From positions 248,001 through 312,000 of the forward strand of contig JACPYL010000025.1 in the NCBI GenBank assembly GCA_016196065.1: a stretch of 64,000 bases of DNA, given 5' to 3'. Of this stretch, positions 1-64,000 are shown in pieces (the stretch's first letter is position 1; each line of letters starts with the position of its first letter). The stretch is from Acidobacteriota bacterium (GTDB taxonomy: Bacteria; Acidobacteriota; Terriglobia; Terriglobales; Acidobacteriaceae). The translations under genes were made by a program, and so were the position numbers. Below the pieces are notes generated by a model. The model saw only the letters and a list, made by a program, of their open reading frames with translations, was not told the origin of the DNA and searched no databases.

Positions 1-886
1 GGACCAGTGAGTCCTTGATGCCCGCGGCGTTCGAGAAGAAACTGTTGGCCGCAAGAGCCTGGACGCGGTTGTATTCAAACAACGAACCGTGCCACTGGTT
101 GCTACCGCCCTTGAGTACCGTGTCGGTTACGAATCCGCCGGCCTTGCCATATTCCGCGGAGAAGTTGTGCTCAATTACGCGATATTCTTCGATCGCGTCA
201 GGCGAAATGGTGGTATTCGCTCCACCGGTGTTTGCAGCGATCGATCCGCCGCCGCCGAGACCCTGATCGTTGTTATCGAAGCCTTCCACTAAGTAATTGC
301 CGGTACCGCTGCGCGTGCCGTTGACGGCTGCGCCGCGGTCGGTACCACCATTGTTCGCGTTCAAAGCGACGTTGCCCTGAACTGCGCCGGCCAGCAGCGT
401 GACGAAGCTGTTCTGGTCGCGCGTTTCGAGCGGCATCGATTGCCAGACCCGGCGGTCAATTAGACCGGACAGCGAAGACTCCTGCGTCTGCACTTGCTGC
501 ACGCCAGCCTCGACTGTCACCTGCTCGGTGGCCGCTCCTAATTCCATTCTTGCGTCGTTCGTCGTCACGACACCAACCGAGACCACAACGTTCTGAACCT
601 TGACGGACTTGAAGCCTTTTGCCGCAAGTTCCAGAGTGTAGCTTCCGGGCGCGACAGCGGCGAATCGATAGTTTCCGGTTGCGGTTGTCGTTGCGCTCCG
701 GGTGTCGCCGGTGGAAGCGTTGGCTAGCTTAACTTGTGCGCCAGAGATGACGGCGCCCGATGGGTCGGTCACTTGACCGGCAAGTTCACCCTGACCACCT
801 TGGGCCAGAAGGGTTCCCGCGCAAAAGGCGAGAACAAAAAACGCGGTGAAGAATCGAACTAGCATTGAACGAAAGGCAGATTCCAT
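1..886 (-). CDS. TonB-dependent receptor (Oar-like), N-terminal part, runs off the window
   Basis: The frame is open from the ATG at 886 to the window edge, giving about 295 residues of a larger protein. A signal peptide (hydrophobic residues about 10-28, ending near LLAQG) precedes a carboxypeptidase regulatory-like fold, with GQVTDPSGAVISGAQV and ATGNYRF typical of that domain. A plug-like region follows (NGTRSGTGNYLVEGFDNND). These are the hallmarks of the large acidobacterial outer-membrane TonB-dependent receptors thought to import oligosaccharides or other polymers; the substrate cannot be read here. A GGAG ribosome-binding site lies 8 nt before the ATG. The plug and barrel continue beyond the left edge. 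A second complete member of the family lies at 13918-17247. Confidence 0.88.
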   Translation of the reverse strand, partial: MESAFRSMLVRFFTAFFVLAFCAGTLLAQGGQGELAGQVTDPSGAVISGAQVKLANASTGDTRSATTTATGNYRFAAVAPGSYTLELAAKGFKSVKVQNVVVSVGVVTTNDARMELGAATEQVTVEAGVQQVQTQESSLSGLIDRRVWQSMPLETRDQNSFVTLLAGAVQGNVALNANNGGTDRGAAVNGTRSGTGNYLVEGFDNNDQGLGGGGSIAANTGGANTTISPDAIEEYRVIEHNFSAEYGKAGGFVTDTVLKGGSNQWHGSLFEYNRVQALAANSFFSNAAGIKDSLV

Positions 887-1052
887 GGGAACGTCTCCTG
901 GAAAAAAATGTTTCAATCGGTTAAGGATTGCTACTTAGGGCCATAGATACGCTGCACGCACTCGTATCCCATCCTAAAGACTTTGCAACCTGCTCTTAAC
1001 AGCAACTCACATTCCAAAATAGACAGCGTGCAACCACTTCATTATGTGTAGT

Positions 1053-1081
1053 TTGCAATAACATAACACAGAAAATACAAT
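1053..1081 (+). promoter_or_regulatory. Probable sigma70-type promoter for the DUF309 gene
   Basis: TTGCAA (1053-1058) and TACAAT (1076-1081) are separated by exactly 17 nt of AT-rich sequence. Transcription would begin near 1088, leaving a leader of about 85 nt before the DUF309 gene. The 887-1175 interval otherwise holds the divergent leader of the TonB receptor and nothing else I recognise. Confidence 0.6.
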
Positions 1082-1175
1082 TTCATGGAGAGTCCAGTAT
1101 GGCCGCAATATGGAATTTGGTATTAGTCGGCGTGATTCCCCCCTCCGGGCACCACTCTCGGTATAGTTCTTGAAC

Positions 1176-1553
1176 ATGCAGGATTTCTGGGGAGACAGTC
1201 TCAATCTTTTCAATTCCGCTCGCTTTTTCGAAGCGCATGAAGCACTCGAGGACCTTTGGCGAGAAGCACCTCGCTCTGCGCCCAGGCGACGGCATCTGCA
1301 GGGGCTGGTTCAGCTCGCAGTCGCGTTCCATCACCATTCAACCGGAAATCTCGTAGGCGCCAGTTCTGTGCTAGAGCGCGCCCTCAACAATCTAGAAGAA
1401 GGAGAGCGGTCTTTTCCGGAACTGGATTTCTCACAGTTACGGCCAGAACTCAATCTCTGGATTCGGTGCATGAACGAAGATCTGCGCAATCCGGAAGCGG
1501 CACTCTCCTTCCCTCCGCTTCCTCAGTTGGTGCTTCGCGAGAAGTCGCAGTAG
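1176..1553 (+). CDS. DUF309 family protein
   Basis: A 125-residue protein with the family signature FFEAHEALEDLWRE followed by LQGLVQLAVAFHHHSTGN and GA..VLERAL. DUF309 proteins are small, all-helical and of unknown biochemical function; the conserved His/Glu of EAHE and the second helix are typical. An in-frame TTG at 1170 would add two residues; the ATG at 1176 is the more ordinary start, although neither has a clear ribosome-binding site. It is followed 24 nt later by an aminotransferase gene on the same strand, so the two may be co-transcribed from the promoter at 1053-1081. No role can be assigned beyond the family. Confidence 0.85.
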   Translation: MQDFWGDSLNLFNSARFFEAHEALEDLWREAPRSAPRRRHLQGLVQLAVAFHHHSTGNLVGASSVLERALNNLEEGERSFPELDFSQLRPELNLWIRCMNEDLRNPEAALSFPPLPQLVLREKSQ

Positions 1554-1577
1554 AGCCTCCTGCTAGAATCGGGCACA

Positions 1578-2771
1578 GTGAAATCCAATTCTCCAGTAAC
1601 AAGAGTCGCCCACGCATCGGTGCCGCTGCTCGACTTGCGCCGTCAATATGAAGGGCTGCGCGAGGAAATGCTGGCGGCGATCGCCCGGGTATGCGACTCG
1701 CAGACTTTCATTCTGGGACCCGAGGTTGAGGCACTGGAGCGCGAGATCGCTGCTCTGGCCGGCGCTGCCGACGCGGTTGGGTGCGCTTCCGGAACAGAGG
1801 CACTCTGGTTGGCTCTGGTCGCGGCGGGCGTAAAGCCGGGAGATTTGGTCCTCACTACCGCGTTCAGTTTTTTTGCTTCCGCCAGTTCGATTGTCCGCGC
1901 GGGAGCCACTCCGGTCTTTGTGGACGTCGATGCGGCCACGCTGAATCTTGATCCCACACAAGTCGCGCGGCGATTACAAAGTATTGGTGGCAAGCATGTG
2001 CGCGCGATCCTGCCGGTCCATCTTTACGGACAGTGCGCCGACATGGATGCCTTCGACAGCCTTGCCAAAGAACATGACGTAGCCATCGTCGAGGACGCAG
2101 CCCAGGCCATTGGAGCCGAATGGTCTGGCAAGCCCGCAGGGTCACTGGGCATGACGGCCGCCTTCAGTTTTTATCCCACCAAGAACTTGAGCGCCTACGG
2201 CGATGCGGGGATCGTCACCACGACGCATCCTGAAATGGCCGAGCACATGCGACGATTGCGGAATCACGGCAGCCCTCGCCGCTACTATCACGATGAGTTT
2301 GGATGGAATGGACGCATCGATGCCATCCAGGCGGCCGTGTTGCGAGTGAAGTTGCCGCACATTGCGGACTGGAACGAGAAACGCCGCCAGCATGCCGCAA
2401 CCTACGATCGCCTGTTTGAGGAAGCGGGCCTAACCTCGGGACCGGGCTTCACTCCGGTGCGATTGCTGGCACGCCGTCCACAGGCGAAACATGTCTTTCA
2501 CCAGTATGTAATTCGCGCCCACCGTCGCGACGAGTTGCGTCAATTTCTCGCTGAACAGAAAATTGGCAGCGAGATTTACTACCCATTGCCGCTGCACTTG
2601 CAGCCAGTCTTTGCGTATCTGGGATTGAAAGCGGGCGACCTGCCAGTAGCGGAGCAGGCGGCGCAGGAAGTGCTCGCTTTGCCGATGTTCCCGGAACTCA
2701 CAGAATCGGAGATCCAACTGGTGGTGGCCACGATTGCAGATTTCTATACGGGCGGAGTTGCAGGCGTCTAG
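1578..2771 (+). CDS. DegT/DnrJ/EryC1/StrS family PLP-dependent aminotransferase
   Basis: A 397-residue protein, normal for sugar aminotransferases that act on nucleotide-linked keto-sugars in surface-glycan or antibiotic-sugar synthesis. Visible landmarks are LLDLRRQY near the N-terminus, GCASGTEALWLAL (cofactor phosphate binding), VEDAAQAIGA (the Asp that contacts the pyridine nitrogen), and SFYPTKNLSAYGDAG with the Schiff-base lysine at about residue 202. The later RNHG motif is also present. The start is GTG. It follows the DUF309 gene by 24 nt and converges with the SH3 protein gene. The exact sugar substrate is unknown, since no other sugar-nucleotide genes are adjacent. Confidence 0.93.
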   Translation: MKSNSPVTRVAHASVPLLDLRRQYEGLREEMLAAIARVCDSQTFILGPEVEALEREIAALAGAADAVGCASGTEALWLALVAAGVKPGDLVLTTAFSFFASASSIVRAGATPVFVDVDAATLNLDPTQVARRLQSIGGKHVRAILPVHLYGQCADMDAFDSLAKEHDVAIVEDAAQAIGAEWSGKPAGSLGMTAAFSFYPTKNLSAYGDAGIVTTTHPEMAEHMRRLRNHGSPRRYYHDEFGWNGRIDAIQAAVLRVKLPHIADWNEKRRQHAATYDRLFEEAGLTSGPGFTPVRLLARRPQAKHVFHQYVIRAHRRDELRQFLAEQKIGSEIYYPLPLHLQPVFAYLGLKAGDLPVAEQAAQEVLALPMFPELTESEIQLVVATIADFYTGGVAGV

Positions 2772-2790
2772 TTGGCGGGAGTTCTTTCCA

Positions 2791-3801
2791 CTATTGCTTT
2801 TTCTTACCCACTTCTTCTCCGGGCGCGAGCACTCTGCGCACCATCGGCGTATTCAGCTTGTACTTGCGCTCCGTCACATTCCCGCTGTCGTCCTTGACTC
2901 GAATTATGAACGTCGGGAGCATTCCTTCTTTCTCAAAATTCTCCTGCGCTACGGTGACGGGCAAACTGCCTGCGAGCCGCTCCCGGTAGGCAGTCTCGTA
3001 ACGGTGACGTTTCACGTTCCATGTGAAGACGCGAATCTGACTAAAGTCAAAAGGCAGTCCGTCGCGAGGCTCGGTGAGGATAGTCAGATACTGTGCAACC
3101 TTCTTGTCGCCATCGCGCACCTCGTCGAGTACGAAATAGGCGACGATGCGCTGGCCTTCAGCGTATTGCGCCACATCCAGGGGCACATCCAGGTCGACCA
3201 TGCGGGCCAGCACCCATCCCACGCGATCGTGAACGTCACGCACCAGCCACCAGTCTTCTACGACAGGCTGAGCCTCTTTCTTTTCGTCGGATTTCGCGGA
3301 TGACTTCGTCGGAGGAGCGACCGTGCCAGGCCTTTCTGCAGTACTCCGCCTCAAGAGGAACATCTTCTCTCCCTGGGCGAGTTGATATAGGTGTTCGGTA
3401 TCGCGTCCCGGTTCGACGTGCAGGTTCGTGCCGCTGTGCGTCGTTCCCTGTCCTTGCACGGGATCGTTCTTGCTGTCCTGCGAGAGCTTTTGTATCTGGT
3501 TGTAGACTTTTTCATTTACCAGATAGCGCTGTTCCATCCAGCCCTCGGAGCCACTCGCGCTTCTGACTCTCACAAAACGCCGATCGCGATCCAGCACTTC
3601 AACTCGCTCGCCATTCTTCACGAGTCCGGTTTTGTTGAAGACAGCCGCCACTCGATCGCGCAGATTCACCTGCGGAGCCGACACGTAACCGATTTCCAGC
3701 ACACGGCCGCGGCCACGCCGACAACCTTCAAACGAGATCGTTGCCAGGAACACGAGGACTAGAGCAAGCGAGACAAGCAGTGGTTGGCGGGATTGGGGCA
3801 C
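2791..3801 (-). CDS. SH3-domain protein, probably exported
   Basis: A 336-residue protein with an N-terminal hydrophobic segment (about residues 8-25) ending in FEGC. That is an imperfect lipobox, so export is likely and lipidation uncertain. Residues about 38-100 look like a bacterial SH3 domain: APQVNLRDRVAAVFNKTG, then GERVEVLDRDRRFVRVR and GSEGWMEQRYL. A second SH3-like stretch with VEDWWLVRDVHDRVGWVLARMVD lies near residues 175-205. Such domains commonly bind cell-wall peptides. The rest is charged and unassigned. It lies downstream of the amidohydrolase gene on the same strand, with a 118-nt gap in which I see no clear signal. Confidence 0.75.
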   Translation of the reverse strand: MPQSRQPLLVSLALVLVFLATISFEGCRRGRGRVLEIGYVSAPQVNLRDRVAAVFNKTGLVKNGERVEVLDRDRRFVRVRSASGSEGWMEQRYLVNEKVYNQIQKLSQDSKNDPVQGQGTTHSGTNLHVEPGRDTEHLYQLAQGEKMFLLRRSTAERPGTVAPPTKSSAKSDEKKEAQPVVEDWWLVRDVHDRVGWVLARMVDLDVPLDVAQYAEGQRIVAYFVLDEVRDGDKKVAQYLTILTEPRDGLPFDFSQIRVFTWNVKRHRYETAYRERLAGSLPVTVAQENFEKEGMLPTFIIRVKDDSGNVTERKYKLNTPMVRRVLAPGEEVGKKKQ

Positions 3802-3919
3802 GGCGTTCCGTCATCACTATAGCGCGGCCGAGGCTGTCACACGTTGACTGGAAATGCACCACGGTGGGCCTGTGTTCGATAGGCAGCCCAAGAGAATGGC
3901 CTTAATCCTCGTCAATCGA

Positions 3920-5446
3920 CTACCGCTTGACCATCTTCACATGACGCAATACCCGGCCGGGATGGGCCCCCGTCACTTTGCCGCCGTCTACCACCCATTC
4001 GCCGGCCACCATCACATCGGGGATCCCTTTCGGTGCGGCTTCAGGCTGCTGGATCGTAGATTCATCGATTACCGTCTCTGGATCAAACACGACGAGATCC
4101 GCAACGTACCCGGGTGCAATGCGGCCTCGATCCTTCAATCCCAATTGTGCTGCCGGCATCATGGTCATCTTGTGGATCGCTGTCTCCAAGGGAAGCACGT
4201 GCTGCTCGCGGACGTAGCGTCCCAACACTCGGGGAAACGCTCCAGCCCCACGCGGATGCGCGCCATGGAGGGCTCCGTCACTGCTGAACATCACGCGCGG
4301 ATGCGCGATGAACCAGCGCACATCGTCTTCCGTCATGGATGTACCAATGACTTCTTCCTGCTCTCCACCTTCCTTTGCGGAGCTGGTGGCCTTGATCATG
4401 CGCATGTACGCTTCGACCGGGGTCACGCCCCAAAGCGCCGCGATCTGGGCCAGCGTCTTCCCCGCCACGGTCGGATCCGGAACATACTTCGGGATCATCA
4501 GATTTGCTGCACCACCGTTGTCGGCAATTCCCTTCGCCACTCTTTCCGGATTGTAAAAATCGCGGTCGGTCACGAGCACTCGCAGCGTGGAATGCCAGTA
4601 CGTGTACGGATAGACATCGGCCTTAAGGTCGACGCCTTGTTTTTTTGCATTCGCAAACACGCCGGGCATGCGCGTTGCCGCCATGTGCCAAACCTGCGGG
4701 CTCGCGAGTTTGATGTGCGTGATCTCAACCGGAACCCTGCCCTCACGGCCGATCCGCGTGATCTCCTTGAAGGAGTCGAAAACGAAGTTCCCTTCGTCGC
4801 GAACGTGACTGATGTAGAAGCCGCCTTTGTACGCCGCAACTCTCGACAACTCGATTACTTCTTCGGTGGTGGCGAAGTGTCCTTCTTCATATTCCAATCC
4901 ACTGGAGAGACCGAACGCGCCCGCTTGCAACTCCTTTGCGAGCAAGTCTCTCATTTTCTTGATCTCTTCCGGCGACGACGGACGAAACAAATCCTTGCCC
5001 ATCACCTGGGCGCGAATCGTCGCGTGTCCCACCATGCTCGCGAAATTGATCGCCGCGGGAGTCTTTTCGAGATGCGCAAAGAAATCAGCGAGTGGAAAAT
5101 TCGACTCTCCATCCTGCCCGACAAATACGGTCGTAACGCCCTGGCGCGTCACGCTGGCGGCATTGAGATCGTCAAAAATTCCACCGTCATGGTGACTGTG
5201 CATGTCGATGAAGCCAGGAGCCAGCGCCAATCCATGCTCGTCGCGGACGACCTCACCCTTTTGGGGCGACAACTTCTTTCCAATCGCAGCAATGTGGTCG
5301 CCCTTGATCCGGACGTCCGCTCGTACGGGCTTCTTTCCGCTCCCGTCGTAGAGCAGAACGTTCTTGATGAGAACGTCGGAGGCAAAACACGAAGCGGTAC
5401 ACGCAACTACCACACAGGCAACCAGCTGCAGGGATTTCATTCGCAT
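3920..5446 (-). CDS. N-acyl-D-amino-acid deacylase-like amidohydrolase, exported
   Basis: A 508-residue member of the metal-dependent amidohydrolase superfamily. After a signal peptide (VACVVVACTASCFASD) come the N-terminal beta-sandwich strands (LLYDGSGKKPVRADVRIKGD), the metal-binding APGFIDMHSHHDG motif near residues 78-90, GLSSGLEYEEGHFATTEEV, and the later YISHVRDEG and ITHIKLAS motifs. SSDGALHGAHPRG and KDRGRIAPGYVADLVVFDP complete the D-aminoacylase pattern. It probably hydrolyses N-acyl-D-amino acids or D-dipeptides outside the cytoplasm. An in-frame TTG at 5458 sits directly against GGAGAAGG; the ATG at 5446 has that site 12 nt upstream and is preferred, with a further ATG at 5440. 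It lies downstream of the phosphofructokinase gene. Confidence 0.88.
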   Translation of the reverse strand: MRMKSLQLVACVVVACTASCFASDVLIKNVLLYDGSGKKPVRADVRIKGDHIAAIGKKLSPQKGEVVRDEHGLALAPGFIDMHSHHDGGIFDDLNAASVTRQGVTTVFVGQDGESNFPLADFFAHLEKTPAAINFASMVGHATIRAQVMGKDLFRPSSPEEIKKMRDLLAKELQAGAFGLSSGLEYEEGHFATTEEVIELSRVAAYKGGFYISHVRDEGNFVFDSFKEITRIGREGRVPVEITHIKLASPQVWHMAATRMPGVFANAKKQGVDLKADVYPYTYWHSTLRVLVTDRDFYNPERVAKGIADNGGAANLMIPKYVPDPTVAGKTLAQIAALWGVTPVEAYMRMIKATSSAKEGGEQEEVIGTSMTEDDVRWFIAHPRVMFSSDGALHGAHPRGAGAFPRVLGRYVREQHVLPLETAIHKMTMMPAAQLGLKDRGRIAPGYVADLVVFDPETVIDESTIQQPEAAPKGIPDVMVAGEWVVDGGKVTGAHPGRVLRHVKMVKR

Positions 5447-5547
5447 GAGAAATGCCAACCTTCTCCAAAGGAGTATGAACGCAGAGTATAGCGCGGGGGC
5501 AAAACGACCGTAGGCAAGAAGTCAGCTTCCAGTTTTGTGGCGGTTTA

Positions 5548-5583
5548 CCTCTGCAATCTGACCTTTAACCTCTGACCTTGCAC
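5548..5583. repeat. Heptad array, family F (CTCTGAC-type)
   Basis: Five consecutive 7-nt units such as CTCTGCA, ATCTGAC and CTTTAAC fill the end of the spacer between the phosphofructokinase and amidohydrolase genes and abut the phosphofructokinase stop codon. The same family recurs in the ribosomal cluster. Confidence 0.6.
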
Positions 5584-6678
5584 TCAATCTCCGAAACTGA
5601 TTCCGACGGCGCGCGCGGCTTGCACGATTTCGCCTTTTGGATCGACGGTCTTAAGACGTCCCACCGCATCCACGATGTTTACGGCGCGAATGCATTCCTG
5701 CTGCAGGCAAACCATTTTCCCGAAGCCACCCGTAGCAATTAAGTCGACAGCTGCGACGCCGAAGCGAGTCGCGAGGATTCGGTCGTAAGGCGAAGGCGAT
5801 CCTCCGCGCTGAATATATCCCAGCACGCTGACGCGGACTTCCTTATGCGACAAGAGGGCAATCGCATCGCCAACCAGGTTGCCGACTCCCATCGTGCGCG
5901 ACGACAGATGCTTCATCTCCGCCGGCAAATGAACTCCTTCTGCAACCACCACAATGGTGAAGCGCTTTCCGTAACGCTCACGGAGCGCCAGGTGCTCGCA
6001 GATTTTTTCCAGGGTGAACGGAATTTCGGGAATCAGAATGATGTGTGCGCCGCCAGCGACACCGGCTTCGAGCGCGATCCAGCCCGCATCGCGTCCCATC
6101 ACTTCGATGAGCATCACGCGATGATGCGATTCCGCGGTGGTGTGAATCTTGTCGACGGCATCCGTGGCCGTATGCAGCGCGGTATCGAATCCGAAGGTGA
6201 CCTCAGTGGCGCAGAGATCGTTGTCGATCGTCTTGGGCACACCGACAATCTTCAATCCCTCGAGATGCAGCTCCTGTGCGATCTTCATCGAGCCATCGCC
6301 GCCAATCGAAATGATCGCGTCGATGCCCAGCTTGCGCGAGTTCGCAATGACTTGCTGGGAGATGTCGCGCTGCACTTCTTGCCCGTTCTCCATTGCTTTG
6401 TACTGGAACGGACTGCTTCGATTGGTCGTGCCCAGGATGGTCCCACCCCGCGGCAAGATTCCGCTGACGTGTTTCAGCGTGAGCTCAAACGATCGCTCCG
6501 GCCAGATCAGGCCGTCAAAACCGTCGGGAATTCCGATGACTTTCCATTTGTATTTCAGGATGGCAGCTTTCACCGCCGCGCGAATGACAGCATTGAGGCC
6601 GGGAGCATCTCCACCCCCGGTGCAGATACCGATACACCGAATGTCGGACATGGCTAGAGATGATGATAATCCCTCCAT
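5584..6678 (-). CDS. pfkA: 6-phosphofructokinase
   Basis: A 364-residue enzyme that phosphorylates fructose 6-phosphate to fructose 1,6-bisphosphate in glycolysis. Visible motifs are the N-terminal phosphate loop GICTGGGDAPGLNAVIR, GTTNRSSPF, ISIGGDGSM near residue 126, PKTIDND near 148, EVMGRDAGWIA and GYIQRGGSPSPYDR. The combination of GGDGS with PKTIDND (rather than PGTIDND) is that of the group III or mixed-type kinases, of which characterised actinobacterial members use ATP. ATP use is therefore likely but not certain. The ATG at 6678 has AAGGTGA at good spacing; an internal ATG at 6651 begins closer to the conserved domain and is the alternative. Confidence 0.95.
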   Translation of the reverse strand: MEGLSSSLAMSDIRCIGICTGGGDAPGLNAVIRAAVKAAILKYKWKVIGIPDGFDGLIWPERSFELTLKHVSGILPRGGTILGTTNRSSPFQYKAMENGQEVQRDISQQVIANSRKLGIDAIISIGGDGSMKIAQELHLEGLKIVGVPKTIDNDLCATEVTFGFDTALHTATDAVDKIHTTAESHHRVMLIEVMGRDAGWIALEAGVAGGAHIILIPEIPFTLEKICEHLALRERYGKRFTIVVVAEGVHLPAEMKHLSSRTMGVGNLVGDAIALLSHKEVRVSVLGYIQRGGSPSPYDRILATRFGVAAVDLIATGGFGKMVCLQQECIRAVNIVDAVGRLKTVDPKGEIVQAARAVGISFGD

Positions 6679-6784
6679 TGTTGGAGGTCACCTTGAATGG
6701 ACGTAGCAAAACTAACCAAACGTAACTTCCCCGGCGATCTCCAACCCGCGACCACACACGTTATTGGCCGAGGCTATCTTCCGG

Positions 6785-7468
6785 TCACGGGCCCGGCGTC
6801 ACGTCGATGTTCGCAGTAACGGGGGTGAGTTTGGGATACGTAACGGTTAAGACGTAACTGCCCGTCGTCGTATTCTGGTCAATCGTGCAGACTGCCGGAG
6901 AGGAAGTAGCATCGCAGTTAATCGCGCCCGCCGTCGGGGTCGGTGTGACCAGCCACGTAGCCACAGTGGTAACGTCGACCGGTTGGCTGTTGGAAGTACC
7001 CTTGGCGTAGTAGTCCTGACTTCCGCCAACCGTGGTTTTGACGCTCCACGTCGCAGCGGGGCACGTTCCAGTATTGAATGTACCCGTGCAGACTGTAAGA
7101 CCGCTAATGTCGCCAAGAAATGCGGTGGCTGTCGCGGTTGCGTTCAGACCCTGAGCATCGGCTGTCAGCTGTGTCGTTCCAACAGCGTCGCCGCTCATTA
7201 CGCTCGTACTGGGGTCAATCGTCACGATCCCTGTGGGCACGGTAGACCAGTTGACTCCACTCTTCACTTGCTTGCGAGTTCCATCGTCATAGGTGCCGAA
7301 CACCGACAACTGCTGTGTCTTACCGACTTCCACCTGCGGCGAAGTGGGAGAAATAGTAATGCCTGTCAGTGTCGGGTCCACGAAGAACCCTTTACAGCTG
7401 GCGCCAATAGCCAGAGCTACAAGCACAACAAAAGCAAGCGTAAGCGGCAGTTTGCGCCCGGTAAACAT
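6785..7468 (-). CDS. Ig-like (BIG2) domain lipoprotein
   Basis: A 227-residue protein. The N-terminus (KLPLTLAFVVLVALAIGASC) is a lipoprotein signal with the lipobox IGASC. A bacterial Ig-like group 2 domain follows (ITISPTSPQVEVGKTQQLSV, GVNWST, IDPSTSVMSGDAVGTTQLTA), then a second related beta-rich region with four Cys. Such domains are common in exported acidobacterial proteins and usually act in adhesion or as spacers. The frame extends upstream to 7771, but that part is unlike a signal peptide and overlaps a hairpin repeat, so the ATG at 7468 is chosen. Confidence 0.75.
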   Translation of the reverse strand: MFTGRKLPLTLAFVVLVALAIGASCKGFFVDPTLTGITISPTSPQVEVGKTQQLSVFGTYDDGTRKQVKSGVNWSTVPTGIVTIDPSTSVMSGDAVGTTQLTADAQGLNATATATAFLGDISGLTVCTGTFNTGTCPAATWSVKTTVGGSQDYYAKGTSNSQPVDVTTVATWLVTPTPTAGAINCDATSSPAVCTIDQNTTTGSYVLTVTYPKLTPVTANIDVTPGP

Positions 7469-7630
7469 AAGTCGTCGCCTCAGATAGCGTGATTTTAGCA
7501 GAACCCGCGGCCCTTGCCCGGTTGCCAGTAGTGCATTTTTGGAGTCATGCCACAACACGGACACTGCAGGCCTCCTGCTTTGACAGGGAACGGCTACCTC
7601 GGGCGAACTTGCAGACGTTCTTTGCCCAAA

Positions 7631-7723
7631 AATAATCGTAGAGACGGGGCTTGCCCCGTCTCCGCCAGCGGCATCTAGGAAGCAGGCATAGGAGACGCGG
7701 CAAGCCGCGTCTCTACGATTATT
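7631..7723. repeat. Composite palindromic (REP-like) element
   Basis: Two perfect 10-bp hairpins, GAGACGGGGC/GCCCCGTCTC (7641-7662) and GAGACGCGGC/GCCGCGTCTC (7692-7713), are themselves framed by a perfect outer inverted pair AATAATCGTA (7631-7640) and TACGATTATT (7714-7723). The whole unit is a palindrome of palindromes lying between the DUF2203 stop and the upstream end of the Ig lipoprotein. Its style matches short mobile or REP-type elements; no transposase is visible. Confidence 0.75.
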
Positions 7724-7745
7724 ATGTTTGAAGTTTCTTGGAAAA

Positions 7746-8186
7746 TTAGGTCGACCGCTTTTTCCCGGCATTGGCGATGCGCTCGTCGATCGGCTTCCGT
7801 CCGGCGAATCCGGAGTTGGTTTCGTGCCAGAACCCGATCTTCTCTTCGCCCAGTTTCCAGCAGAGCAAGATGATCTCTCCCTCCACTTTGCATGGGAAGT
7901 CGAGAAGTCCGATATCGAGGTCCTTCACCTGCACGCCGGTGGCGTCGATTTCCGAGACGGCGTCCTTAATTCGCTGGATCGCCTTCTCCCGCGACGCCTT
8001 GCGCGCCGCAAGATGAACCACGTTCACCAGAGTGCCACCATTCAAGAAAATCCGGTGCACAGTTTCCTGCACTTCCGCGTCAACTTCTTCGATCAGCTTC
8101 TTGCCCTGAATGGCTTGCCGCAAAAGGGACTCCAGCACGGGCAGCAGCATCTGGGCTTCGTCGAGATTGAAGGTTCGGTCAGACAT
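7746..8186 (-). CDS. DUF2203 family protein
   Basis: A 146-residue soluble protein with the family pattern: an N-terminal FNLDEAQMLLPVLESLLR helix, a middle helix ending in KDAVSEIDATGVQVKDLDIG, and the conserved C-terminal core LLDFPCKVEGEIILLCWKLG followed by EEKIGFWHE. DUF2203 has no established function. An upstream ATG at 8210 would add eight residues; neither start has a strong ribosome-binding site, and the shorter form matches the usual family N-terminus. It is divergent from the MFS transporter gene. Confidence 0.8.
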   Translation of the reverse strand: MSDRTFNLDEAQMLLPVLESLLRQAIQGKKLIEEVDAEVQETVHRIFLNGGTLVNVVHLAARKASREKAIQRIKDAVSEIDATGVQVKDLDIGLLDFPCKVEGEIILLCWKLGEEKIGFWHETNSGFAGRKPIDERIANAGKKRST

Positions 8187-8222
8187 CCGGATCACTTCAT
8201 TGTATTGCATCGCGCGGAAGGC

Positions 8223-8252
8223 GTCGTTGGTCGCTCGTCGTTCGTCGTTCGC
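8223..8252. repeat. Heptad array, family B (GTCGTTC)
   Basis: Four consecutive 7-nt units (GTCGTTG, GTCGCTC and two GTCGTTC) lie in the divergent spacer between the DUF2203 and MFS genes. No inverted partner arm is seen here. Confidence 0.6.
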
Positions 8253-8306
8253 ACTGCTCGTGATGAAGCCTCGCCTGACCCTTGCGTGATATGTTCGGAA
8301 TTCAGC

Positions 8307-9569
8307 ATGGACACAATCACGCCGACTCCGTCTGAATCAACGCCCCGCAACATTTATGCGTTCGGACTGACTTCGCTGCTGAACGATACGGCGAGCGAGA
8401 TGGCCTACTGGGTTTTGCCTGCATTCCTCGCCTCGATCGGCGCCGGACCAGCGCAACTGGGCATCATCGAAGGCATCGCTGAGAGTGTCGCATCCATCGC
8501 AAAGCTTTTTTCTGGATACCTAGCGGATCGCCTGCCGCGCCGGAAGCCTCTGGTCGTTGGCGGATACGTGGTTGCAAACGCCGTAAAACCGCTGCTTGCC
8601 CTGGTTTCTTCGTGGTCGCAAGTCCTCGGAATTCGCTTCGCCGACCGGTTTGCAAAAGGGATTCGTGGCACCGCACGCGACGTGATGGTTGCTGAGTCGG
8701 TAGACTCCTCGCGCATCGGCGCGGCCTATGGGTTGATCCAGGCCCTGGACTCAGCCGGAGCGATCTTCGGCCCGCTCGCCGCCCTTGCCCTGATCGGAAC
8801 CTTCGGCATGCGTGGCGTCTTTTGGGCCGCTGCGATTCCCGGAGGTCTGGCCATTCTGGTGGCCATCTTCGGAATTCGCGAAACTCACCACCGCGAGTCC
8901 AAGTCTCAGACGGAGATTCTTTCTTCGGTCGATGACAAACACAGCGACGCTGCCGCTCGCACTGCGAAGATTTCCACACAGGCGGCCGCGCTATCCACGC
9001 CTCGCCTTCCCACACCTTTCTATTACGTGCTTTTGGTCGTCACGCTATTTTCCATGGGAAATTCCAGCGACATGTTTCTCATCTTGCGGGCGGGGAGTAT
9101 CGGGATTCCGGTATCGCAGGCACCTTTGCTGGGATTGGTCTTCAACATCACCTACACACTGCTTTCCTGGCCGGCGGGAAAATTTAGTGACCGTTTCTCC
9201 CGCTCCACCATTGCCGCGGCGGGATATTTCGTGTTCGCGATCGTGTATCTGGTCTTCGCGCTCGCGCCTTCCCAATTGGCAATCTGGACGTCGATGGCTT
9301 TCTATGGCCTTTTCTATGCGCTGACGAATCCGGTGCTCAAAGCACTCGTGGTGGAAACGGTTGCGCCCGAAGTCCGCGGCCGGGCGCTGGGCATCTATTA
9401 CTTCCTGACCAGCGTTACCACCCTTTTCGCCAGCGTGATCACAGGAGAACTGTGGAAGGTGTACGGCGCGCGCGTTCCCTTCTATCTGTCAGCAGGAATC
9501 GCCGCCGTCTCTGCGTTGCTTCTGCTCGCGCGTCCAAAGCGAAAAACCGGAACCGCAAGAGCGCGGTAA
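8307..9569 (+). CDS. Major facilitator superfamily transporter
   Basis: A 420-residue membrane protein with about 12 hydrophobic segments and a charged central loop (about residues 190-225). The N-terminal half shows LTSLLNDTASEMAYWVLPAF and the MFS loop 2-3 pattern GYLADRLPRRKPLVVGGYV, with ADRFAKGIRGTARDVMVAE in loop 4-5; the C-terminal half has WPAGKFSDRFSRSTI. This signature is typical of the bacterial MFS_1 subgroup related to arabinose or drug efflux permeases; the substrate is unknown. The ATG at 8307 is preferred because upstream in-frame sequence lies antisense to the DUF2203 gene. It converges with the regulator gene, whose stop follows immediately. Confidence 0.9.
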   Translation: MDTITPTPSESTPRNIYAFGLTSLLNDTASEMAYWVLPAFLASIGAGPAQLGIIEGIAESVASIAKLFSGYLADRLPRRKPLVVGGYVVANAVKPLLALVSSWSQVLGIRFADRFAKGIRGTARDVMVAESVDSSRIGAAYGLIQALDSAGAIFGPLAALALIGTFGMRGVFWAAAIPGGLAILVAIFGIRETHHRESKSQTEILSSVDDKHSDAAARTAKISTQAAALSTPRLPTPFYYVLLVVTLFSMGNSSDMFLILRAGSIGIPVSQAPLLGLVFNITYTLLSWPAGKFSDRFSRSTIAAAGYFVFAIVYLVFALAPSQLAIWTSMAFYGLFYALTNPVLKALVVETVAPEVRGRALGIYYFLTSVTTLFASVITGELWKVYGARVPFYLSAGIAAVSALLLLARPKRKTGTARAR

Positions 9570-11498
9570 TTAGGAAGTCGGCTGCACCGGGCCATTCAGC
9601 CCGGCGCGCTTTAGCAAGTCCTGAAAGCGACTGTCGGCGCGCAACCGTTCGAAACATGGATCGACCTTCAGGTAGCGTACATACGGATCTCGGGCCGTAA
9701 GCGCTTTCTCCAGAAGGTTCAGGGTGACCTGATCTTTTCCCAGCCCGCTGTAAACCAGCGCTACGGCAAGCGGGCTTACATCGGGTATCGCTTTCAGTTC
9801 CCTGATGGTTTTCTCCGCTTCCTGGGTCCGTCCACTTACAGCATAGGCGTAGCCGAGAAATCCGATCGCGTACTTGTTGCCGTTGTTGGCGGCAATCTGG
9901 CGGCGAAATTCTTCAATGCCTTCTTCATGAAGGCCCTTTTCGCGGTATGCGATGGCGAGCACGTAGTGTGCGTCGGCAAAGTTGGGATCGAGCTGAATGG
10001 CCCGCCGGCACTCGAGAATAGCCATTTCAAACTGCCTCGCAAACACGTATGCAGCGGCAAGGTTCACGACCACCGGCGCAGAAAGTGGATCGACTTCAAC
10101 TGCGCGTTTGGCTTCTTCGATGGCCTCCTGATGGCGCCCCATGCGAGAAAGGAAGTGAGAGTACCAATGGCGTGCTTGCCCGTAGCTGGGATTCAGATCG
10201 ATCGCCTTCTTGTATTCCGTCTCGGCGCCGGCCCAATCCCAATCGTAGTCTTCGCGAATGGAGGCCATGGCGGTGTGCGCCTCGGCCAGATTCGGATTCA
10301 ATTCGAGCGCTCGCTGTGACGCCGCCCGCGCTTTGTTCAATGTCTCGGTCGCGGGATACAGTCCGGAGTAGGGCAACAGATTGTATCCCTGTGCAATTCC
10401 AGCCCACGCGAGCGCGTAGTGCGGGTCTTTCACGAGCGCCTGTTCGAACAGTTGAATCGCGCGCAGCGTGTTCCCTTCGTTGAGCTTTGACAGGTTGTAG
10501 TTGCCTTCCAGATAGAGGCGGAAGGCTTCTGAGTCACGCGTATCGGCAGGCAGAGCTTGTTCACTGGGAGGGATTCGCAACCGCATGTGTTGCACGGTTT
10601 GCGACGCAATTTCATCCTCGATGCCCGCGAGTTGCGACGTCTTGCGGTCATAGCGTTCGCCCCAGATTGTATGGTTGTCGGTTGCGTCGACCAGTTCAAT
10701 GCCGATGTGAATCGTATCTCCATCGGGCCGCAAGCGGCCGACCAGTACCGCTCCCACTCCTAACTCCTGCCCCACGACGCTGGCGTCTACGTGCTGGCTC
10801 TTGTAACGGAAGCTGGAATTCCTCGACATCACGCGCAGTTCGGTGAACCGGGACAAGGCGTGAATTACGGATTCGCCCAGGCCATCGCTTAGATACTCCG
10901 AGTCGGACCGGTCGCCAATGTTCTCAAAAGGCAGCACGGCGACGGAATAGTTGCCAACCGCTCCCGGCCCGCGAAAGAGCGAAGGAATCATCGCCACTGC
11001 GAGCAGTGGGATCGCCAGAACCGCAACAACGTATTTCTTGCGTGTCCCAAGCCAGCTGACCGCCCAGTGAAATTGCCGGCTCGTGGTGGACGAAACCTCT
11101 GCTTGATCAGCAGCCGCGGGGCTACTCTCCCGAGAAAGTTCCAACGCCGACTCGTCAGTATTGATACTTTGCACGGGCGCTATAAATCGGTAGCCACGCC
11201 GTGAAAGGGTCTCGACAAAACGAGGACTCTCAGCCGAATCTCCCAGCGCATCGCGCAATTTGTTGATGGCCTTGTTCAGGCTGTGATCGAAGTCGACGAA
11301 GACGTCGCTGTCCCAGAGATGAGACTGCAGTTGCTCGCGCGTCACGATTTCGCCAGGACGCTCCAGCAGGAGCATCAGCAGCCGCAGGGGTTGACCCTGG
11401 AGCTTGATTCGCAGGCCCTGTTTTCGAAGTTCCTGGCGCTGCAGGTCCACTTCGAAGACACCAAAACGCCATTTCTTTCCGGAACCAGAACTCGTCAT
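9570..11498 (-). CDS. CadC-type winged-helix transcriptional regulator with TPR repeats
   Basis: A 642-residue membrane-anchored regulator. Residues about 10-105 form an OmpR/PhoB-type DNA-binding domain (FGVFEVDLQRQELRKQG, LLMLLLERPGEIVTREQL, FVDFDHSLNKAINKLRDALG, VETLSRRGYRFIAPV). One transmembrane helix follows (KKYVVAVLAIPLLAVAMIP), then an extracytoplasmic FlgO/TolB-like region (VAVLPFENIGDRSDSEYLSDG) and a tetratricopeptide array of roughly seven repeats to the C-terminus. The architecture suggests a one-component sensor that binds DNA while anchored in the membrane. It is divergent from the lactonase lipoprotein gene (236-nt spacer), a plausible target. An in-frame start at 11582 exists, but the ATG at 11498 sits just before the conserved domain. 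Confidence 0.9.
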   Translation of the reverse strand: MTSSGSGKKWRFGVFEVDLQRQELRKQGLRIKLQGQPLRLLMLLLERPGEIVTREQLQSHLWDSDVFVDFDHSLNKAINKLRDALGDSAESPRFVETLSRRGYRFIAPVQSINTDESALELSRESSPAAADQAEVSSTTSRQFHWAVSWLGTRKKYVVAVLAIPLLAVAMIPSLFRGPGAVGNYSVAVLPFENIGDRSDSEYLSDGLGESVIHALSRFTELRVMSRNSSFRYKSQHVDASVVGQELGVGAVLVGRLRPDGDTIHIGIELVDATDNHTIWGERYDRKTSQLAGIEDEIASQTVQHMRLRIPPSEQALPADTRDSEAFRLYLEGNYNLSKLNEGNTLRAIQLFEQALVKDPHYALAWAGIAQGYNLLPYSGLYPATETLNKARAASQRALELNPNLAEAHTAMASIREDYDWDWAGAETEYKKAIDLNPSYGQARHWYSHFLSRMGRHQEAIEEAKRAVEVDPLSAPVVVNLAAAYVFARQFEMAILECRRAIQLDPNFADAHYVLAIAYREKGLHEEGIEEFRRQIAANNGNKYAIGFLGYAYAVSGRTQEAEKTIRELKAIPDVSPLAVALVYSGLGKDQVTLNLLEKALTARDPYVRYLKVDPCFERLRADSRFQDLLKRAGLNGPVQPTS

Positions 11499-11733
11499 CG
11501 TTGGGTTGCAAGGGGGGAGTATCGCGGCTTGAGCGGCCCATCCAGTCTCGGACGACCTCTCAAGTTGCTGGGGACAATACATCCTAACCTACTAGATGTC
11601 AACACCTTGGCAGGGGAGAGTTATTTACCCTGCGGGGTATTGATCACGCCTTCGCGCTCCGGTAAGACTCCGCAATCGCTTCGCCCGCGTGGGGACAACT
11701 GACGGTCGGAGTTTTTCACTCACAGGAGAAATC

Positions 11734-13668
11734 ATGCCACGAAGTCAAGTTCGAGGGTTGACGTTCGCCCTTCTGATCGTCACGTTGTTTCTAGGCGGCT
11801 GCAGCAACGATCCAAGCGCTCCCGCCGCGGTTTCAGTCTCCGTGACTCCAACTACCGTCTCGGTACAAACCGGACTGACCCAGCAATTCACGGCAACCGT
11901 AACCAACACCTCGAATACCGCCGTCACCTGGCAGGTCAACGGTGTAACCGGAGGAGACGCCACCAACGGGACGGTCTCAGCTTCCGGACTCTATGCTGCG
12001 CCCGCGACTGCGCCCTCTCCCGCAACAGTCACGGTGACCGCGGTTTCGCAGGCTGACAACACGAAGTCAGCATCGTCTACGGTAACGGTAATCAATCCGC
12101 CGCCAGTGAGTGTGGTGGTAGCTCCGCAGACCGCGAGCGTTGTCGTGGGGGCCACGCAGCAATTCACCGCCACTGTCACCAACGCGAGCGACACCAGCGT
12201 GACCTGGCAGGTGAACGGCGTTACCGGGGGAGACGCCACGCACGGCACGGTTTCTGGAACCGGACTTTACACGGCGCCAGTCGGCGTTCCGAGTCCTGCC
12301 GACGTAACGGTGACTGCGGTATCGGTCGCCGACCCAACCAAGTCCGACAGCGCGACCGTGACCGTGACCTCGGCTCCTGTGATTACGGTGACCATTGCGC
12401 CCAAGACTGCCAGCGTCGCGGTCACCGCAACGAAGCAGTTCACTGCGACCGTCACCGGAACCGCCAACACGGCAGTCACCTGGGACGTCAACGGAACTGC
12501 CGGCGGTGACGCAACTCACGGCACGATTTCAAACACCGGACTGTACACAGCCCCCGCCGCAGTTCCGAGTCCCGCAACCGTGAGCGTAACGGCCACTTCT
12601 GTTGCCGACAACACCAAGTCCGATACGGCGACTGTCACGATCACAAGCGCGCCGCCCGCCAACCGGTTCGTGTATGTAGGCAGTTTCCCCGACAGCACCA
12701 TCAAGATCTTCTCCGTGAATGACACAACCGGCCTTCTGACCGCGGCTGGAGGTATCTCCACCGGCGCGAACACGAACCCCGGCTTCCTTGCGATGCATCC
12801 TGGCGGAAAGTTTCTGTACAGCTTGAATCGCGGCGCAGCCAACATCGGCATCTACAGTGTGAACGCGACGACGGGTGCTCTGACAGCCGCGGGAACGGCG
12901 GCCGCAGATACCGATCCGTTCTACATGGTCTTCTCGCCGGACGGGAACTTTGCCTACGTCACTTGCGACACGGCGTCGATGCTGTTCGCATTCTCGGTCA
13001 ACACGACGACCGGCGCACTGACGCAGGTCTCCGGATCACCCTATGCGATGGGCGGAGGACGCGTCCGCGGACTCGCCGTCACACCCAACAATAAGTATCT
13101 CTACGTGACCGATCGCGACGCGGATAACATCCAGGCGTTCGTGATCGCGTCCGGAGTGCTTAGCCCGGTTGCCGGATCGCCCTTCCCCGCCGGCACCGCA
13201 GTTGGGACCGCGGTTGCCGATAGCCAGAGCAAGTATCTCTACGTCGGCAACCGCGACGACAATAACGTAGGCGGCTATAGCATCAACAACTCCACCGGCG
13301 CCCTTACTGCCATCAACACGTATCCCTCAGGGGGAACACAGACTTCGGTCTGGACATTTGATCCTTCTGGAACTCACCTGTACGGCGGCAACGCCGTCAG
13401 CAACGATGTCCTGGCATTCACGATCAATGCGAATGGCACACTGACTGCGGTCGCCGGAATGCCTTTCACGACGAACACCGAACCCGGCGGAGGCGGACTC
13501 CATCCCAACGGAAAGTTTGCCTACGTCGTCAACCAGGTTTCGGAGATCTCAGTGACTCCTGGAGCGATCACCATCTACTCGGTGGACTCGACGACCGGAG
13601 TGCTGACTCAGATCAGCAGCATGGCGAGCGGATCAAACAATTCGGCGGGATTCGCCATCACACCATAA
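11734..13668 (+). CDS. Lipoprotein with three Ig-like repeats and a lactonase-type beta-propeller
   Basis: A 644-residue exported lipoprotein: signal peptide with lipobox LFLGGC, then three tandem Ig-like repeats of about 95 residues, each containing a TVTWQVNGV.GGDATHGT-like core, then a seven-bladed propeller from about residue 310 onward. The blades repeat FVYVGSFPDSTIKIFSV-, FLYSLNRGAANIGIYSV- and YVTDRDADNIQAFVI-like strands, as in the 6-phosphogluconolactonase/YVTN group (PF10282 type). Many such surface proteins are not enzymes, so a catalytic role is unproven. CAGGAGA lies 6 nt before the ATG at 11734. A strong terminator follows the stop. Confidence 0.88.
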   Translation: MPRSQVRGLTFALLIVTLFLGGCSNDPSAPAAVSVSVTPTTVSVQTGLTQQFTATVTNTSNTAVTWQVNGVTGGDATNGTVSASGLYAAPATAPSPATVTVTAVSQADNTKSASSTVTVINPPPVSVVVAPQTASVVVGATQQFTATVTNASDTSVTWQVNGVTGGDATHGTVSGTGLYTAPVGVPSPADVTVTAVSVADPTKSDSATVTVTSAPVITVTIAPKTASVAVTATKQFTATVTGTANTAVTWDVNGTAGGDATHGTISNTGLYTAPAAVPSPATVSVTATSVADNTKSDTATVTITSAPPANRFVYVGSFPDSTIKIFSVNDTTGLLTAAGGISTGANTNPGFLAMHPGGKFLYSLNRGAANIGIYSVNATTGALTAAGTAAADTDPFYMVFSPDGNFAYVTCDTASMLFAFSVNTTTGALTQVSGSPYAMGGGRVRGLAVTPNNKYLYVTDRDADNIQAFVIASGVLSPVAGSPFPAGTAVGTAVADSQSKYLYVGNRDDNNVGGYSINNSTGALTAINTYPSGGTQTSVWTFDPSGTHLYGGNAVSNDVLAFTINANGTLTAVAGMPFTTNTEPGGGGLHPNGKFAYVVNQVSEISVTPGAITIYSVDSTTGVLTQISSMASGSNNSAGFAITP

Positions 13669-13691
13669 CCCTCCCCGCTTTGTAGCGAACA

Positions 13692-13737
13692 GACTGGGCC
13701 TTGCTTACCCAAAAGCAGGGCCCGGTCCTTTATTTTG
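13692..13737 (+). terminator. Rho-independent terminator after the lactonase lipoprotein
   Basis: A 15-bp stem (13692-13706 with 13713-13727, two G-U pairs) closes on the six-base loop ACCCAA and is followed by a T-rich tail CTTTATTTTG. It lies 24 nt after the stop codon of the lipoprotein gene and isolates it from the downstream TonB receptor. Confidence 0.8.
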
Positions 13738-13917
13738 CCTCGATCTCTCAACGAAACGCAAGACTCACGCATCGATACTCTTTTTCTACTATTGTCCTCC
13801 GACTCGCCGTTCCCAATAATCAACCAACTTTCGTGGGGAAGTCTGCGCTTGCCGCGGACGACCGTATTCCATCTAGACGTGCAGCGACGCGCCACAGCGC
13901 CAAGGGAAACAAAACTA

Positions 13918-16900
13918 ATGACCCGTCTCAAGATTGAGCTCTATCTATCCATCGCGATTCTTCTGGTTGGCAGCGCTTTGGCCCAGCAGATCACAGGCAG
14001 CATTCGAGGAACGGCAAACGACCCCAGTGGCGCCATCGTTCGCGATGCGATCGTGACGGCCACGCAGGTCGAAACGTCGCGGACACGCACCGCTGTCACG
14101 GATCATGACGGCAACTACGTCATCCTGGAACTGCCCGTGGGCCACTACCGAATTGAAGTCGCAGCCAAGGGCTTCCAGAAATATGTTCAAGAGGGGATCT
14201 CGCTGAGTGTCAACGAGACTCTGTCAGTGCCTGTTCGTCTCGCCGTGGGGTCGGAGACGGAAAAAGTCGTCGTCACGGCGGATGCGCAATTGATCCAGCA
14301 GACGGTCACGAGCCTGGGGAAGACGGTATTGCAGCAGGAACTCCTGGACCTGCCCTTGAATGGACGCGACTTCTCAACACTCGGACTACTCCAACCCGGA
14401 GTCGTGCCACTGACACCCGGACTTCGCGAAGCGGGCGGGATATTGCGTGGCAAGCAAGGCTATGCGGTGAACGGCCAGCGGCCGGAGTCCAACAACTTCC
14501 TCATTGATGGCGCCAGCAACTTCAACGGTGTGGATGCTGGCTTCGTACTGCAGCCGCCCGTCGATGCGATCGCCGAATTTCGCATTCTGACACACAGCGC
14601 AAACGCCGAGTTCGGCCACAGCACTGGCTCGACCACGAATATCATCACCAAATCAGGATCCAATCGCTTTCACGGCGCACTCTGGGAGTTCCTGCGCAAC
14701 GACGCTTTTGATGCCACCAACTTCTTTGCTACATCCGCTGAACCTCTGAAGCAGAACCAGTTCGGTGCGAGTATCGGTGGACCGATCCGCAAGGACAAAA
14801 CCTTCTTCTACGGATACTACGAGGGGTTCCGCAATCGACAGGGAGTAACCCAGGGATCCACCGTGCCGTCACTGGCGGAGAGGCAGGGCGACTTTTCCCA
14901 GCTGTGTCCGGAGGACGTCGGGTTTGATCCTGAAAGCGGGATTTGCCGGAACTTTAATCCGGAGCAGGGCGATCTTGGAGGACAGCTGGTCAACCTCTTC
15001 AGTTTCACGCCTTATCCGTTCAACCAGTTCACCGACTACAACCCGGATTCTCAGTTCCTACAGAACCTCCTGGGCCTTTTCCCGGAGCCGAACAGTGGAA
15101 CGAACACCGACAACTTCACGGTGACGCGCCGTGATGACAGCAACCAGTTCGGAATCCGCGTCGACCATTACCTCAGCCCCAAGGACACGTTAAACTTCCG
15201 CTACTCGTTCAATGACGGAACCGCTTTCGATCCGCTCTCTCCATCGGGAGCGAGCGTACCTGGATTTCCAATCGGCGAAACATTCCGCGCCCAAAACTTC
15301 GTGACCACGGAGACGCACACCTTCTCACCGTCGATGATTGGCGTTTTCCGCTTCTCCTTCCTGCGCAACAAATTTCTCCACGGGGAGAGGACCAACCACA
15401 CGACGCCGGGCGATCTGGGCTTCGGATACGATCCCAGCCTGGAGGCCGCCGTGGGACCGCCCTTCATCCAGGTAAATGGCTATACCACGGTTGGCGATCC
15501 GATTACGGGCCCGCGAAACACCTATCAGAATACGTTCGACTACTCGGGCGCACTCACGTGGATTCGCGGCCGCCATGAGATCAAATTCGGTGGGGGGTAC
15601 CAGCGGGCACAGATCAATGTTCTGCAAGGTATCGCCACCAACGGATTCTTTGTTGTCGCTGGCTTCCCTATTTCTGATCCCTTTGCGAGCCTGCTCTTTC
15701 AGCAGCCCGTCTTCTTTCTGCAGGGACGCGGCGACTTCGGGCGCGGCATCCGTGGCAATGCCTTCAACTTCTACGGTCAGGATACGTTTCGCCTCTCCTC
15801 GCGCCTGACACTGAATCTCGGAGTCCGTTACGAAGTACCTTCCCCCTACACCGAAATTCACAATCGACAAAGCCTCTGGGTGCCGGATGCGCAATCGAAG
15901 GTCTTCCCGAATGCTCCTGCCGGTCTGCTCTATCCGGGTGACCCGGGAGTGCCCGCCGGGTTGATTCCAACATTCAGAAAGGGATTTGCTCCGCGCGTTG
16001 GCTTTGCCTGGGATCCAACAGGGGCTTCCAAGTGGCTGGTGACGTCGTCGTATGGAATCTTCTACGAGCCCTACTACACGGGCCAAGGCGGTCCCCTACA
16101 GGCGCCGATCAGCGCACCTCCCTACCTGCAAACGGCTCAGATCAACCTTCCAAACTTCCAAAATCCATTTGCCCCAGACGGCCCGCCGCCGCCGGGAACG
16201 TTTGTCACTCCGATGACGAACCTGACTTTGGCGCGCAACCTGCCTTTGCCGTACGCGCAGGATTGGGACTTGAACATTCAGCGCTCATTCGGCAACGACT
16301 TTCTTGTGGAAGTTGGATACGTCGGAACCAAGGGCACGAAACTACCGCGCTTTGTGGAAGGCAATCCGGCTGTATTCATTCCCGGCGAGTCTTCTCCCAA
16401 CAACGTCGACCAGCGCCGCCTCCATTCGGGTTGCGGACTTGAGGATCCAGAGAGCGACTGTGTCTACGCTTCCACCGGGTTGATCACCGGCAATACGAAT
16501 TCTTCTTACAACGCACTGCAAGCGAGCGCCCGCAAGCGTTTCAGCCACGGCGTGTCGTTCCTGGCTTCGTATACGTATTCGAAGTCAATCGACTACGCTT
16601 CGTCATTCAACATGACAGGATCAGCCTCGAAGCCAGTGGCGGGCGAGAACGATCTGGCGCAGGATCCCTTCAACCTCGCCGCAGAGCGCGGCCGGTCCTT
16701 GTTCGATTCCCGGCACCGTTTCGTACTGAGCTACGAATGGAGCCTGCCGTTCTGGCAGAAGTCCCATAATTGGTATCAGTACGCATTCGGCGCGTGGCAG
16801 GTCAATGGCATCTTCACCGCTATGTCGGGAACGCCTTTCACGGTGTTCGACTCCAACGACTACTCTCTACAGGGCGGGGCACCAGAAATTACCGGCTTCA

Positions 16901-17247
16901 CCGCCAACCGGCCGAACCTGGTGGGCAATCCGAACGCAGGACCGAAGACGACAACGGAGTGGTTCAACATCGACGCCTTCGCGAAGGTAACCGATCCCGG
17001 AACCTTCGGGACCGCAGGCCGCAACATCGTGCAGGGCCCACGCTACACCAATTGGGACTTCTCCGCGTTCAAGAACTTCAAGATCAAGGAGTCGAAGGAA
17101 TTTCAATTCCGGGCGGAGTTCTTCAACGTTCTAAACCATCCAAATTTCCGGATTCCCGACAGCGATATCAGTTCGCCGACATTCGGAAACATTCAGGCAG
17201 CACAGAGCCAGCGAGTGATTCAACTGGCGCTTAAGTTTCTTTATTAA
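13918..17247 (+). CDS. TonB-dependent receptor, Oar-like, complete
   Basis: An 1109-residue outer-membrane protein. A signal peptide ending in ALAQQ precedes a carboxypeptidase regulatory-like domain (ITGSIRGTANDPSGAIV, DHDGNYVILELPVGHYRIEV), a plug domain (DLPLNGRDFSTLGLLQPGV, YAVNGQRPESNNFLIDGAS, NAEFGHSTGSTTNIITKSG) and a long beta-barrel ending in aromatic KFLY. Members of this acidobacterial family are presumed transporters of polymers or siderophore-like compounds with a TonB partner; the ligand is unknown. The ATG at 13918 has AAGGGA upstream; the in-frame extension back to 13735 lacks a signal peptide. The stop overlaps the 3' end of the convergent VanZ gene by 17 nt. Confidence 0.93.
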   Translation: MTRLKIELYLSIAILLVGSALAQQITGSIRGTANDPSGAIVRDAIVTATQVETSRTRTAVTDHDGNYVILELPVGHYRIEVAAKGFQKYVQEGISLSVNETLSVPVRLAVGSETEKVVVTADAQLIQQTVTSLGKTVLQQELLDLPLNGRDFSTLGLLQPGVVPLTPGLREAGGILRGKQGYAVNGQRPESNNFLIDGASNFNGVDAGFVLQPPVDAIAEFRILTHSANAEFGHSTGSTTNIITKSGSNRFHGALWEFLRNDAFDATNFFATSAEPLKQNQFGASIGGPIRKDKTFFYGYYEGFRNRQGVTQGSTVPSLAERQGDFSQLCPEDVGFDPESGICRNFNPEQGDLGGQLVNLFSFTPYPFNQFTDYNPDSQFLQNLLGLFPEPNSGTNTDNFTVTRRDDSNQFGIRVDHYLSPKDTLNFRYSFNDGTAFDPLSPSGASVPGFPIGETFRAQNFVTTETHTFSPSMIGVFRFSFLRNKFLHGERTNHTTPGDLGFGYDPSLEAAVGPPFIQVNGYTTVGDPITGPRNTYQNTFDYSGALTWIRGRHEIKFGGGYQRAQINVLQGIATNGFFVVAGFPISDPFASLLFQQPVFFLQGRGDFGRGIRGNAFNFYGQDTFRLSSRLTLNLGVRYEVPSPYTEIHNRQSLWVPDAQSKVFPNAPAGLLYPGDPGVPAGLIPTFRKGFAPRVGFAWDPTGASKWLVTSSYGIFYEPYYTGQGGPLQAPISAPPYLQTAQINLPNFQNPFAPDGPPPPGTFVTPMTNLTLARNLPLPYAQDWDLNIQRSFGNDFLVEVGYVGTKGTKLPRFVEGNPAVFIPGESSPNNVDQRRLHSGCGLEDPESDCVYASTGLITGNTNSSYNALQASARKRFSHGVSFLASYTYSKSIDYASSFNMTGSASKPVAGENDLAQDPFNLAAERGRSLFDSRHRFVLSYEWSLPFWQKSHNWYQYAFGAWQVNGIFTAMSGTPFTVFDSNDYSLQGGAPEITGFTANRPNLVGNPNAGPKTTTEWFNIDAFAKVTDPGTFGTAGRNIVQGPRYTNWDFSAFKNFKIKESKEFQFRAEFFNVLNHPNFRIPDSDISSPTFGNIQAAQSQRVIQLALKFLY

Positions 17248-17707
17248 CCGGCGCAGGCGCTCGCTTACGGAGGGCAAGATAGGCGAGCGCCAGCGCTGCG
17301 AGTCCAGCCGTACTATCGAGAAGAATGTCCCACGGCGTGCCGGTTCTCGACGGAATGTAGCTCTGGTGCCACTCGTCCATCGTCGCGACAAATGCCGTCC
17401 CCAGCCACGCAAACACAGGAAGCAATCGCATCCGCTCCGGGCGATTTGCAAAAGTCATCCAAAGGCCACGCAGCAGCAGAAGTCCCAGCATAGCGTAGCC
17501 GACCACATGCCCTGTCTTGCGCAGGTAGTGGTGCCAGTAATCGAACTCGTAAGGATTGATAAAACCAAAAATGCGCGTCAGCAGGTCATACAGCATGCTG
17601 CCGGTATTCTGCGAGGACAGGTAGTCCGTGGATTCGAACGTGATGAGGCCGATCCATACGATAGCAGGCCACCACGCTCGGGCTAGATTGGGACGGGCAC
17701 TTGGCAA
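17231..17707 (-). CDS. VanZ family membrane protein
   Basis: A 158-residue protein with four hydrophobic helices (AWWPAIVWIGLITFESTDYL, HVVGYAMLGLLLLRGLW, LPVFAWLGTAFVATMDEWHQ, DSTAGLAALALAYLAL) and the family signature KTGHVVGYAMLGLL ... DEWHQSYIPSRTGTPWDILLDS. VanZ-like proteins take their name from a teicoplanin-resistance protein, but most family members have no known role. The open frame reaches 17854 inside guaB; a TTG at 17707 with GGAAGAG seven bases upstream, just after the guaB stop, is the likelier start. It would be co-transcribed with guaB. Confidence 0.78.
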   Translation of the reverse strand: MPSARPNLARAWWPAIVWIGLITFESTDYLSSQNTGSMLYDLLTRIFGFINPYEFDYWHHYLRKTGHVVGYAMLGLLLLRGLWMTFANRPERMRLLPVFAWLGTAFVATMDEWHQSYIPSRTGTPWDILLDSTAGLAALALAYLALRKRAPAPVNKET

Positions 17708-17721
17708 GTTCAGGCTCTTCC

Positions 17722-19280
<1,559 letters not shown>

Positions 19281-19435
19281 ATGGGATGTTCCACATATCG
19301 TCGGTGGCGAGTCGCAGCGGTGATGGTCGGGAATGCCATCCTTAACAAAAAAGCTGATGTGCCTTGATTGCCAAATTGCATAAAACAAGATAAATTCCCC
19401 TATTCCCCTATGTTCCGCCCTACCGTGGAGGTTTC

Positions 19436-21118
19436 ATGTCGCGCATCCGGCAGTTACGCTACTTCCTCGCCCTGCTCTTAGTTTTCGATCTATCTGCAGG
19501 GCCAACGCTGTTGTGCGCGCAAGAGGCGCCTGCGGATATTCCCCCGATTACGATCCGCACGAATTCGCGGCTCGTCATGGTCGACGTCGTAGTCACCGAT
19601 AAGAAGGGCCAGCCGGTCACGGGACTCAAAGCAGAAGACTTCACCGCAGAAGAAAACGGCAAGAAGCAGAAGATTTCTGTTTTTGTTCCACCCGGCGCCG
19701 CCAGCAGGACCGCGAGCACGCCTCCGCCACCAGGAGTTTTTTCGAACCACCCGGAAAATGTGAGCCCGGCAGGCATACCCACGGTATTGCTTCTGGATGC
19801 TAATTCGCAGTTCAAGGATCAGGCGTACGCCCGTTCGCAGATGTTGAAATATGTGCTGGAACAGGGGCAGTCCGGCCGGCCGATGGCGGTCATCACTTTG
19901 ACCGACCGTTTACGCGTTCTGCAGCAGTTCACCAGTGACCCGCAAATTCTGCTGCAGGCTATTAAGAATCTGCGGCCAGAGCAACCGATTCTGCAACCCG
20001 GTATCGCTTTGCCTGCGTCGGCGGCTGCGGCAGGAGGCGGAGGCGGCCCAGGCGGGACCATGGCCGCGTTGATTGCCAACGCCCAAGCGGCGATTGCGGG
20101 CTTCGCGAACCTACAAGTCGGCTATGTCCTGGAACGGCGTACCGTCATCACCGTTGACGCAATGCGGAGTCTGGCTCGCATGCTGGGAGGCTTGCCGGGC
20201 CGTAAGAATGTAGTGTGGCTCACCGCTGACTTTCCCTTCGACTTGCACCCGGAAGACCGCAATATGACCGACGAAGAATTGATGGCGAGCCTTCCCGGCC
20301 AGGGACGCGAGAGATCTGTGGACGTCAACGCTTCCGGCTCACAAGCAGCTCAGGCGCGGGAATTGCATGGCCAGGAAATCCGTGATGCCGAATGGCAGCT
20401 CGCGAGTGCAGGAATCGCCATTTATCCGGTCGACATCCGTGGCATCATGACGAGCGGCATAGACGTTGCCAACACAGGAACGATGCAGGAGATTGCTTCC
20501 GAAACCGGCGGCAAAGCCTATACCAACCAAAACGATATCAAGTTGGGCATCGCATTGGCAGCGAGTGACGAAAAGGCGTCCTATTCGATTGGATACTACC
20601 CTGATAACAAGAAATGGGACGGAAAGTATCGCAATATCAAAGTGAAGGTGGCGCAAGGCGATATCCAGTTGCGTCACCGCAAAGGTTATTTCGCTGTCGA
20701 TCCCACTCAAGCCAAGAACCACAACTTTGAACAGGACGTTTCCGCCGCTCTCGACGTTAATGCTCCTGCCACTCAGATAACATTCATGGCCCAATCCAAA
20801 CCCACCGACCCAGGCAAGATGCGCGTGGTCTTCCTGATCGATGCACACACTCTGACCGCAGAGGACTCCAGTGGCAGTAAGAAAATGAACGTCACTATGT
20901 ATGCAAGTGTCTACGATCAGAACGGGAAAAACATGGGCACGCGTACCACAAAGGTCGATCGCAGTTTCGACGCCGCCACTTATCAGCAAATTCTTGAAAA
21001 AGGGATGTTGGTTCCCATCGACATGGATATCCCCGCCGGCGGCAAGGAATTGCGCCTGGCAGTGCTCGACAACAAGACAGGACTGATTGGCACCGTGACC
21101 GGCCCTCTCGGGCCATAG
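19436..21118 (+). CDS. VWFA-related Acidobacterial domain protein, exported
   Basis: A 560-residue protein with a signal peptide (YFLALLLVFDLSAG ... LLCAQ). Residues about 38-85 carry the pattern ITIRTNSRLVMVDVVVTDKKG.PVTGLKAEDF that marks the VWFA-related acidobacterial family. A von Willebrand A-like fold follows, with VLLLDANSQFKDQAYARSQM in place of a classical DxSxS MIDAS motif, and ITVDAMRSLARMLGGLPGRK, then SYSIGYYPDNKKWDGKYRNI. The C-terminal 160 residues are beta-rich. Such proteins are presumed periplasmic adhesion or scaffold proteins; nothing shows a specific partner. GGAGGT lies just before the ATG. Confidence 0.88.
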   Translation: MSRIRQLRYFLALLLVFDLSAGPTLLCAQEAPADIPPITIRTNSRLVMVDVVVTDKKGQPVTGLKAEDFTAEENGKKQKISVFVPPGAASRTASTPPPPGVFSNHPENVSPAGIPTVLLLDANSQFKDQAYARSQMLKYVLEQGQSGRPMAVITLTDRLRVLQQFTSDPQILLQAIKNLRPEQPILQPGIALPASAAAAGGGGGPGGTMAALIANAQAAIAGFANLQVGYVLERRTVITVDAMRSLARMLGGLPGRKNVVWLTADFPFDLHPEDRNMTDEELMASLPGQGRERSVDVNASGSQAAQARELHGQEIRDAEWQLASAGIAIYPVDIRGIMTSGIDVANTGTMQEIASETGGKAYTNQNDIKLGIALAASDEKASYSIGYYPDNKKWDGKYRNIKVKVAQGDIQLRHRKGYFAVDPTQAKNHNFEQDVSAALDVNAPATQITFMAQSKPTDPGKMRVVFLIDAHTLTAEDSSGSKKMNVTMYASVYDQNGKNMGTRTTKVDRSFDAATYQQILEKGMLVPIDMDIPAGGKELRLAVLDNKTGLIGTVTGPLGP

Positions 21119-21135
21119 TTCCTCTTGTCACAAGC

Positions 21136-21166
21136 AAAGAAAAAGGGCGTCCTCGCGGACGCCCTT
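21136..21166 (-). terminator. Rho-independent terminator of the ribosomal super-cluster
   Basis: A perfect 10-bp stem AAGGGCGTCC/GGACGCCCTT (21143-21166) with a four-base loop is followed, in the minus-strand direction, by TTTTTCTTT. It lies about 30 nt after the rplQ stop, so it ends the alpha operon. Confidence 0.85.
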
Positions 21167-21196
21167 AATATTGTGGCCAAAACCCGTTTGCTAAAA

Positions 21197-21694
21197 CTAC
21201 TCTTTCTTGTCTCCGCCCTCATCTGGCGGTGCGCCTGCACCCTGCTGTGCCTCGGCTTCTTCCATTGCCTTGCGGGTTTCTTCGGCACGCTTGGCACGGA
21301 CTTCGGCACGTTTCGTCCGCTTTTCGTCGAGCACCTGTTCGCTGCCCAGCAGTTCAATGAATGCCGTGTCAGCGCCATCGCCCTTGCGCCAGCCGGTCAG
21401 GACAATCCGTAGATATCCGCCCTTGCGATCGCCAAAGCGCGGAGCCACGGTATCGAACAGTTTGGTGACAGCGGCTTTCGTCATCAGGTAAGCTGCCGCC
21501 TGCCGACGCGCGGCCAGATCGCCCTTCTTGCCGAGCGTAATCATCTTCTCGACCAGCGGACGTACTGCTTTGGCCTTGATGGCCGTCGTCTCGATCCGTT
21601 CTTCCATGATCAACGACGTAACCATATTCCGGAACAACGACCGCCGATGCGATGTGTTCCGCCCGAGTTTGAATCCCGCAACCTTGTGACGCAT
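21197..21694 (-). CDS. rplQ: 50S ribosomal protein L17
   Basis: A 165-residue L17; the core (RHKVAGFKLGRNTSHRRSLF, MVTSLIMEERIETTAIKAKA) covers the first 115 or so residues. The last 50 are a charged, Ala/Glu-rich tail (RAEVRAKRAEETRKAMEEAE) longer than in E. coli L17 and probably disordered. It is the last gene of the 35-gene cluster; a terminator follows. L17 lies near the peptide exit tunnel of the large subunit. Confidence 0.97.
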   Translation of the reverse strand: MRHKVAGFKLGRNTSHRRSLFRNMVTSLIMEERIETTAIKAKAVRPLVEKMITLGKKGDLAARRQAAAYLMTKAAVTKLFDTVAPRFGDRKGGYLRIVLTGWRKGDGADTAFIELLGSEQVLDEKRTKRAEVRAKRAEETRKAMEEAEAQQGAGAPPDEGGDKKE

Positions 21695-21703
21695 GGTAAA
21701 CCT

Positions 21704-21788
21704 CAGTGGCTCGTGATTAGTGATCAGTGGTTAGCGGCCATGCGGTGGTCTCTACTAGCCACCAATCACTGACCACTAACCACTGGTT
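21704..21788. repeat. Heptad array, family D (TAGTGGT), inverted arms
   Basis: The rplQ-rpoA spacer is filled by 7-nt units such as TAGTGAT and CAGTGGT, then by a second arm of complementary units (CACTGAC, CACTAAC). The two arms would pair in the mRNA. Confidence 0.75.
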
Positions 21789-21789
21789 C

Positions 21790-22821
21790 CTATAGGTCGT
21801 TATCCCCGTATGCTGATGCAGGCAGCACCTGGTTCGAAGTCGGTCCGGGTACGGCGTTACCGTGCTCGTCGATCTTCATGCCCAGGCTCAAGCCCATCGA
21901 GGACAGAATTTCTTTGATCTCGTTCAGCGACTTGCGTCCGAAGTTCTTCGTCTTCAGCATCTCGGCTTCGGTCTTCTGCACCAATTCGCCGATGGACTGA
22001 ATATTCGCATTCTTCAGACAGTTGTAGCTGCGCACCGAAAGTTCGAGTTCCTCGACCGACCGGTTGAGATTTTCGTTCTTGATCTCCGGCTTGCGCTCTT
22101 CGTTCGAAGACGCAGTTTCGATTTCTTCTTCGAAGTTGATGAAGATATTCATGTGATCCTTCAGCAACTTCGCGGCGAGTCCGATGGAATCCCCGGGAGT
22201 AATCGAACCATTCGTCCAGACTTCGAGTGTCAGCTTGTCATAGTCGGTGATCTGTCCGAGACGTGCTGCTTCCACGGTGTAATTGCACTTGCGCACCGGA
22301 GAATGCACGGAGTCAATGGGAATGAAGCCGATGCCGAGATCGTCTTCGAAATTCTTGTCGGCCGCGACATAGCCGCGCCCACGCTTGAGGCGCATTTCCA
22401 TGTCGAGCTTGCCGCCTTCGCTTACGGTCGCAATGTAGACTTCCTTGTCCAGAACTTCCACATCGCCGTCGGCTTCAATCATGCCGCTGGTGACAACACC
22501 GGGCTGATCCGCGCGCAGGTAGATCGCTTTCGGTCCATCTCCCGCCAACTTGAATGGAATCTGCTTCAGGTTCAGGATGATGTCGGTCGCGTCTTCAACC
22601 ACGCCGGGAATCGACTGGAACTCGTGCAACACTCCATCGATCTTCACGGCCGTAACCGCCGCCCCTTCGATCGAACTCAGCAACACGCGTCGAAGCGCAT
22701 TTCCGATGGTTGTTCCGAAGCCACGTTCAAAAGGCTGCGCCCAGAACATTCCGTACTTGTCGGTGAGGCCGGTAGCATCGCTTGCCAGCCGTTTCGGTTT
22801 TTGAAAACCCTTCCACAACAT
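21790..22821 (-). CDS. rpoA: DNA-directed RNA polymerase alpha subunit
   Basis: A 343-residue alpha subunit. The N-terminal dimerisation domain shows [20 protein letters not shown] and [17 protein letters not shown]; the C-terminal domain, after a linker near residues 235-250, has [20 protein letters not shown] and [19 protein letters not shown], the helix-hairpin-helix that contacts UP elements and activators. Roughly 20 residues follow the usual C-terminal end. It sits between rpsD and rplQ as in most bacteria, so its dosage follows ribosomal protein synthesis. Confidence 0.98.
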
Positions 22822-22933
22822 TGGTAATTCTCCTCTCGGCCATATGGCTTCGCGACGGCTCTCCGAACCGGCCTGGTACTAAGTTCGGATCAAATGCCGT
22901 TGCGAGCTGATCTGGCACGAAACAGGCCAAAAA

Positions 22934-23012
22934 CTCGCTGTTCGTCGTTCGCTTTCCGTCTTTCGCGACTCGCTGGTCTTAGCGAACAGCGAAGGACGAA
23001 CGACCAACGACG
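22934..23012. repeat. Heptad array, family B, inverted arms
   Basis: In the rpsD-rpoA spacer one arm carries GTTCGTC-type units and the other the complementary AGCGAAG, GACGAAC and GACCAAC units, ending at the rpsD stop. The remaining 22822-22933 holds the rpoA ribosome-binding site and no other recognised signal. Confidence 0.75.
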
Positions 23013-23642
23013 TTACTTGCTATACAACTCGACAATCAGCTGCTCATTGACTGGCAACTGGATGTCTTCGCGTCTCGGCAGCGCCGTCACGCGACCTTTG
23101 TAAGCATCACGATCGACTTCCAGCCAAACCGGAGCGGGCTGATGACTTGCGAATTCCTTGGCCACTTCGAGGATGGAAACCTTGTGGCTGCTCTCGCGAA
23201 TCGCAATCTCCTCGCCGACCGTGACTTCGTACGACGGGATATTCACTTTCTTGCCATTCACCAGTACGTGTCCGTGACGGACAAGCTGCCGTGCCTGGCG
23301 GCGCGAAATGCCGAAGCCAAGGCGGAAAACAACGTTGTCCAACCGGCGTTCCAGCGACTCAAGCAGCTTGGCGCCGGTCACGCCCTGGGACTTCACGGCG
23401 TTCTCGAAGTAATTCCGGAACTGGCCTTCCTGGGTAAAGTAGATGCGCTTGGCTTTCTGTTTTTCGCGCAATTGCAGGCCGTAACCTACAACCTTGGTCT
23501 TCTTGTCTTTTCCGTGCTGGCCGGGAGCGTAGTTGCGCTTCTCGAGCGGACATTTGTCCGTGAAGCACTTTGGGCCTTTCAGGAAGAGCTTGATGCCTTC
23601 CCGTCGGCATAGACGACACACTGCATCGGTATAACGGGCCAA
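23013..23642 (-). CDS. rpsD: 30S ribosomal protein S4
   Basis: A 209-residue S4, a primary 16S rRNA-binding protein and a translational repressor of the alpha operon in E. coli. The N-terminus keeps four cysteines (CRLC near 9-12 and CFTDKC near 26-31), indicating the zinc-binding C+ form. The S4 RNA-binding domain follows ([40 protein letters not shown]). It lies between rpsK and rpoA. Confidence 0.98.
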
Positions 23643-23715
23643 GTTGTTCTCCTTCTTTAGATGACCGGTTTACAGGTTTGGCTTCACCCTTCATCCCGGA
23701 CCAAAATCATAAAAT

Positions 23716-23777
23716 CAGTGGTTGGTGATTAGTGGTTAGTGGCTAGTTTTTTAACCACTAATCACCAACCACTAACC
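23716..23777. repeat. Heptad array, family D, inverted arms
   Basis: Units CAGTGGT, TGGTGAT and TAGTGGC run up to a T-rich turn (TTTTTT) and are mirrored by complementary AACCACT, AATCACC units. It occupies about half of the 143-nt rpsK-rpsD spacer. Confidence 0.75.
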
Positions 23778-23785
23778 CCTCGTTC

Positions 23786-24226
23786 TTACACTCTGCGGCG
23801 CTTCGGCGGTCGGCAACCGTTATGTGGTATGGGGGTCGAGTCCTTGATGGACCGGACTTCGATTCCCGCTGCGGCCAACGCACGTACTGCAGACTCGCGG
23901 CCCGAACCCGGACCGCTCACCTTCACATCCACGCTGCGGACGCCATGATCGCGCGCCATGTTGGCGGCGTTCATCGCAGCCTGCTGCGCTGCGAACGGAG
24001 TGCCTTTGCGCGATCCGCGGAAGCCGAGCGATCCTGAACTCTTCCAGGCCAGCACATTGCCGCTGGTGTCCGAGATGGTCACGATCGTGTTGTTGAAAGA
24101 GGCCTGCACGTGCACCAGACCGTGCGGAACGTGTTTCCGCTCTTTCTTCTTGAAAGTCTTCTTCTTGCCTTTTTTGTCGGGTGCCGCTGCGCCCGCTGCT
24201 CCTGCTGCCGCTGCCGGTTTTGCCAT
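23786..24226 (-). CDS. rpsK: 30S ribosomal protein S11
   Basis: A 146-residue S11. The core is standard: [40 protein letters not shown] and the C-terminal [20 protein letters not shown]. The first 30 residues are an unusual Ala/Gly run followed by Lys-rich sequence ([16 protein letters not shown]), probably a disordered rRNA-binding tail. S11 helps form the platform of the small subunit. Confidence 0.98.
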
Positions 24227-24235
24227 AGTAGCCGT

Positions 24236-24281
24236 TAGCTCCTAGCCACTAGCTCCTAGCTAAAAGCCAGAAGCCAGAAGC
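24236..24281. repeat. Heptad array, family A (TAGCTCC-type)
   Basis: Units TAGCTCC, TAGCCAC and TAGCTAA, then AGCCAGA-like complementary units, fill the rpsM-rpsK spacer. Confidence 0.7.
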
Positions 24282-24286
24282 TGTTC

Positions 24287-24673
24287 TTAAGTCTTTGTCG
24301 CCGTCTTTTTCTTCTGCGCAACCGTTCCCTTGCGCGGACCCTTACGGGTACGGGCATTGGTGTGGGTGCGTTGTCCGCGGACGGGCAGATTGCGGCGATG
24401 CCGGAATCCGCGATAGGAGCCAATTTCGATGAGCCGCTTAATGTTCATCGAAACGTCTTTGCGCAGATCGCCTTCCACCGAGCCTTCCGCTTCGATGACC
24501 TGGCGGATGCGGTTGACTTCGTCTTCGCCCAGATCCTGGACTTTTTTCGTCGGTTCAACATTCGCTTCGTTCAAAATATGAGCCGAACGCGAGTTGCCGA
24601 TTCCGTAGATGTAAGTAAGCGCGATGTTCACGTGTTTGTTACGTGGAAGATCGACGCCGGCAATACGAGCCAT
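24287..24673 (-). CDS. rpsM: 30S ribosomal protein S13
   Basis: A 128-residue S13 of the small-subunit head, contacting tRNA and L5 in the inter-subunit bridge. Motifs are [32 protein letters not shown] and the basic C-terminal [20 protein letters not shown] followed by a Lys/Thr tail. First gene of the alpha-operon segment after rpmJ. Confidence 0.98.
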
Positions 24674-24707
24674 ATGTTTCCGAACCCTTTCCCGCTAACG
24701 CTCAGCG

Positions 24708-24762
24708 GCTTCGAGCTTCGAGCTTCGAGCGTTTTTTGGCTCGCAGCTCACGGCTCGCAGCC
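24708..24762. repeat. Heptad array, family E (GCTTCGA / TCGCAGC)
   Basis: Three GCTTCGA units, a TTTTTT turn, then TCGCAGC, TCACGGC and TCGCAGC units lie between rpmJ and rpsM. The two arms are both heptadic but only partly complementary. Confidence 0.7.
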
Positions 24763-24765
24763 GAT

Positions 24766-24879
24766 TCATCCCTGACGTTGCTTGTGTTTGGCAGTCTCGC
24801 AAATCACCCGTACCACACCCTTGCGGTGGATGACCTTGCACTTATCGCAAATTTTCTTTACCGATGCTCTTACCTTCAT
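24766..24879 (-). CDS. rpmJ: 50S ribosomal protein L36
   Basis: A 37-residue protein read from ATG at 24879 to TGA at 24766: [20 protein letters not shown] followed by a C-terminus with [13 protein letters not shown]. The zinc-ribbon ligands are C11, C14, C27 and H32, the zinc-binding C+ form of L36. It lies in its canonical position between infA and rpsM. Confidence 0.97.
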
Positions 24880-24882
24880 AAC

Positions 24883-24947
24883 CAGTTCTCAGTTCTCAGC
24901 TGTCAGTTCTCAGCAACCCCAGATCCCTCGCTTCGCTCGGGATGACA
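24883..24947. repeat. Heptad array, family C (CAGTTCT), plus a TCATCC-type repeat
   Basis: In the infA-rpmJ spacer, units CAGTTCT and CAGCTGT (24883-24913) are followed by a separate palindromic element, GATCCCTCGCTTCGCTCGGG then ATGAC (24920-24947). That element is an inverted copy of the GTCATCCTGAGCGAAGCGAA family also seen at 49091 and 50573. Confidence 0.65.
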
Positions 24948-24955
24948 GCCTGAAA

Positions 24956-25174
24956 TTATTTGTAGCGATATACGATCCGCCCACGATTCAGGTCGTACGG
25001 AGAAAGTTCGACCGCGACTTTGTCTCCCGGCAGGATGCGGATAAAGTTCTTCCTCATCTTCCCGGAAACATGCGCCAGTACCTGGTGTTTGTTTTCCAAC
25101 TCCACCTTGAACATGGCATTCGGCAGGGGCTCAAGCACCACTGCCATGACTTCAATCGCGTCCTCTTTACTCAT
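24956..25174 (-). CDS. infA: Translation initiation factor IF-1
   Basis: A 72-residue S1/OB-fold protein ([60 protein letters not shown]), exactly the usual IF-1 length. It binds the A site of the 30S subunit during initiation. AGGGGG precedes the ATG. It is placed between map and rpmJ, the common spc-alpha arrangement. Confidence 0.98.
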
Positions 25175-25187
25175 CGACCCCCTGAAC

Positions 25188-25281
25188 CAGTTCTCAGTTC
25201 CCAGTTCTCAGTTCTCAGAAAAACCCAGATCCGCGAGTTCTCTGGTTTTACCGAGAACTGAGAACTGGGAACCGAGAACTG
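25188..25281. repeat. Heptad array, family C, long inverted arms
   Basis: Four CAGTTCT/CAGTTCC units (25188-25218) are mirrored by GAGAACT and GGGAACC-type units (25250-25281) across a 30-nt centre that also contains partly paired GAGTTCTCTGG. This is the clearest giant hairpin of the set; it fills the map-infA spacer. Confidence 0.8.
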
Positions 25282-25287
25282 ATTTCT

Positions 25288-26055
25288 TTACTGGGTCAAA
25301 ATCATCGGGCCCTGTTTGGTAACCGCTACACAGTGCTCGAAATGTGCGCTGTAGCTGCCATCGACGGTTACGGCAGTCCACTTGTCGCCCAAAACCTTTG
25401 CCTCGGGACGTCCCGAATTCACCATTGGCTCGATCGCCAATACCATTCCTTCGGTGAGTTCGATGCCCTGGCCCTTTTTGCCGAAATTCGGAATCTGCGG
25501 CGCTTCATGCAGTTTTGTTCCGATTCCGTGCCCAACAAACTCGCGCACTACGCTGAAACCGTTTGCCTCAACGTATTTCTGGATCGCCGATCCCACATGC
25601 CCGATCGTATTGCCGATCCGTGCTTGCTCGATTCCCTTGTACAACGAGGCTTCCGTAACCTCGAGCAGCTTCTTCAATTCGTCCGTGAGCTTTTCACCCA
25701 CCGGTACGGTGATCGCGGCGTCTCCGTAGTACCCGTCGAGCACCACTCCACAATCGACGGACACGATGTCGCCCGCTTTCAGCACCCGCTTTTCAGACGG
25801 GATCCCGTGCACAATTTCTTCGTTCACCGAAGTACACAGCACACAGGGATAACCGTAGTATCCCTTGAACGCCGGTTTGGCTCCCAAGTCCGTGATCAGC
25901 TTGTCGGCTGCTTTTTCCAGGTCCATGGTCGTGGCCCCCGGAGCAACCAGCGTTTTCACGTGGTCCAAAACCTGACGAACCAGTTGTCCGCTGCGCCGCA
26001 TCTTCTCGATCTCTTCCGGCGACTTGCGAACGATTTTGTCGTCTCCAAAACTCAT
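25288..26055 (-). CDS. map: Methionine aminopeptidase, type I
   Basis: A 255-residue enzyme that removes the initiator Met from nascent proteins. The five metal ligands are visible in VDCGVVLDGYYGDAAITVPV (two Asp), EFVGHGIGTKLHEAP (His), LAIEPMVNSG (Glu) and HFEHCVAVT (Glu). The ATG at 26055, 25 nt after the adk stop, gives the normal N-terminus (SFGDDKIVRKSPEEIEKMRR); a start at 26106 would overlap adk. Confidence 0.97.
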   Translation of the reverse strand: MSFGDDKIVRKSPEEIEKMRRSGQLVRQVLDHVKTLVAPGATTMDLEKAADKLITDLGAKPAFKGYYGYPCVLCTSVNEEIVHGIPSEKRVLKAGDIVSVDCGVVLDGYYGDAAITVPVGEKLTDELKKLLEVTEASLYKGIEQARIGNTIGHVGSAIQKYVEANGFSVVREFVGHGIGTKLHEAPQIPNFGKKGQGIELTEGMVLAIEPMVNSGRPEAKVLGDKWTAVTVDGSYSAHFEHCVAVTKQGPMILTQ

Positions 26056-26080
26056 GATTCCGGCTATGCCGTTCCGTCCG

Positions 26081-26782
26081 TTACTCGCATCCCGCGTGGC
26101 TCTCAATCGCCGCGAAGATGTCGGCTGTTACCTCATCCATCGAGCGATCCGCGTCCAGCGGGATCAGATTGCCCTTGGCCTGGTAGTACTCTGCGACCGG
26201 CTTGGTCTGGATCTCATACGCCGCCAGACGGGGCCGTATGACCTCGTCGCGATCGTCATCCCGTTGGACCAGCTTGGAACCGTCCAGGTCGCACAACTCG
26301 TCGACGTGAGGCGGTTGAGTGTGGAGGTTGTAAATCCGCCCACAGGTTGGACAGGAACGTCGCCCGGTAAGCCGTAGCAGTAATTGAGTATAGTCGACAT
26401 CCATCCGGATCACAACCGGCGAACACTTCTCCAACTTGTCAAAGAGCTCTTGTGGCAGATAAGCATCCAGCCATGCTGCCTGGGCGGCGGTCCTGGGAAA
26501 CCCGTCCAGAATGAAGCCTCGCTGGCAATCCGGCTGAACCAGCCGGTCTGCAACGATGCCATAAAGCAACTCGTCCGGAACCAACTTGCCCTGTTCCATG
26601 AACCCCTTGGCTTTCCGTCCGAGCTCGGTGCCCCGGGTTACATGCTCCCGCAATAGGTCTCCGGTGGAGACTTGCGGGATGCCGTAATGGCTCACGATTC
26701 TTTTGGCCTGTGTTCCTTTACCGGCTCCCGGAGGACCCAGCAAAATTATCGGCCCGATCTTTGGTGTGCTAGCGTTGGCCAT
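26081..26782 (-). CDS. adk: Adenylate kinase
   Basis: A 233-residue adenylate kinase (ATP + AMP to 2 ADP). The P-loop is GPPGAGKGTQAKRI, the AMP site includes STGDLLREHV and DGFPRTAAQAAWLD. The LID has CPTCGRIYNLHTQPP and LCDLDG, three Cys and one Asp as in zinc-binding Gram-positive enzymes. It lies in the classical secY-adk-map order. Confidence 0.98.
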   Translation of the reverse strand: MANASTPKIGPIILLGPPGAGKGTQAKRIVSHYGIPQVSTGDLLREHVTRGTELGRKAKGFMEQGKLVPDELLYGIVADRLVQPDCQRGFILDGFPRTAAQAAWLDAYLPQELFDKLEKCSPVVIRMDVDYTQLLLRLTGRRSCPTCGRIYNLHTQPPHVDELCDLDGSKLVQRDDDRDEVIRPRLAAYEIQTKPVAEYYQAKGNLIPLDADRSMDEVTADIFAAIESHAGCE

Positions 26783-26878
26783 TCAAAATGGCCCCTTTAG
26801 TCGTATTTCCTCTCGCGGAGGGACCGCACACCCGCGCCCACAGAACTGTCGTGCCGGTTTTTACCGGCTCTCAATCTC

Positions 26879-28261
26879 CTACCAGGTTCGGCGTCCGCGC
26901 AAACGGCCACTCTTCGGAGTAAATCCGTCATAGTGCCGCATGATCAGTTGCGCCTCAATCTGTGTAACCGTGTCCATGGCGACTCCCACCACGATCAATG
27001 TCGAAGTGCCGCCAAAATAGAAATTCACGCCCAAGCCGTTCAGCAGCCAGGTCGGAAGATTTTCCAGGTATCGCCCCACCAGCCACAAGTGATTCAACTT
27101 GATGCCGGTAATCATCCACTCGGGAATCAGCGAGATGATGACGAGGTAGAGCGCGCCGATAATCGTAATCCGCGTGAGCACGTCGTTGATGTAGTCCGCG
27201 GTGCGCTTACCTGGCCGGATGCCGGGAATAAACCCGCCGTACTTCCGCATATTGTCGGCAACCTCGTTCGGATTGAACACGATCGAGATGTAGAAGTAGG
27301 CAAAGAAGATGATTCCCAGCGCGTAGAGCGTGGCATACAACGGCTCTCCCCAGCGCAGGGCGTCGAGCATCGGACCAATCACTTTATTGTTGTGAAATGG
27401 AGTGCCTAACATCTGCGGCAATGCGAGGATCGACGACGCGAAGATGACCGGCATGACGCCGCCCGCGTTGACACGCAGCGGCAAGTGCGTGGACTGCCCG
27501 CCCATGACTTTGCGCCCAACCACGCGCTTGGCGTACTGCACCGGAATCCGGCGCTCGCTGCGTTCGACGTAAACAATGAACGCCACCACGGCGACCATCA
27601 AAACCAGCAGCATGATGATGGCTGGGAATGTAAACGCTCCCCAGGCGTCGTTTTTCGCTTTTTCGTAGAGATCGATGATGCCGCGCGGCAATCCGGTCAC
27701 GATGCCGGCAAAGATCAGCAACGACATGCCGTTACCGATTCCGCGCTCCGTGATCTGCTCGCCCAGCCACATGATGAATGCCGAACCAGTTGTGAGGGTC
27801 AGCATGGTCATCAGGATGAAACCAGGGCCGGGATTCGTAACGAAGTCGCCTGCTTTTTCCAGGCTGATAGCAATACCAAAAGATTGCACCGCGCTCAGGA
27901 TCACCGTCACATAGCGTGTCCACTGGGTGATCTTCTTGCGGCCCATCTCACCTTCTTTTTGCAGCTTGGCCAGCGGCTCGTAAACCACGGTCAACAACTG
28001 AAGGATGATGGACGCCGTAATATACGGCATGATGCCGAGAGCGAAAATCGTCAGACGGCGAAGATTGCCGCCGCTGAACAGGTCCACAAAACCGAGAACC
28101 GTGCCCCGGTTCTGTTCAAAGAACTGCGCCAGTCGCTCGCCGTTGATTCCCGGCGTGGGAACGTGCCCGCCCAGGCGATACACCGCCAAGATGCCGAGCG
28201 TGAAGAGCACGCGCTTACGAAGGTCGGGTACCCGGAAGATGTTCGCCAGCTTTTCCAACAT
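26879..28261 (-). CDS. secY: Protein translocase subunit SecY
   Basis: A 460-residue channel subunit of the Sec translocon with about ten membrane helices. Recognisable motifs are GRVxT-like VYRLGGHVPTPGINGERL, LGIMPYITASIILQLLTVVY, the cytoplasmic loop VVGRKVMGGQSTHLPLRVNA and RPGKRTADYINDVLTRITII. The start codon overlaps the rplO stop by one base (TAATG), implying translational coupling. The spacer to adk (26783-26878) has no heptad array, only a short GCCGG/CCGGC hairpin. Confidence 0.98.
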   Translation of the reverse strand: MLEKLANIFRVPDLRKRVLFTLGILAVYRLGGHVPTPGINGERLAQFFEQNRGTVLGFVDLFSGGNLRRLTIFALGIMPYITASIILQLLTVVYEPLAKLQKEGEMGRKKITQWTRYVTVILSAVQSFGIAISLEKAGDFVTNPGPGFILMTMLTLTTGSAFIMWLGEQITERGIGNGMSLLIFAGIVTGLPRGIIDLYEKAKNDAWGAFTFPAIIMLLVLMVAVVAFIVYVERSERRIPVQYAKRVVGRKVMGGQSTHLPLRVNAGGVMPVIFASSILALPQMLGTPFHNNKVIGPMLDALRWGEPLYATLYALGIIFFAYFYISIVFNPNEVADNMRKYGGFIPGIRPGKRTADYINDVLTRITIIGALYLVIISLIPEWMITGIKLNHLWLVGRYLENLPTWLLNGLGVNFYFGGTSTLIVVGVAMDTVTQIEAQLIMRHYDGFTPKSGRLRGRRTW

Positions 28262-28704
28262 TACTGCAAGACCTCAAACTTGCCGCCCGCCTTGGTGATT
28301 TTTTCCTGAGCAGTCTTGGAAAATTTGTGAGCCTTCACGTTGAGCGCGGTTTTCAACTCACCCGTCCCAAGAATCTTGACTTGCTGCTTGCCTTTGATGA
28401 CGCCGGCCTTACGCAGCGATTCCGGAGTGATCTCACTTACGCCCATCGCTTCCAGGCGGTCCAGATTCACGACGGAAAACTCATCACGGAATACATTCGT
28501 AAACCCGCGCTTCGGCATACGGCGGTGCAGCGGCATCTGGCCGCCTTCAAAACCGCGCAACAAGCGCGCGCCCGAACGCGACCACTGTCCCTTATGTCCG
28601 CGCGACGAAGTCTTGCCCATGCCGGACCCCATACCGCGTCCGACCCGCTTGCGCTTTTCCGTTGCCTTACGTGGAGCCCGTATCGTCGATAAATTCATAG
28701 TCAA
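28261..28704 (-). CDS. rplO: 50S ribosomal protein L15
   Basis: A 147-residue L15 with the glycine-rich basic N-terminus (RKRVGRGMGSGMGKTSSRGH, KGQWSRSGARLLRGFEGGQM) and C-terminal YGVSEITPESL-like fold (LGTGELKTALNVKAHKFSKT). It overlaps secY by one base. Confidence 0.98.
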   Translation of the reverse strand: MTMNLSTIRAPRKATEKRKRVGRGMGSGMGKTSSRGHKGQWSRSGARLLRGFEGGQMPLHRRMPKRGFTNVFRDEFSVVNLDRLEAMGVSEITPESLRKAGVIKGKQQVKILGTGELKTALNVKAHKFSKTAQEKITKAGGKFEVLQ

Positions 28705-28715
28705 ATCCTAGTTGT

Positions 28716-28780
28716 CAGGTCTTAAGGTATTAGGTCTTAGAAATGCCAGACGACAGATTTTTCTGAGACCTGACTTCCTG
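28716..28780. repeat. Heptad array, family I (CAGGTCT), inverted arms
   Basis: CAGGTCT, TAAGGTA and TTAGGTCT units in one arm pair with GAGACCTGACTTCCTG in the other, across the rpmD-rplO spacer. Confidence 0.65.
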
Positions 28781-28984
28781 CTACTTCACGATCGCAACTA
28801 AATGCGGGACTTTCTTCACCATGCCGCGGATGGCGGCGTTGTCCGGCCGCTCGATGACCTGGTTCAGCCGCGTGAAACCCAGCCCCTTGATGACCAGCTT
28901 CTGTTTCACTGGGGTGCAAATCGCCGACCGCACCCACTTGATCTGGATCTTGCCGCTCGCCGCTTTCGATGTCTTCGTTGTCAT
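28781..28984 (-). CDS. rpmD: 50S ribosomal protein L30
   Basis: A 67-residue L30 (IQIKWVRSAICTPVKQKLVI, GLGFTRLNQVIERPDNAAIR, GMVKKVPHLVAIV), the short bacterial form. GGGAA lies before the ATG. Located between rpsE and rplO as usual. Confidence 0.97.
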   Translation of the reverse strand: MTTKTSKAASGKIQIKWVRSAICTPVKQKLVIKGLGFTRLNQVIERPDNAAIRGMVKKVPHLVAIVK

Positions 28985-28993
28985 TACTATTCC

Positions 28994-29054
28994 CGCTTCT
29001 GGCTTCTAGCTTCTGGCCACTAGCTAGGAGCTAGTAGCTAGCAGCCAAGAGCTC
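28994..29054. repeat. Heptad array, family A, inverted arms
   Basis: CTTCTGG, CTTCTAG and CCACTAG units pair with GCTAGTA, GCTAGCA and GCCAAGA units; it fills the rpsE-rpmD spacer. Confidence 0.75.
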
Positions 29055-29058
29055 GAAT

Positions 29059-29568
29059 TTACAGTTCTTGCGACGATTTGCCGCGCAACGCCGCCACTTC
29101 TTCCCGGTTCTTCAATTTTTTCAACGCGTCAAATGTGGCCTTGATCACGTTATGGGGATTCGTCGTCCCAATCGACTTGGTCAGCACATTCTGAATGCCC
29201 GCCGAAGTCATAACCGCACGCACCGCGCCGCCCGCAATCACGCCCGTGCCTTCCGGCGCCGGCTTGAGCAGCACCCGGCCCGAGCCATAACGTCCCAGCG
29301 AAATGTGTGGGACCGTGGTCTGAGTCAGGTTGATGTGCATCAGGTTCTTCTTCGCCGATTCGATTCCTTTGCGGATGGCCTGCGGCACTTCCTTCGCCTT
29401 GCCGGAGCCGTATCCGACCACCGCCGCCGACGGATCGCCGACAACAACCAGCGCCGCGAACGACAGGTTCTTACCGCCCTTGACGACTTTCGTCACGCGG
29501 TTGATCGAAACTACCTGGTCTTTCAACTGATACGAAGCCGCATCGAGCTTCTTAATGACTGTTGGCAT
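29059..29568 (-). CDS. rpsE: 30S ribosomal protein S5
   Basis: A 169-residue S5 with the double-stranded-RNA-binding N-domain ([40 protein letters not shown]) and the C-domain ([40 protein letters not shown]). It helps maintain decoding fidelity and mRNA entry helicase activity. Confidence 0.98.
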
Positions 29569-29586
29569 GAAATCTCATTCCCATCT

Positions 29587-29668
29587 CGGCTGCTGGCTTC
29601 TGGCCACTAGCTTCTAGCAAGCAATTTCTTTGATCGCTAGTAGCTAGCAGCCAGTGGCTAGTAGCTCG
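29587..29668. repeat. Heptad array, family A, inverted arms
   Basis: CTGGCTT, CTGGCCA and CTAGCTT units, a 20-nt centre, then CTAGTAG, CTAGCAG and CCAGTGG units fill the rplR-rpsE spacer. Confidence 0.75.
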
Positions 29669-29669
29669 A

Positions 29670-30035
29670 CTAAAACTTTAATCCTGCTTCTCGCGCCGCT
29701 TCTGCCAGCGCCTTGATTCGCCCGTGATACAGATAACCACCGCGGTCGAATACGACCTGCGAAATTCCTTTTTCCTTGGCTCGGTCCGCAATGACTTTGC
29801 CTACGTTTTTGGCCGACGCCACGTTTCCGCCAGTTGCGCGATCGCTCTTCTTGCCCTCAGCCGTAGAGGCTGCGGCAATCGTCTCGCCCTTGAGATCGTC
29901 AATCAACTGCGCGTAGATGTGGTTCAGCGACCGGTACACATTCAGCCGCGGACGTTCCGGCGTACCGACAACCTTCTTCCGGATACGATCATGCACCCGC
30001 TGCCGGGTAACGTTTTTTGATGTTCTGCTCAGCAT
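29670..30035 (-). CDS. rplR: 50S ribosomal protein L18
   Basis: A 121-residue L18, the 5S rRNA-binding protein: [60 protein letters not shown]. The ATG at 30035 is used because the in-frame extension to 30095 is translated repeat DNA. AAGGA, part of the upstream heptad array, lies about 10 nt before this ATG. Confidence 0.97.
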
Positions 30036-30043
30036 GGAATCAG

Positions 30044-30132
30044 TCCTTCGTCGTTCGCTGTTCGTCGCTCGTCTTTCGTCGCTCGCGATTCGCAAAACCC
30101 GCGAACAGCCAACGACGAACCGCGAACGACGG
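30044..30132. repeat. Heptad array, family B, inverted arms
   Basis: GTCGTTC, GCTGTTC and GTCGCTC units are mirrored by CGAACAG, CGACGAA and CGAACGA units in the rplF-rplR spacer. Confidence 0.8.
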
Positions 30133-30137
30133 AATTC

Positions 30138-30677
30138 TTACTTCGCTCCGGTCTTGCCAACCTTCTTCTTCAAGCGCTCGCCGGAATAGCGGACGCCTTT
30201 GTTCTTGTACGGATCCGGCGGACGCAGACTGCGCATTTCAGCCGCAACCTGTCCCACCTTCTGGCGGTCGATACCCGTCAGAGACAACTTCGTCTGCTTC
30301 GCATCCACCGCGCACTCCACGCCCGTGGGCAGTGGATATTCGATCGGATGCGAATAGCCCAGGCTGAATACGACCATGCCCTTGCCCTTCATTTCCGCGC
30401 GATAACCGATGCCGACGATTTCCAGATCTCTCGTCCAGCCGGTGGTGACGCCCTGCACGGCGTTATTGACCAGCGCACGCGCCAGCCCATGAACCGCGGC
30501 CTGCGAATCGTTCTCGCGCACCGCAAGCAAGTTGCCGTCCTTCTGCTCAATCTTGATACCGGACGGAAGTGGCGTATCCAGTTTGCCTTTCGGCCCCTGG
30601 ACCCGCACCGTGTTGCCATCAACGTTAACCGTCACGCCCTTCGGGATCGCAATCGGCTTTTTTCCAATTCGTGACAT
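30138..30677 (-). CDS. rplF: 50S ribosomal protein L6
   Basis: A 179-residue L6: [40 protein letters not shown] and C-terminal [20 protein letters not shown]. It binds near the sarcin-ricin loop and factor-binding site of the 50S subunit. Confidence 0.98.
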
Positions 30678-30685
30678 AAGTTCGC

Positions 30686-30738
30686 TCTTGGCTTCTAGCT
30701 TCTGGCTACTAGCTAGGCGCTAGCAGCTGGCAGCTGCT
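30686..30738. repeat. Heptad array, family A, inverted arms
   Basis: CTTCTAG and CTACTAG units pair with GCGCTAG, CAGCTGG-type units; the array fills the 61-nt rpsH-rplF spacer. Confidence 0.7.
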
Positions 30739-31137
30739 TTACCAGACTTCGCACAACAACTCACCACCCAGACCTTGCCGGCGCGCCTGGCGTCCGGTCA
30801 TCACGCCTTTCGGCGTGGTCAGGATGTTGATGCCGAGGCCGCCCAGTACTCGCGGAATCTCGGTGCGCCGCACGTACACACGGCATCCCGGACGCGACAC
30901 ACGCGCCAGGTTCGAGATCACTGCCTCGTTGTTGTTGCCATACTTCAGATAAACGCGCAGGACCTTGTGGCCCTCTTCTTCCGTCGGCTTGAAGTTGGCA
31001 ATGAAGCCTTCTTCTTTCAAAATGCGGGCAATTTCCGTCTTCAGTTTCGAAGCTGGAATATCCACTTTCTGGTGCCGCGCGCGAATCGCGTTACGGATAC
31101 GCGCCAACATGTCTGCGACCGGATCGGTCAACCTCAT
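30739..31137 (-). CDS. rpsH: 30S ribosomal protein S8
   Basis: A 132-residue S8 (DPVADMLARIRNAIRARHQK, ILKEEGFIANFKP, GLGINILTTPKGVMTGRQAR). In E. coli S8 represses the spc operon by binding the rplE region; no such site was identified here. Confidence 0.98.
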   Translation of the reverse strand: MRLTDPVADMLARIRNAIRARHQKVDIPASKLKTEIARILKEEGFIANFKPTEEEGHKVLRVYLKYGNNNEAVISNLARVSRPGCRVYVRRTEIPRVLGGLGINILTTPKGVMTGRQARRQGLGGELLCEVW

Positions 31138-31211
31138 CTTCTGCTTCTCCTCGAGCCGCCCGTTCGCTCCGCGTCAAGCGGAGAACCTGCAGCAGCTTGT
31201 TTGTTGCTATC

Positions 31212-31274
31212 CGTTGTTCGTCCTTCGCTGTTCGCATCTCGCCTTAGGCGAAGGACGAACGGCGAACGACGACC
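31212..31274. repeat. Heptad array, family B, inverted arms
   Basis: GTTGTTC, GTCCTTC and GCTGTTC units pair with GCGAAGG, ACGAACG-type units around CGCCTTAGGCG. It lies in the rpsN-rpsH spacer; 31138-31211 is otherwise unremarkable. Confidence 0.75.
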
Positions 31275-31278
31275 TTTC

Positions 31279-31464
31279 CTACCAGGACGACTTCGAAACT
31301 CCGGGGATTTCGCCCCGCAGCGCCAACTGCCGGAAACACAGACGGCACAAGCCAAACTTACGCAAATAGGCTCGTGGACGTCCGCACAGCTTGCAGCGGT
31401 TATGCTTGCGTGACGAGAACTTCGGCTTTCTCGCATCCTTCACTCGCTTTGCTGTAGTTGCCAA
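31279..31464 (-). CDS. rpsN: 30S ribosomal protein S14, zinc-binding type
   Basis: A 61-residue S14 of the short type Z, with two CxxC pairs (CKLC and CRLC) in [20 protein letters not shown]. The long zinc-free form of S14 is about 100 residues, so this is the zinc-dependent version. Confidence 0.97.
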
Positions 31465-31467
31465 ACT

Positions 31468-31557
31468 TAGCTCCTAGCTTCTAGCTCTTAGCTTCTAGCT
31501 CAACATCCGGCCGTGCCAAGATCTCTTGCTTCTGCAATCTGACTTCTTACTTCTGCC
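31468..31557. repeat. Heptad arrays, families A and F
   Basis: TAGCTCC, TAGCTTC and TAGCTCT run in perfect phase (31468-31502), followed by family F units TTCTGCA, ATCTGAC and TTCTTAC (31529-31557) abutting the rplE stop. The arms are not complementary here. Confidence 0.75.
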
Positions 31558-32190
31558 TTAGGCTCTGAACGGCATCCCGAGATGCTTTAACAACACGCGG
31601 CTCTGATCGTCCGACCGCGCCGTCGTCACAATCGTGACGTTCATGCCTTTCAGTTTGTCGACCTTCGCGTAGTCAATTTCCGGGAAGATCAACTGATCGT
31701 GCAGGCCCAGCGTATAGTTGCCGCGTCCATCAAACGACTTCGTCGAGACTCCGCGAAAATCCCGGACACGTGGGAGCACGATGCTGACCAGGCGATCGAA
31801 GAATTCGTACATCCGATCCCCACGCAACGTGACCATAGCTCCAATCGGCATGCCTTCGCGGACCTTGAAGGCCGCAATCGACTTCCGAGCCCGCGTGACC
31901 ACCGGCTTCTGACCGGTAATCTGACCCAGTTCGTTGACCGCTGGATCAAGGATCTTTGCGTTCTGCGTTGCTTCGCCTACGCCCATGTTCACGACAATCT
32001 TGTTGAGCCGTGGAACAGCAGCGGGGTTCTTGAGTTCGAGTTCTTTCATCAACGCGGGCGCCAGTTCCTTCTCGAACCGGACACGCAACCGGGGACGCTC
32101 TTTTGCCGAATGCCGCGGGGCTCCCGCTGCCGCCTTCGGCTCATCCTGCGGCTTGCCGCCCTTGCCTTTTTTCTGTTCTTCTTTCGCCAT
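31558..32190 (-). CDS. rplE: 50S ribosomal protein L5
   Basis: A 210-residue L5, about 30 longer than usual owing to a hydrophilic N-terminal tail ([20 protein letters not shown]). The core is standard: [61 protein letters not shown]5 binds 5S rRNA and contacts S13. Confidence 0.98.
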
Positions 32191-32222
32191 ATTCGTTGCT
32201 GCCTTCTCTCACGGTTTCGGAC

Positions 32223-32331
32223 TTGGCTTCTGGCTGCTAGCTACTGGCTCCTAGCAATCCACGCCTTCCCGGTTCGTGAGTACCTTCAATCCTGAGCACG
32301 CTAATAGCTAGTAGCCAGAAGCTAGCAGCTA
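32223..32331. repeat. Heptad array, family A, widely spaced inverted arms
   Basis: Units CTTCTGG, CTGCTAG and CTACTGG (32223-32257) are mirrored by GCTAATA, GCTAGTA and GCCAGAA units (32300-32331) across 40 nt. In the mRNA, the rplX stop TAG is itself the first three bases of a TAGCTGC unit. Confidence 0.75.
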
Positions 32332-32667
32332 TTTATCCAGAGTCGTCTTGCACTTCTTGCAGACTCGCACCTTGCGATCGCCGCGCAATTCGTGTCCCAC
32401 GCGGACCGGACCGCAAGTCCCGCAGACGAGCGCTACATTCGCAATCGAAATCCGGCGTTCCTGCTCCGCGATGCCGCCCTTCGATTTCTGGCTGGGCTTC
32501 ATGTGCTTCTTGACCATCATCACGTGCTCGACCAGCACCTTGGCTTCGTCAGGAAACACGCGCAGTACGCGGCCTTCCTTGCCCGCATCGCGTCCCGTCA
32601 TGACTTTCACGGTGTCGTTCCGTTTGATGTCGACGCGCTTGTGAATCTTCGTTGTTGCTGTTCCCAT
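32329..32667 (-). CDS. rplX: 50S ribosomal protein L24
   Basis: A 112-residue L24 with the KOW motif ([20 protein letters not shown]) and [20 protein letters not shown]. The C-terminus has two CxxC pairs (CGTC and CKKC), a zinc-ribbon-like extension found in part of the family. The ATG at 32667 is used; an in-frame start at 32718 would overlap rplN. Confidence 0.97.
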
Positions 32668-32689
32668 TGCTAAATTCCTTCTCTGGCCT

Positions 32690-33061
32690 CTACAGAACTT
32701 CTGGCGCCAGCGACACAATCTTCAGAAATTTCTTGTCGCGCAGTTCACGCGCTACCGGACCAAATACGCGGGTACCAACCGGCTCGCCCGCATCATTGAT
32801 CAGCACGGCCGCATTCGAATCGAACCGGATATAAGTTCCGTCCCGGCGGCGATGCTCTTTGCGGGTGCGCACGATGACTGCCTTCACCACTTTGCCCTTC
32901 GTAACCTGGCCATCCGGCGAAGCTTCTTTCACGCTGGCCGTGATCACATCGCCGAGGCCGGCGTGTAAACCGGTCGAGCCTCCCAGCGGCATAATCATTT
33001 GCAGCTTTCGGGCGCCGGAATTATCGGCAACCTCGAGCATGGATCTCATCATTACGGCCAT
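32690..33061 (-). CDS. rplN: 50S ribosomal protein L14
   Basis: A 123-residue L14 ([60 protein letters not shown]). L14 forms part of the inter-subunit bridge. The spacers on either side are only 20-22 nt and carry no arrays. Confidence 0.98.
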
Positions 33062-33081
33062 GTTCGTTTCTCCCTTCGCCT

Positions 33082-33408
33082 CTACTTACCGGTCGCGACG
33101 ATATCGACGTCGGCGTTCACTTCCGGCACCAGTGCCGTCTTGCGCACAATTTCTTTCAGCGTCCAGCGCTTCAACCGCGACAACGGACGTGATTCCTCAA
33201 TGCGCACCGTGTCCCCGATGTGGCACTCGTTTTTGTCGTCGTGCGCGTAAAACTTCTTGCGGATCGAGATCACGCGCTTGTAAAGCGGATGCGCTTTCTT
33301 GCGGGTGACTTCGACCACAATCGTCTTTTGCATCTTGTTCGAGACCACGGTCCCGATCAAAATTTTACGGCCGCTGTGCGGTTCCGCCTGGCCTGTGGTG
33401 TCTACCAT
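33082..33408 (-). CDS. rpsQ: 30S ribosomal protein S17
   Basis: A 108-residue S17 with an OB fold ([60 protein letters not shown]). It has a short N-terminal and a roughly 15-residue C-terminal extension. Its start overlaps the rpmC stop by one base. Confidence 0.98.
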
Positions 33409-33620
33409 TACTTTTTCTCCGTCTTGCGGGCGCCCAGTTCCTGTTCGCGCAGGACCGTCTTCACACGCGCGATATCACGGCGCAACCCGCGAATCTTCTT
33501 CAAGCTCTCGGTCTGTCCCATATTCATCTGGAACTTGAGCTTGAACAGCTGATCAGCCAGTTCCCGCTCCTGGTTCTTGAGCTCCACGTCCGTCAAATCG
33601 CGTATCTTTTCAACCTTCAT
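33408..33620 (-). CDS. rpmC: 50S ribosomal protein L29
   Basis: A 70-residue L29, two long helices ([40 protein letters not shown]) at the exit tunnel. The only plausible ribosome-binding sequence, GAGAA, is part of the heptad array just upstream. Confidence 0.97.
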
Positions 33621-33625
33621 AAAAT

Positions 33626-33700
33626 CAGTTCTCAGTTCTGAGTTGTCAGTTCTCAGTAGGAGCTTACTTCTGCAATCCCAACCACTGACCTCTGCAATCT
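33626..33700. repeat. Heptad arrays, families C and F
   Basis: CAGTTCT, CAGTTCT and GAGTTGT units (33626-33658) are followed by family F units such as CTGCAAT and CTGACCT up to the rplP stop. Confidence 0.75.
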
Positions 33701-34114
<414 letters not shown>

Positions 34115-34120
34115 AAGAAT

Positions 34121-34210
34121 CAGTTCCCAGTTCTCAGTTGCCAGTTCTCAGTAAAAGCTCTTGACCCTGGCGGCTTTTACCTCTGCAATCTGACTTCTAA
34201 CCTTTGCGAT
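34121..34210. repeat. Heptad arrays, families C and F
   Basis: CAGTTCC, CAGTTCT and CAGTTGC units (34121-34152) and family F units CTCTGCA, ATCTGAC and TTCTAAC (34181-34210) lie between rplP and rpsC. Confidence 0.75.
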
Positions 34211-34213
34211 TCC

Positions 34214-34891
34214 TTAGAACGCTCCGGTCGTCTCACGCGCGGGAGTTGCTTCGCGCTTCTTCGCCGGCAAAATTTCGCCTTTGTAAATCCAGCACTTCAC
34301 GCCGATCACGCCATACGTGGTTCGTGCTTCCGTGAAACCGTACTCGATATCGGCACGCAGTGTGTGCAACGGCAAGCGGCCCTGGAGATACCATTCTGAA
34401 CGCGCGATTTCGTTTCCGTTCAAGCGGCCACTCACACGAACTTTGATTCCTTTGCATCCGAAACGCAGCGCCGAATCCACCGACTTGCGCATCGCGCGAC
34501 GGAAGCCAACCCGCTTTTCCAGCTGCAGCGCAATCGACTCCGACACCAGCTGTGCATCGAGTTCCGGCTTGTGTACTTCCAGAATGTCGATGAACACCTC
34601 GCGCCCGGCCATGCGCTTCTGTACTTCGGCTTTGAGCTTGTCGATTTCCGCGCCCTTACGTCCGATGATGATGCCCGGACGCGCGGTTTTGATTAGGACG
34701 CGCAGCTTGTTGCCGGGACGCTCGATTTCGATCGAGCTCACGCCTGCTGACTTGAGCTTCTCTTTCAGCTCGGCCTTCAGCTTGACGTCTTCCAGCAGCT
34801 GCTTGTCGTAATCCCGCTCGGCAAACCAGCGCGACTTCCACGGCTTCGTGTATCCCAGCCGAAACCCGTAAGGATGTACTTTTTGTCCCAT
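34214..34891 (-). CDS. rpsC: 30S ribosomal protein S3
   Basis: A 225-residue S3 with the KH domain ([20 protein letters not shown]) and the C-terminal [41 protein letters not shown]3 lines the mRNA entry tunnel. AGGAG precedes the ATG at ideal spacing. Confidence 0.98.
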
Positions 34892-34908
34892 CGTTGCTCC
34901 TAAACTTG

Positions 34909-34980
34909 CTCGCTGTTCTTGTCGTTCGTCCTTCGCTATCCGCCGTTCGCAAAGCGCGAAGGACGAACCGCCAACGACGC
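34909..34980. repeat. Heptad array, family B, inverted arms
   Basis: TGTTCTT, GTCGTTC and GTCCTTC units pair with GCGAAGG, ACGAACC and GCCAACG units in the rpsC-rplV spacer. Confidence 0.75.
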
Positions 34981-34981
34981 T

Positions 34982-35479
34982 CTACTTCTTCGAAGTCGTT
35001 TTCTTGCCCGCTACTTTTTTCTTCGCCGGCGGTTTTGCTTTCGCCTTCACAGCAGCCCGCTTTGCCGGTGCGGCCGACTTTGTACCCGACGTTTCTTCGC
35101 CGACTACGGTCGCCACCGAAGCGCCATTCCGGTTGCGTTCCGCCAGGACGATTTCCAGGTGCGCAATCCTGCGCACAAATCGGAACGCACGTCCCATCGG
35201 CGCCGGACGAACCCGCTTCATGCGCGGACCATCGTTAGCTACGGCCGTCTTGACGTACAAGTTGTCGAGGTCGACGTCGAGGCCTTTTTCCGTGCTCAGG
35301 AAATTGGCATTATCAATCGCCGACTGCAACAGTTTGCCCACCGTCGCCGCCACCCGCTTCTTGGTGAAGAGCAGCGTATTCCGCGCTTCTTCGACCCTGC
35401 GTCCTTTGATCAAGTTCAGCACCAGCCGCGCCTTCTGCGGCGATACGCGCATGAACCGTGCTTCCGCTCGAAATTCCAT
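34982..35479 (-). CDS. rplV: 50S ribosomal protein L22
   Basis: A 165-residue L22; the core (ARFMRVSPQKARLVLNLIKG, AIDNANFLSTEKGLDVDLDN, RPAPMGRAFRFVRRIAHLEI) is followed by a 45-residue Ala/Lys-rich tail (PAKRAAVKAKAKPPAKKKVA) absent from E. coli L22. L22 lines the exit tunnel. The ATG at 35479 is preferred over the in-frame TTG at 35491. Confidence 0.97.
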   Translation of the reverse strand: MEFRAEARFMRVSPQKARLVLNLIKGRRVEEARNTLLFTKKRVAATVGKLLQSAIDNANFLSTEKGLDVDLDNLYVKTAVANDGPRMKRVRPAPMGRAFRFVRRIAHLEIVLAERNRNGASVATVVGEETSGTKSAAPAKRAAVKAKAKPPAKKKVAGKKTTSKK

Positions 35480-35495
35480 AATGTCTCTCAACTCT

Positions 35496-35550
35496 TAAGC
35501 TTCCAGCCACTCGCTCTTAGCTCCTAGCCAGAAGCTAGCAGCCAGCAGCG
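35496..35550. repeat. Heptad array, family A, inverted arms
   Basis: TTCCAGC, CACTCGC and TCTTAGC units pair with GCCAGAA and GCTAGCA units in the rpsS-rplV spacer. Confidence 0.7.
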
Positions 35551-35553
35551 TCC

Positions 35554-35892
35554 TTACGCCTTCGGCGCCGCCGGGGATGGTGCTCCCGGACCGCCCGGAG
35601 GGCCTGCCGGCCGCGCTGCCGTTTCGGTAGCCGCCCGCATGGAGTGTCCCTTGAACTGCCGGGTGAAACTGAATTCGCCCAGTTTGTGTCCCACCATATT
35701 TTCGGTCACATAGACGGGGATGAACTTTCTCCCGTTATGCACCGCGATGGTGTGACCCACCATTTCCGGTGTGATGGTTGAACGCCGCGACCAGGTGCGG
35801 AGCACCTTCTTTTCGTTGCGTGCGTTCATGCCTTCGATCTTGGTGGACAAGTGCGTATCCACGAACGGCCCTTTTTTTGTCGAACGTGCCAT
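35554..35892 (-). CDS. rpsS: 30S ribosomal protein S19
   Basis: A 112-residue S19 ([53 protein letters not shown]) with an Ala/Gly/Pro-rich C-terminal tail of about 20 residues ([20 protein letters not shown]). AGGAA from the upstream heptad array precedes the ATG. Confidence 0.98.
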
Positions 35893-35895
35893 AAG

Positions 35896-35970
35896 TCAGT
35901 TCCTAGTTCCCAGTTCTTGGTTCTCAGCGAACCAAAACTGTTTTGCTCGCGGCTCGAAGCTCGCGGCTTC
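35896..35970. repeat. Heptad arrays, families C and E
   Basis: CAGTTCC, TAGTTCC and CAGTTCT units (35896-35928), then GCTCGCG, GCTCGAA and GCTCGCG units (35945-35966), fill the rplB-rpsS spacer. Confidence 0.7.
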
Positions 35971-36798
35971 CTATCGTTTCTTGCTACGGCCCACGATGAA
36001 CGCGTCCGTACGCTTGTTGTTGCGCGTCTTGAAGCCGCGCGTCGGCTGGCCCCATGGAGTCACAGGATGCCGTCCGCCTGAAGTCTTACCTTCACCACCA
36101 CCATGCGGATGGTCGACCGGGTTCATCGAAACGCCGCGGTTATGCGGACGCTTTCCAACCCAGCGCGTACGTCCCGCCTTGCCCCAAGTGACGTTCTCGT
36201 GGTCCACATTGCCGACCTGCCCAATCGTCGCCAGGCAGTCCTGCAGAACTTTCCGCGTTTCGCCGGAAGGCAATTTCACCAGCGCGTAGTCGCCTTCTTT
36301 CGCAACCAGCTGCGCCGAACCGCCCGCCGAACGGACCATCTGCGCGCCTTTGCCGGGCTTCAGTTCGACGTTGTGGATGGTCGTGCCGGGCGGAATATTG
36401 CGCAACGGCAACGCGTTCCCGACCAGGATGTCCGCTTCGGGACCACTCAAAATCTTCTGTCCAACCTTCAATCCATCGGGCTGAACGATGTAGCGCTTCT
36501 CGCCATCCGCATAATTCAGGAGGGCAATGCGCGCCGACCGGCCGGGATCGTATTCGATCGTCGCCACCACCGCCGGAATGCCGTGCTTGTCGCGCTTGAA
36601 ATCGATTGTGCGCAGCAGCCGCTTGTTGCCGCCGCCCCGGAACCGCATCGTGGTATCGCCGGAGTTGCGCCGACCGCCCGATCGGATCTTGCCTTCCACC
36701 AGCGGCTTGTGCGGCTTCTTCGACGTAATGTCGTCAGTCGTCACCGACGTGCGGTAGCGCAGCGTCTGCGTTCTCGGTCTGTATGTCTTAATCGGCAT
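35971..36798 (-). CDS. rplB: 50S ribosomal protein L2
   Basis: A 275-residue L2, a primary 23S rRNA binder at the peptidyl transferase centre. Motifs are [40 protein letters not shown] and [20 protein letters not shown] with the conserved active-centre His near residue 230. Confidence 0.98.
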
Positions 36799-36812
36799 GT
36801 TCGCTCTCAGCT

Positions 36813-36903
36813 TTCGGTCGCTCGTCGTCGGTCATTAGTCGTTTGCGATTTCCGCTTGCGCCATCGCTGTTGCCCACGACGAACGACCAGCGACTAACGA
36901 CGC
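36813..36903. repeat. Heptad array, family B, inverted arms
   Basis: TCGGTCG, CTCGTCG and TTAGTCG units are mirrored by ACGACGA, ACGACCA and GCGACTA units in the rplB-rplW spacer. Confidence 0.75.
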
Positions 36904-36907
36904 TCTA

Positions 36908-37201
36908 CTACAGATTCTGCGCGTACTCCGGCATCTTCTCGCCGGCCTTCAGGCGCACATACGCCTTCTTCCAATCCGGACGGTAGCCAGTAAACTTTCC
37001 CCGCCGCCGTTCTTTTCCCGGATAGTTCGCGGTCCGGATCGAAGCCACTTTCACTTTGAAAATGGCCTGCACCGCTTCCTTGATTTCGGTCTTGGTCGCC
37101 TTCGGCGCTACCTGGAACACCAACGTGTTCTGGCTTTCCTTAATGCTCAAGCCTTTTTCGGTAATCACGGGCTTCTGGATGATCTGATAAGCGGATTTCA
37201 T
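36908..37201 (-). CDS. rplW: 50S ribosomal protein L23
   Basis: A 97-residue L23 (AYQIIQKPVITEKGLSIKES, VKVASIRTANYPGKERRRGK), the docking site for SRP and trigger factor at the tunnel exit. It starts directly after the rplD stop. Confidence 0.98.
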   Translation of the reverse strand: MKSAYQIIQKPVITEKGLSIKESQNTLVFQVAPKATKTEIKEAVQAIFKVKVASIRTANYPGKERRRGKFTGYRPDWKKAYVRLKAGEKMPEYAQNL

Positions 37202-37915
37202 TTACGCCACCTCCGCTTTCTTTTTTGTCCGTCGCGCAGGTTTCTTTTCAGCCTTCGCAGGTTCGTCATGCTGCCGTCGTGACGACGACTTGCGCAGCGA
37301 GTCCTGCAATTTTTCAAGCGCCGGTTGTGCGAATACCACCTGGCTGTAACGCATCAGGTGATAGGGATGTACTTCATTTCCCCGCACCAGCTGCAACCCG
37401 TCGATATTGCGCGAACTCAACTCCAGATTGCGATTTTCCGCCGCCGATACCTCGACCAGAAGCGTGGTGCCATCGATCTTCAACTTGTCGAGCGAGGCCC
37501 GAAACAGCTTGGTCTTGGTTTCCTTGAGATCAAAATTCTTCACCACCATGAGCTTGCCGTCGGCAAACTTGGCAGCCAGCGCTGAACGGAGCGCGCCCAG
37601 CAACTTCTTCTTGGGGAACGCGTACTCATACGAACGCGGTTGTGGTCCATGGACAGTGCCGCCATGACGCCAGAGTGGCGAGCGGATCGAGCCGATACGC
37701 GCCCGCCCCGTGCCCTTCTGTTTCCAAAGCTTCTTGCCCGATCCGGAAACGCGCCAGCGGTTCTTGGTCGCATGCGTGCCGGCGCGCCTGGAAGCGGTGT
37801 AATGCTTGATCGCTTCCCATAGCAGGTCTTCGTTGACCGCGCCGAAGACTTCATCGGCGAGATCCATGGTCCCGGCCTTGCCGCCGTTCAAATTGTAGAT
37901 ATCAATCGATGCCAT
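37202..37915 (-). CDS. rplD: 50S ribosomal protein L4
   Basis: A 237-residue L4 (MASIDIYNLNGGKAGTMDLA, GTGRARIGSIRSPLWRHGGT, GPQPRSYEYAFPKKKLLGAL) with a Lys/Arg-rich C-terminal tail (KAEKKPARRTKKKAEVA). In E. coli L4 represses its own operon; the corresponding leader was not recognised here. Confidence 0.98.
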   Translation of the reverse strand: MASIDIYNLNGGKAGTMDLADEVFGAVNEDLLWEAIKHYTASRRAGTHATKNRWRVSGSGKKLWKQKGTGRARIGSIRSPLWRHGGTVHGPQPRSYEYAFPKKKLLGALRSALAAKFADGKLMVVKNFDLKETKTKLFRASLDKLKIDGTTLLVEVSAAENRNLELSSRNIDGLQLVRGNEVHPYHLMRYSQVVFAQPALEKLQDSLRKSSSRRQHDEPAKAEKKPARRTKKKAEVA

Positions 37916-37930
37916 AGCTGTTATCCATCT

Positions 37931-38000
37931 GTCGCTGGTCGTTCGTCGTTGGTCGTTCGCAAAACCCCTAACGACTAACGACCGAAGACTAACGACCGCC
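37931..38000. repeat. Heptad array, family B, inverted arms
   Basis: GTCGCTG, GTCGTTC and GTCGTTG units, a CAAAACCCC turn, then TAACGAC and CGAAGAC units fill the rplC-rplD spacer. The phase is perfect on both arms. Confidence 0.8.
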
Positions 38001-38735
38001 TTATGCTTTCTTCGCCGCTCTCTTCGCCGCCTTCAACGGATCGACCGTAGCCGAACCCGCGAATCCGCGACGCTCTCGAGGCGGTTTCTTCGCCTTGCTG
38101 ATAATGATGTATCCGCCGTTCGGACCCGGAACGCTGCCTTCAACGACCAGCAGGTTTTCGTCCTTGTCGACGCCCAGCACGCGCAGGTTACGCGTCGTGA
38201 TGCGCGCGTTACCCATATGTCCCGACATCCGCATACCCTTGAACACACGCGACGGAAACGCCGAAGAGCCGATCGAGCCGGTGATTTGGAACATCGATCC
38301 GTGTGATTTCGGGCCACCCGCAAAATGGTGGCGCTTCACGACACCCTGGAACCCGTGGCCTTTACTGGTACCCACGATGTCGACAAATTTTTCGCTTTCG
38401 AAAATGTCGACCAGAATCCGGTCGCCCACTTTCACGGCCACTTCGTTGGCCGCTTCCTTCTCTTCCAACTCAACCGCAACCTCGCGCAAGAACTTCATCG
38501 GAGGCAGGTTGTGCTTGGCAAAGTGTCCCTGCATGGCCTTAGACAGTTTCTTTGCTTTCACAAATTCAACCAGGCCAATCTGCGCGGACTCATAACCATC
38601 TTTGGTGCTGGTCTTGTGCTGCGTAATCACGCAGGGCCCTGCTTGCAAGACCGTCGCCGGCCGCACATCGCCCTTCGAATCGAAGAGCTGCGTCATGCCG
38701 ACTTTCTTCCCGAGGATGCCTGTAACCTTCGCCAT
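38001..38735 (-). CDS. rplC: 50S ribosomal protein L3
   Basis: A 244-residue L3 ([60 protein letters not shown]). The ATG at 38735 has GGAGAAGG directly upstream; the ATG at 38747 reads through that site and is rejected. Confidence 0.98.
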
Positions 38736-38798
38736 TTCCTTCTCCATTCCCAGCTTGGCTCGCCATTTCGGCGGCTATTGGCTGGGTGGTCCATGTGG

Positions 38799-38840
38799 GG
38801 ACAGGTCTCTGACCTGTCCATGCAGGTCGAAGACCTGCAT
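38799..38840. repeat. Twin perfect hairpins upstream of rplC
   Basis: GGACAGGTC/GACCTGTCC (38799-38819) and ATGCAGGTC/GACCTGCAT (38820-38840) stand back to back, each a perfect 9-bp stem with a three-base loop. They replace the heptad arrays found in other spacers of the cluster. Confidence 0.8.
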
Positions 38841-38849
38841 CCACACAAC

Positions 38850-39179
38850 CTATTTATGTTCTTTCCCGAATGCCTTGATCTCGACATCCACTCCAGCCGG
38901 CAGATCGAGCTTCATCAGCGCATCGACCGTCTGTTGCGTCGGCTCGAGAATATCGAGCAGGCGCTTGTGGGTGCGGATCTCAAACTGTTCCCGCGACTTC
39001 TTGTCCACGTGCGGCGAACGCAACACGCAGTATTTGTTCTTCATCGTGGGCAAAGGAATCGGACCGGCAATCTGCGCGCCCGTACGTTTCGCGGTTTCCA
39101 CGATCTCGCCCGTCGACTGATCGAGGATCCGATAGTCGTAAGCTTTTAAGCGAATTCGAATTCTTTCTTTTCCAATCAC
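38850..39179 (-). CDS. rpsJ: 30S ribosomal protein S10
   Basis: A 109-residue S10 ([57 protein letters not shown]), also the NusE partner of NusB in antitermination. The GTG at 39179 gives the normal length; in-frame sequence further upstream is non-conserved. Confidence 0.97.
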
Positions 39180-39248
39180 GGTGTCACTCTCTTTACCCCT
39201 CCCGGCCTTCCGGGAAGAAAGATCTGGCGGCAAGATGCAAGCCGCTTT

Positions 39249-39306
39249 GTAGCTTCTGGCTGCTAGCTTTTAGCTCCTAGCTGGAGGCTAGTAGCTAGAA
39301 GCTGTA
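39249..39306. repeat. Heptad array, family A, inverted arms
   Basis: TAGCTTC, TGGCTGC and TAGCTTT units pair with GCTGGAG, GCTAGTA and GCTAGAA units in the tuf-rpsJ spacer. Confidence 0.75.
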
Positions 39307-39307
39307 T

Positions 39308-40495
39308 TTATTGAACAATCTCCGCAATCGTGCCGGCGCCGACCGTGTGGCCGCCTTCGCGAATCGCGAACCGCAAACCTTTTTCCATCGCCACCGGAGT
39401 GATCAACTCGATCACCAGGCTCACGTTATCGCCCGGCATCACCATTTCCGTGCCCGCCGGCAACTCCGCAATCCCCGTCACGTCCGTCGTGCGCAGGTAA
39501 AACTGCGGACGATAGCCCTTGAAGAACGGCGTATGTCGTCCACCTTCTTCTTTCGTCAGAATGTAGACTTCCGCCTTGAACTTGGTGTGCGGCGTGATCG
39601 ATCCGCCCTTCGCCAAGACCATCCCGCGCTCGACATCTTCTTTCGCAATGCCGCGCAGCAACAGGCCAGCGTTGTCGCCTGCCAGACCTTCGTCCAATTG
39701 CTTCTTGAACATTTCAACGCCCGTCACCACCGTCTTGCGCGTCTCGCGGAAGCCGACGATCTCTGCTTCTTCGCCAACCTTCACCTTGCCACGCTCAATG
39801 CGGCCCGTGACTACAGTTCCACGACCCTGAATCGAGAAGATGTCTTCGATCGGCATCAGGAACGGCTTATCCAGTTCGCGCGCCGGTTGCGGCACGCTCT
39901 TGTCCACCGCTTCCATCAACGCGTCGATCTGCTTTTCCCACTTCTCTTCGCCGTTCAAAGCGCCGAGAGCCGACAACCGAACCACCGGCACGTCGTCGCC
40001 CGGGAATTTGTAGGTCTTCAGCAGTTCGCGTACTTCGAGTTCAACTAGATCGAGCAGTTCGGGATCGTCCACCGCGTCGCACTTATTGAGCGCGACAACG
40101 ATGTACGGCACACCAACCTGACGGGCAAGCAGTACGTGCTCCCGCGTCTGCGGCATCGGACCATCGGTCGCTGCTACCACGAGAATCGCGCCATCCATCT
40201 GCGCCGCACCCGTGATCATGTTCTTGATGTAATCCGCGTGACCCGGGCAATCGACGTGCGCGTAGTGCCGGTTCGCCGTCTCATACTCGACGTGCGCGGT
40301 CGCGATGGTTATGCCACGAGCCTTTTCTTCCGGCGCGTTATCGATCGAATCGAACGACCGGAACTTAATGTTCGGGTTGTGCTTCGACAATACCTTCGTG
40401 ATCGCCGCCGTCAACGTCGTCTTGCCATGGTCAATGTGACCAATCGTCCCTACGTTGCAGTGCGGCTTTGTCCGATCAAATTTTTCTTTCGCCAT
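39308..40495 (-). CDS. tuf: Elongation factor Tu
   Basis: A 395-residue GTPase that delivers aminoacyl-tRNA. G motifs are [15 protein letters not shown] (P-loop), DCPGHADY and NKCD; domain II and III motifs include [20 protein letters not shown] and the C-terminal [20 protein letters not shown]. It is the only tuf in the window, placed between fusA and rpsJ. Confidence 0.98.
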
Positions 40496-40498
40496 GTT

Positions 40499-40558
40499 TT
40501 AGCCTCTAGCTACTAACTTCTAGCTTGCTCTGTTGTGGCGCGGGCGCCCTCGCCCGCG
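40499..40558. repeat. Heptad array, family A, and an all-GC hairpin
   Basis: TAGCCTC, TAGCTAC, TAACTTC and TAGCTTG (40500-40527) are followed by a perfect 8-bp GC hairpin CGCGGGCG/CGCCCGCG (40539-40558) in the fusA-tuf spacer. Confidence 0.7.
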
Positions 40559-40568
40559 TAACTCACTA

Positions 40569-42662
40569 CTATCTCGCAGGCGTCTTTCCCTGGGTCTTGG
40601 CGATAATTTCATCCGCCACTGACCTCGGGGCTTCTTCGTAACGCGCAAAGTGCATCGAGTATTCCGCGCGGCCCTGCGTCGACGAACGCATGTGAGTCGC
40701 ATAACCAAACATTTCCGCCAGAGGCACGATCGCCTTGATGACCTGCGATCCGGCACGATGCTCCATGCCTTCAATGCGTCCGCGACGTGAACTCAGGTCG
40801 CCCATGATCGTGCCCGCGTAATCTTCCGGAGTTACGACTTCAACTGCCATCACCGGTTCCAACAGCACCGGAGAAGCTTTGCGAGCTGCTTCCTTGAACG
40901 CCATCGATCCAGCGATCTTGAATGCCATTTCGTTCGAATCGACGTCGTGATAGCTGCCGTCGTAAAGCGTTGCTTTCACGTCAACCATCGGATAGCCGGC
41001 GAGAATTCCGCCTTCGAGCGCTTCGCGAATGCCCTGGTCGATCGGCTTGATGAATTCCTTGGGTACTGATCCACCCGTGATGTCGTTGACGAATTCGTAG
41101 CCCGTCCCCGCCGGTTGCGGGTCGAGATAAATCTTGGCGTGTCCGTATTGACCCTTGCCGCCGGTCTGACGGATGTATTTGCCTTCCGCCTCGGAGTGCT
41201 TACGGATAGTCTCGCGATAAGCAACCTGCGGTTTGCCGACGTTCGCTTCGACTTTGTACTCGCGCATCATGCGGTCGACGATGATTTCCAGATGCAACTC
41301 GCCCATGCCGCTGATGATGGTCTGTCCGCTATCGGGATCGGTGTGAACCTTGAAGGTGGGATCTTCCTGCGCCAGCCGCGCCAGCGCCATACCCATTTTT
41401 TCCTGGTCAGCCTTGGTCTTCGGTTCGACTGCAACGGAAATGACCGGCACCGCAAACGTGATCGACTCGAGCAACACGGGATGCTCTTCGTTACAGATCG
41501 TGTCTCCCGTGCCAACATTCTTCAAGCCAACCGCCGCGCAAATGTCGCCCGCCAGAATTTCCTGAATGTCTTCGCGCTTATTGGCGTGCATTTTCAGCAA
41601 ACGCCCAATGCGCTCGTGCTTCTGGGTGCGGGCATTCATGACCGATTCGCCCGACTTGAGCTGTCCGGAGTACACGCGGATAAACGTCAACTGACCGACG
41701 TAGGGATCGGCCATGATCTTGAACGCCAGTGCCGAGAACGGCTCTTTATCGTTCGCCTTGCGCGTAACCGGCTGCCCGTCTTCCGGATTCGTCCCGTGCG
41801 TATCGGGAGTATCAAGGGGGGAGGGCAGATAGTCGACAACCGCATCCAGCAGCGGCTGGACACCTTTATTCTTGAATGCCGTTCCAACTACCACCGGGAA
41901 AAGTTTCAGCGCGATGGTCGACTTGCGGAGCGAGGCTTTCAGCTCTTCGGCGGAAATTGCTTCGCCTTCCAGAAATTTATGGAGAATGTCGTCGTCGTTT
42001 TCAGCGACTGTCTCGACCAACTGGGTGTGGAATGCGTCGGCCTTCTTTTTCAACTCCGCGGGAATTTCTTCGGTCGCGTATTCCGATCCAATCGTCTCGT
42101 CGTGCCAGATGATCGCCTTCATCTCGACCAGGTCGATCACGCCTCTGAACTTATCTTCTTGTCCGATGGGAATCTGAATCGCGACGGGCTTGGCATTGAG
42201 GCGCTTGCGGAGGGTATCGACGGCATGCTCGAAATCAGCACCCATCTTGTCAATCTTGTTAATGAAGCAAATTCGCGGGACGCCGTATTTATCGGCCTGG
42301 CGCCAGACTTTTTCGGACTGCGGCTGCACGCCGTGAACGGCGTCAAATACCGCGACTGCGCCGTCGAGCACGCGCAGGGATCGTTCCACCTCGGCCGTAA
42401 AATCCACGTGGCCGGGTGTGTCGATGATGTTGATGCGAATGTCGCGCCAGGTGCAGGTGGTGGCGGCGGATGTGATCGTGATGCCGCGCTCCTGCTCCTG
42501 CTCCATCCAATCCATGGTCGCAGTTCCTTCATGGACCTCGCCAATGCGGTGCGTGCGTCCCGTATAGAATAGGATGCGCTCCGTGGTCGTGGTCTTTCCG
42601 GCATCAATGTGCGCCATGATGCCGATATTCCTGCAACGCTCTAATGGGACTGTTCTGGCCAC
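40569..42662 (-). CDS. fusA: Elongation factor G
   Basis: A 697-residue translocation GTPase. Motifs are [45 protein letters not shown], then domain III-V elements [20 protein letters not shown] and [20 protein letters not shown]. Full length, no insertions. Second-to-third gene of the str segment between rpsG and tuf. Confidence 0.98.
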
Positions 42663-42701
42663 TGTAGTTCTCTACTCTTTCTGGGTCTTAAAATCTGAAA
42701 A

Positions 42702-42750
42702 TCAGCTTCTAGCTGCTGGCTCCTAGCTAGTAGCTAGAAGCTAGTAGCCG
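42702..42750. repeat. Heptad array, family A, inverted arms
   Basis: CTTCTAG, CTGCTGG and CTCCTAG units pair with TAGCTAG and AAGCTAG units in the rpsG-fusA spacer. Confidence 0.75.
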
Positions 42751-42753
42751 TCT

Positions 42754-43310
<557 letters not shown>

Positions 43311-43313
43311 GTT

Positions 43314-43691
43314 TTACGATTTTTTCGCGCGTTTCGCGCCGTACTTCGAACGTCCCTGCTGGCGGTTCGCCACACCGGTTGCATCCAGCGTTCCGCGCAC
43401 TACGTGATACCGTACGCCCGGCAGATCCTTCACGCGGCCCCCGCGGATCAGCACAATCGAGTGCTCCTGCAGGTTGTGGCCGACGCCTGGAATGTACGTG
43501 GTCACTTCGATCCCATTCGTCAACCGGACGCGCGCCACTTTGCGCAACGCCGAGTTCGGCTTCTTGGGAGTCTGGGTATACACGCGGGTGCAAACTCCGC
43601 GCTTCTGCGGACACGACTGCAGCGCCGGACTTGCGGTCTTGTATTTCGTCCGTTCGCGGCCTTGCTTCACGAGCTGATTAAATGTCGGCAC
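43314..43691 (-). CDS. rpsL: 30S ribosomal protein S12
   Basis: A 125-residue S12 of the decoding centre ([60 protein letters not shown]). The lysines in PKKPNS and RVKDLPG, where streptomycin-resistance substitutions arise in other bacteria, are the sensitive form. The GTG at 43691 gives the normal N-terminus; the frame open to 43733 adds non-conserved residues. Confidence 0.97.
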
Positions 43692-44158
43692 TCTTGCCAC
43701 TCCCAGACGCGGCCAACCGCGTCTCGACCACAAAATTCATCCGGCCACACACTCACCCGCAGACGCACACTGACTGCGTCTCCGGTCTGGCACAGGCTCA
43801 CAAGCCCGGCCATACTCTCCCGCACGGCTTTTCCAATTACGGCCGGCCGGTGAGAAATTCAGTTTCCCGTTTCAGACTGTCGCCGACGACGGTGACGCCA
43901 CGCCCAACCCCACTTCGGTCCGGAGGCGCTCCGTTTCGTCTGCTTCTCCTGCATAGCCTCGCGTGTCTCCCACAATCTGGGCGCGGTGGTTTTCGCAGGA
44001 CATTTCAGCGAGGGCGTCTTCGGTCTAGTGTTGCCAAACCGAAGCCGTATTTCTTCAGAGCTCAGCCAAGATTTTCCCAGCACCCAGAGGCGGCGTATAT
44101 TGCCCAGCCCAACAGGTACCGTACACAGGCAAGCCAGACTAACTCGCGGAACCTTTTG

Positions 44159-44187
44159 ATAATAGCAAGTGACTTGCACATCGTCAA
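44159..44187 (-). promoter_or_regulatory. Promoter of the ribosomal super-cluster
   Basis: On the minus strand TTGACG (44182-44187) and TATTAT (44159-44164) are separated by exactly 17 nt, a near-consensus sigma70-type promoter. Initiation near 44151 would give an rpsL leader of about 460 nt. Confidence 0.7.
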
Positions 44188-44220
44188 CCACTCTGGCACG
44201 CATCTGAACAAAGCAGGTGC

Positions 44221-44304
44221 CAGGTTTCAGGTCTTAGGCGTCAGGACCCAGAATTAAAGGCTCCACGGGAGCTCGGTCGACTCGCGCCCAAGACCTGATA
44301 CCTG
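44221..44304. repeat. Heptad array, family I (CAGGTCT), inverted arms
   Basis: CAGGTTT, CAGGTCT, TAGGCGT and CAGGACC (44221-44248) are mirrored by AGACCTGATACCTG (44291-44304). It stands upstream of the lipoprotein and just outside the ribosomal promoter. Confidence 0.65.
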
Positions 44305-44402
44305 TTCTGCTGCGCTTGCTCAAACTGACAATGACCTTCTACACTGACTGCTTTCCGCTACACACTACGCTCGCGTCTGGAAAACGGACGCGAGGAGGGT
44401 TC

Positions 44403-46820
44403 ATGGATTTTCGCAGTATGGATCGTTACAAGACAGACCGTCCTCATAATTTGGCCCGCCCTACTAGAGACCGTGGAAATCGTCGCCGTGCCGGCTTACT
44501 TCTTCTAGCGGCGCTCGTGGCACTCCTGGCTCTAACCGGTTGTATCGGCAAGAGCACTGCGAATCCCCAGGGCGGCAACGTCCAGACTGTGACCATCAAC
44601 CCGACTGCGACCACGTCTCTGGAATTTGGAAAGACTCAGAACTTCAGCGCCTCGGCCCGTGATTCCGCGGGTCGCACTGTGTTTACGACCATCCACTTTC
44701 TTTCCGATAACAACGCCGCACTCACGATTTCCAACAACGGCGTCGCCTGCGCCGGAGTCTGGGACTCGCTGAGCAATCCCGTACGCTGCACACCTGGTGT
44801 CGAAGGCATCGCCCACGTGACCGCAGAGGCCGCTGGCGTCAGCAGCACGCAAGTAACGATCTACGTTCACCAGCATATTCAGAGCATCCTGGTCACACCG
44901 GTAGGCACACAGCAGTGCCTGAAGCCTCCCTGTACATGTTTCTCGCAAGGCACCACTGCGAATTTTCAGGCCACCGCTTACGGCGCTAATAACTTTGATA
45001 TCACCAGTACCGTAGGGCCGATCAGCTGGTTGGTCACGACTGCGGGTGTGCTCACAATCACCTCTGACACCAACCTCCCGAATAACCAGGTGGAGGTCAC
45101 GGCAAAGACACCCGGAATCACGCAATTGCTTGCCAGTGCGTCCGGTACCACCGGCGTCCCGTTTGGCTACACGACTTGCCTCGTGAAATCGATCATGCTG
45201 CAAGTGCAAGGCGGTTCGGGAAACTCAACCTCCCTCAACGGCGGCGGAACAAAGACATTGGTGGCCACGGTTCTGGACACCTTGGACGTGGCTTTGACCA
45301 AGCCGCCTCTGACCTGGAGTACCTCGAATCCCGAGGTCGCCACCGTGAACTCCTCAGGCACGGTCACCGGACGCCAAACAGCTGGCACCGCTGATATTTC
45401 TGCATCCTGCACGCCGCCGACCTGCAACATTGGAGTCCTCCCCGGACTTTCCCTGTATTCCACCGGGGGCACGCTGAAGAACGGCCAATCCGCTTTCGGC
45501 GTTATCGTCGCAAACGTCACACAGGCCAAGCCGCCCACGGCAACCGCGTGGGCCGCAACCACTGACTGCAAGGACAACTTCAATTGCACGAGCGCGATGT
45601 TTCCCGTGGTCACGGGAAAAGAACCTATCGGCACAGCGATTGGCGTTCCCTATACACCGAACTCGATGCGCTTCACTCCCGCCGGGGGACGCGTGTACAT
45701 GGGCAGTGACAAGGGCCTGATGTTTGTGGATGTCGGCAGCCAGTCGCCGGCGGTGGGTACTGTTGCCCAGGCAACGACTCCCTGCAATGTCGCCGTATGC
45801 GGCAAGGTGCTGGCCATTTCCGCCGACAGTAATCGCGTAGTCGTGTCTGACACAACGACGATTCCGAACCAGGTTTACATCTTCGACGCTGCACACAGCA
45901 CCACTCCTTCAGTCGACTTGCTGATCGACGGCGCCACTGCTGCCTCGTTCTCACCTGACCAGATGAAGCTTTTCATCCTGACGAACACCGGAAGGATGTT
46001 TGTCTATTCGACCGTGGACGCACTGAGTTCGGTCCCCCTTTCGACGGACGCAACGGACCTGGCTTTTTCGGCAGATGGAAGCTTCGCTTACGTGGCGGGA
46101 GTTCCGGTCAACGCTGTCTCGGGGTTTGCCACGTGTAACCTTCAGAACATCGGCTCTTCCTCGCCGGCGCTGGCATCCAATCCCCTGCGCGTGGTTCCCC
46201 TACCGTCGGTTCGAGAGGAACACATCTTCTTTTCGAACAAGGACGATGGCGACGATGACGACACGGACCCTGTCGAACATTCGGTGCTCACGCAAGATCT
46301 GATTGCTCTCGAACCGCCTAACCTGCAACTTCTCACCGCGCAGTTTTCGCGGGACTCGATTGATGACAACGATTTCAACTGCAATGCTCCGTTCTTTTAT
46401 CCCGATGCGGCGTCAGGCTTCAAGTCCGGCACCACGTTCAACCTCGGCCAAGGCGCCTTCACTCCGCTCCTCATGCAAGTGACCGGAGACGGCACACAAG
46501 TCATCATCGTCGCGGAACATTTACCCGCCGTACTTATTTTCGACATCAACTCGGGTACGACGTCCGCTATCTCGCTGGTCAATAACGCGGACCCTCTGGC
46601 TGCATCCGCGACCTTGGATGGAACTCAGGTCTTCGTGGGATCTTGCGACGGCAATCCCACCAACCCGAATACCTGTGGGTCCGTCCACATCGTGAACACA
46701 CAGCTTGGCGGCGATCTTCAGCAGGGCGTCTACACAAACTTCAACACCAACGACAGCATGTGTAACAACCTGCCGGGCACTCCCTGTCTACCTAACTTGA
46801 TTGCCGTTAAACCGCAGTGA
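44403..46820 (+). CDS. Ig-like/beta-propeller lipoprotein
   Basis: An 805-residue exported protein. After a basic N-terminus the hydrophobic stretch LLLLAALVALLALTGC carries a good lipobox (LTGC). Two Ig-like (BIG2) regions follow (LEFGKTQNFSASARDSAGRT; PPLTWSTSNPEVATVNSSGT, VTGRQTAGTADISASC), then a propeller-like half with MRFTPAGGRVYMGSDKGLMF, DLAFSADGSFAYVAG and an acidic insert DDGDDDDTDP near residue 615. Paired cysteines suggest disulphides. Function is unknown; it is probably surface-displayed. GGAGGG lies 3 nt before the ATG at 44403; the in-frame extension to 44316 lacks such a site. Confidence 0.8.
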   Translation: MDFRSMDRYKTDRPHNLARPTRDRGNRRRAGLLLLAALVALLALTGCIGKSTANPQGGNVQTVTINPTATTSLEFGKTQNFSASARDSAGRTVFTTIHFLSDNNAALTISNNGVACAGVWDSLSNPVRCTPGVEGIAHVTAEAAGVSSTQVTIYVHQHIQSILVTPVGTQQCLKPPCTCFSQGTTANFQATAYGANNFDITSTVGPISWLVTTAGVLTITSDTNLPNNQVEVTAKTPGITQLLASASGTTGVPFGYTTCLVKSIMLQVQGGSGNSTSLNGGGTKTLVATVLDTLDVALTKPPLTWSTSNPEVATVNSSGTVTGRQTAGTADISASCTPPTCNIGVLPGLSLYSTGGTLKNGQSAFGVIVANVTQAKPPTATAWAATTDCKDNFNCTSAMFPVVTGKEPIGTAIGVPYTPNSMRFTPAGGRVYMGSDKGLMFVDVGSQSPAVGTVAQATTPCNVAVCGKVLAISADSNRVVVSDTTTIPNQVYIFDAAHSTTPSVDLLIDGATAASFSPDQMKLFILTNTGRMFVYSTVDALSSVPLSTDATDLAFSADGSFAYVAGVPVNAVSGFATCNLQNIGSSSPALASNPLRVVPLPSVREEHIFFSNKDDGDDDDTDPVEHSVLTQDLIALEPPNLQLLTAQFSRDSIDDNDFNCNAPFFYPDAASGFKSGTTFNLGQGAFTPLLMQVTGDGTQVIIVAEHLPAVLIFDINSGTTSAISLVNNADPLAASATLDGTQVFVGSCDGNPTNPNTCGSVHIVNTQLGGDLQQGVYTNFNTNDSMCNNLPGTPCLPNLIAVKPQ

Positions 46821-46966
46821 TGGGGAGCACAGGTGAGGCGTCTGGTGCGAAGAAGATTGGCCTGCCAGGTGGGTGAGGGCTATCCAGGACGTTCTTACTG
46901 AAAATCGCCTGCTGTTCTCAGCGTTTCTTTGCGGCTAAGAGCTTTTCTGGTTGGAAGGAACAAGCA

Positions 46967-47374
46967 CTAGCCTAGATCTTTCCCCACACTATCCAGCACT
47001 CCATTGATGAACTGGACCGACTCCGGAGTGGAAAACTTGCGCGCGATCTCGAGCGCCTCATTGATCACAACCGCTTTCGGAGTGTCCGGATAGCCCAGGA
47101 ATTCGGCGACCGCTTCGCGGAGAATATTGCGATCGACTGCCGCCATGCGTTCCATACGCCAGTGCTGGGTATGCTTTTCGATCAGTCCATTGATCTCGAT
47201 CGACTTGTCGCAAGCGATGCGAAAAATGTCTTCGGCAAATCCACGAACGTCTTCATCGACATTCGTGCGCTCGCCCCAGAACGATTTTCGAACGACATCG
47301 GGTTCCTGCTTCCCCATGTCGGCCTGAAACAGCATCTGCAAAGCGAGTTCGCGGGATTTGCGTCGGGTACCCAA
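46967..47374 (-). CDS. nusB: Transcription antitermination protein NusB
   Basis: A 135-residue all-helical protein (GTRRKSRELALQMLFQADMG, AVDRNILREAVAEFLGYPDT, PKAVVINEALEIARKFSTPE, FINGVLDSVGKDL). With S10 (NusE) it binds boxA RNA during rRNA antitermination. It lies downstream of ribH, the usual order, separated by a heptad array. Confidence 0.97.
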   Translation of the reverse strand: MGTRRKSRELALQMLFQADMGKQEPDVVRKSFWGERTNVDEDVRGFAEDIFRIACDKSIEINGLIEKHTQHWRMERMAAVDRNILREAVAEFLGYPDTPKAVVINEALEIARKFSTPESVQFINGVLDSVGKDLG

Positions 47375-47379
47375 GGTCA

Positions 47380-47522
47380 GTCGTTGGTCGTTCGCTGTTC
47401 GTCGTTCGTCGTTCGTCGTTCGCTTCTAGTGTACAGGGTTGGATTGCAGTGAGCGGGTCAACGCTTCGGTGCGCGGTTGGTCTTGCCTTTGCGAACGACC
47501 GAGGACGAACGACAAACGACGA
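47380..47522. repeat. Heptad array, family B, one arm inside ribH
   Basis: Arm one (47380-47423) has about six GTCGTTC-type units directly upstream of nusB. The complementary arm (47491-47522) lies within the last codons of ribH, so array DNA is translated there. Confidence 0.8.
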
Positions 47523-48021
47523 TACTCTTCAGATTCGCCATCTCGATCGCCGCCTGCGCGGCCTCGAATCCCTTGTTCCCCATTTTCAGCCCGGCACGAT
47601 CAATCGCCTGCTCAAGAGTGTCGCAAGTCAGGACGCCGAAAGCGTGCGGGACGCCGGTCTCCTGCGCGGATTGGCCGATGCCGCGAGTGACCTCATTCAC
47701 GATTACGTCGTAATGCGCCGTGTCGCCGCGAAGCAGGCAACCGATGCAGAGGATCGCATCGTACTTTTTCGTTTCGGCAAGGGTTCGAGCGGCGATGGGA
47801 ATCTCAAACGCGCCCGGAACCCGTACGAGGGCAATGTCTTTTTTCTTCGCACCGGAGCGAAGAAGCCCGTCGTAAGCGCTCAGTAAAAGGCGCTCGGTAA
47901 TAAAAGCATTGAAGCGTGAGACAACAATCGCGAAGCGCTTTCCGGTCGCATCGAGTTCGCCGGAGATCGACGGAATATCTTCCCGCGGAGGTCGTTCGAA
48001 ATTGATCTTTGGCTTTTTCAA
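47458..48021 (-). CDS. ribH: 6,7-dimethyl-8-ribityllumazine synthase with repeat-derived tail
   Basis: A 187-residue enzyme forming the lumazine precursor of riboflavin. Landmarks are RFAIVVSRFNAFITERLL, RVPGAFEIPIAARTLAETKK, AILCIGCLLRGDTAHYDVIV with the catalytic His, and PHAFGVLTCDTLEQAIDRAG. The family normally ends near NKGFEAAQAAIEMANL; here about 22 further residues (IVVCRSSSVVRKGKTNRAPK) are encoded largely by the heptad array. The extension is probably tolerated at the surface of the assembly. It is followed by nusB and preceded by a 57-aa membrane protein gene. Confidence 0.95.
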   Translation of the reverse strand: MKKPKINFERPPREDIPSISGELDATGKRFAIVVSRFNAFITERLLLSAYDGLLRSGAKKKDIALVRVPGAFEIPIAARTLAETKKYDAILCIGCLLRGDTAHYDVIVNEVTRGIGQSAQETGVPHAFGVLTCDTLEQAIDRAGLKMGNKGFEAAQAAIEMANLKSIVVCRSSSVVRKGKTNRAPKR

Positions 48022-48045
48022 GACACCTATTCTTTTGGTGGACCG

Positions 48046-48219
48046 TCAGTCGTTGTATTTCCGGTAACAGTAATAACAGTAACCCCAAAAAACAGCATAG
48101 AAAATTGCAAAGTAAAGAACAGCTGCGATGGAATGGCGAACTTGGTATTCGCGCCATAGGTCGTGCAGCACCATTGCACCCACTGCGAGGCCCGCAATCG
48201 TGATTGTTCGTTGTTGCAT
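48046..48219 (-). CDS. Small hydrophobic membrane protein (57 aa)
   Basis: An ATG at 48219 opens a 57-codon frame ending at TGA 48046, 24 nt before ribH. It has two hydrophobic segments (TITIAGLAVGAMVL near residues 5-18 and SIAAVLYFAIFYAVFWGYCY near 30-49), an aromatic- and Cys-rich end and a polar C-terminus. I recognise no family. Its position suggests co-transcription with ribH-nusB. No strong ribosome-binding site is seen, so this is a plausible rather than certain gene. Confidence 0.45.
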   Translation of the reverse strand: MQQRTITIAGLAVGAMVLHDLWREYQVRHSIAAVLYFAIFYAVFWGYCYYCYRKYND

Positions 48220-48267
48220 CGTTCACATTGCGATACGTGTTTCCGGTAGCCGTGCGTGAAGCGTCTG

Positions 48268-49050
48268 CTATCGTCCCTTGAACGCCGCCGGCCGCTTCTC
48301 CAAAAACGCTGTCGTCCCTTCTTTCTTGTCTTCCGTAGCGCAGGCTACTCCGAACAGGACGGCCTCGAGATAGAGCCCCTCGGCGAGCGTCATCTCCATG
48401 CCTTTGTTGACCGCCTCCATCGCGTACTGAACGGCCAGAGGCGCGTTCGCAATGATCTTCGCGGCGATCGCTTCCGCTCGCGGAATCAGGTCGGCAGGCG
48501 CAGTCACTTCATTGACCAGCCCGATGCGATGCGCCTCCTGGGCCGTGATCATCTCGCCCGCCAGCACCATCTGCATGGCCAGTCCTTTGCCCACCAGGCG
48601 CGGGAGGCGCTGCGAGCCACCGTAGCCGGGGATAATCCCGAGCTTCACTTCCGGCTGCCCGAGTTTCGCATTGTCGCTCGCCAGGCGCATCGTGCAGGCC
48701 ATGGCAATTTCGCAGCCGCCGCCGAGAGCGAATCCATTCAGGCACGCAATCACCGGCTTGCCCAGATTCTCAATCAGGTTCAGCACAGACTGTCCGCGAT
48801 GGGTGTACTCCTTGCCGGATACCGCATCGTGCTTTGCCAGTTCAGCGATGTCTGCACCGGCGATGAATGCCTTTTCTCCCGCGCCAGTAAAAATCACCAC
48901 GCGGACCGCAGCATCGTTCTTGATGTCATGAAACGCCGACCGCAGCTCTTCCATCGTAGCCATGTTGAGGGCGTTGAGGACCTTCGGACGATTGACCGTG
49001 ACGTACGCAATCGCGTTCTTCTTATCCAGGAGAATGTTTTGGTAGGTCAT
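48268..49050 (-). CDS. Enoyl-CoA hydratase/isomerase (crotonase family)
   Basis: A 260-residue crotonase that hydrates trans-2-enoyl-CoA (crotonyl-CoA to 3-hydroxybutyryl-CoA). Motifs are VNRPKVLNALNMATMEELRS, FTGAGEKAFIAGADIAEL (oxyanion hole), ALGGGCEIAMACTMRLASDN and QPEVKLGIIPGYGGSQRLPR, with both catalytic Glu positions present. The ATG at 49050 gives the usual N-terminus. With the dehydrogenase and thiolase genes just upstream it forms three consecutive steps linking acetyl-CoA and crotonyl-CoA. Confidence 0.93.
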   Translation of the reverse strand: MTYQNILLDKKNAIAYVTVNRPKVLNALNMATMEELRSAFHDIKNDAAVRVVIFTGAGEKAFIAGADIAELAKHDAVSGKEYTHRGQSVLNLIENLGKPVIACLNGFALGGGCEIAMACTMRLASDNAKLGQPEVKLGIIPGYGGSQRLPRLVGKGLAMQMVLAGEMITAQEAHRIGLVNEVTAPADLIPRAEAIAAKIIANAPLAVQYAMEAVNKGMEMTLAEGLYLEAVLFGVACATEDKKEGTTAFLEKRPAAFKGR

Positions 49051-49090
49051 AAATGTTTGTTCCGTGATCCGATACTCTCTTAACAGACCT

Positions 49091-49169
49091 GTCATCCTGA
49101 GCAAGAGCGAAGGATCTGCTTTCTTTTCGCTCGCTGGTAAAGCAGGTCCTTCGCTCCGCTCAGGACGAC
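49091..49169. repeat. Inverted pair of the GTCATCCTGAGCGAAGCGAA repeat family
   Basis: GTCATCCTGAGCAAGAGCGA (49091-49110, continuing to GGATCTGCTTT) is mirrored by AAAGCAGGTCCTTCGCTCCG (from 49139) then CTCAGGACGAC. The two arms form a long imperfect stem. The right arm supplies the stop codon of the membrane protein gene at 49160. Confidence 0.75.
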
Positions 49170-49582
49170 AGATTGGTGGTGGAGGCGCTCCAATAAAACC
49201 TTCTCACTTGTGGCAGCAGCAGCAACACAAGCGGCACCACAAAACTCACGGCCAACGCAATGTCGCTGCCCTCGTGGCTATGCTCGTCGAGGATGTCGTA
49301 GGTGAATACGGCCAGAACGCCGACGTCGGTCGCGAGCGAGAGCACCCATCCCCAAAGCTTCCCTTTGCACAATCCCCAGGCGGCAATCAGCGTAATCAAC
49401 GCCGGAATCCCCAGCACAAGAGCACCGATCAGCAATCCGTGGACCGTATCCGCGGCGTCGGGATCAGCCAACATCTCCTGCGAACGCGTCAGTGTCAGCA
49501 CGAAAACCGATAGCCCAGCCAGCACGAGGCCAAGCAAGAACTGTAAAACGTATACGACAGTGATCAACGGAGAGCGCTTCAT
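49160..49582 (-). CDS. Four-helix membrane protein, unknown function
   Basis: A 140-residue protein with four predicted membrane helices (VVYVLQFLLGLVLAGLSVFV; GLLIGALVLGIPALITLIAA; WGWVLSLATDVGVLAVFTYD; IALAVSFVVPLVLLLLPQVR). A short acidic/His loop (DEHSHEG) lies between helices three and four. I recognise no family. The last residues and stop codon come from the repeat at 49091-49169, so the native C-terminus may have been altered by repeat insertion. Confidence 0.7.
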   Translation of the reverse strand: MKRSPLITVVYVLQFLLGLVLAGLSVFVLTLTRSQEMLADPDAADTVHGLLIGALVLGIPALITLIAAWGLCKGKLWGWVLSLATDVGVLAVFTYDILDEHSHEGSDIALAVSFVVPLVLLLLPQVRRFYWSASTTNLSS

Positions 49583-49603
49583 TCGGGTCCTCCAATTGAC
49601 TGC

Positions 49604-49640
49604 GATTTCACTTCTGCAATCCGACTGCTGATCCCAGCAA
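49604..49640. repeat. Heptad array, family F
   Basis: ACTTCTG, CAATCCG and ACTGCTG units lie in the 60-nt spacer upstream of the four-helix membrane protein gene. Phase is less regular than elsewhere. Confidence 0.45.
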
Positions 49641-49642
49641 TT

Positions 49643-50536
49643 CTAGAACGTTCCCGCCACCGGCTTTTCCGGGTTGGCGTAATCATAGAACCCGCGTCCG
49701 GATTTGCGGCCGTACCATCCTGCCATAACCAGCCGCTTCAAGAGAGGAGGCGATGCGAACCGCCGTTCTTTAAACTCGTCGTACATGACGTGCGTTATGT
49801 AGTAAGTCGTATCCAGTCCGACAAAATCGAGCAACGTAAACGGCCCCATCGGATACCCGCAACCAAGCTTCATCGCGTTGTCGATGTCTTCGATCGATCC
49901 CACGCCTTCTTCATACGCCCGGATCGCATCCAGCAGATACGGCACCAGCAGCCGGTTTACGATGAACCCCGTCTTGTCGGATGTGCGAACCGGAACTTTG
50001 CCGAGCTTTTTCGCAAACTCGTACACCGCCTCATAGACGTCCGGCGCAGTGGCGATCGTGCGGACCACTTCGACCAGTCGCATGAGGGGAACGGGATTAA
50101 AAAAGTGCAGCCCCACAAACCGCTCCGGACGCTTGGTCGCTGCCATCAATTCCGTGACCGAAATCGAGGAGGTGTTGGTTGCAAAGATCGCGTCTTTCTT
50201 CATGATGCCGTCGAGCGAATCGTACATATCCCGTTTCAGCTGGACGTTTTCGATGATCGCTTCAATCACGATGTCGCAATCCGACAGGTCCTGGCGATTG
50301 GTAGTTCCCTTCAACCGCTCTCTCGCAGCATCTTTCTGCTGCGCCGTGATCCCGCCTTTTTCCACGGGACGCTCGGCAAACTTCGCCAGCGACTTTTCAA
50401 TCCCGGCAAAACCTTTGTCGAGGAGTTTCTGTTCCACCTCAAGCACCGTGACATCGAACCCAGCCATCGCCGCAACTTGCGCGATGCCGGAACCCATCAG
50501 ACCGCAACCTAGAACGCCGACTTTTCTAATTTCCAT
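49643..50536 (-). CDS. 3-hydroxybutyryl-CoA dehydrogenase
   Basis: A 297-residue NAD(P)-dependent dehydrogenase of the 3-hydroxyacyl-CoA family. The Rossmann motif is GVLGCGLMGSGIAQVAAMAG, followed by ATNTSSISVTELMAATKRPE, LHFFNPVPLMRLVEVVRT with the catalytic His, and the C-terminal PMGPFTLLDFVGLDT. It interconverts acetoacetyl-CoA and 3-hydroxybutyryl-CoA. The spacer to the thiolase gene (50537-50626) carries a GTCATCCTGAGCGAAGCGAA repeat. Confidence 0.95.
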   Translation of the reverse strand: MEIRKVGVLGCGLMGSGIAQVAAMAGFDVTVLEVEQKLLDKGFAGIEKSLAKFAERPVEKGGITAQQKDAARERLKGTTNRQDLSDCDIVIEAIIENVQLKRDMYDSLDGIMKKDAIFATNTSSISVTELMAATKRPERFVGLHFFNPVPLMRLVEVVRTIATAPDVYEAVYEFAKKLGKVPVRTSDKTGFIVNRLLVPYLLDAIRAYEEGVGSIEDIDNAMKLGCGYPMGPFTLLDFVGLDTTYYITHVMYDEFKERRFASPPLLKRLVMAGWYGRKSGRGFYDYANPEKPVAGTF

Positions 50537-50572
50537 ATTGATTGCCTCAGATATCAGTACCCTATGAGAATT

Positions 50573-50600
50573 GTCATCCTGAGCGAAGCGAAGGACCTGT
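50573..50600. repeat. GTCATCCTGAGCGAAGCGAA-family repeat
   Basis: A single copy with AGGACCTG at its end, in the thiolase-dehydrogenase spacer; related to the pair at 49091 and the inverted copy at 24920. Confidence 0.7.
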
Positions 50601-50626
50601 TGTCCTCTATATTTCCCAATCTGCTT

Positions 50627-51826
50627 CTACTGAAAGCTCTCCACCACCATCGCAATTCCCTGCCCGCCGCCGATGCACGCCGTCGCCAGCCCATACTTCT
50701 TCTTCCGACGCCGCAACTCGTACATAAGCGTTATCACCAGCCGCGTTCCCGTCGCTCCCAGCGGATGACCCAAGGCAATGGCTCCACCGTTGACATTCAC
50801 TTTCTCGCGATCGAGTCCCAGCTCTTTCTCGACAGATAGATATTGCGCCGCAAATGCTTCGTTGACTTCGATCAGATCGATGTAGTCCAAAGTCAGTCCA
50901 GCCCGTTGCAGCGCAATCTTGGTCGCGGGCACAGGACCGCGTCCCATCAATTTCGGCTCTACGCCGGCGATGCCCCAATTCACGATTCGTCCTAGAGGAT
51001 TGATATTCCGCTTCTGCGCCATCTCAAGCGACATCACCATCACCGCGGCCGCGCCATCGACAATGCCGCTGGCGTTGCCGGCAGTGACGGTCCCGCTCTT
51101 GCCGAATGCCGGACGCAGTTTCGCCAATCCTTCCATCGTCGTTTGCGGACGCCGGTGGTCGTCCTCGGTCAGCGATTCACCGGTTGGTTCGCCTTTGGAA
51201 TTTCGCAGCGGCACCGGAGTCAGTTCTTCCTGGAGGCGTCCTGCCTTGTACGCCGCATCGGCAAGTTGCTGCGAACGCAGAGCGAATTCATCCTGCGCCT
51301 GTCGTGTGATGCCTTGCTGTTCGCCGTATAACTCGGCGGTATTCGCCATGTAGAGGCCGCAATAGCTGTCGAGCAGCGCGACCATCAGTGAGTCTTCCAG
51401 CTTTCCGCCGGGGGCAAGGGTAAAGCCGTCGCGACCGCGCAGAGTGAAAGGGGCTTGCGACATCGCTTCCATTCCACCTGCCAGAACGATCTTCGCTTCG
51501 TCCGTCTGGATCATCTGCGCTGCGCTGACGATCGACTGAATCCCCGAACCGCACAGCCGATTTACAGTCAGCGCCGGAGTCTCAATCGGAACGCCTGCGC
51601 GCAGGCCAACGTGCCGTGCGCCATAGATTGCGTCGCCGGAAGTTTGCTGGGCATTGCCGAAAACAACGTGATCCACGTCTTTCGGATCAACTCCCGAGCG
51701 CTCCATCGCCGCCTTCGACGCGATGGCCCCGAGTTCTTGTGCCGAGTAATCTTTGATCTTTCCGCAATAACGTCCAAAGGGCGTGCGCGCCCCGCTGACA
51801 ATAGCAATATCGCCTGGTTTCAGCAT
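50627..51826 (-). CDS. Acetyl-CoA acetyltransferase (thiolase)
   Basis: A 399-residue thiolase condensing two acetyl-CoA, or cleaving acetoacetyl-CoA. The nucleophile Cys is in VNRLCGSGIQSIVSAAQMI, with NGGAIALGHPLGATGTRL (His) and the second Cys in CIGGGQGIAMVV near the C-terminus. The ATG at 51826 gives a standard N-terminus; the extension to 51865 is non-conserved. With the dehydrogenase and hydratase genes it makes a short acetyl-CoA to crotonyl-CoA route; an acyl-CoA dehydrogenase is not in this window. Confidence 0.95.
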   Translation of the reverse strand: MLKPGDIAIVSGARTPFGRYCGKIKDYSAQELGAIASKAAMERSGVDPKDVDHVVFGNAQQTSGDAIYGARHVGLRAGVPIETPALTVNRLCGSGIQSIVSAAQMIQTDEAKIVLAGGMEAMSQAPFTLRGRDGFTLAPGGKLEDSLMVALLDSYCGLYMANTAELYGEQQGITRQAQDEFALRSQQLADAAYKAGRLQEELTPVPLRNSKGEPTGESLTEDDHRRPQTTMEGLAKLRPAFGKSGTVTAGNASGIVDGAAAVMVMSLEMAQKRNINPLGRIVNWGIAGVEPKLMGRGPVPATKIALQRAGLTLDYIDLIEVNEAFAAQYLSVEKELGLDREKVNVNGGAIALGHPLGATGTRLVITLMYELRRRKKKYGLATACIGGGQGIAMVVESFQ

Positions 51827-51889
51827 GATTCCTGCTTGCAGATGAGATGGCTGGCCAGAAGCCAACCTCTAAGTTTACCAGTTGGAGGG

Positions 51890-51970
51890 TGGGAATTTGT
51901 AATTGGCGGTCTGAAGTCAGGAACGGCAAGCTCTGAGATTACAAATCGCAAATTGCCGGGTTACAAATTG
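51890..51970. repeat. Heptad array, family G (GATTACA-type), inverted arms
   Basis: ATTTGTA and ATTGGCG units (51895-51908) are mirrored by GATTACA, AATCGCA and AATTGCC units (51936-51970) between the TPR-GAF gene and the thiolase gene. Confidence 0.55.
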
Positions 51971-51972
51971 GT

Positions 51973-54549
51973 TTACGCGACCGCTGCCGAAGCCGCAAAC
52001 TGCGGAGCCATACTGACGATCTTGCCAATTCCCTGCGCGGCAGCTTGCTCGAGGGCCTGGTCGGCGCGATTCACTACTTCGGTCACGATATCCACGGGAT
52101 CGAAATGCTGGCGCATGACCGCTTGTGCGAGTCCCGCGCTGAATTCCACTCTCTGATTCTTGCCAGGATATTTCACTTCGCCGAGCAGGCGACGCAATTT
52201 TTCAACCGCCAGCAGCGCTTCTTTTTCTCCGGTATCGCCGAGGATCAGCGCCACCGTCGTCGCTTCATAGCGGAACGCCAGGTCGTTGGTGCGGATATTC
52301 GCGGAGAAGAGCTGCCCGATCTGATCCATCACCGTCTCGATCGCCTGTTCACCGTGTTCCTTAATGAGCGCGCTATGCCGTCCAAATTGCATCAGGAGTA
52401 CGGAGACGGCGGTTCCCTGCTGCAATCCACGACGCGTCTCGGCTTGGAGAAGATCGAGATACGACGCGCGCTTGAGCAGGCCGGATTTTTCATCGGTGAC
52501 AGAAAGATTCTTCACCAGCCGGCGCAGGCCGGCGTTGTTGAGTGCAATCATGACCTGATCGCTCAGTGTCTTGATCACGACGATCTCGCCGGAACCCCAT
52601 GCGCGTGGCGTGTTCTGCGCGAGGATCAGCACCCCGAGATGATCGTTGCCTTCCACCAGCGGCAGCGCCAGCAACGATTCAATCTGCAATTCTTCAATCG
52701 CGACACGGACACCCAACAACTCTGGAGCATTGGCTGCATTGCTGATCGTTACCGTTCCGCGAGCCACGGCCAGATCCTGCAACGTTTCGACCAAACTGAC
52801 TAACGCCGCCGAACTACCGGGAATCAGGCCATCGACGTGGAACTCCTGCACACTCGACGGTGACAAGCCTGGTTTGCGCAGGGCTGCAATACAGCGCGAT
52901 GCACGCCAGTGTCCTCCAATCTCGCTGACGGAAGTTTTCAATACACCTTCCGCATTGCCCTGGTGATAAAGCTTGCGTGTAATCTCCGCAACTTTGGTCA
53001 GACTGCTGACTTCGCCTGCTTCGTGTGTGAGCGAAGTCGCTGCCACCGCCGGAACTGCCGGGGCAGGTGCCGCCGGACTTGCCGCAGACGCCGGTGGAGG
53101 CGCCGAAGCGGAATACTGGGGTTCCATTCCCGCAGCAATGTAAAGCCTCTGCAGTTCCTGGTTGCGCGTTTCTTCTCCGGGGAACAGCTCCTTGATCCTC
53201 TGGAGCCGTTCGACGGCTTTTGTCCGCATCCCGTATTGCACGAGGATTTCCGCCTGCAACATCAGATCCTGCAAAGCAGCTGCGCCCAGCGTCGGCTCTT
53301 CCACTTTCACGGCAGCCTGTTCCGCCTTCTTTACGGCCGAGAACCGCGAGGCAATTACATTGAAACGCTGGTCATCGATCTTTCCGCGCAGCGCTTCCAG
53401 TCGTTTCTGATGTCCCGGCTCGTAGGGATCCACTTCCGCGCCACGATCCAGGCACTCACCCGCTTTTTGATAGTCGTGTTTCGCACAATAAAGATCGAAG
53501 AGCTTCATCAACGCTTGCGCGTAGTCCGATTCGCGATTGGAAGCGTTGTAGAGCTGCGCCAAAAACTCGAGCATGTCGGTCGAAGGCCGATGCGAAGCCA
53601 CCACTTCCTGGATGGTCGTCAAGAACGACCGTCTCTCGCCGCGTCGGCGTTGGAAGACTTCGAGCTTGTTAGCAAGCGCGACCGCTTCTACGTCGAGTTC
53701 TGCGTCGAGCATCTTCCCAATCAGGTTGACGACCTGATGCATGCGCGCTGGATTCTGTTCGAACATCTGCCAGATCAGAGGCTCGCAATCGAGGCAGCGT
53801 CCAGCTGCCAGCAGCGCCTGGGCATACAAATCGCGCAACTCGGGATTGTTGTTTCCAGCATTGACGAGTGGTTCGAAGATGAAGATCGCCGCTCCCGCTT
53901 CTCCTTGCGTCAGCAGGCTCTTGCCGTACGCAATGGCAATTTTCGCATCGGCGGGATTTTCCGCGTAGGCACGCTCGAACCATTGCGACGAGTTTCCGCC
54001 TGCAGCCGCAGCAATATCCGCGAGCTTGAGGAAGAATTGTGCTGCCAGAACATGCTCGCCCAGGTCGGCGGACGCTTCCGCCACTCGCATATGATTTTGC
54101 TGGGTCGGCTCGAGATCGACAATTCGTCGCAGCACCAGCAAAGACTCTTCCTTGCGACCCTGCTTGTGCAAATCCTCCAACGCGTTCTCAAATGTCCCAA
54201 CCGCCAGTTTCTTGTTGGACTGCTCGAGCAATTGTCCAAATCGTACTTTTTGTTCCCAGGTCGGGTTGGTGTAGCGAGCCAGTTTTTTGTACGTCAGGCT
54301 GGCACGAGTCGCCTCTTGTGCCGCCACCTGTCGATCGAAGAGTTCGCCCAGCAAACCGACTGCCTGCGTTCCCTTATTCAGGGAAAGGCAGAGATCCGCC
54401 GCCATTTGGCGCACATTGTCATTTTGGGGATCGTCTTGCAGGACTAGCAGATATTCCGCCAATGCCTCGGCCGTCTTGCCTTTTTGCAAGAGCTTCTCCG
54501 CCTTCTCGACCCGGCGGGCGATCTCGACACGATTGGGGTTTTCCGGCAT
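51973..54549 (-). CDS. TPR-GAF protein with a degenerate GGDEF domain
   Basis: An 858-residue soluble protein. The N-terminal 430 residues are TPR-like helical repeats (RVEKAEKLLQKGKTAEALAE, KKLAVGTFENALEDLHKQGR). A Pro/Ala linker near 490-510 leads to a GAF-like domain (about 540-690; IEELQIESLLALPLVEGNDH, LGVLILAQNTPRAWGSGEIV). The last 160 residues have the GGDEF fold, but the signature is RYEATTVALIL, so the catalytic GG(D/E)EF residues are gone and it cannot make cyclic-di-GMP. It may sense or bind nucleotide instead. It is divergent from an active GGDEF gene. Confidence 0.82.
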   Translation of the reverse strand: MPENPNRVEIARRVEKAEKLLQKGKTAEALAEYLLVLQDDPQNDNVRQMAADLCLSLNKGTQAVGLLGELFDRQVAAQEATRASLTYKKLARYTNPTWEQKVRFGQLLEQSNKKLAVGTFENALEDLHKQGRKEESLLVLRRIVDLEPTQQNHMRVAEASADLGEHVLAAQFFLKLADIAAAAGGNSSQWFERAYAENPADAKIAIAYGKSLLTQGEAGAAIFIFEPLVNAGNNNPELRDLYAQALLAAGRCLDCEPLIWQMFEQNPARMHQVVNLIGKMLDAELDVEAVALANKLEVFQRRRGERRSFLTTIQEVVASHRPSTDMLEFLAQLYNASNRESDYAQALMKLFDLYCAKHDYQKAGECLDRGAEVDPYEPGHQKRLEALRGKIDDQRFNVIASRFSAVKKAEQAAVKVEEPTLGAAALQDLMLQAEILVQYGMRTKAVERLQRIKELFPGEETRNQELQRLYIAAGMEPQYSASAPPPASAASPAAPAPAVPAVAATSLTHEAGEVSSLTKVAEITRKLYHQGNAEGVLKTSVSEIGGHWRASRCIAALRKPGLSPSSVQEFHVDGLIPGSSAALVSLVETLQDLAVARGTVTISNAANAPELLGVRVAIEELQIESLLALPLVEGNDHLGVLILAQNTPRAWGSGEIVVIKTLSDQVMIALNNAGLRRLVKNLSVTDEKSGLLKRASYLDLLQAETRRGLQQGTAVSVLLMQFGRHSALIKEHGEQAIETVMDQIGQLFSANIRTNDLAFRYEATTVALILGDTGEKEALLAVEKLRRLLGEVKYPGKNQRVEFSAGLAQAVMRQHFDPVDIVTEVVNRADQALEQAAAQGIGKIVSMAPQFAASAAVA

Positions 54550-54696
54550 TGGCTAAGTTGGGGCGGAGAGACCCGCTTTGATTCTAGGTATGCCCCACCG
54601 TCCCAGCAACGCGGTACCGTCGATCGGTGATTACGAAAGTCATGACGGGGAATGCCGAATCAATCCCAGGTATCGGTTGAGACCGAAGATTCAAGA

Positions 54697-54717
54697 TCGG
54701 CAGCCGTTTTGCCGATT
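54697..54717. promoter_or_regulatory. Short inverted repeat in the divergent GGDEF spacer
   Basis: ATCGGCA (54697-54703) and TGCCGAT (54711-54717) flank a 7-nt centre, 17 nt before the GTG start of the GGDEF gene. It could be an operator or a leader hairpin. Confidence 0.3.
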
Positions 54718-54733
54718 CGATGATTGAGGCGGA

Positions 54734-56845
54734 GTGTCCTTCCACGATCTAATGGGTGAGGCAAGCACCACCAATCGTCTTAAATCCCGACTGCTTGACC
54801 TTGCAGACACCCGCACCACCTGGTTCGCGGGTGGACTCTTCTTCGCCTTCCTGCTCCTGCAGGCGATCGGTTTTGGGCTGCTCGGGATCGGACGCGCAGG
54901 AATGGGACTTTCCGAGTCCATGCTGGTTCTTCACGGAGTCCTCTCCCTTGCCTGCTCCGTGTCCGCATTCCGCCGGGCGCAGGGCACTACGGCGCTTTTC
55001 TGGATCCTGTTTGCGACTGTCATGACCGTATTGTTTGTGCCGACAGCCATCCAGGCCTACGGCACACTCTGCGCAAGAAGTGTGTTGTCAGAATCCACCT
55101 GGCGGCTGATCTACTGCCTCTATGGCGCACCCATCCTGATGATGTTTTTTCTGCCAGAGGCCCGCGGCGACGCTCGAGCCCGGCTGGAAGTCTTCCTAGA
55201 TCTCTTACAGGTCGCGATTGTCGTCAGCCTGATCTACGCCACCTTCTTCTTTTTTCCAGCGCAAAGCATGCTGCCTTCCGATGCCCTCTTACACAATGTC
55301 AGCGTCAGCGATGCGCAGAGTCTCCTGCTTCTGGTTGCCGCTTTCTTGCGGCTGCAATTTTGCCGCACTCCTGAGACTCGGGGCCTTCTGCTTCGGCTCA
55401 CGTTTTTCCTGCTGGCATGCGCAATCACCACCTTTGTCGGTGACTGGATCGACCTTCACCAGCACGCTTGGTCCCCCTGGTTCGATCTGGGTTGGGCGGT
55501 CCCTTTTATTGTCGCCGGACTGATCGCTCTGACCTGGAGGCCGGCGCCGCAGCCCACATCCCTTCCTGAGTCAGCCAGTTTCCTCAACTTCGTGGTCGCC
55601 AACCTGGCACTGGTCACGATGTTGCTCGGGGTTGCCCTGCTGACGAACCATTGGGAACAGGCCTACGGAAGACTACTCACGAGCGTCGCAATCGTGGCAT
55701 CCCTGCTCGCGCTTACGTTGCGGCTGGCGTTGACGCAGTTCCACCAGCAGCAGGAAATCAGGCACCGTCAGGCTGCCCAGAATCTTCTGGCTGTGTCCCA
55801 CGAGGAAATCGCACAACTGCTTGACCAGGCGCGCGCACAAACACTGGAAATCACCGAGGTAAGCCAACTCGGGAACTTGCTACAGGCCTGCAACTCACGC
55901 GCGCAAGTGTTTCAGCTCCTTCCATCACGAATGGTCCGGCTGTTCCCCGGAACATCCGGCGCCCTTTCCATGTTCAACGTTTCGCGAACGCGCGCCGAGC
56001 CGGTTGCCGTTTGGGGCGAGCGCCCGCCTTCGGATCATCATCTCGCGTGGGGCGTTCGTTCCGGTTCCCAATCCGTCTCCGCTCCCTTGATTACCAATGG
56101 CGAGGCACTCGGAGTGCTGGTACTTGGAGTTGATGAGGACTCTCCGACTTCCCGTTCCGAAGCCGAGGCCGACGGAGATTCGTCCCACCGCCAGCAGTTA
56201 GCTCTCGCGATCGCCAAGCAGATCGCCCTCACCGTGTCGAATATCGACCTGCGAGAGGCTCTGCAAGATCAAGCGATACGTGATCCGCTAACGGGCTTGT
56301 ACAACCGTCGCTACATGCAGGAGTTCCTCGATCGTGAAGTTCGCCGCGCCCGCCGCCGAGAGCGCTCATTGGCCGTCATGATGATCGATATTGACCATTT
56401 CAAGCGTTACAACGATTCCTTTGGGCACGGTGCCGGCGACGATGCACTCCGCCTGGTTGGTGAAACACTAATGGACGCTGTGCGAGCCGAGGATCTGGCG
56501 TGCCGCTACGGAGGCGAAGAATTTACCGTCATCCTGGTCGAGTGCTCGCTCGCGCAGGCCGTTCTTCGCGCCGAGGAGATTTGCAGACGGCTTCGTCAGA
56601 TACACACCAACCGCCCCGGCGAACTTCCAGAAGGAGTGACGGCATCGATCGGCGTTGCCGGGTTCCCAGAAACCACCGACAACATCGACCTGCTGGTAAA
56701 AGTTGCCGACCAGGGTCTGTACCAGGCCAAGCATGACGGTCGCGACCGCGTGGTCGCCGCAAATCTTGAAGCCACCAGTGCAGTCGCTCCATCTCTCTCT
56801 CATTCAAGCGACCTTTCAGCTTTGGTCGCACCGGAACCGTCCTAG
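54734..56845 (+). CDS. Membrane GAF-GGDEF diguanylate cyclase
   Basis: A 703-residue protein. The first 330 residues hold about eight hydrophobic helices (for example WFAGGLFFAFLLLQAIGFGL and FLDLLQVAIVVSLIYATFFF). A coiled linker and a GAF-like region (about 365-515) follow, then a full GGDEF domain: IRDPLTGLYNRRYMQEFLDR, MMIDIDHFKRYNDSFGHGAG and RYGGEEFTVILVE. RAED, five residues before GGEEF, matches the RxxD inhibitory site, so product feedback is expected. It should make cyclic-di-GMP from GTP in response to a membrane signal. The GTG start has GAGGCGGA upstream. Confidence 0.9.
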   Translation: MSFHDLMGEASTTNRLKSRLLDLADTRTTWFAGGLFFAFLLLQAIGFGLLGIGRAGMGLSESMLVLHGVLSLACSVSAFRRAQGTTALFWILFATVMTVLFVPTAIQAYGTLCARSVLSESTWRLIYCLYGAPILMMFFLPEARGDARARLEVFLDLLQVAIVVSLIYATFFFFPAQSMLPSDALLHNVSVSDAQSLLLLVAAFLRLQFCRTPETRGLLLRLTFFLLACAITTFVGDWIDLHQHAWSPWFDLGWAVPFIVAGLIALTWRPAPQPTSLPESASFLNFVVANLALVTMLLGVALLTNHWEQAYGRLLTSVAIVASLLALTLRLALTQFHQQQEIRHRQAAQNLLAVSHEEIAQLLDQARAQTLEITEVSQLGNLLQACNSRAQVFQLLPSRMVRLFPGTSGALSMFNVSRTRAEPVAVWGERPPSDHHLAWGVRSGSQSVSAPLITNGEALGVLVLGVDEDSPTSRSEAEADGDSSHRQQLALAIAKQIALTVSNIDLREALQDQAIRDPLTGLYNRRYMQEFLDREVRRARRRERSLAVMMIDIDHFKRYNDSFGHGAGDDALRLVGETLMDAVRAEDLACRYGGEEFTVILVECSLAQAVLRAEEICRRLRQIHTNRPGELPEGVTASIGVAGFPETTDNIDLLVKVADQGLYQAKHDGRDRVVAANLEATSAVAPSLSHSSDLSALVAPEPS

Positions 56846-56898
56846 CAAAACCGCTTTTCGCAGGCACATTCCCTCCACTTCTGGTACAACCACCATTC

Positions 56899-58239
56899 AT
56901 GGCGTCGTCTTCTACAACGTCCGAGTCCGGACTCAAGCACCAACTGAGCGCCGGCCAGATGACCATGGTCGCGGTGGGCGGCTCGATTGGAACCGGACTC
57001 CTGCTCGGCACCGCGGCCGCAATTGAACTGGCTGGGCCTGCAGTCATCCTGAGTTTCATATTGGCTGCCTTCATCAGCTGGATCGTCGCACTCGCGCTCG
57101 GTGAACTAGCCAGTACGCATCCGGCCGTCGGATCATTTGGTGTCTACGGCGATCTTTATCTCAACGACTATGCCGGATTCATTTCGCGTGCCGGATACTG
57201 GCTTGCGATCGCGGTTTCGATCGGCGCCGAGATGGTCGCTTCAGCGACCTACATGCAACTCTGGTTTCCGGGCGTCCCAGCGATTGTCTGGGTCGTGCTT
57301 TTTTCTGTCTTCCTGCTCTCGACGAACCTGCTGAGCGTGCACGCCTTCGGACGCTTCGAATTCTGGTTTGCCATGATCAAGGTGGCTGTCATCGCGGCCT
57401 TCATCATGATCGGCGCGCTCCTGCTCCTGACCGGACGCGCGCAGCCGCAATACACATCCCATGGCGGATTCTTCCCGCTCGGCGCAGCCGCTCCTCTGCT
57501 GGCTATCACGTTTGCGATCTATACCTTCGGCGGAGTCGAGTTCGTGGCCGTCACCTCAGGCGAATCAACTTCCGCAGCGGAAATTGCGCGCGCCGTCCGC
57601 ATGACGTTCCTCACGCTGACATTCCTCTACCTGGGCGCGATTGTCGTCTTAGTTGGCGTCATGCCGTGGAACCATGCTGGAGTCACCGAAAGTCCCTTCG
57701 TGACTGTGTTCCGATCGGTGCGGCTACCGGGAGCCGCGCATGTCATGAATTTTGTCGTGCTGACCGCCGCTCTCTCCGGGGCGAACGCAGCGCTGTACAT
57801 CTCGAGCCGCATGCTGTTCTCCCTCGCCCGCACTGGATGGGCTCCGGCCGCACTGGGCCGCTTGAGTTCCAAAGGCTCGCCAACCCTTGCCTTGCTCGTT
57901 TCCTCCTACGGGATCGTGGTCGCACTCGCACTGGAGCATTGGGCTGCCTCCAATGCGTTCGTCTACATTTTGCGCGGTGCGTTTTTCGGGATGATGCTGT
58001 CCTGGGTTATTTCTCTCGCCGCCCATATTTCATTCCGACGCCGCATTTCTCCCGAACAGGCCGCAGCCATCCCCGCACCATCTCCGCTGAAGGGCTGGGG
58101 ATCGATGATAGGCCTCGTCGTCGTCCTCGGAGCCATCGGCAAGACCTGGTATGACTCCCGCGTCAACCTGATCAGCGGCGTCGCGTTCATGATCGGACTG
58201 ACGGTGCTCTATTTTCTATTGCGACGGCGGACGGCCTAG
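56899..58239 (+). CDS. Amino-acid permease (APC superfamily)
   Basis: A 446-residue transporter with about twelve membrane helices. The N-terminal signature LSAGQMTMVAVGGSIGTGLL with GELASTHPAVGSFGVYGDLY is that of the amino-acid transporter family of AroP/GabP/LysP. AITFAIYTFGGVEFVAVTSG and SRMLFSLARTGWAPAALGRL follow. Substrate not determinable. It starts 53 nt after the diguanylate cyclase gene, so they may be co-transcribed, and converges with mscL; the intervening 58240-58349 shows no clear terminator. Confidence 0.93.
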   Translation: MASSSTTSESGLKHQLSAGQMTMVAVGGSIGTGLLLGTAAAIELAGPAVILSFILAAFISWIVALALGELASTHPAVGSFGVYGDLYLNDYAGFISRAGYWLAIAVSIGAEMVASATYMQLWFPGVPAIVWVVLFSVFLLSTNLLSVHAFGRFEFWFAMIKVAVIAAFIMIGALLLLTGRAQPQYTSHGGFFPLGAAAPLLAITFAIYTFGGVEFVAVTSGESTSAAEIARAVRMTFLTLTFLYLGAIVVLVGVMPWNHAGVTESPFVTVFRSVRLPGAAHVMNFVVLTAALSGANAALYISSRMLFSLARTGWAPAALGRLSSKGSPTLALLVSSYGIVVALALEHWAASNAFVYILRGAFFGMMLSWVISLAAHISFRRRISPEQAAAIPAPSPLKGWGSMIGLVVVLGAIGKTWYDSRVNLISGVAFMIGLTVLYFLLRRRTA

Positions 58240-58349
58240 CCTCGGGTTGAGGTCAATCAGTGTGAACGGTGGTCAGCGTTAACTCTTGCATCGTCGATTC
58301 CCGCTCATTGCCTTCGCTCCGAGAGTAACAAGCAATCGCCCCGAAGCCA

Positions 58350-58880
58350 CTACGATGCCGTCGTCAGCTGCGATGTGCAGTGTGGACAGCGGGTCGCTTG
58401 CATCGCAACGCCAGAGAAGCAGAATGGGCAGTCTCTCGTTACAGCCACAGACGCCTTCTGCTCCGTCTTCAGGCGATTGACTTGGCGGATGAGCATGAAG
58501 ACTGCGAACGCAACAATCAGGAAGTCCAGGAATACGTTGAAGAACACTCCGTAATTGATGGTGGCCGCCCCTGCCGCTTTCGCTTCGGCGAGGCTACCGT
58601 AGTAGTGTCCCGACAGATTGATGAACTTGTTTGAAAAATCAGAGTGACCCGAGAGCAACCCAATCGGGGGCATCAGAATGTCGGACACAAACGAGCTGAC
58701 TACTCTGCCAAATGCCGCGCCTACGATGATTCCGACGGCCATGTCGAGCATGCTGCCGCGCATGGCAAACTCCCTGAATTCATCGAGCATCCGGCCGCCT
58801 CTTTTCCCCAATAACGTCTTGGGACTGCCCAAGTGAGCCATACCGAGATTGTCGAGAATGGGATCGTTGTCAGTTGTCAT
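58350..58880 (-). CDS. mscL: Large-conductance mechanosensitive channel with C-terminal zinc ribbon
   Basis: A 176-residue MscL. The channel core is clear: LDEFREFAMRGSMLDMAVGI, IVGAAFGRVVSSFVSDILMP, INYGVFFNVFLDFLIVAFAV, forming the pentameric pore that opens on membrane tension. The usual cytoplasmic bundle is replaced or followed by CPFCFSGVAMQATRCPHC, two CxxC pairs typical of a zinc ribbon. An extra 30-residue N-terminal tail precedes the core. GGAGGATTCC stands just before the ATG at 58880. The ribbon could bind a metal or a partner; this is inference. Confidence 0.9.
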   Translation of the reverse strand: MTTDNDPILDNLGMAHLGSPKTLLGKRGGRMLDEFREFAMRGSMLDMAVGIIVGAAFGRVVSSFVSDILMPPIGLLSGHSDFSNKFINLSGHYYGSLAEAKAAGAATINYGVFFNVFLDFLIVAFAVFMLIRQVNRLKTEQKASVAVTRDCPFCFSGVAMQATRCPHCTSQLTTAS

Positions 58881-59035
58881 GGAATCCTCCGTAGTGCGGC
58901 AACATGCTGGCCCGGAGGTGTCCGGCATGTCAAGCAAAGGCAGGTTGCGAGGCGAAGTGTGTTCGCTGGGTGATGAAGAATCGCCAACGCGTCGCTGTCG
59001 AGCGGCCTCGCCCGTTCCCGCATTACAATGACTCA

Positions 59036-60202
59036 ATGTCCGACGCACTTCTACGTTTCCGACCGGAATTCCCCATCCTCGAACGTACGAATTACATGAT
59101 CTCGAATTCGCTCGGCGCCATGCCCCGCGGCGTCTATGACGCTCTCCACGGCTACGCGGATACATGGGCCACGCGCGGCGTCCGCGCCTGGCAAGAGCGC
59201 TGGTGGATGTTAGCCCTGGAAGTCGGCAACGAGTTAGGCGCGCTGATGAACGCACCCGACAATTCAGTCTCTACCCATCAGAACGTCACCACCTGCCAGG
59301 CCGTCGTGGCATCCTGTTTTGATTTTTCCGGGAAACGAAACAAGGTTGTCTACACCGACATGAACTTCCCGTCCGTGATGTATTTCTGGGAAGCCCAACG
59401 CGCGTATGGCGCGCGCGTGAATATGGTAAAGACCGATGACGGCATCCACATTCCCACCGAGCGCCTGCTCGACGCCATCGACGAACAGACGCTGCTCGTT
59501 CCCGTCTCGCATGTGATCTTTCGCAGCGCCTACATCAACGACGCACGGGCGATCATAGAGAAGGCGCACAAAGTCGGAGCCCACGTCGTACTCGATACTT
59601 TTCAATCTCTGGGAACGGTCCCCGTCGACGTCACTGCGCTCAATGTGGACTTTGCCTGCGGAGGCGTCCTGAAATGGCTGTGCGGAGGTCCGGGAGTCGC
59701 GTACCTGTACGTGCGTCCGGACCTGGGAGCGAAACTTGCGCCCAAATTTACGGGATGGTTCGCCCACCAGGACTCGATGGCTTTCGAAACCGGGCCGATC
59801 CGCTACACCGATCCGCCGTTTCGCTTCATGAATGGCACCACGCATATCCCGTCACTCGAAGCCTGCCGCCCCGGACTGAAAATCATTCGCGAAGCGGGTG
59901 TCCAGAACATCCGCGAGAAATCAAAGCGTCAGACGGCGCGACTGATCGACCTCGCCGATCAGCATGGATGGCATATCAATTCCCCGCGCGATGCCGAAAA
60001 ACGTGGTGGCACCGTTTCCATTGATATGCCCGGCTCGCAGCAGGTCTGCATCGACCTGCTGGCCCGCGAAGTGATTGTTGACTGGCGTCCGAAAGCGGGC
60101 GTGCGCTTCTCGCCGCACTTTTACAACACTGACGAAGAAGTGGATACCGCGATTGCGGTGGTGGAAGAGATTCTCAAAGAGAAGCAGTTAGTCACACGCT
60201 AA
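59036..60202 (+). CDS. Kynureninase-like class V aminotransferase
   Basis: A 388-residue PLP enzyme. The fold-type-I pattern resembles kynureninase: QNVTTCQAVVASCFDFSGKR, YTDMNFPSVMYFWEAQRAYG, VPVSHVIFRSAYINDARAII, and the Schiff-base Lys in GGVLKWLCGGPGVAYLYVRP. The C-terminal region contains KAGVRFSPHFYNTDEEVDTA. It could cleave kynurenine or act on a related substrate; no other tryptophan-catabolism genes are near, so the specific reaction is uncertain. The ATG at 59036 is chosen because upstream in-frame sequence overlaps the mscL leader. A GIDE-like gene follows. Confidence 0.85.
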   Translation: MSDALLRFRPEFPILERTNYMISNSLGAMPRGVYDALHGYADTWATRGVRAWQERWWMLALEVGNELGALMNAPDNSVSTHQNVTTCQAVVASCFDFSGKRNKVVYTDMNFPSVMYFWEAQRAYGARVNMVKTDDGIHIPTERLLDAIDEQTLLVPVSHVIFRSAYINDARAIIEKAHKVGAHVVLDTFQSLGTVPVDVTALNVDFACGGVLKWLCGGPGVAYLYVRPDLGAKLAPKFTGWFAHQDSMAFETGPIRYTDPPFRFMNGTTHIPSLEACRPGLKIIREAGVQNIREKSKRQTARLIDLADQHGWHINSPRDAEKRGGTVSIDMPGSQQVCIDLLAREVIVDWRPKAGVRFSPHFYNTDEEVDTAIAVVEEILKEKQLVTR

Positions 60203-60280
60203 CAGGATCAGTTACCTCGGTAAGCCCGTTGCAGACGTTTTCCATGTCCCGCTGAAATCCCCATCCTTATCCTCGTAGAT

Positions 60281-61333
60281 GTGACGCCTGTCGCCCTCAT
60301 CTTTCCTTCTGGCGGCCTTGCCCTGATTACGCTGGCAGGAGTCGCCGGCGGGCTCTATTTGTTCATTCGCGGATTTCGCCTGCTTGCCCGGAAACGCCTG
60401 CTCATCAACACGCCGACCTCGAAGATTCGCAGTGCTTCGCTCGGGCTGGTTGAAGTCAACGGCACGGCAACTGGACCGTACACAGTACCCACTCCCATCA
60501 CCGGAGCACCCTGCTTTCTCTACCGAACTTCTGCATGGCAGAAGAACGATGAAAGCAAGTCGGGCGATTGGAAGAAGGTCGCTGAAGAAACCTTGCATGT
60601 TCCCTTTTTTCTCAACGATTTCACGGGCCACTTATTGGTCGAACCCAACGGCGCTGAGCTTGATCTGCGGCTCGACTTTCGTCAGAACTTTAGCGACACA
60701 ATCTTCTCGCCGCACGCGACGCAGCCCATACTGAGCTTTCTGGCTCGCCATGGGGTGGAGCCTTCCAACAAGATCCGAATCGACGAATGTTCCATTCAGC
60801 CGAATAGTCCTCTCTTTATGGTGGGAACCATCGCTGAGAATCCGGGCATCGAAGTGCGCCCGTTGGTTAGCGATGTGGAATCGCAACCTCGTACCAGGAT
60901 CAGCTTGCAGCCGACGACGATGCCGCACGAAGTCGTTCGCCTGTCCGAAACCAAACCGCCTTCTCGTTCTGGCGACATGACCCAACAGTCGAAACTTGCC
61001 GCCGCTCTAACGAAAGCCGGAATCACCAATCCCGCCGCGTGGCAGGCAGCCGGGGTTCCTTACCAACCTGCCGGGAATCCGCAGGTCCACGAAGTCTCGG
61101 TGAATCGGGAACGAACCGCGCCACCGACGCCGGCCGACAAGAACGCCTTTGATCTCACGCCTCCCGTGGTCCTCATGAAGGGCACAAATAGTCCCGCGTT
61201 TCTCATCTCCTGGCGCAGCCAGAACGAACTGGTCCGCTCCCTCGCCTGGAAATGCGCTGCCATGATCTGGGGCGGCGGCGCACTCACGCTGCTGGGAATC
61301 TATGTGCTGATTCAGCAGATGGATCTCCAGTAG
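60281..61333 (+). CDS. GIDE-domain-like membrane protein
   Basis: A 350-residue protein with an N-terminal helix (IFPSGGLALITLAGVAGGLY) and a C-terminal one (GGGALTLLGIYVLIQ). Between them, residues about 45-150 (KIRSASLGLVEVNGTATGPY, PITGAPCFLYRTSAWQKNDE) resemble the GIDE domain of the mitochondrial MULAN/MUL1 E3 ligases, found in bacteria without a RING. Residues 235-260 look like a short helical patch (QQSKLAAALTKAGITNPAAW). The function in bacteria is not established. The GTG start lies about 80 nt after the aminotransferase stop. Confidence 0.6.
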   Translation: MTPVALIFPSGGLALITLAGVAGGLYLFIRGFRLLARKRLLINTPTSKIRSASLGLVEVNGTATGPYTVPTPITGAPCFLYRTSAWQKNDESKSGDWKKVAEETLHVPFFLNDFTGHLLVEPNGAELDLRLDFRQNFSDTIFSPHATQPILSFLARHGVEPSNKIRIDECSIQPNSPLFMVGTIAENPGIEVRPLVSDVESQPRTRISLQPTTMPHEVVRLSETKPPSRSGDMTQQSKLAAALTKAGITNPAAWQAAGVPYQPAGNPQVHEVSVNRERTAPPTPADKNAFDLTPPVVLMKGTNSPAFLISWRSQNELVRSLAWKCAAMIWGGGALTLLGIYVLIQQMDLQ

Positions 61334-61462
61334 AGCGGCTTTTCCGTTTCAGTTCTTAGCTCATAACGGCCGACTCCGGGCAGCCCCACATATCTCCCTT
61401 AAGTAATCGACGTAGCCAACTGCTAACCCAATCGCCAAACCTGTGCCTGCTAAAATATCTTC

Positions 61463-62233
61463 GTGCCTGACCCTGTCCGGATCGGAATTCTCGGCGACTT
61501 CAATACCGAATTTCGTTCCCACCACGCCACCAGCGAAGCGCTCCAGCATTCCGCCAAGAAGCTGGGAATCGAACTGGAATCCGTGTGGCTACCAACGCCG
61601 TCATTGCTCGCTCCGGACGCGCCGAAAATCCTCGAAAGTTATGACGGACTGTGGGCCTCTCCGGGCAGTCCCTACAAGAGTTTCGACGGGATGCTCAAGG
61701 GCATTCAGTTTGCGCGTGTGCATGACTGGCCGTTCCTGGCCACGTGCGGCGGATTCCAGTACACGCTGATTGAGTGCGCTCGCAACGTTCTGGGAATGGC
61801 CGATGCGACCACGGCGGAAGAAGATCCGAACGCGAAGAACATTATTATTTATCCAGTCTCATGCGCCGTTCCAAAACGCAAAGCGGGTGCGCCCAAACTT
61901 TCTGGAATTGTGCCGAAAATCCACCTGCGCCCCGGTTCTTATCTGGCGGGTTATTACAGCGAAGAAGTCATCGAGGAAGAATATTTCTGCAATTTTGAAG
62001 TGAATCCTGAATTCGAATGGACGGCGATGGAAGCCGGCTTCCCGATCGTCGCTCGCGGAGCCGACGGAGAGTGCCGCGCCATCGAATCTCCCGCCCATCA
62101 ATTCTTTATCGCGACTCTGTTCCAACCGCAGTTGTCGTCAACCGCCAAGAAGCCGCACCCGCTGGTGATGGCATTCGTGCAAGCAGCCGAAAACTGGTCG
62201 CGCAAGAAACTCGACGACTCCATCCTGGCATAA
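61463..62233 (+). CDS. CTP synthase-type class I amidotransferase, stand-alone
   Basis: A 256-residue protein related to the glutaminase half of CTP synthase: VRIGILGDFNTEFRSHHATS, YDGLWASPGSPYKSFDGMLK, GIQFARVHDWPFLATCGGFQ. The nucleophile Cys remains (ATCGGFQY, about residue 94), but the FHPE motif that carries the catalytic His and Glu in PyrG reads FQPQ (ATLFQPQL). No synthetase domain is present. It is therefore probably not a conventional glutaminase. The GTG start is 129 nt after the GIDE-like gene; upstream sequence shows nothing recognised. Confidence 0.8.
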   Translation: MPDPVRIGILGDFNTEFRSHHATSEALQHSAKKLGIELESVWLPTPSLLAPDAPKILESYDGLWASPGSPYKSFDGMLKGIQFARVHDWPFLATCGGFQYTLIECARNVLGMADATTAEEDPNAKNIIIYPVSCAVPKRKAGAPKLSGIVPKIHLRPGSYLAGYYSEEVIEEEYFCNFEVNPEFEWTAMEAGFPIVARGADGECRAIESPAHQFFIATLFQPQLSSTAKKPHPLVMAFVQAAENWSRKKLDDSILA

Positions 62234-62285
62234 GCCGACCCGCCCGAACTGAAATACAATTCCAACCGAACCACTGGCGACCGTC

Positions 62286-63827
62286 ATGAAACAGATCGCA
62301 TTGTTTTCTTTCCTATTGATTTCTGGTGTCCTCACACTGACACCGAGTGCTGTCGCGCAGCCGACTCCTTACGATCAGCCCTGGCGTCCGCAATATCACT
62401 TCACGCCTCCGCAAAACTTCATGAACGATCCCAATGGAACGGTCTTTTACAAAGGCGAGTATCACCTGTTCTACCAGCACAATCCCGAAGGCAACGTCTG
62501 GGGACATATGAGTTGGGGACACGCTGTCAGCACTGATCTGGTTCACTGGCAAGATCTTCCGGTCGCGATCCCCGAAGATCCCAACTACATGATTTATTCC
62601 GGTAGCGCTGTCGTCGACAAGAACAACACAAGTGGGCTTTGCGAGAATCCCGATCCCCGCGACCATTCCTGTCTTGTGGCGATTTATACCGCCGCCTACA
62701 AGGATCGCCAGAAGCAACACATCGCGTTCAGCAACGATCGCGGCCGCACCTGGACGAACTATTCCGGCAACCCAGTCGCCGACCTCGACGCGCCCGACTT
62801 TCGTGATCCCAACGTTTTCTGGTACGAACCGCAACATAAGTGGGTGATGGTGACGGTGCTCGCCGATGAAAGGACGCTTGTCCTCTTTGACTCTCCCGAT
62901 CTCAAGCATTGGACCAAGCGCTCGACGTTTGGTCCCGCCGGAGACACGGCTGGGCAATGGGAATGTCCCGACTTGATCGAGCTTCCCGTCGAAGGCACCC
63001 ACGAGAAGCGGTGGTTGTTGATTATCAATCGCAACCCGGGAGCACCCGCGGGAGGCACCGGCGTGCGTTATTTGATCGGCAAATTTGACGGCACACAATT
63101 CACCAGCGAGATCCCGGACACTCCGGTGCTCTGGGCCGACTGGGGCAAGGATTTCTACGCCACCAATACATGGAACGATATGCCGGCCACTGACCCGCGC
63201 CGCGTGTGGATCGGCTGGTTCAGCAATTGGCAATACGCGAACGTGGAACCCACGGTCCTCTGGCGCGGCGGCCTGTCTGTCCCCCGCACTCTGATGCTGC
63301 GTCGTTTCCACGATGGACTGCGCCTGGTCCAGAAACCGGTAAGCGAATTGGAGCAACTGCGGCACGAAAAATTCCGCGCCGCCAATGCCAACATTGCGGA
63401 TATCAATCGCAAAATTGGCGAGACCGGAACCAAGGGTGAAGTCTACGAACTTGAGGCGGAATTAGAACTCGGACACGCGGATGAAATCGGGATGCGTCTC
63501 CGCAAGGGGAAAGACACCGAAACGTTGGTCGGGATCAGCGCAACTCGCGATGAAGTGTTCGTGGACAAAACAAGATCCGGCGAAACTTCGTTCAGTAAAG
63601 ATTTCCCGGGTCGTCACGCTGCAAGCATCGAAAAAACCGCACGGATCAAGTTGCATATATTCGTCGACCGTTCGAGTGTTGAGGTCTTCGTCAACGACGG
63701 GGAGCGGGTGCTATCCGAACGCATCTACCCGCCCGCAGGCAGCGACGGAATCGACGTTTACAGCAAAGGCGAGGTCGGTAAAGTCATCTCGCTCACAGTG
63801 TGGGAATTGGATTCAGTCTGGAAATAG
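62286..63827 (+). CDS. Glycoside hydrolase family 32 fructan/sucrose hydrolase, secreted
   Basis: A 513-residue beta-fructosidase. A signal peptide (FSFLLISGVLTLTPSAVAQ) is followed by the five-bladed catalytic domain: NFMNDPNGTVFYKGEYHLFY with the nucleophile Asp, FRDPNVFWYEPQHKWVMVTV (transition-state Asp), and WECPDLIELPVEG (acid/base Glu). The C-terminal beta-sandwich has GKDTETLVGISATRDEVFVD and LHIFVDRSSVEVFVNDGERV. It likely releases fructose from levan, inulin or sucrose outside the cell. It follows the amidotransferase gene by 52 nt. Confidence 0.95.
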   Translation: MKQIALFSFLLISGVLTLTPSAVAQPTPYDQPWRPQYHFTPPQNFMNDPNGTVFYKGEYHLFYQHNPEGNVWGHMSWGHAVSTDLVHWQDLPVAIPEDPNYMIYSGSAVVDKNNTSGLCENPDPRDHSCLVAIYTAAYKDRQKQHIAFSNDRGRTWTNYSGNPVADLDAPDFRDPNVFWYEPQHKWVMVTVLADERTLVLFDSPDLKHWTKRSTFGPAGDTAGQWECPDLIELPVEGTHEKRWLLIINRNPGAPAGGTGVRYLIGKFDGTQFTSEIPDTPVLWADWGKDFYATNTWNDMPATDPRRVWIGWFSNWQYANVEPTVLWRGGLSVPRTLMLRRFHDGLRLVQKPVSELEQLRHEKFRAANANIADINRKIGETGTKGEVYELEAELELGHADEIGMRLRKGKDTETLVGISATRDEVFVDKTRSGETSFSKDFPGRHAASIEKTARIKLHIFVDRSSVEVFVNDGERVLSERIYPPAGSDGIDVYSKGEVGKVISLTVWELDSVWK

Positions 63828-63829
63828 CA

Positions 63830-63869
63830 CGGCCTAAGCACCTTGCACTCTGCGACGGGACTTAGGCCG
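63830..63869. terminator. Possible bidirectional terminator hairpin
   Basis: CGGCCTAAG (63830-63838) and CTTAGGCCG (63861-63869) form a perfect 9-bp stem with a 22-nt loop between convergent genes. There is no T-tract, so termination is only a guess. Confidence 0.35.
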
Positions 63870-63879
63870 CGATCCAGCC

Positions 63880-64000
63880 CTACTTCGATTTCTCCAGCGC
63901 CAGCACCACAAACGTATCCGGTTCGACCTTTCTTCCCGGCAGCACTTTCGCGGTCACCGTGAACAGCTCGTGTGTCTTGGGATCAAGCGACATCGTTCGT
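63880..64000 (-). CDS. C-terminus of a probable YncE-like beta-propeller protein
   Basis: The frame is open from the right edge to a TAG at 63880, giving about 39 residues (TMSLDPKTHELFTVTAKVLP then GRKVEPDTFVVLALEKSK). The LDPKTHELF and VVLALEK pattern resembles the last blade of YVTN/YncE-like propeller proteins. Too short for certainty; the rest lies beyond the window. Confidence 0.5.
   Translation of the reverse strand, partial: RTMSLDPKTHELFTVTAKVLPGRKVEPDTFVVLALEKSK

Follow-up and report, generated by a model that had tools for sequence, protein, structure and literature searches.

The ribosomal-protein operon of this genome (5.5 Mb) holds in its intergenic gaps 7-base repeats arranged as mirror-image arms that are able to form hairpins, which raises the question whether these stems are maintained as RNA or whether their arms evolve together as DNA. 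Compensatory changes are usually the best evidence for a functional RNA, and misjudging such a case would load RNA databases with stems not selected as RNA. The window analyzed here is the whole stretch of 64,000 nucleotides (G000:C25:248001-312000), in which the S10-spc-alpha operon, with genes identified via their translation, lies wholly on the minus strand, with rpsL at about 43.7 kb at one end and rplQ at 21.2 kb at the other. Our index case is the map-infA spacer, where arms at 25185-25225 and 25244-25284 (41 nt) are 90% complementary. The initial annotation had pointed to 25188-25218 and 25250-25281, which are the repeat parts of these arms, and to complementary arms in most spacers of the operon; such two-armed spacers are indeed present.

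Folding was assessed in mRNA sense for 29 spacers of at least 25 nt, with 300 dinucleotide shuffles per spacer. The map-infA RNA (minus strand, 113 nt) folds at -70.3 kcal/mol versus -33.0+-3.3 kcal/mol for its shuffles, none of the 300 being as low (z=-11.2). No more than 3 of 300 shuffles were as low (p<=0.01) in 13 of the 29 spacers, with 0.3 expected. After map-infA the strongest folds are those of rpoA-rplQ, rpsK-rpsD, rpsJ-rplC and rplR-rpsE, followed by rpsM-rpsK, rpsD-rpoA, rplV-rpsC, rplF-rplR (1/300 shuffles as low) and rplW-rplB, and then by tuf-rpsJ, rpsN-rpsH and rplX-rplE (z scores are listed below). Folds are weaker for rplC-rplD and rpsE-rpmD, with 13 and 10 of 300 shuffles as low respectively, and no better than shuffles for rpsC-rplP, rplP-rpmC, rplE-rpsN, infA-rpmJ, rpmD-rplO, secY-adk and adk-map. 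Several of the non-significant spacers hold one array at the downstream start codon. Spacers with such a lone array (infA-rpmJ, rplE-rpsN) or with non-pairing arrays (rpsC-rplP, rplP-rpmC) fold like their shuffles and thus provide an internal control: the repeats by themselves do not make the signal. The long hairpins that had been proposed are borne out by these energies, lower than those of the shuffles, and among the examples originally named map-infA and rplF-rplR are firm and rplC-rplD and rpsE-rpmD weaker. The statement that most spacers are two-armed has to be narrowed: about half carry strong hairpins and most carry at least one array, but several hold a single array or two arrays that are not complementary. 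The features are as follows, in window coordinates.

25175-25287, minus strand: map-infA spacer, index hairpin, CAGTTCT family, 18-nt loop; z=-11.2
21703-21792, minus strand: rpoA-rplQ hairpin, TTAGTGG/CAGTGGT family; z=-6.4
22935-23012, minus strand: rpsD-rpoA hairpin, GTCGTTC family; z=-4.0
23717-23773, minus strand: rpsK-rpsD hairpin, TTAGTGG family, perfect 22-bp arms and 13-nt loop; z=-6.2
24229-24281, minus strand: rpsM-rpsK hairpin, TAGCTTC family, spanning the whole spacer; z=-4.1
24674-24765, minus strand: rpmJ-rpsM hairpin, AGCTTCG family; z=-3.6, 4/300 shuffles as low
24883-24913, minus strand: lone CTR-type array immediately 5' of the rpmJ start codon, without partner arm; z=-1.5
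28990-29052, minus strand: rpsE-rpmD hairpin, TAGCTTC family; z=-2.2
29589-29663, minus strand: rplR-rpsE hairpin, TAGCTTC family; z=-5.3
30043-30131, minus strand: rplF-rplR hairpin, TCGTTCG family; z=-3.6
30681-30736, minus strand: rpsH-rplF array pair, TAGCTTC family, weak fold; z=-1.2
31209-31272, minus strand: rpsN-rpsH hairpin, TCGTTCG family; z=-2.8
31468-31500, minus strand: lone CTR-type array at the rpsN start, without partner arm; z=-0.2
32224-32331, minus strand: rplX-rplE hairpin, TAGCTTC family, long loop; z=-2.5
33625-33657, minus strand: array 5' of the rpmC start, non-complementary to the upstream array of the spacer; z=-0.8
34121-34152, minus strand: unpaired array 5' of the rplP start; z=-0.5
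34913-34978, minus strand: rplV-rpsC hairpin, TCGTTCG family; z=-3.9
35513-35549, minus strand: rpsS-rplV array pair, TAGCTTC family; z=-1.6
36817-36901, minus strand: rplW-rplB hairpin, TCGTTCG family; z=-3.3
37931-37996, minus strand: rplC-rplD hairpin, TCGTTCG/TAGTCGT family; z=-2.2
38778-38849, minus strand: rpsJ-rplC spacer, two non-heptamer palindromes, GCAGGTCTTCGACCTGC and GGACAGGTCAGAGACCTGTCC; z=-6.1
39247-39303, minus strand: tuf-rpsJ hairpin, TAGCTTC family; z=-2.9
42704-42748, minus strand: rpsG-fusA hairpin, TAGCTTC family; z=-2.2
43270-43309, minus strand: rpsL-rpsG post-stop array (TAGTCGT), partner array non-complementary; z=-1.6

An Rfam search of the window gave no match at the gathering threshold, and a known structured RNA family was rejected on this result. 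Other elements were noted as well. In some species palindromes of a different kind (GTAGAGACGCGGCTTGCCGCGTCTC, GACGGGCGCCCTCGCCCGTC, GGACAGGTCAGAGACCTGTCC) replace the heptamer hairpins, as in the rpsJ-rplC spacer of the window and in L083, L085, L091 and L097. A separate REP-like palindrome, TCATCCCGAGCGAAGCGAGGGATCT and variants of it, occurs in the infA-rpmJ spacer (window 24919-24950; L088, L096, L095) and elsewhere. The rpsD-proximal part of the rpsK-rpsD spacer (window 23643-23715, minus strand; also L081-L099) is conserved and structured-looking, and exists within one genus in two alternative versions, GTCCGGGAYGAAGGGTGAAGCCAAACCTGTAAACCGGTCATCT before a TTG start and CAATCGGGACGAAAGGGTCGCCACCCCGTAAACCGATTTC before an ATG start; this segment, without Rfam match, may be an S4 autoregulatory leader.

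The arrays are periodic at 7 and its multiples alone, and have a preferred location. In the window, lag 7 gave 23 arrays, whereas lags 4, 5, 8 and 10-13 gave none. A census over 1.22 Mb of the genome, taken as stretches with genes called by a hexamer-model script, counted, at lag 7, 93 arrays between genes and 9 inside them, with 0-4 intergenic arrays at other non-multiple lags. The sequence AGTTCTCAGTTCTCAG (at most one mismatch) has 86 copies in the genome and its reversed control none, and 22 of 23 other genomes of the same genus were positive for the repeat. Within the 1.22 Mb arrays lie in 70/549 co-directional, 11/132 convergent and 6/155 divergent spacers, and they occupy 19 of the 29 ribosomal-operon spacers versus 51 of 520 other co-directional ones. 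They are commoner beside genes with ribosomal-like codon usage (p=1.7e-5), a modest association in which expression is inferred from codon usage. Elements are mostly 50-110 nt long, with many unit families and unrelated loops; copies of one family within this genome share an identical order of unit variants around unrelated loops, which suggests copying between loci besides local homogenization.

Arrays start 0-8 nt past a stop codon or end a few nt short of a start codon, and their orientation follows the gene edge. Units at the left of a spacer are YAGNNNY (CAGTTCT, TAGCTTC, CAGGTGT, TAGTGGT) and those at the right are the reverse complement, the TCGTTCG family being a variant. This polarity is obeyed by 54 of 62 classified gene-edge arrays, with 8 that do not, and is found in convergent and divergent spacers too. 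Being mirror-symmetric and valid for convergent spacers, the rule concerns the edges of genes in DNA and not the message. A purine-rich 3' arm was considered as the rule and abandoned, as it fails for the TTAGTGG family, where the 5' arm is about 0.6 purine; YAG at the left and CTR at the right was adopted.

The operons of 19 genomes of the same genus (394 spacers) and 65 more distant loci were compared with the window. The relatives with the same gene order include soil and peat MAGs labelled Acidobacteriaceae, Terriglobia, Terriglobales and Candidatus Sulfotelmatobacter; they are mostly metagenome assemblies, in which arrays near contig ends may be missed, and for genes outside the window the start positions are extrapolations from alignments. 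Hairpin scores in the genus have a median of 11 and a 95th percentile of 24, versus 6 and 8 in shuffled sequence. At an orthologous spacer the unit family can be replaced wholesale between species (CAGTTCT, TAGCTTC, TCGTTCG, TTAGTGG, CAGGTCT or the 8-mer GGTTTCAA) and the arms still agree. The sum of arm complementarity within species is 4223, versus 2996+-64 when 3' halves are permuted among species (19 SD; maximum of 1000 permutations 3217), in counts that are not fully independent as the 394 spacers share descent. Co-switching of arms is directly visible at rpsM-rpsK, map-infA and rplF-rplR, and across the family. Arm changes are coordinated between species, and the refuting observation named in the initial annotation, compensatory changes absent between strains, is not what is seen. 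Correction of arms is incomplete, as at rpsM-rpsK in G010 and G013 some 5' arms have switched family with the 3' arm unchanged. An 8-base unit family, AAGGTTTC, builds the same two-armed type of hairpin (L088, L099, L181, L187, L189, L195; rpsM-rpsK, rpsK-rpsD, rplB-rpsS), so that the period is not tied strictly to 7 in every family.

Occupancy is uneven: arrays are present in 23 of 28 spacers in the genome studied here, in 4 of 24 in G020 and in none of 26 in G022. The last, a member of the same genus with Ku present (locus L095), offers a natural comparison strain. Among 388 spacers 20 carry two arrays that are not complementary, 134 are single-sided and 118 have none. In other genera period-7 arrays were found in 31 of 61 map-infA and 29 of 50 rpsM-rpsK spacers, with hairpins in 30 and 31 respectively, the latter spacer having several unit families. 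Spacer-specific architecture is kept across genera, with rpsM-rpsK and map-infA usually a hairpin and infA-rpmJ usually a single pre-start array. Two further observations concern the map-infA spacer and more distant relatives. In L088 (G006), L096 (G012), L149 (G119) and L150 (G050) the intact infA has upstream of it an incomplete copy of its start (ATGAGTAAAGAAGACGCGATTGAAGTTGAGGCGT or similar) and after this copy an insertion; and in G090 and G097, of the same class and another family, CAGTTCT/CAGTTGT pairs of opposite orientation lie 110-260 bp apart, a wider spacing than in this genus.

The stems would form in the transcript too, and RNA and DNA can be told apart by strand symmetry. Were pairing in the transcript preserved, changes would be expected to go by way of G.U on the mRNA strand, and sense RNA would be expected to fold better than antisense. 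In stems detected with a score that weights all mismatches equally, the G.U:A.C ratio of mRNA-strand mismatches is 209:199 in the genus and 139:123 in other genera (pooled 348:322, p=0.33), compared with 10:2 in tRNA stems of the same sequences, a small control. Between the nearest orthologous stems 86 single changes led to G.U and 93 to A.C, no preference for G.U, and double changes numbered 70 versus 26 expected if independent, 39 of the 70 keeping Watson-Crick pairing. Uncorrected, sense folds were better than antisense ones (-3.4 kcal/mol over all spacers, p=5e-24); this was considered as a sign of RNA selection and vanished in hairpin spacers after composition correction, made by shuffling the letters of each spacer itself: the corrected excess is -18.6 kcal/mol in sense and -18.5 kcal/mol in antisense, a difference of -0.08 (p=0.95). 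The same palindromes also stand between convergent genes, and in some spacers arrays are retained without pairing. With no G.U excess and equal folds on both strands the arms are coordinated, but not as transcript selection would act, and the base pairs of the transcript stems are not measurably kept by RNA selection. This argument is statistical, and G.U may still be weakly preferred, at up to about 56% of transition mismatches. A role as mRNA stem, which the annotation had put forward, is thus not supported. The structure of the arrays, their periodicity, polarity and location, the co-switching of arms and the strand symmetry are read directly from the sequences compared.

Taken together, we think it on balance probable that these palindromes, built of variable heptamers, keep fixed places between genes and undergo concerted evolution as DNA, by slippage and by template switching between arms. 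The architecture is 5'-(YAGNNNY)n - loop - (RNNNCTR)n-3'. Slippage would expand and homogenize the tandem units, and intrastrand template switching (quasi-palindrome correction) would let one arm template the other, so that a unit family could change completely with the arms remaining complementary. Arrays accumulate in co-directional and convergent spacers, chiefly in the ribosomal-protein operon; high transcription, with its exposed single strands and R-loops, may promote template switching, and short promoter-free spacers would tolerate arrays. A single template-switch event can generate a perfect stem, and another can fix compensatory changes (PMC8794818), quasi-palindrome events in yeast are promoted by high transcription (PMC3820800), and heptamers are over-represented in many bacteria, the polymerase footprint having been suggested as the reason (PMC4692102). 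Template switching, the effect of transcription and the heptamer bias would together explain why units are tandem, why arms are paired and switch together, why the strands are symmetric and why the ribosomal operon is enriched. We infer that slippage and template switching generate the arrays, and likewise the link to transcription. Paired double changes are in excess and arms co-switch; no single template-switch event is resolved, the species compared being about 85-93% identical in protein and too distant. The weak points are edge polarity and conserved spacer choice, which these mechanisms alone do not explain and which could reflect an ancestral set of arrays or a function; the conserved spacer architecture across genera is not required by a purely neutral process. 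Non-homologous end joining with both ends extended, which would explain polarity, was rejected, as Ku does not track array counts: G008 (99% complete) and G020 (96%) have many arrays and no Ku match, and G022 has Ku and no operon arrays.

The conserved positions bring in function, and selection for intercistronic mRNA hairpins (as RNase III substrates, as a block to exonucleases, or for insulation or coupling of translation) would conserve shape alone, with any palindrome serving. It agrees with stems far more stable than shuffles, with a stem base near the upstream stop codon (median 4 nt), with concentration in an operon of high expression as judged by codon usage, with spacer-specific presence kept across genera, and with unrelated palindromes of GTAGAGACGCGGCTTGCCGCGTCTC and GGGCGCCCTCGCCC type standing in for heptamer hairpins at the same spacer. 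We nevertheless regard it as unlikely, given G.U not in excess of A.C on the mRNA strand, equal sense and antisense folds, the many spacers of the 388 whose arrays are non-pairing, single-sided or absent, and G022, without arrays in 26 spacers; concerted evolution of the DNA fits better. A mixed scheme appears distinctly unlikely to us, in which hairpin positions fixed across the family are selected for shape, the stem folding the spacer away and joining stop and start codons so that termination-reinitiation replaces Shine-Dalgarno-dependent initiation, and heptamers are exchanged by copying between arms in DNA. The pre-start array could alternatively be the functional part, a CTR-type leader for initiation without Shine-Dalgarno sequence to which the upstream arm is secondary, as in the TAACTGA proposal for Beggiatoaceae. 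Indeed 66 of 123 pre-start arrays end 2-6 nt ahead of the start codon; a Shine-Dalgarno-like motif is present at 17 of 112 array-preceded starts versus 98 of 234 others, with anti-SD pairing also weaker (mean +0.8 kcal/mol, p=0.02) when the comparison is made within genes; at rpmJ and rpmC a solitary pre-start array is seen repeatedly in different genera; and AACTGAG is one base from the Beggiatoaceae AACTGAT. Post-stop-only spacers (76), however, are as frequent as pre-start-only ones (58), the mirror rule holds also at stop codons and between convergent genes, and loss of the motif is expected merely from an array occupying its place, which makes a leader quite improbable in our estimate. 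At the motif-poor starts, which belong to essential genes, the array may itself take part in initiation, translation may start by coupling to the cistron upstream, or the array may do no more than fill the place.

Dispersal is the remaining theme: mobile REP/MITE-type palindromes, carried about by a Y1 (RAYT-like) transposase and found in spacers since genes exclude copies, would account for the many copies with the same unit-variant order at different loci of one genome, for lineage-specific expansions (TAGCTTC-type counts of 79 in G011, 3 in G002 and 58 in G031) and for an apparent empty site of 13 nt at map-infA in G023. Loops differ between copies, however, similarity within a genome is barely above that between genomes at different spacers (at least 14: 22% versus 18%), and array-rich genomes can lack Y1 transposases (G061, 98% complete, 0 Y1 and 40 hits; G009, 0 Y1 and 77 hits) while genomes poor in arrays have them. 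RAYT-type mobility was rejected as Y1_Tnp counts do not track array counts, and we hold a mobile family very improbable. Integron attC sites are palindromes with 7-bp boxes after stop codons; they were set aside, since here a core operon has many-heptamer arrays in its spacers, and not cassettes. Intrinsic terminators were judged unlikely, the stems lying inside a co-directional operon with no T-run after the stems that were read.

As a natural system, hundreds of orthologous stems with co-changing arms yet strand-symmetric pairing can separate covariation by DNA copying from covariation by RNA selection. Acidobacteriota now join Xanthomonas, Nostoc and Beggiatoaceae, for which separate reports describe the odd combination of a heptamer period with mirror polarity at the edges of genes, and the questions raised are why seven and why gene edges. 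In the open-licence papers searched, the multi-family, ribosomal-operon-wide and family-switching form in Acidobacteriota was not found. With an intergenic period of 7, dispersed copies and an empty reversed control, the arrays are heptameric intergenic tandem repeats of the STRR-like kind. Among described systems the heptamer repeats of Xanthomonas and Nostoc and the P6b stem of a Nostoc intron come nearest. Those of Xanthomonas and Nostoc, GGGAATC and GGGGA(C/T)T, are likewise intergenic period-7 arrays with many stem-loop pairs of opposite orientation (70-75 per Xanthomonas genome), fall in frequency from co-directional to convergent to divergent spacers, lie on the coding strand downstream and the non-coding strand upstream of genes, which is the same mirror rule, and occupy the same gene pairs in related species with varying sequence and length (PMC4692102). 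They differ in being one G-rich family per genome, with proposed quadruplexes and a spread over functional classes (PMC4692102), whereas here many families share a YAGNNNY core, G-runs are irrelevant, one family replaces another at a given spacer, and arrays are strongly concentrated in the ribosomal-protein operon. The TAACTGA repeats of marine Beggiatoaceae resemble ours as heptamer arrays a few nt 5' of starts with few ribosome-binding sites, in some ribosomal-protein operons, and in a near-identical unit of the same orientation (AACTGAT versus AACTGAG), but they are a single family with one inverted repeat in 170 sets and no hairpins (PMC4679880); our units vary around YAGNNNY, and inverted pairs, rare among the direct TAACTGA repeats, are common. 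REP/BIME elements of the GTAG- and CGTC-tagged superfamilies (PMC3733652) are also short many-copy intergenic palindromes between co-transcribed genes, but of 20-40 bp, tagged at one end and without a 7-nt period; the present arrays are not one conserved palindrome of this size and tag and do not require Y1, as G061 and G009 show. The P6b stem of the Nostoc tRNA-Leu(UAA) intron is built of heptamers with complementary repeats, two unrelated unit classes interchanging with the structure kept (PMC4476775). There this happens at one locus inside a functional group I intron (PMC4476775), whereas here it extends over many spacers and many classes, between genes.
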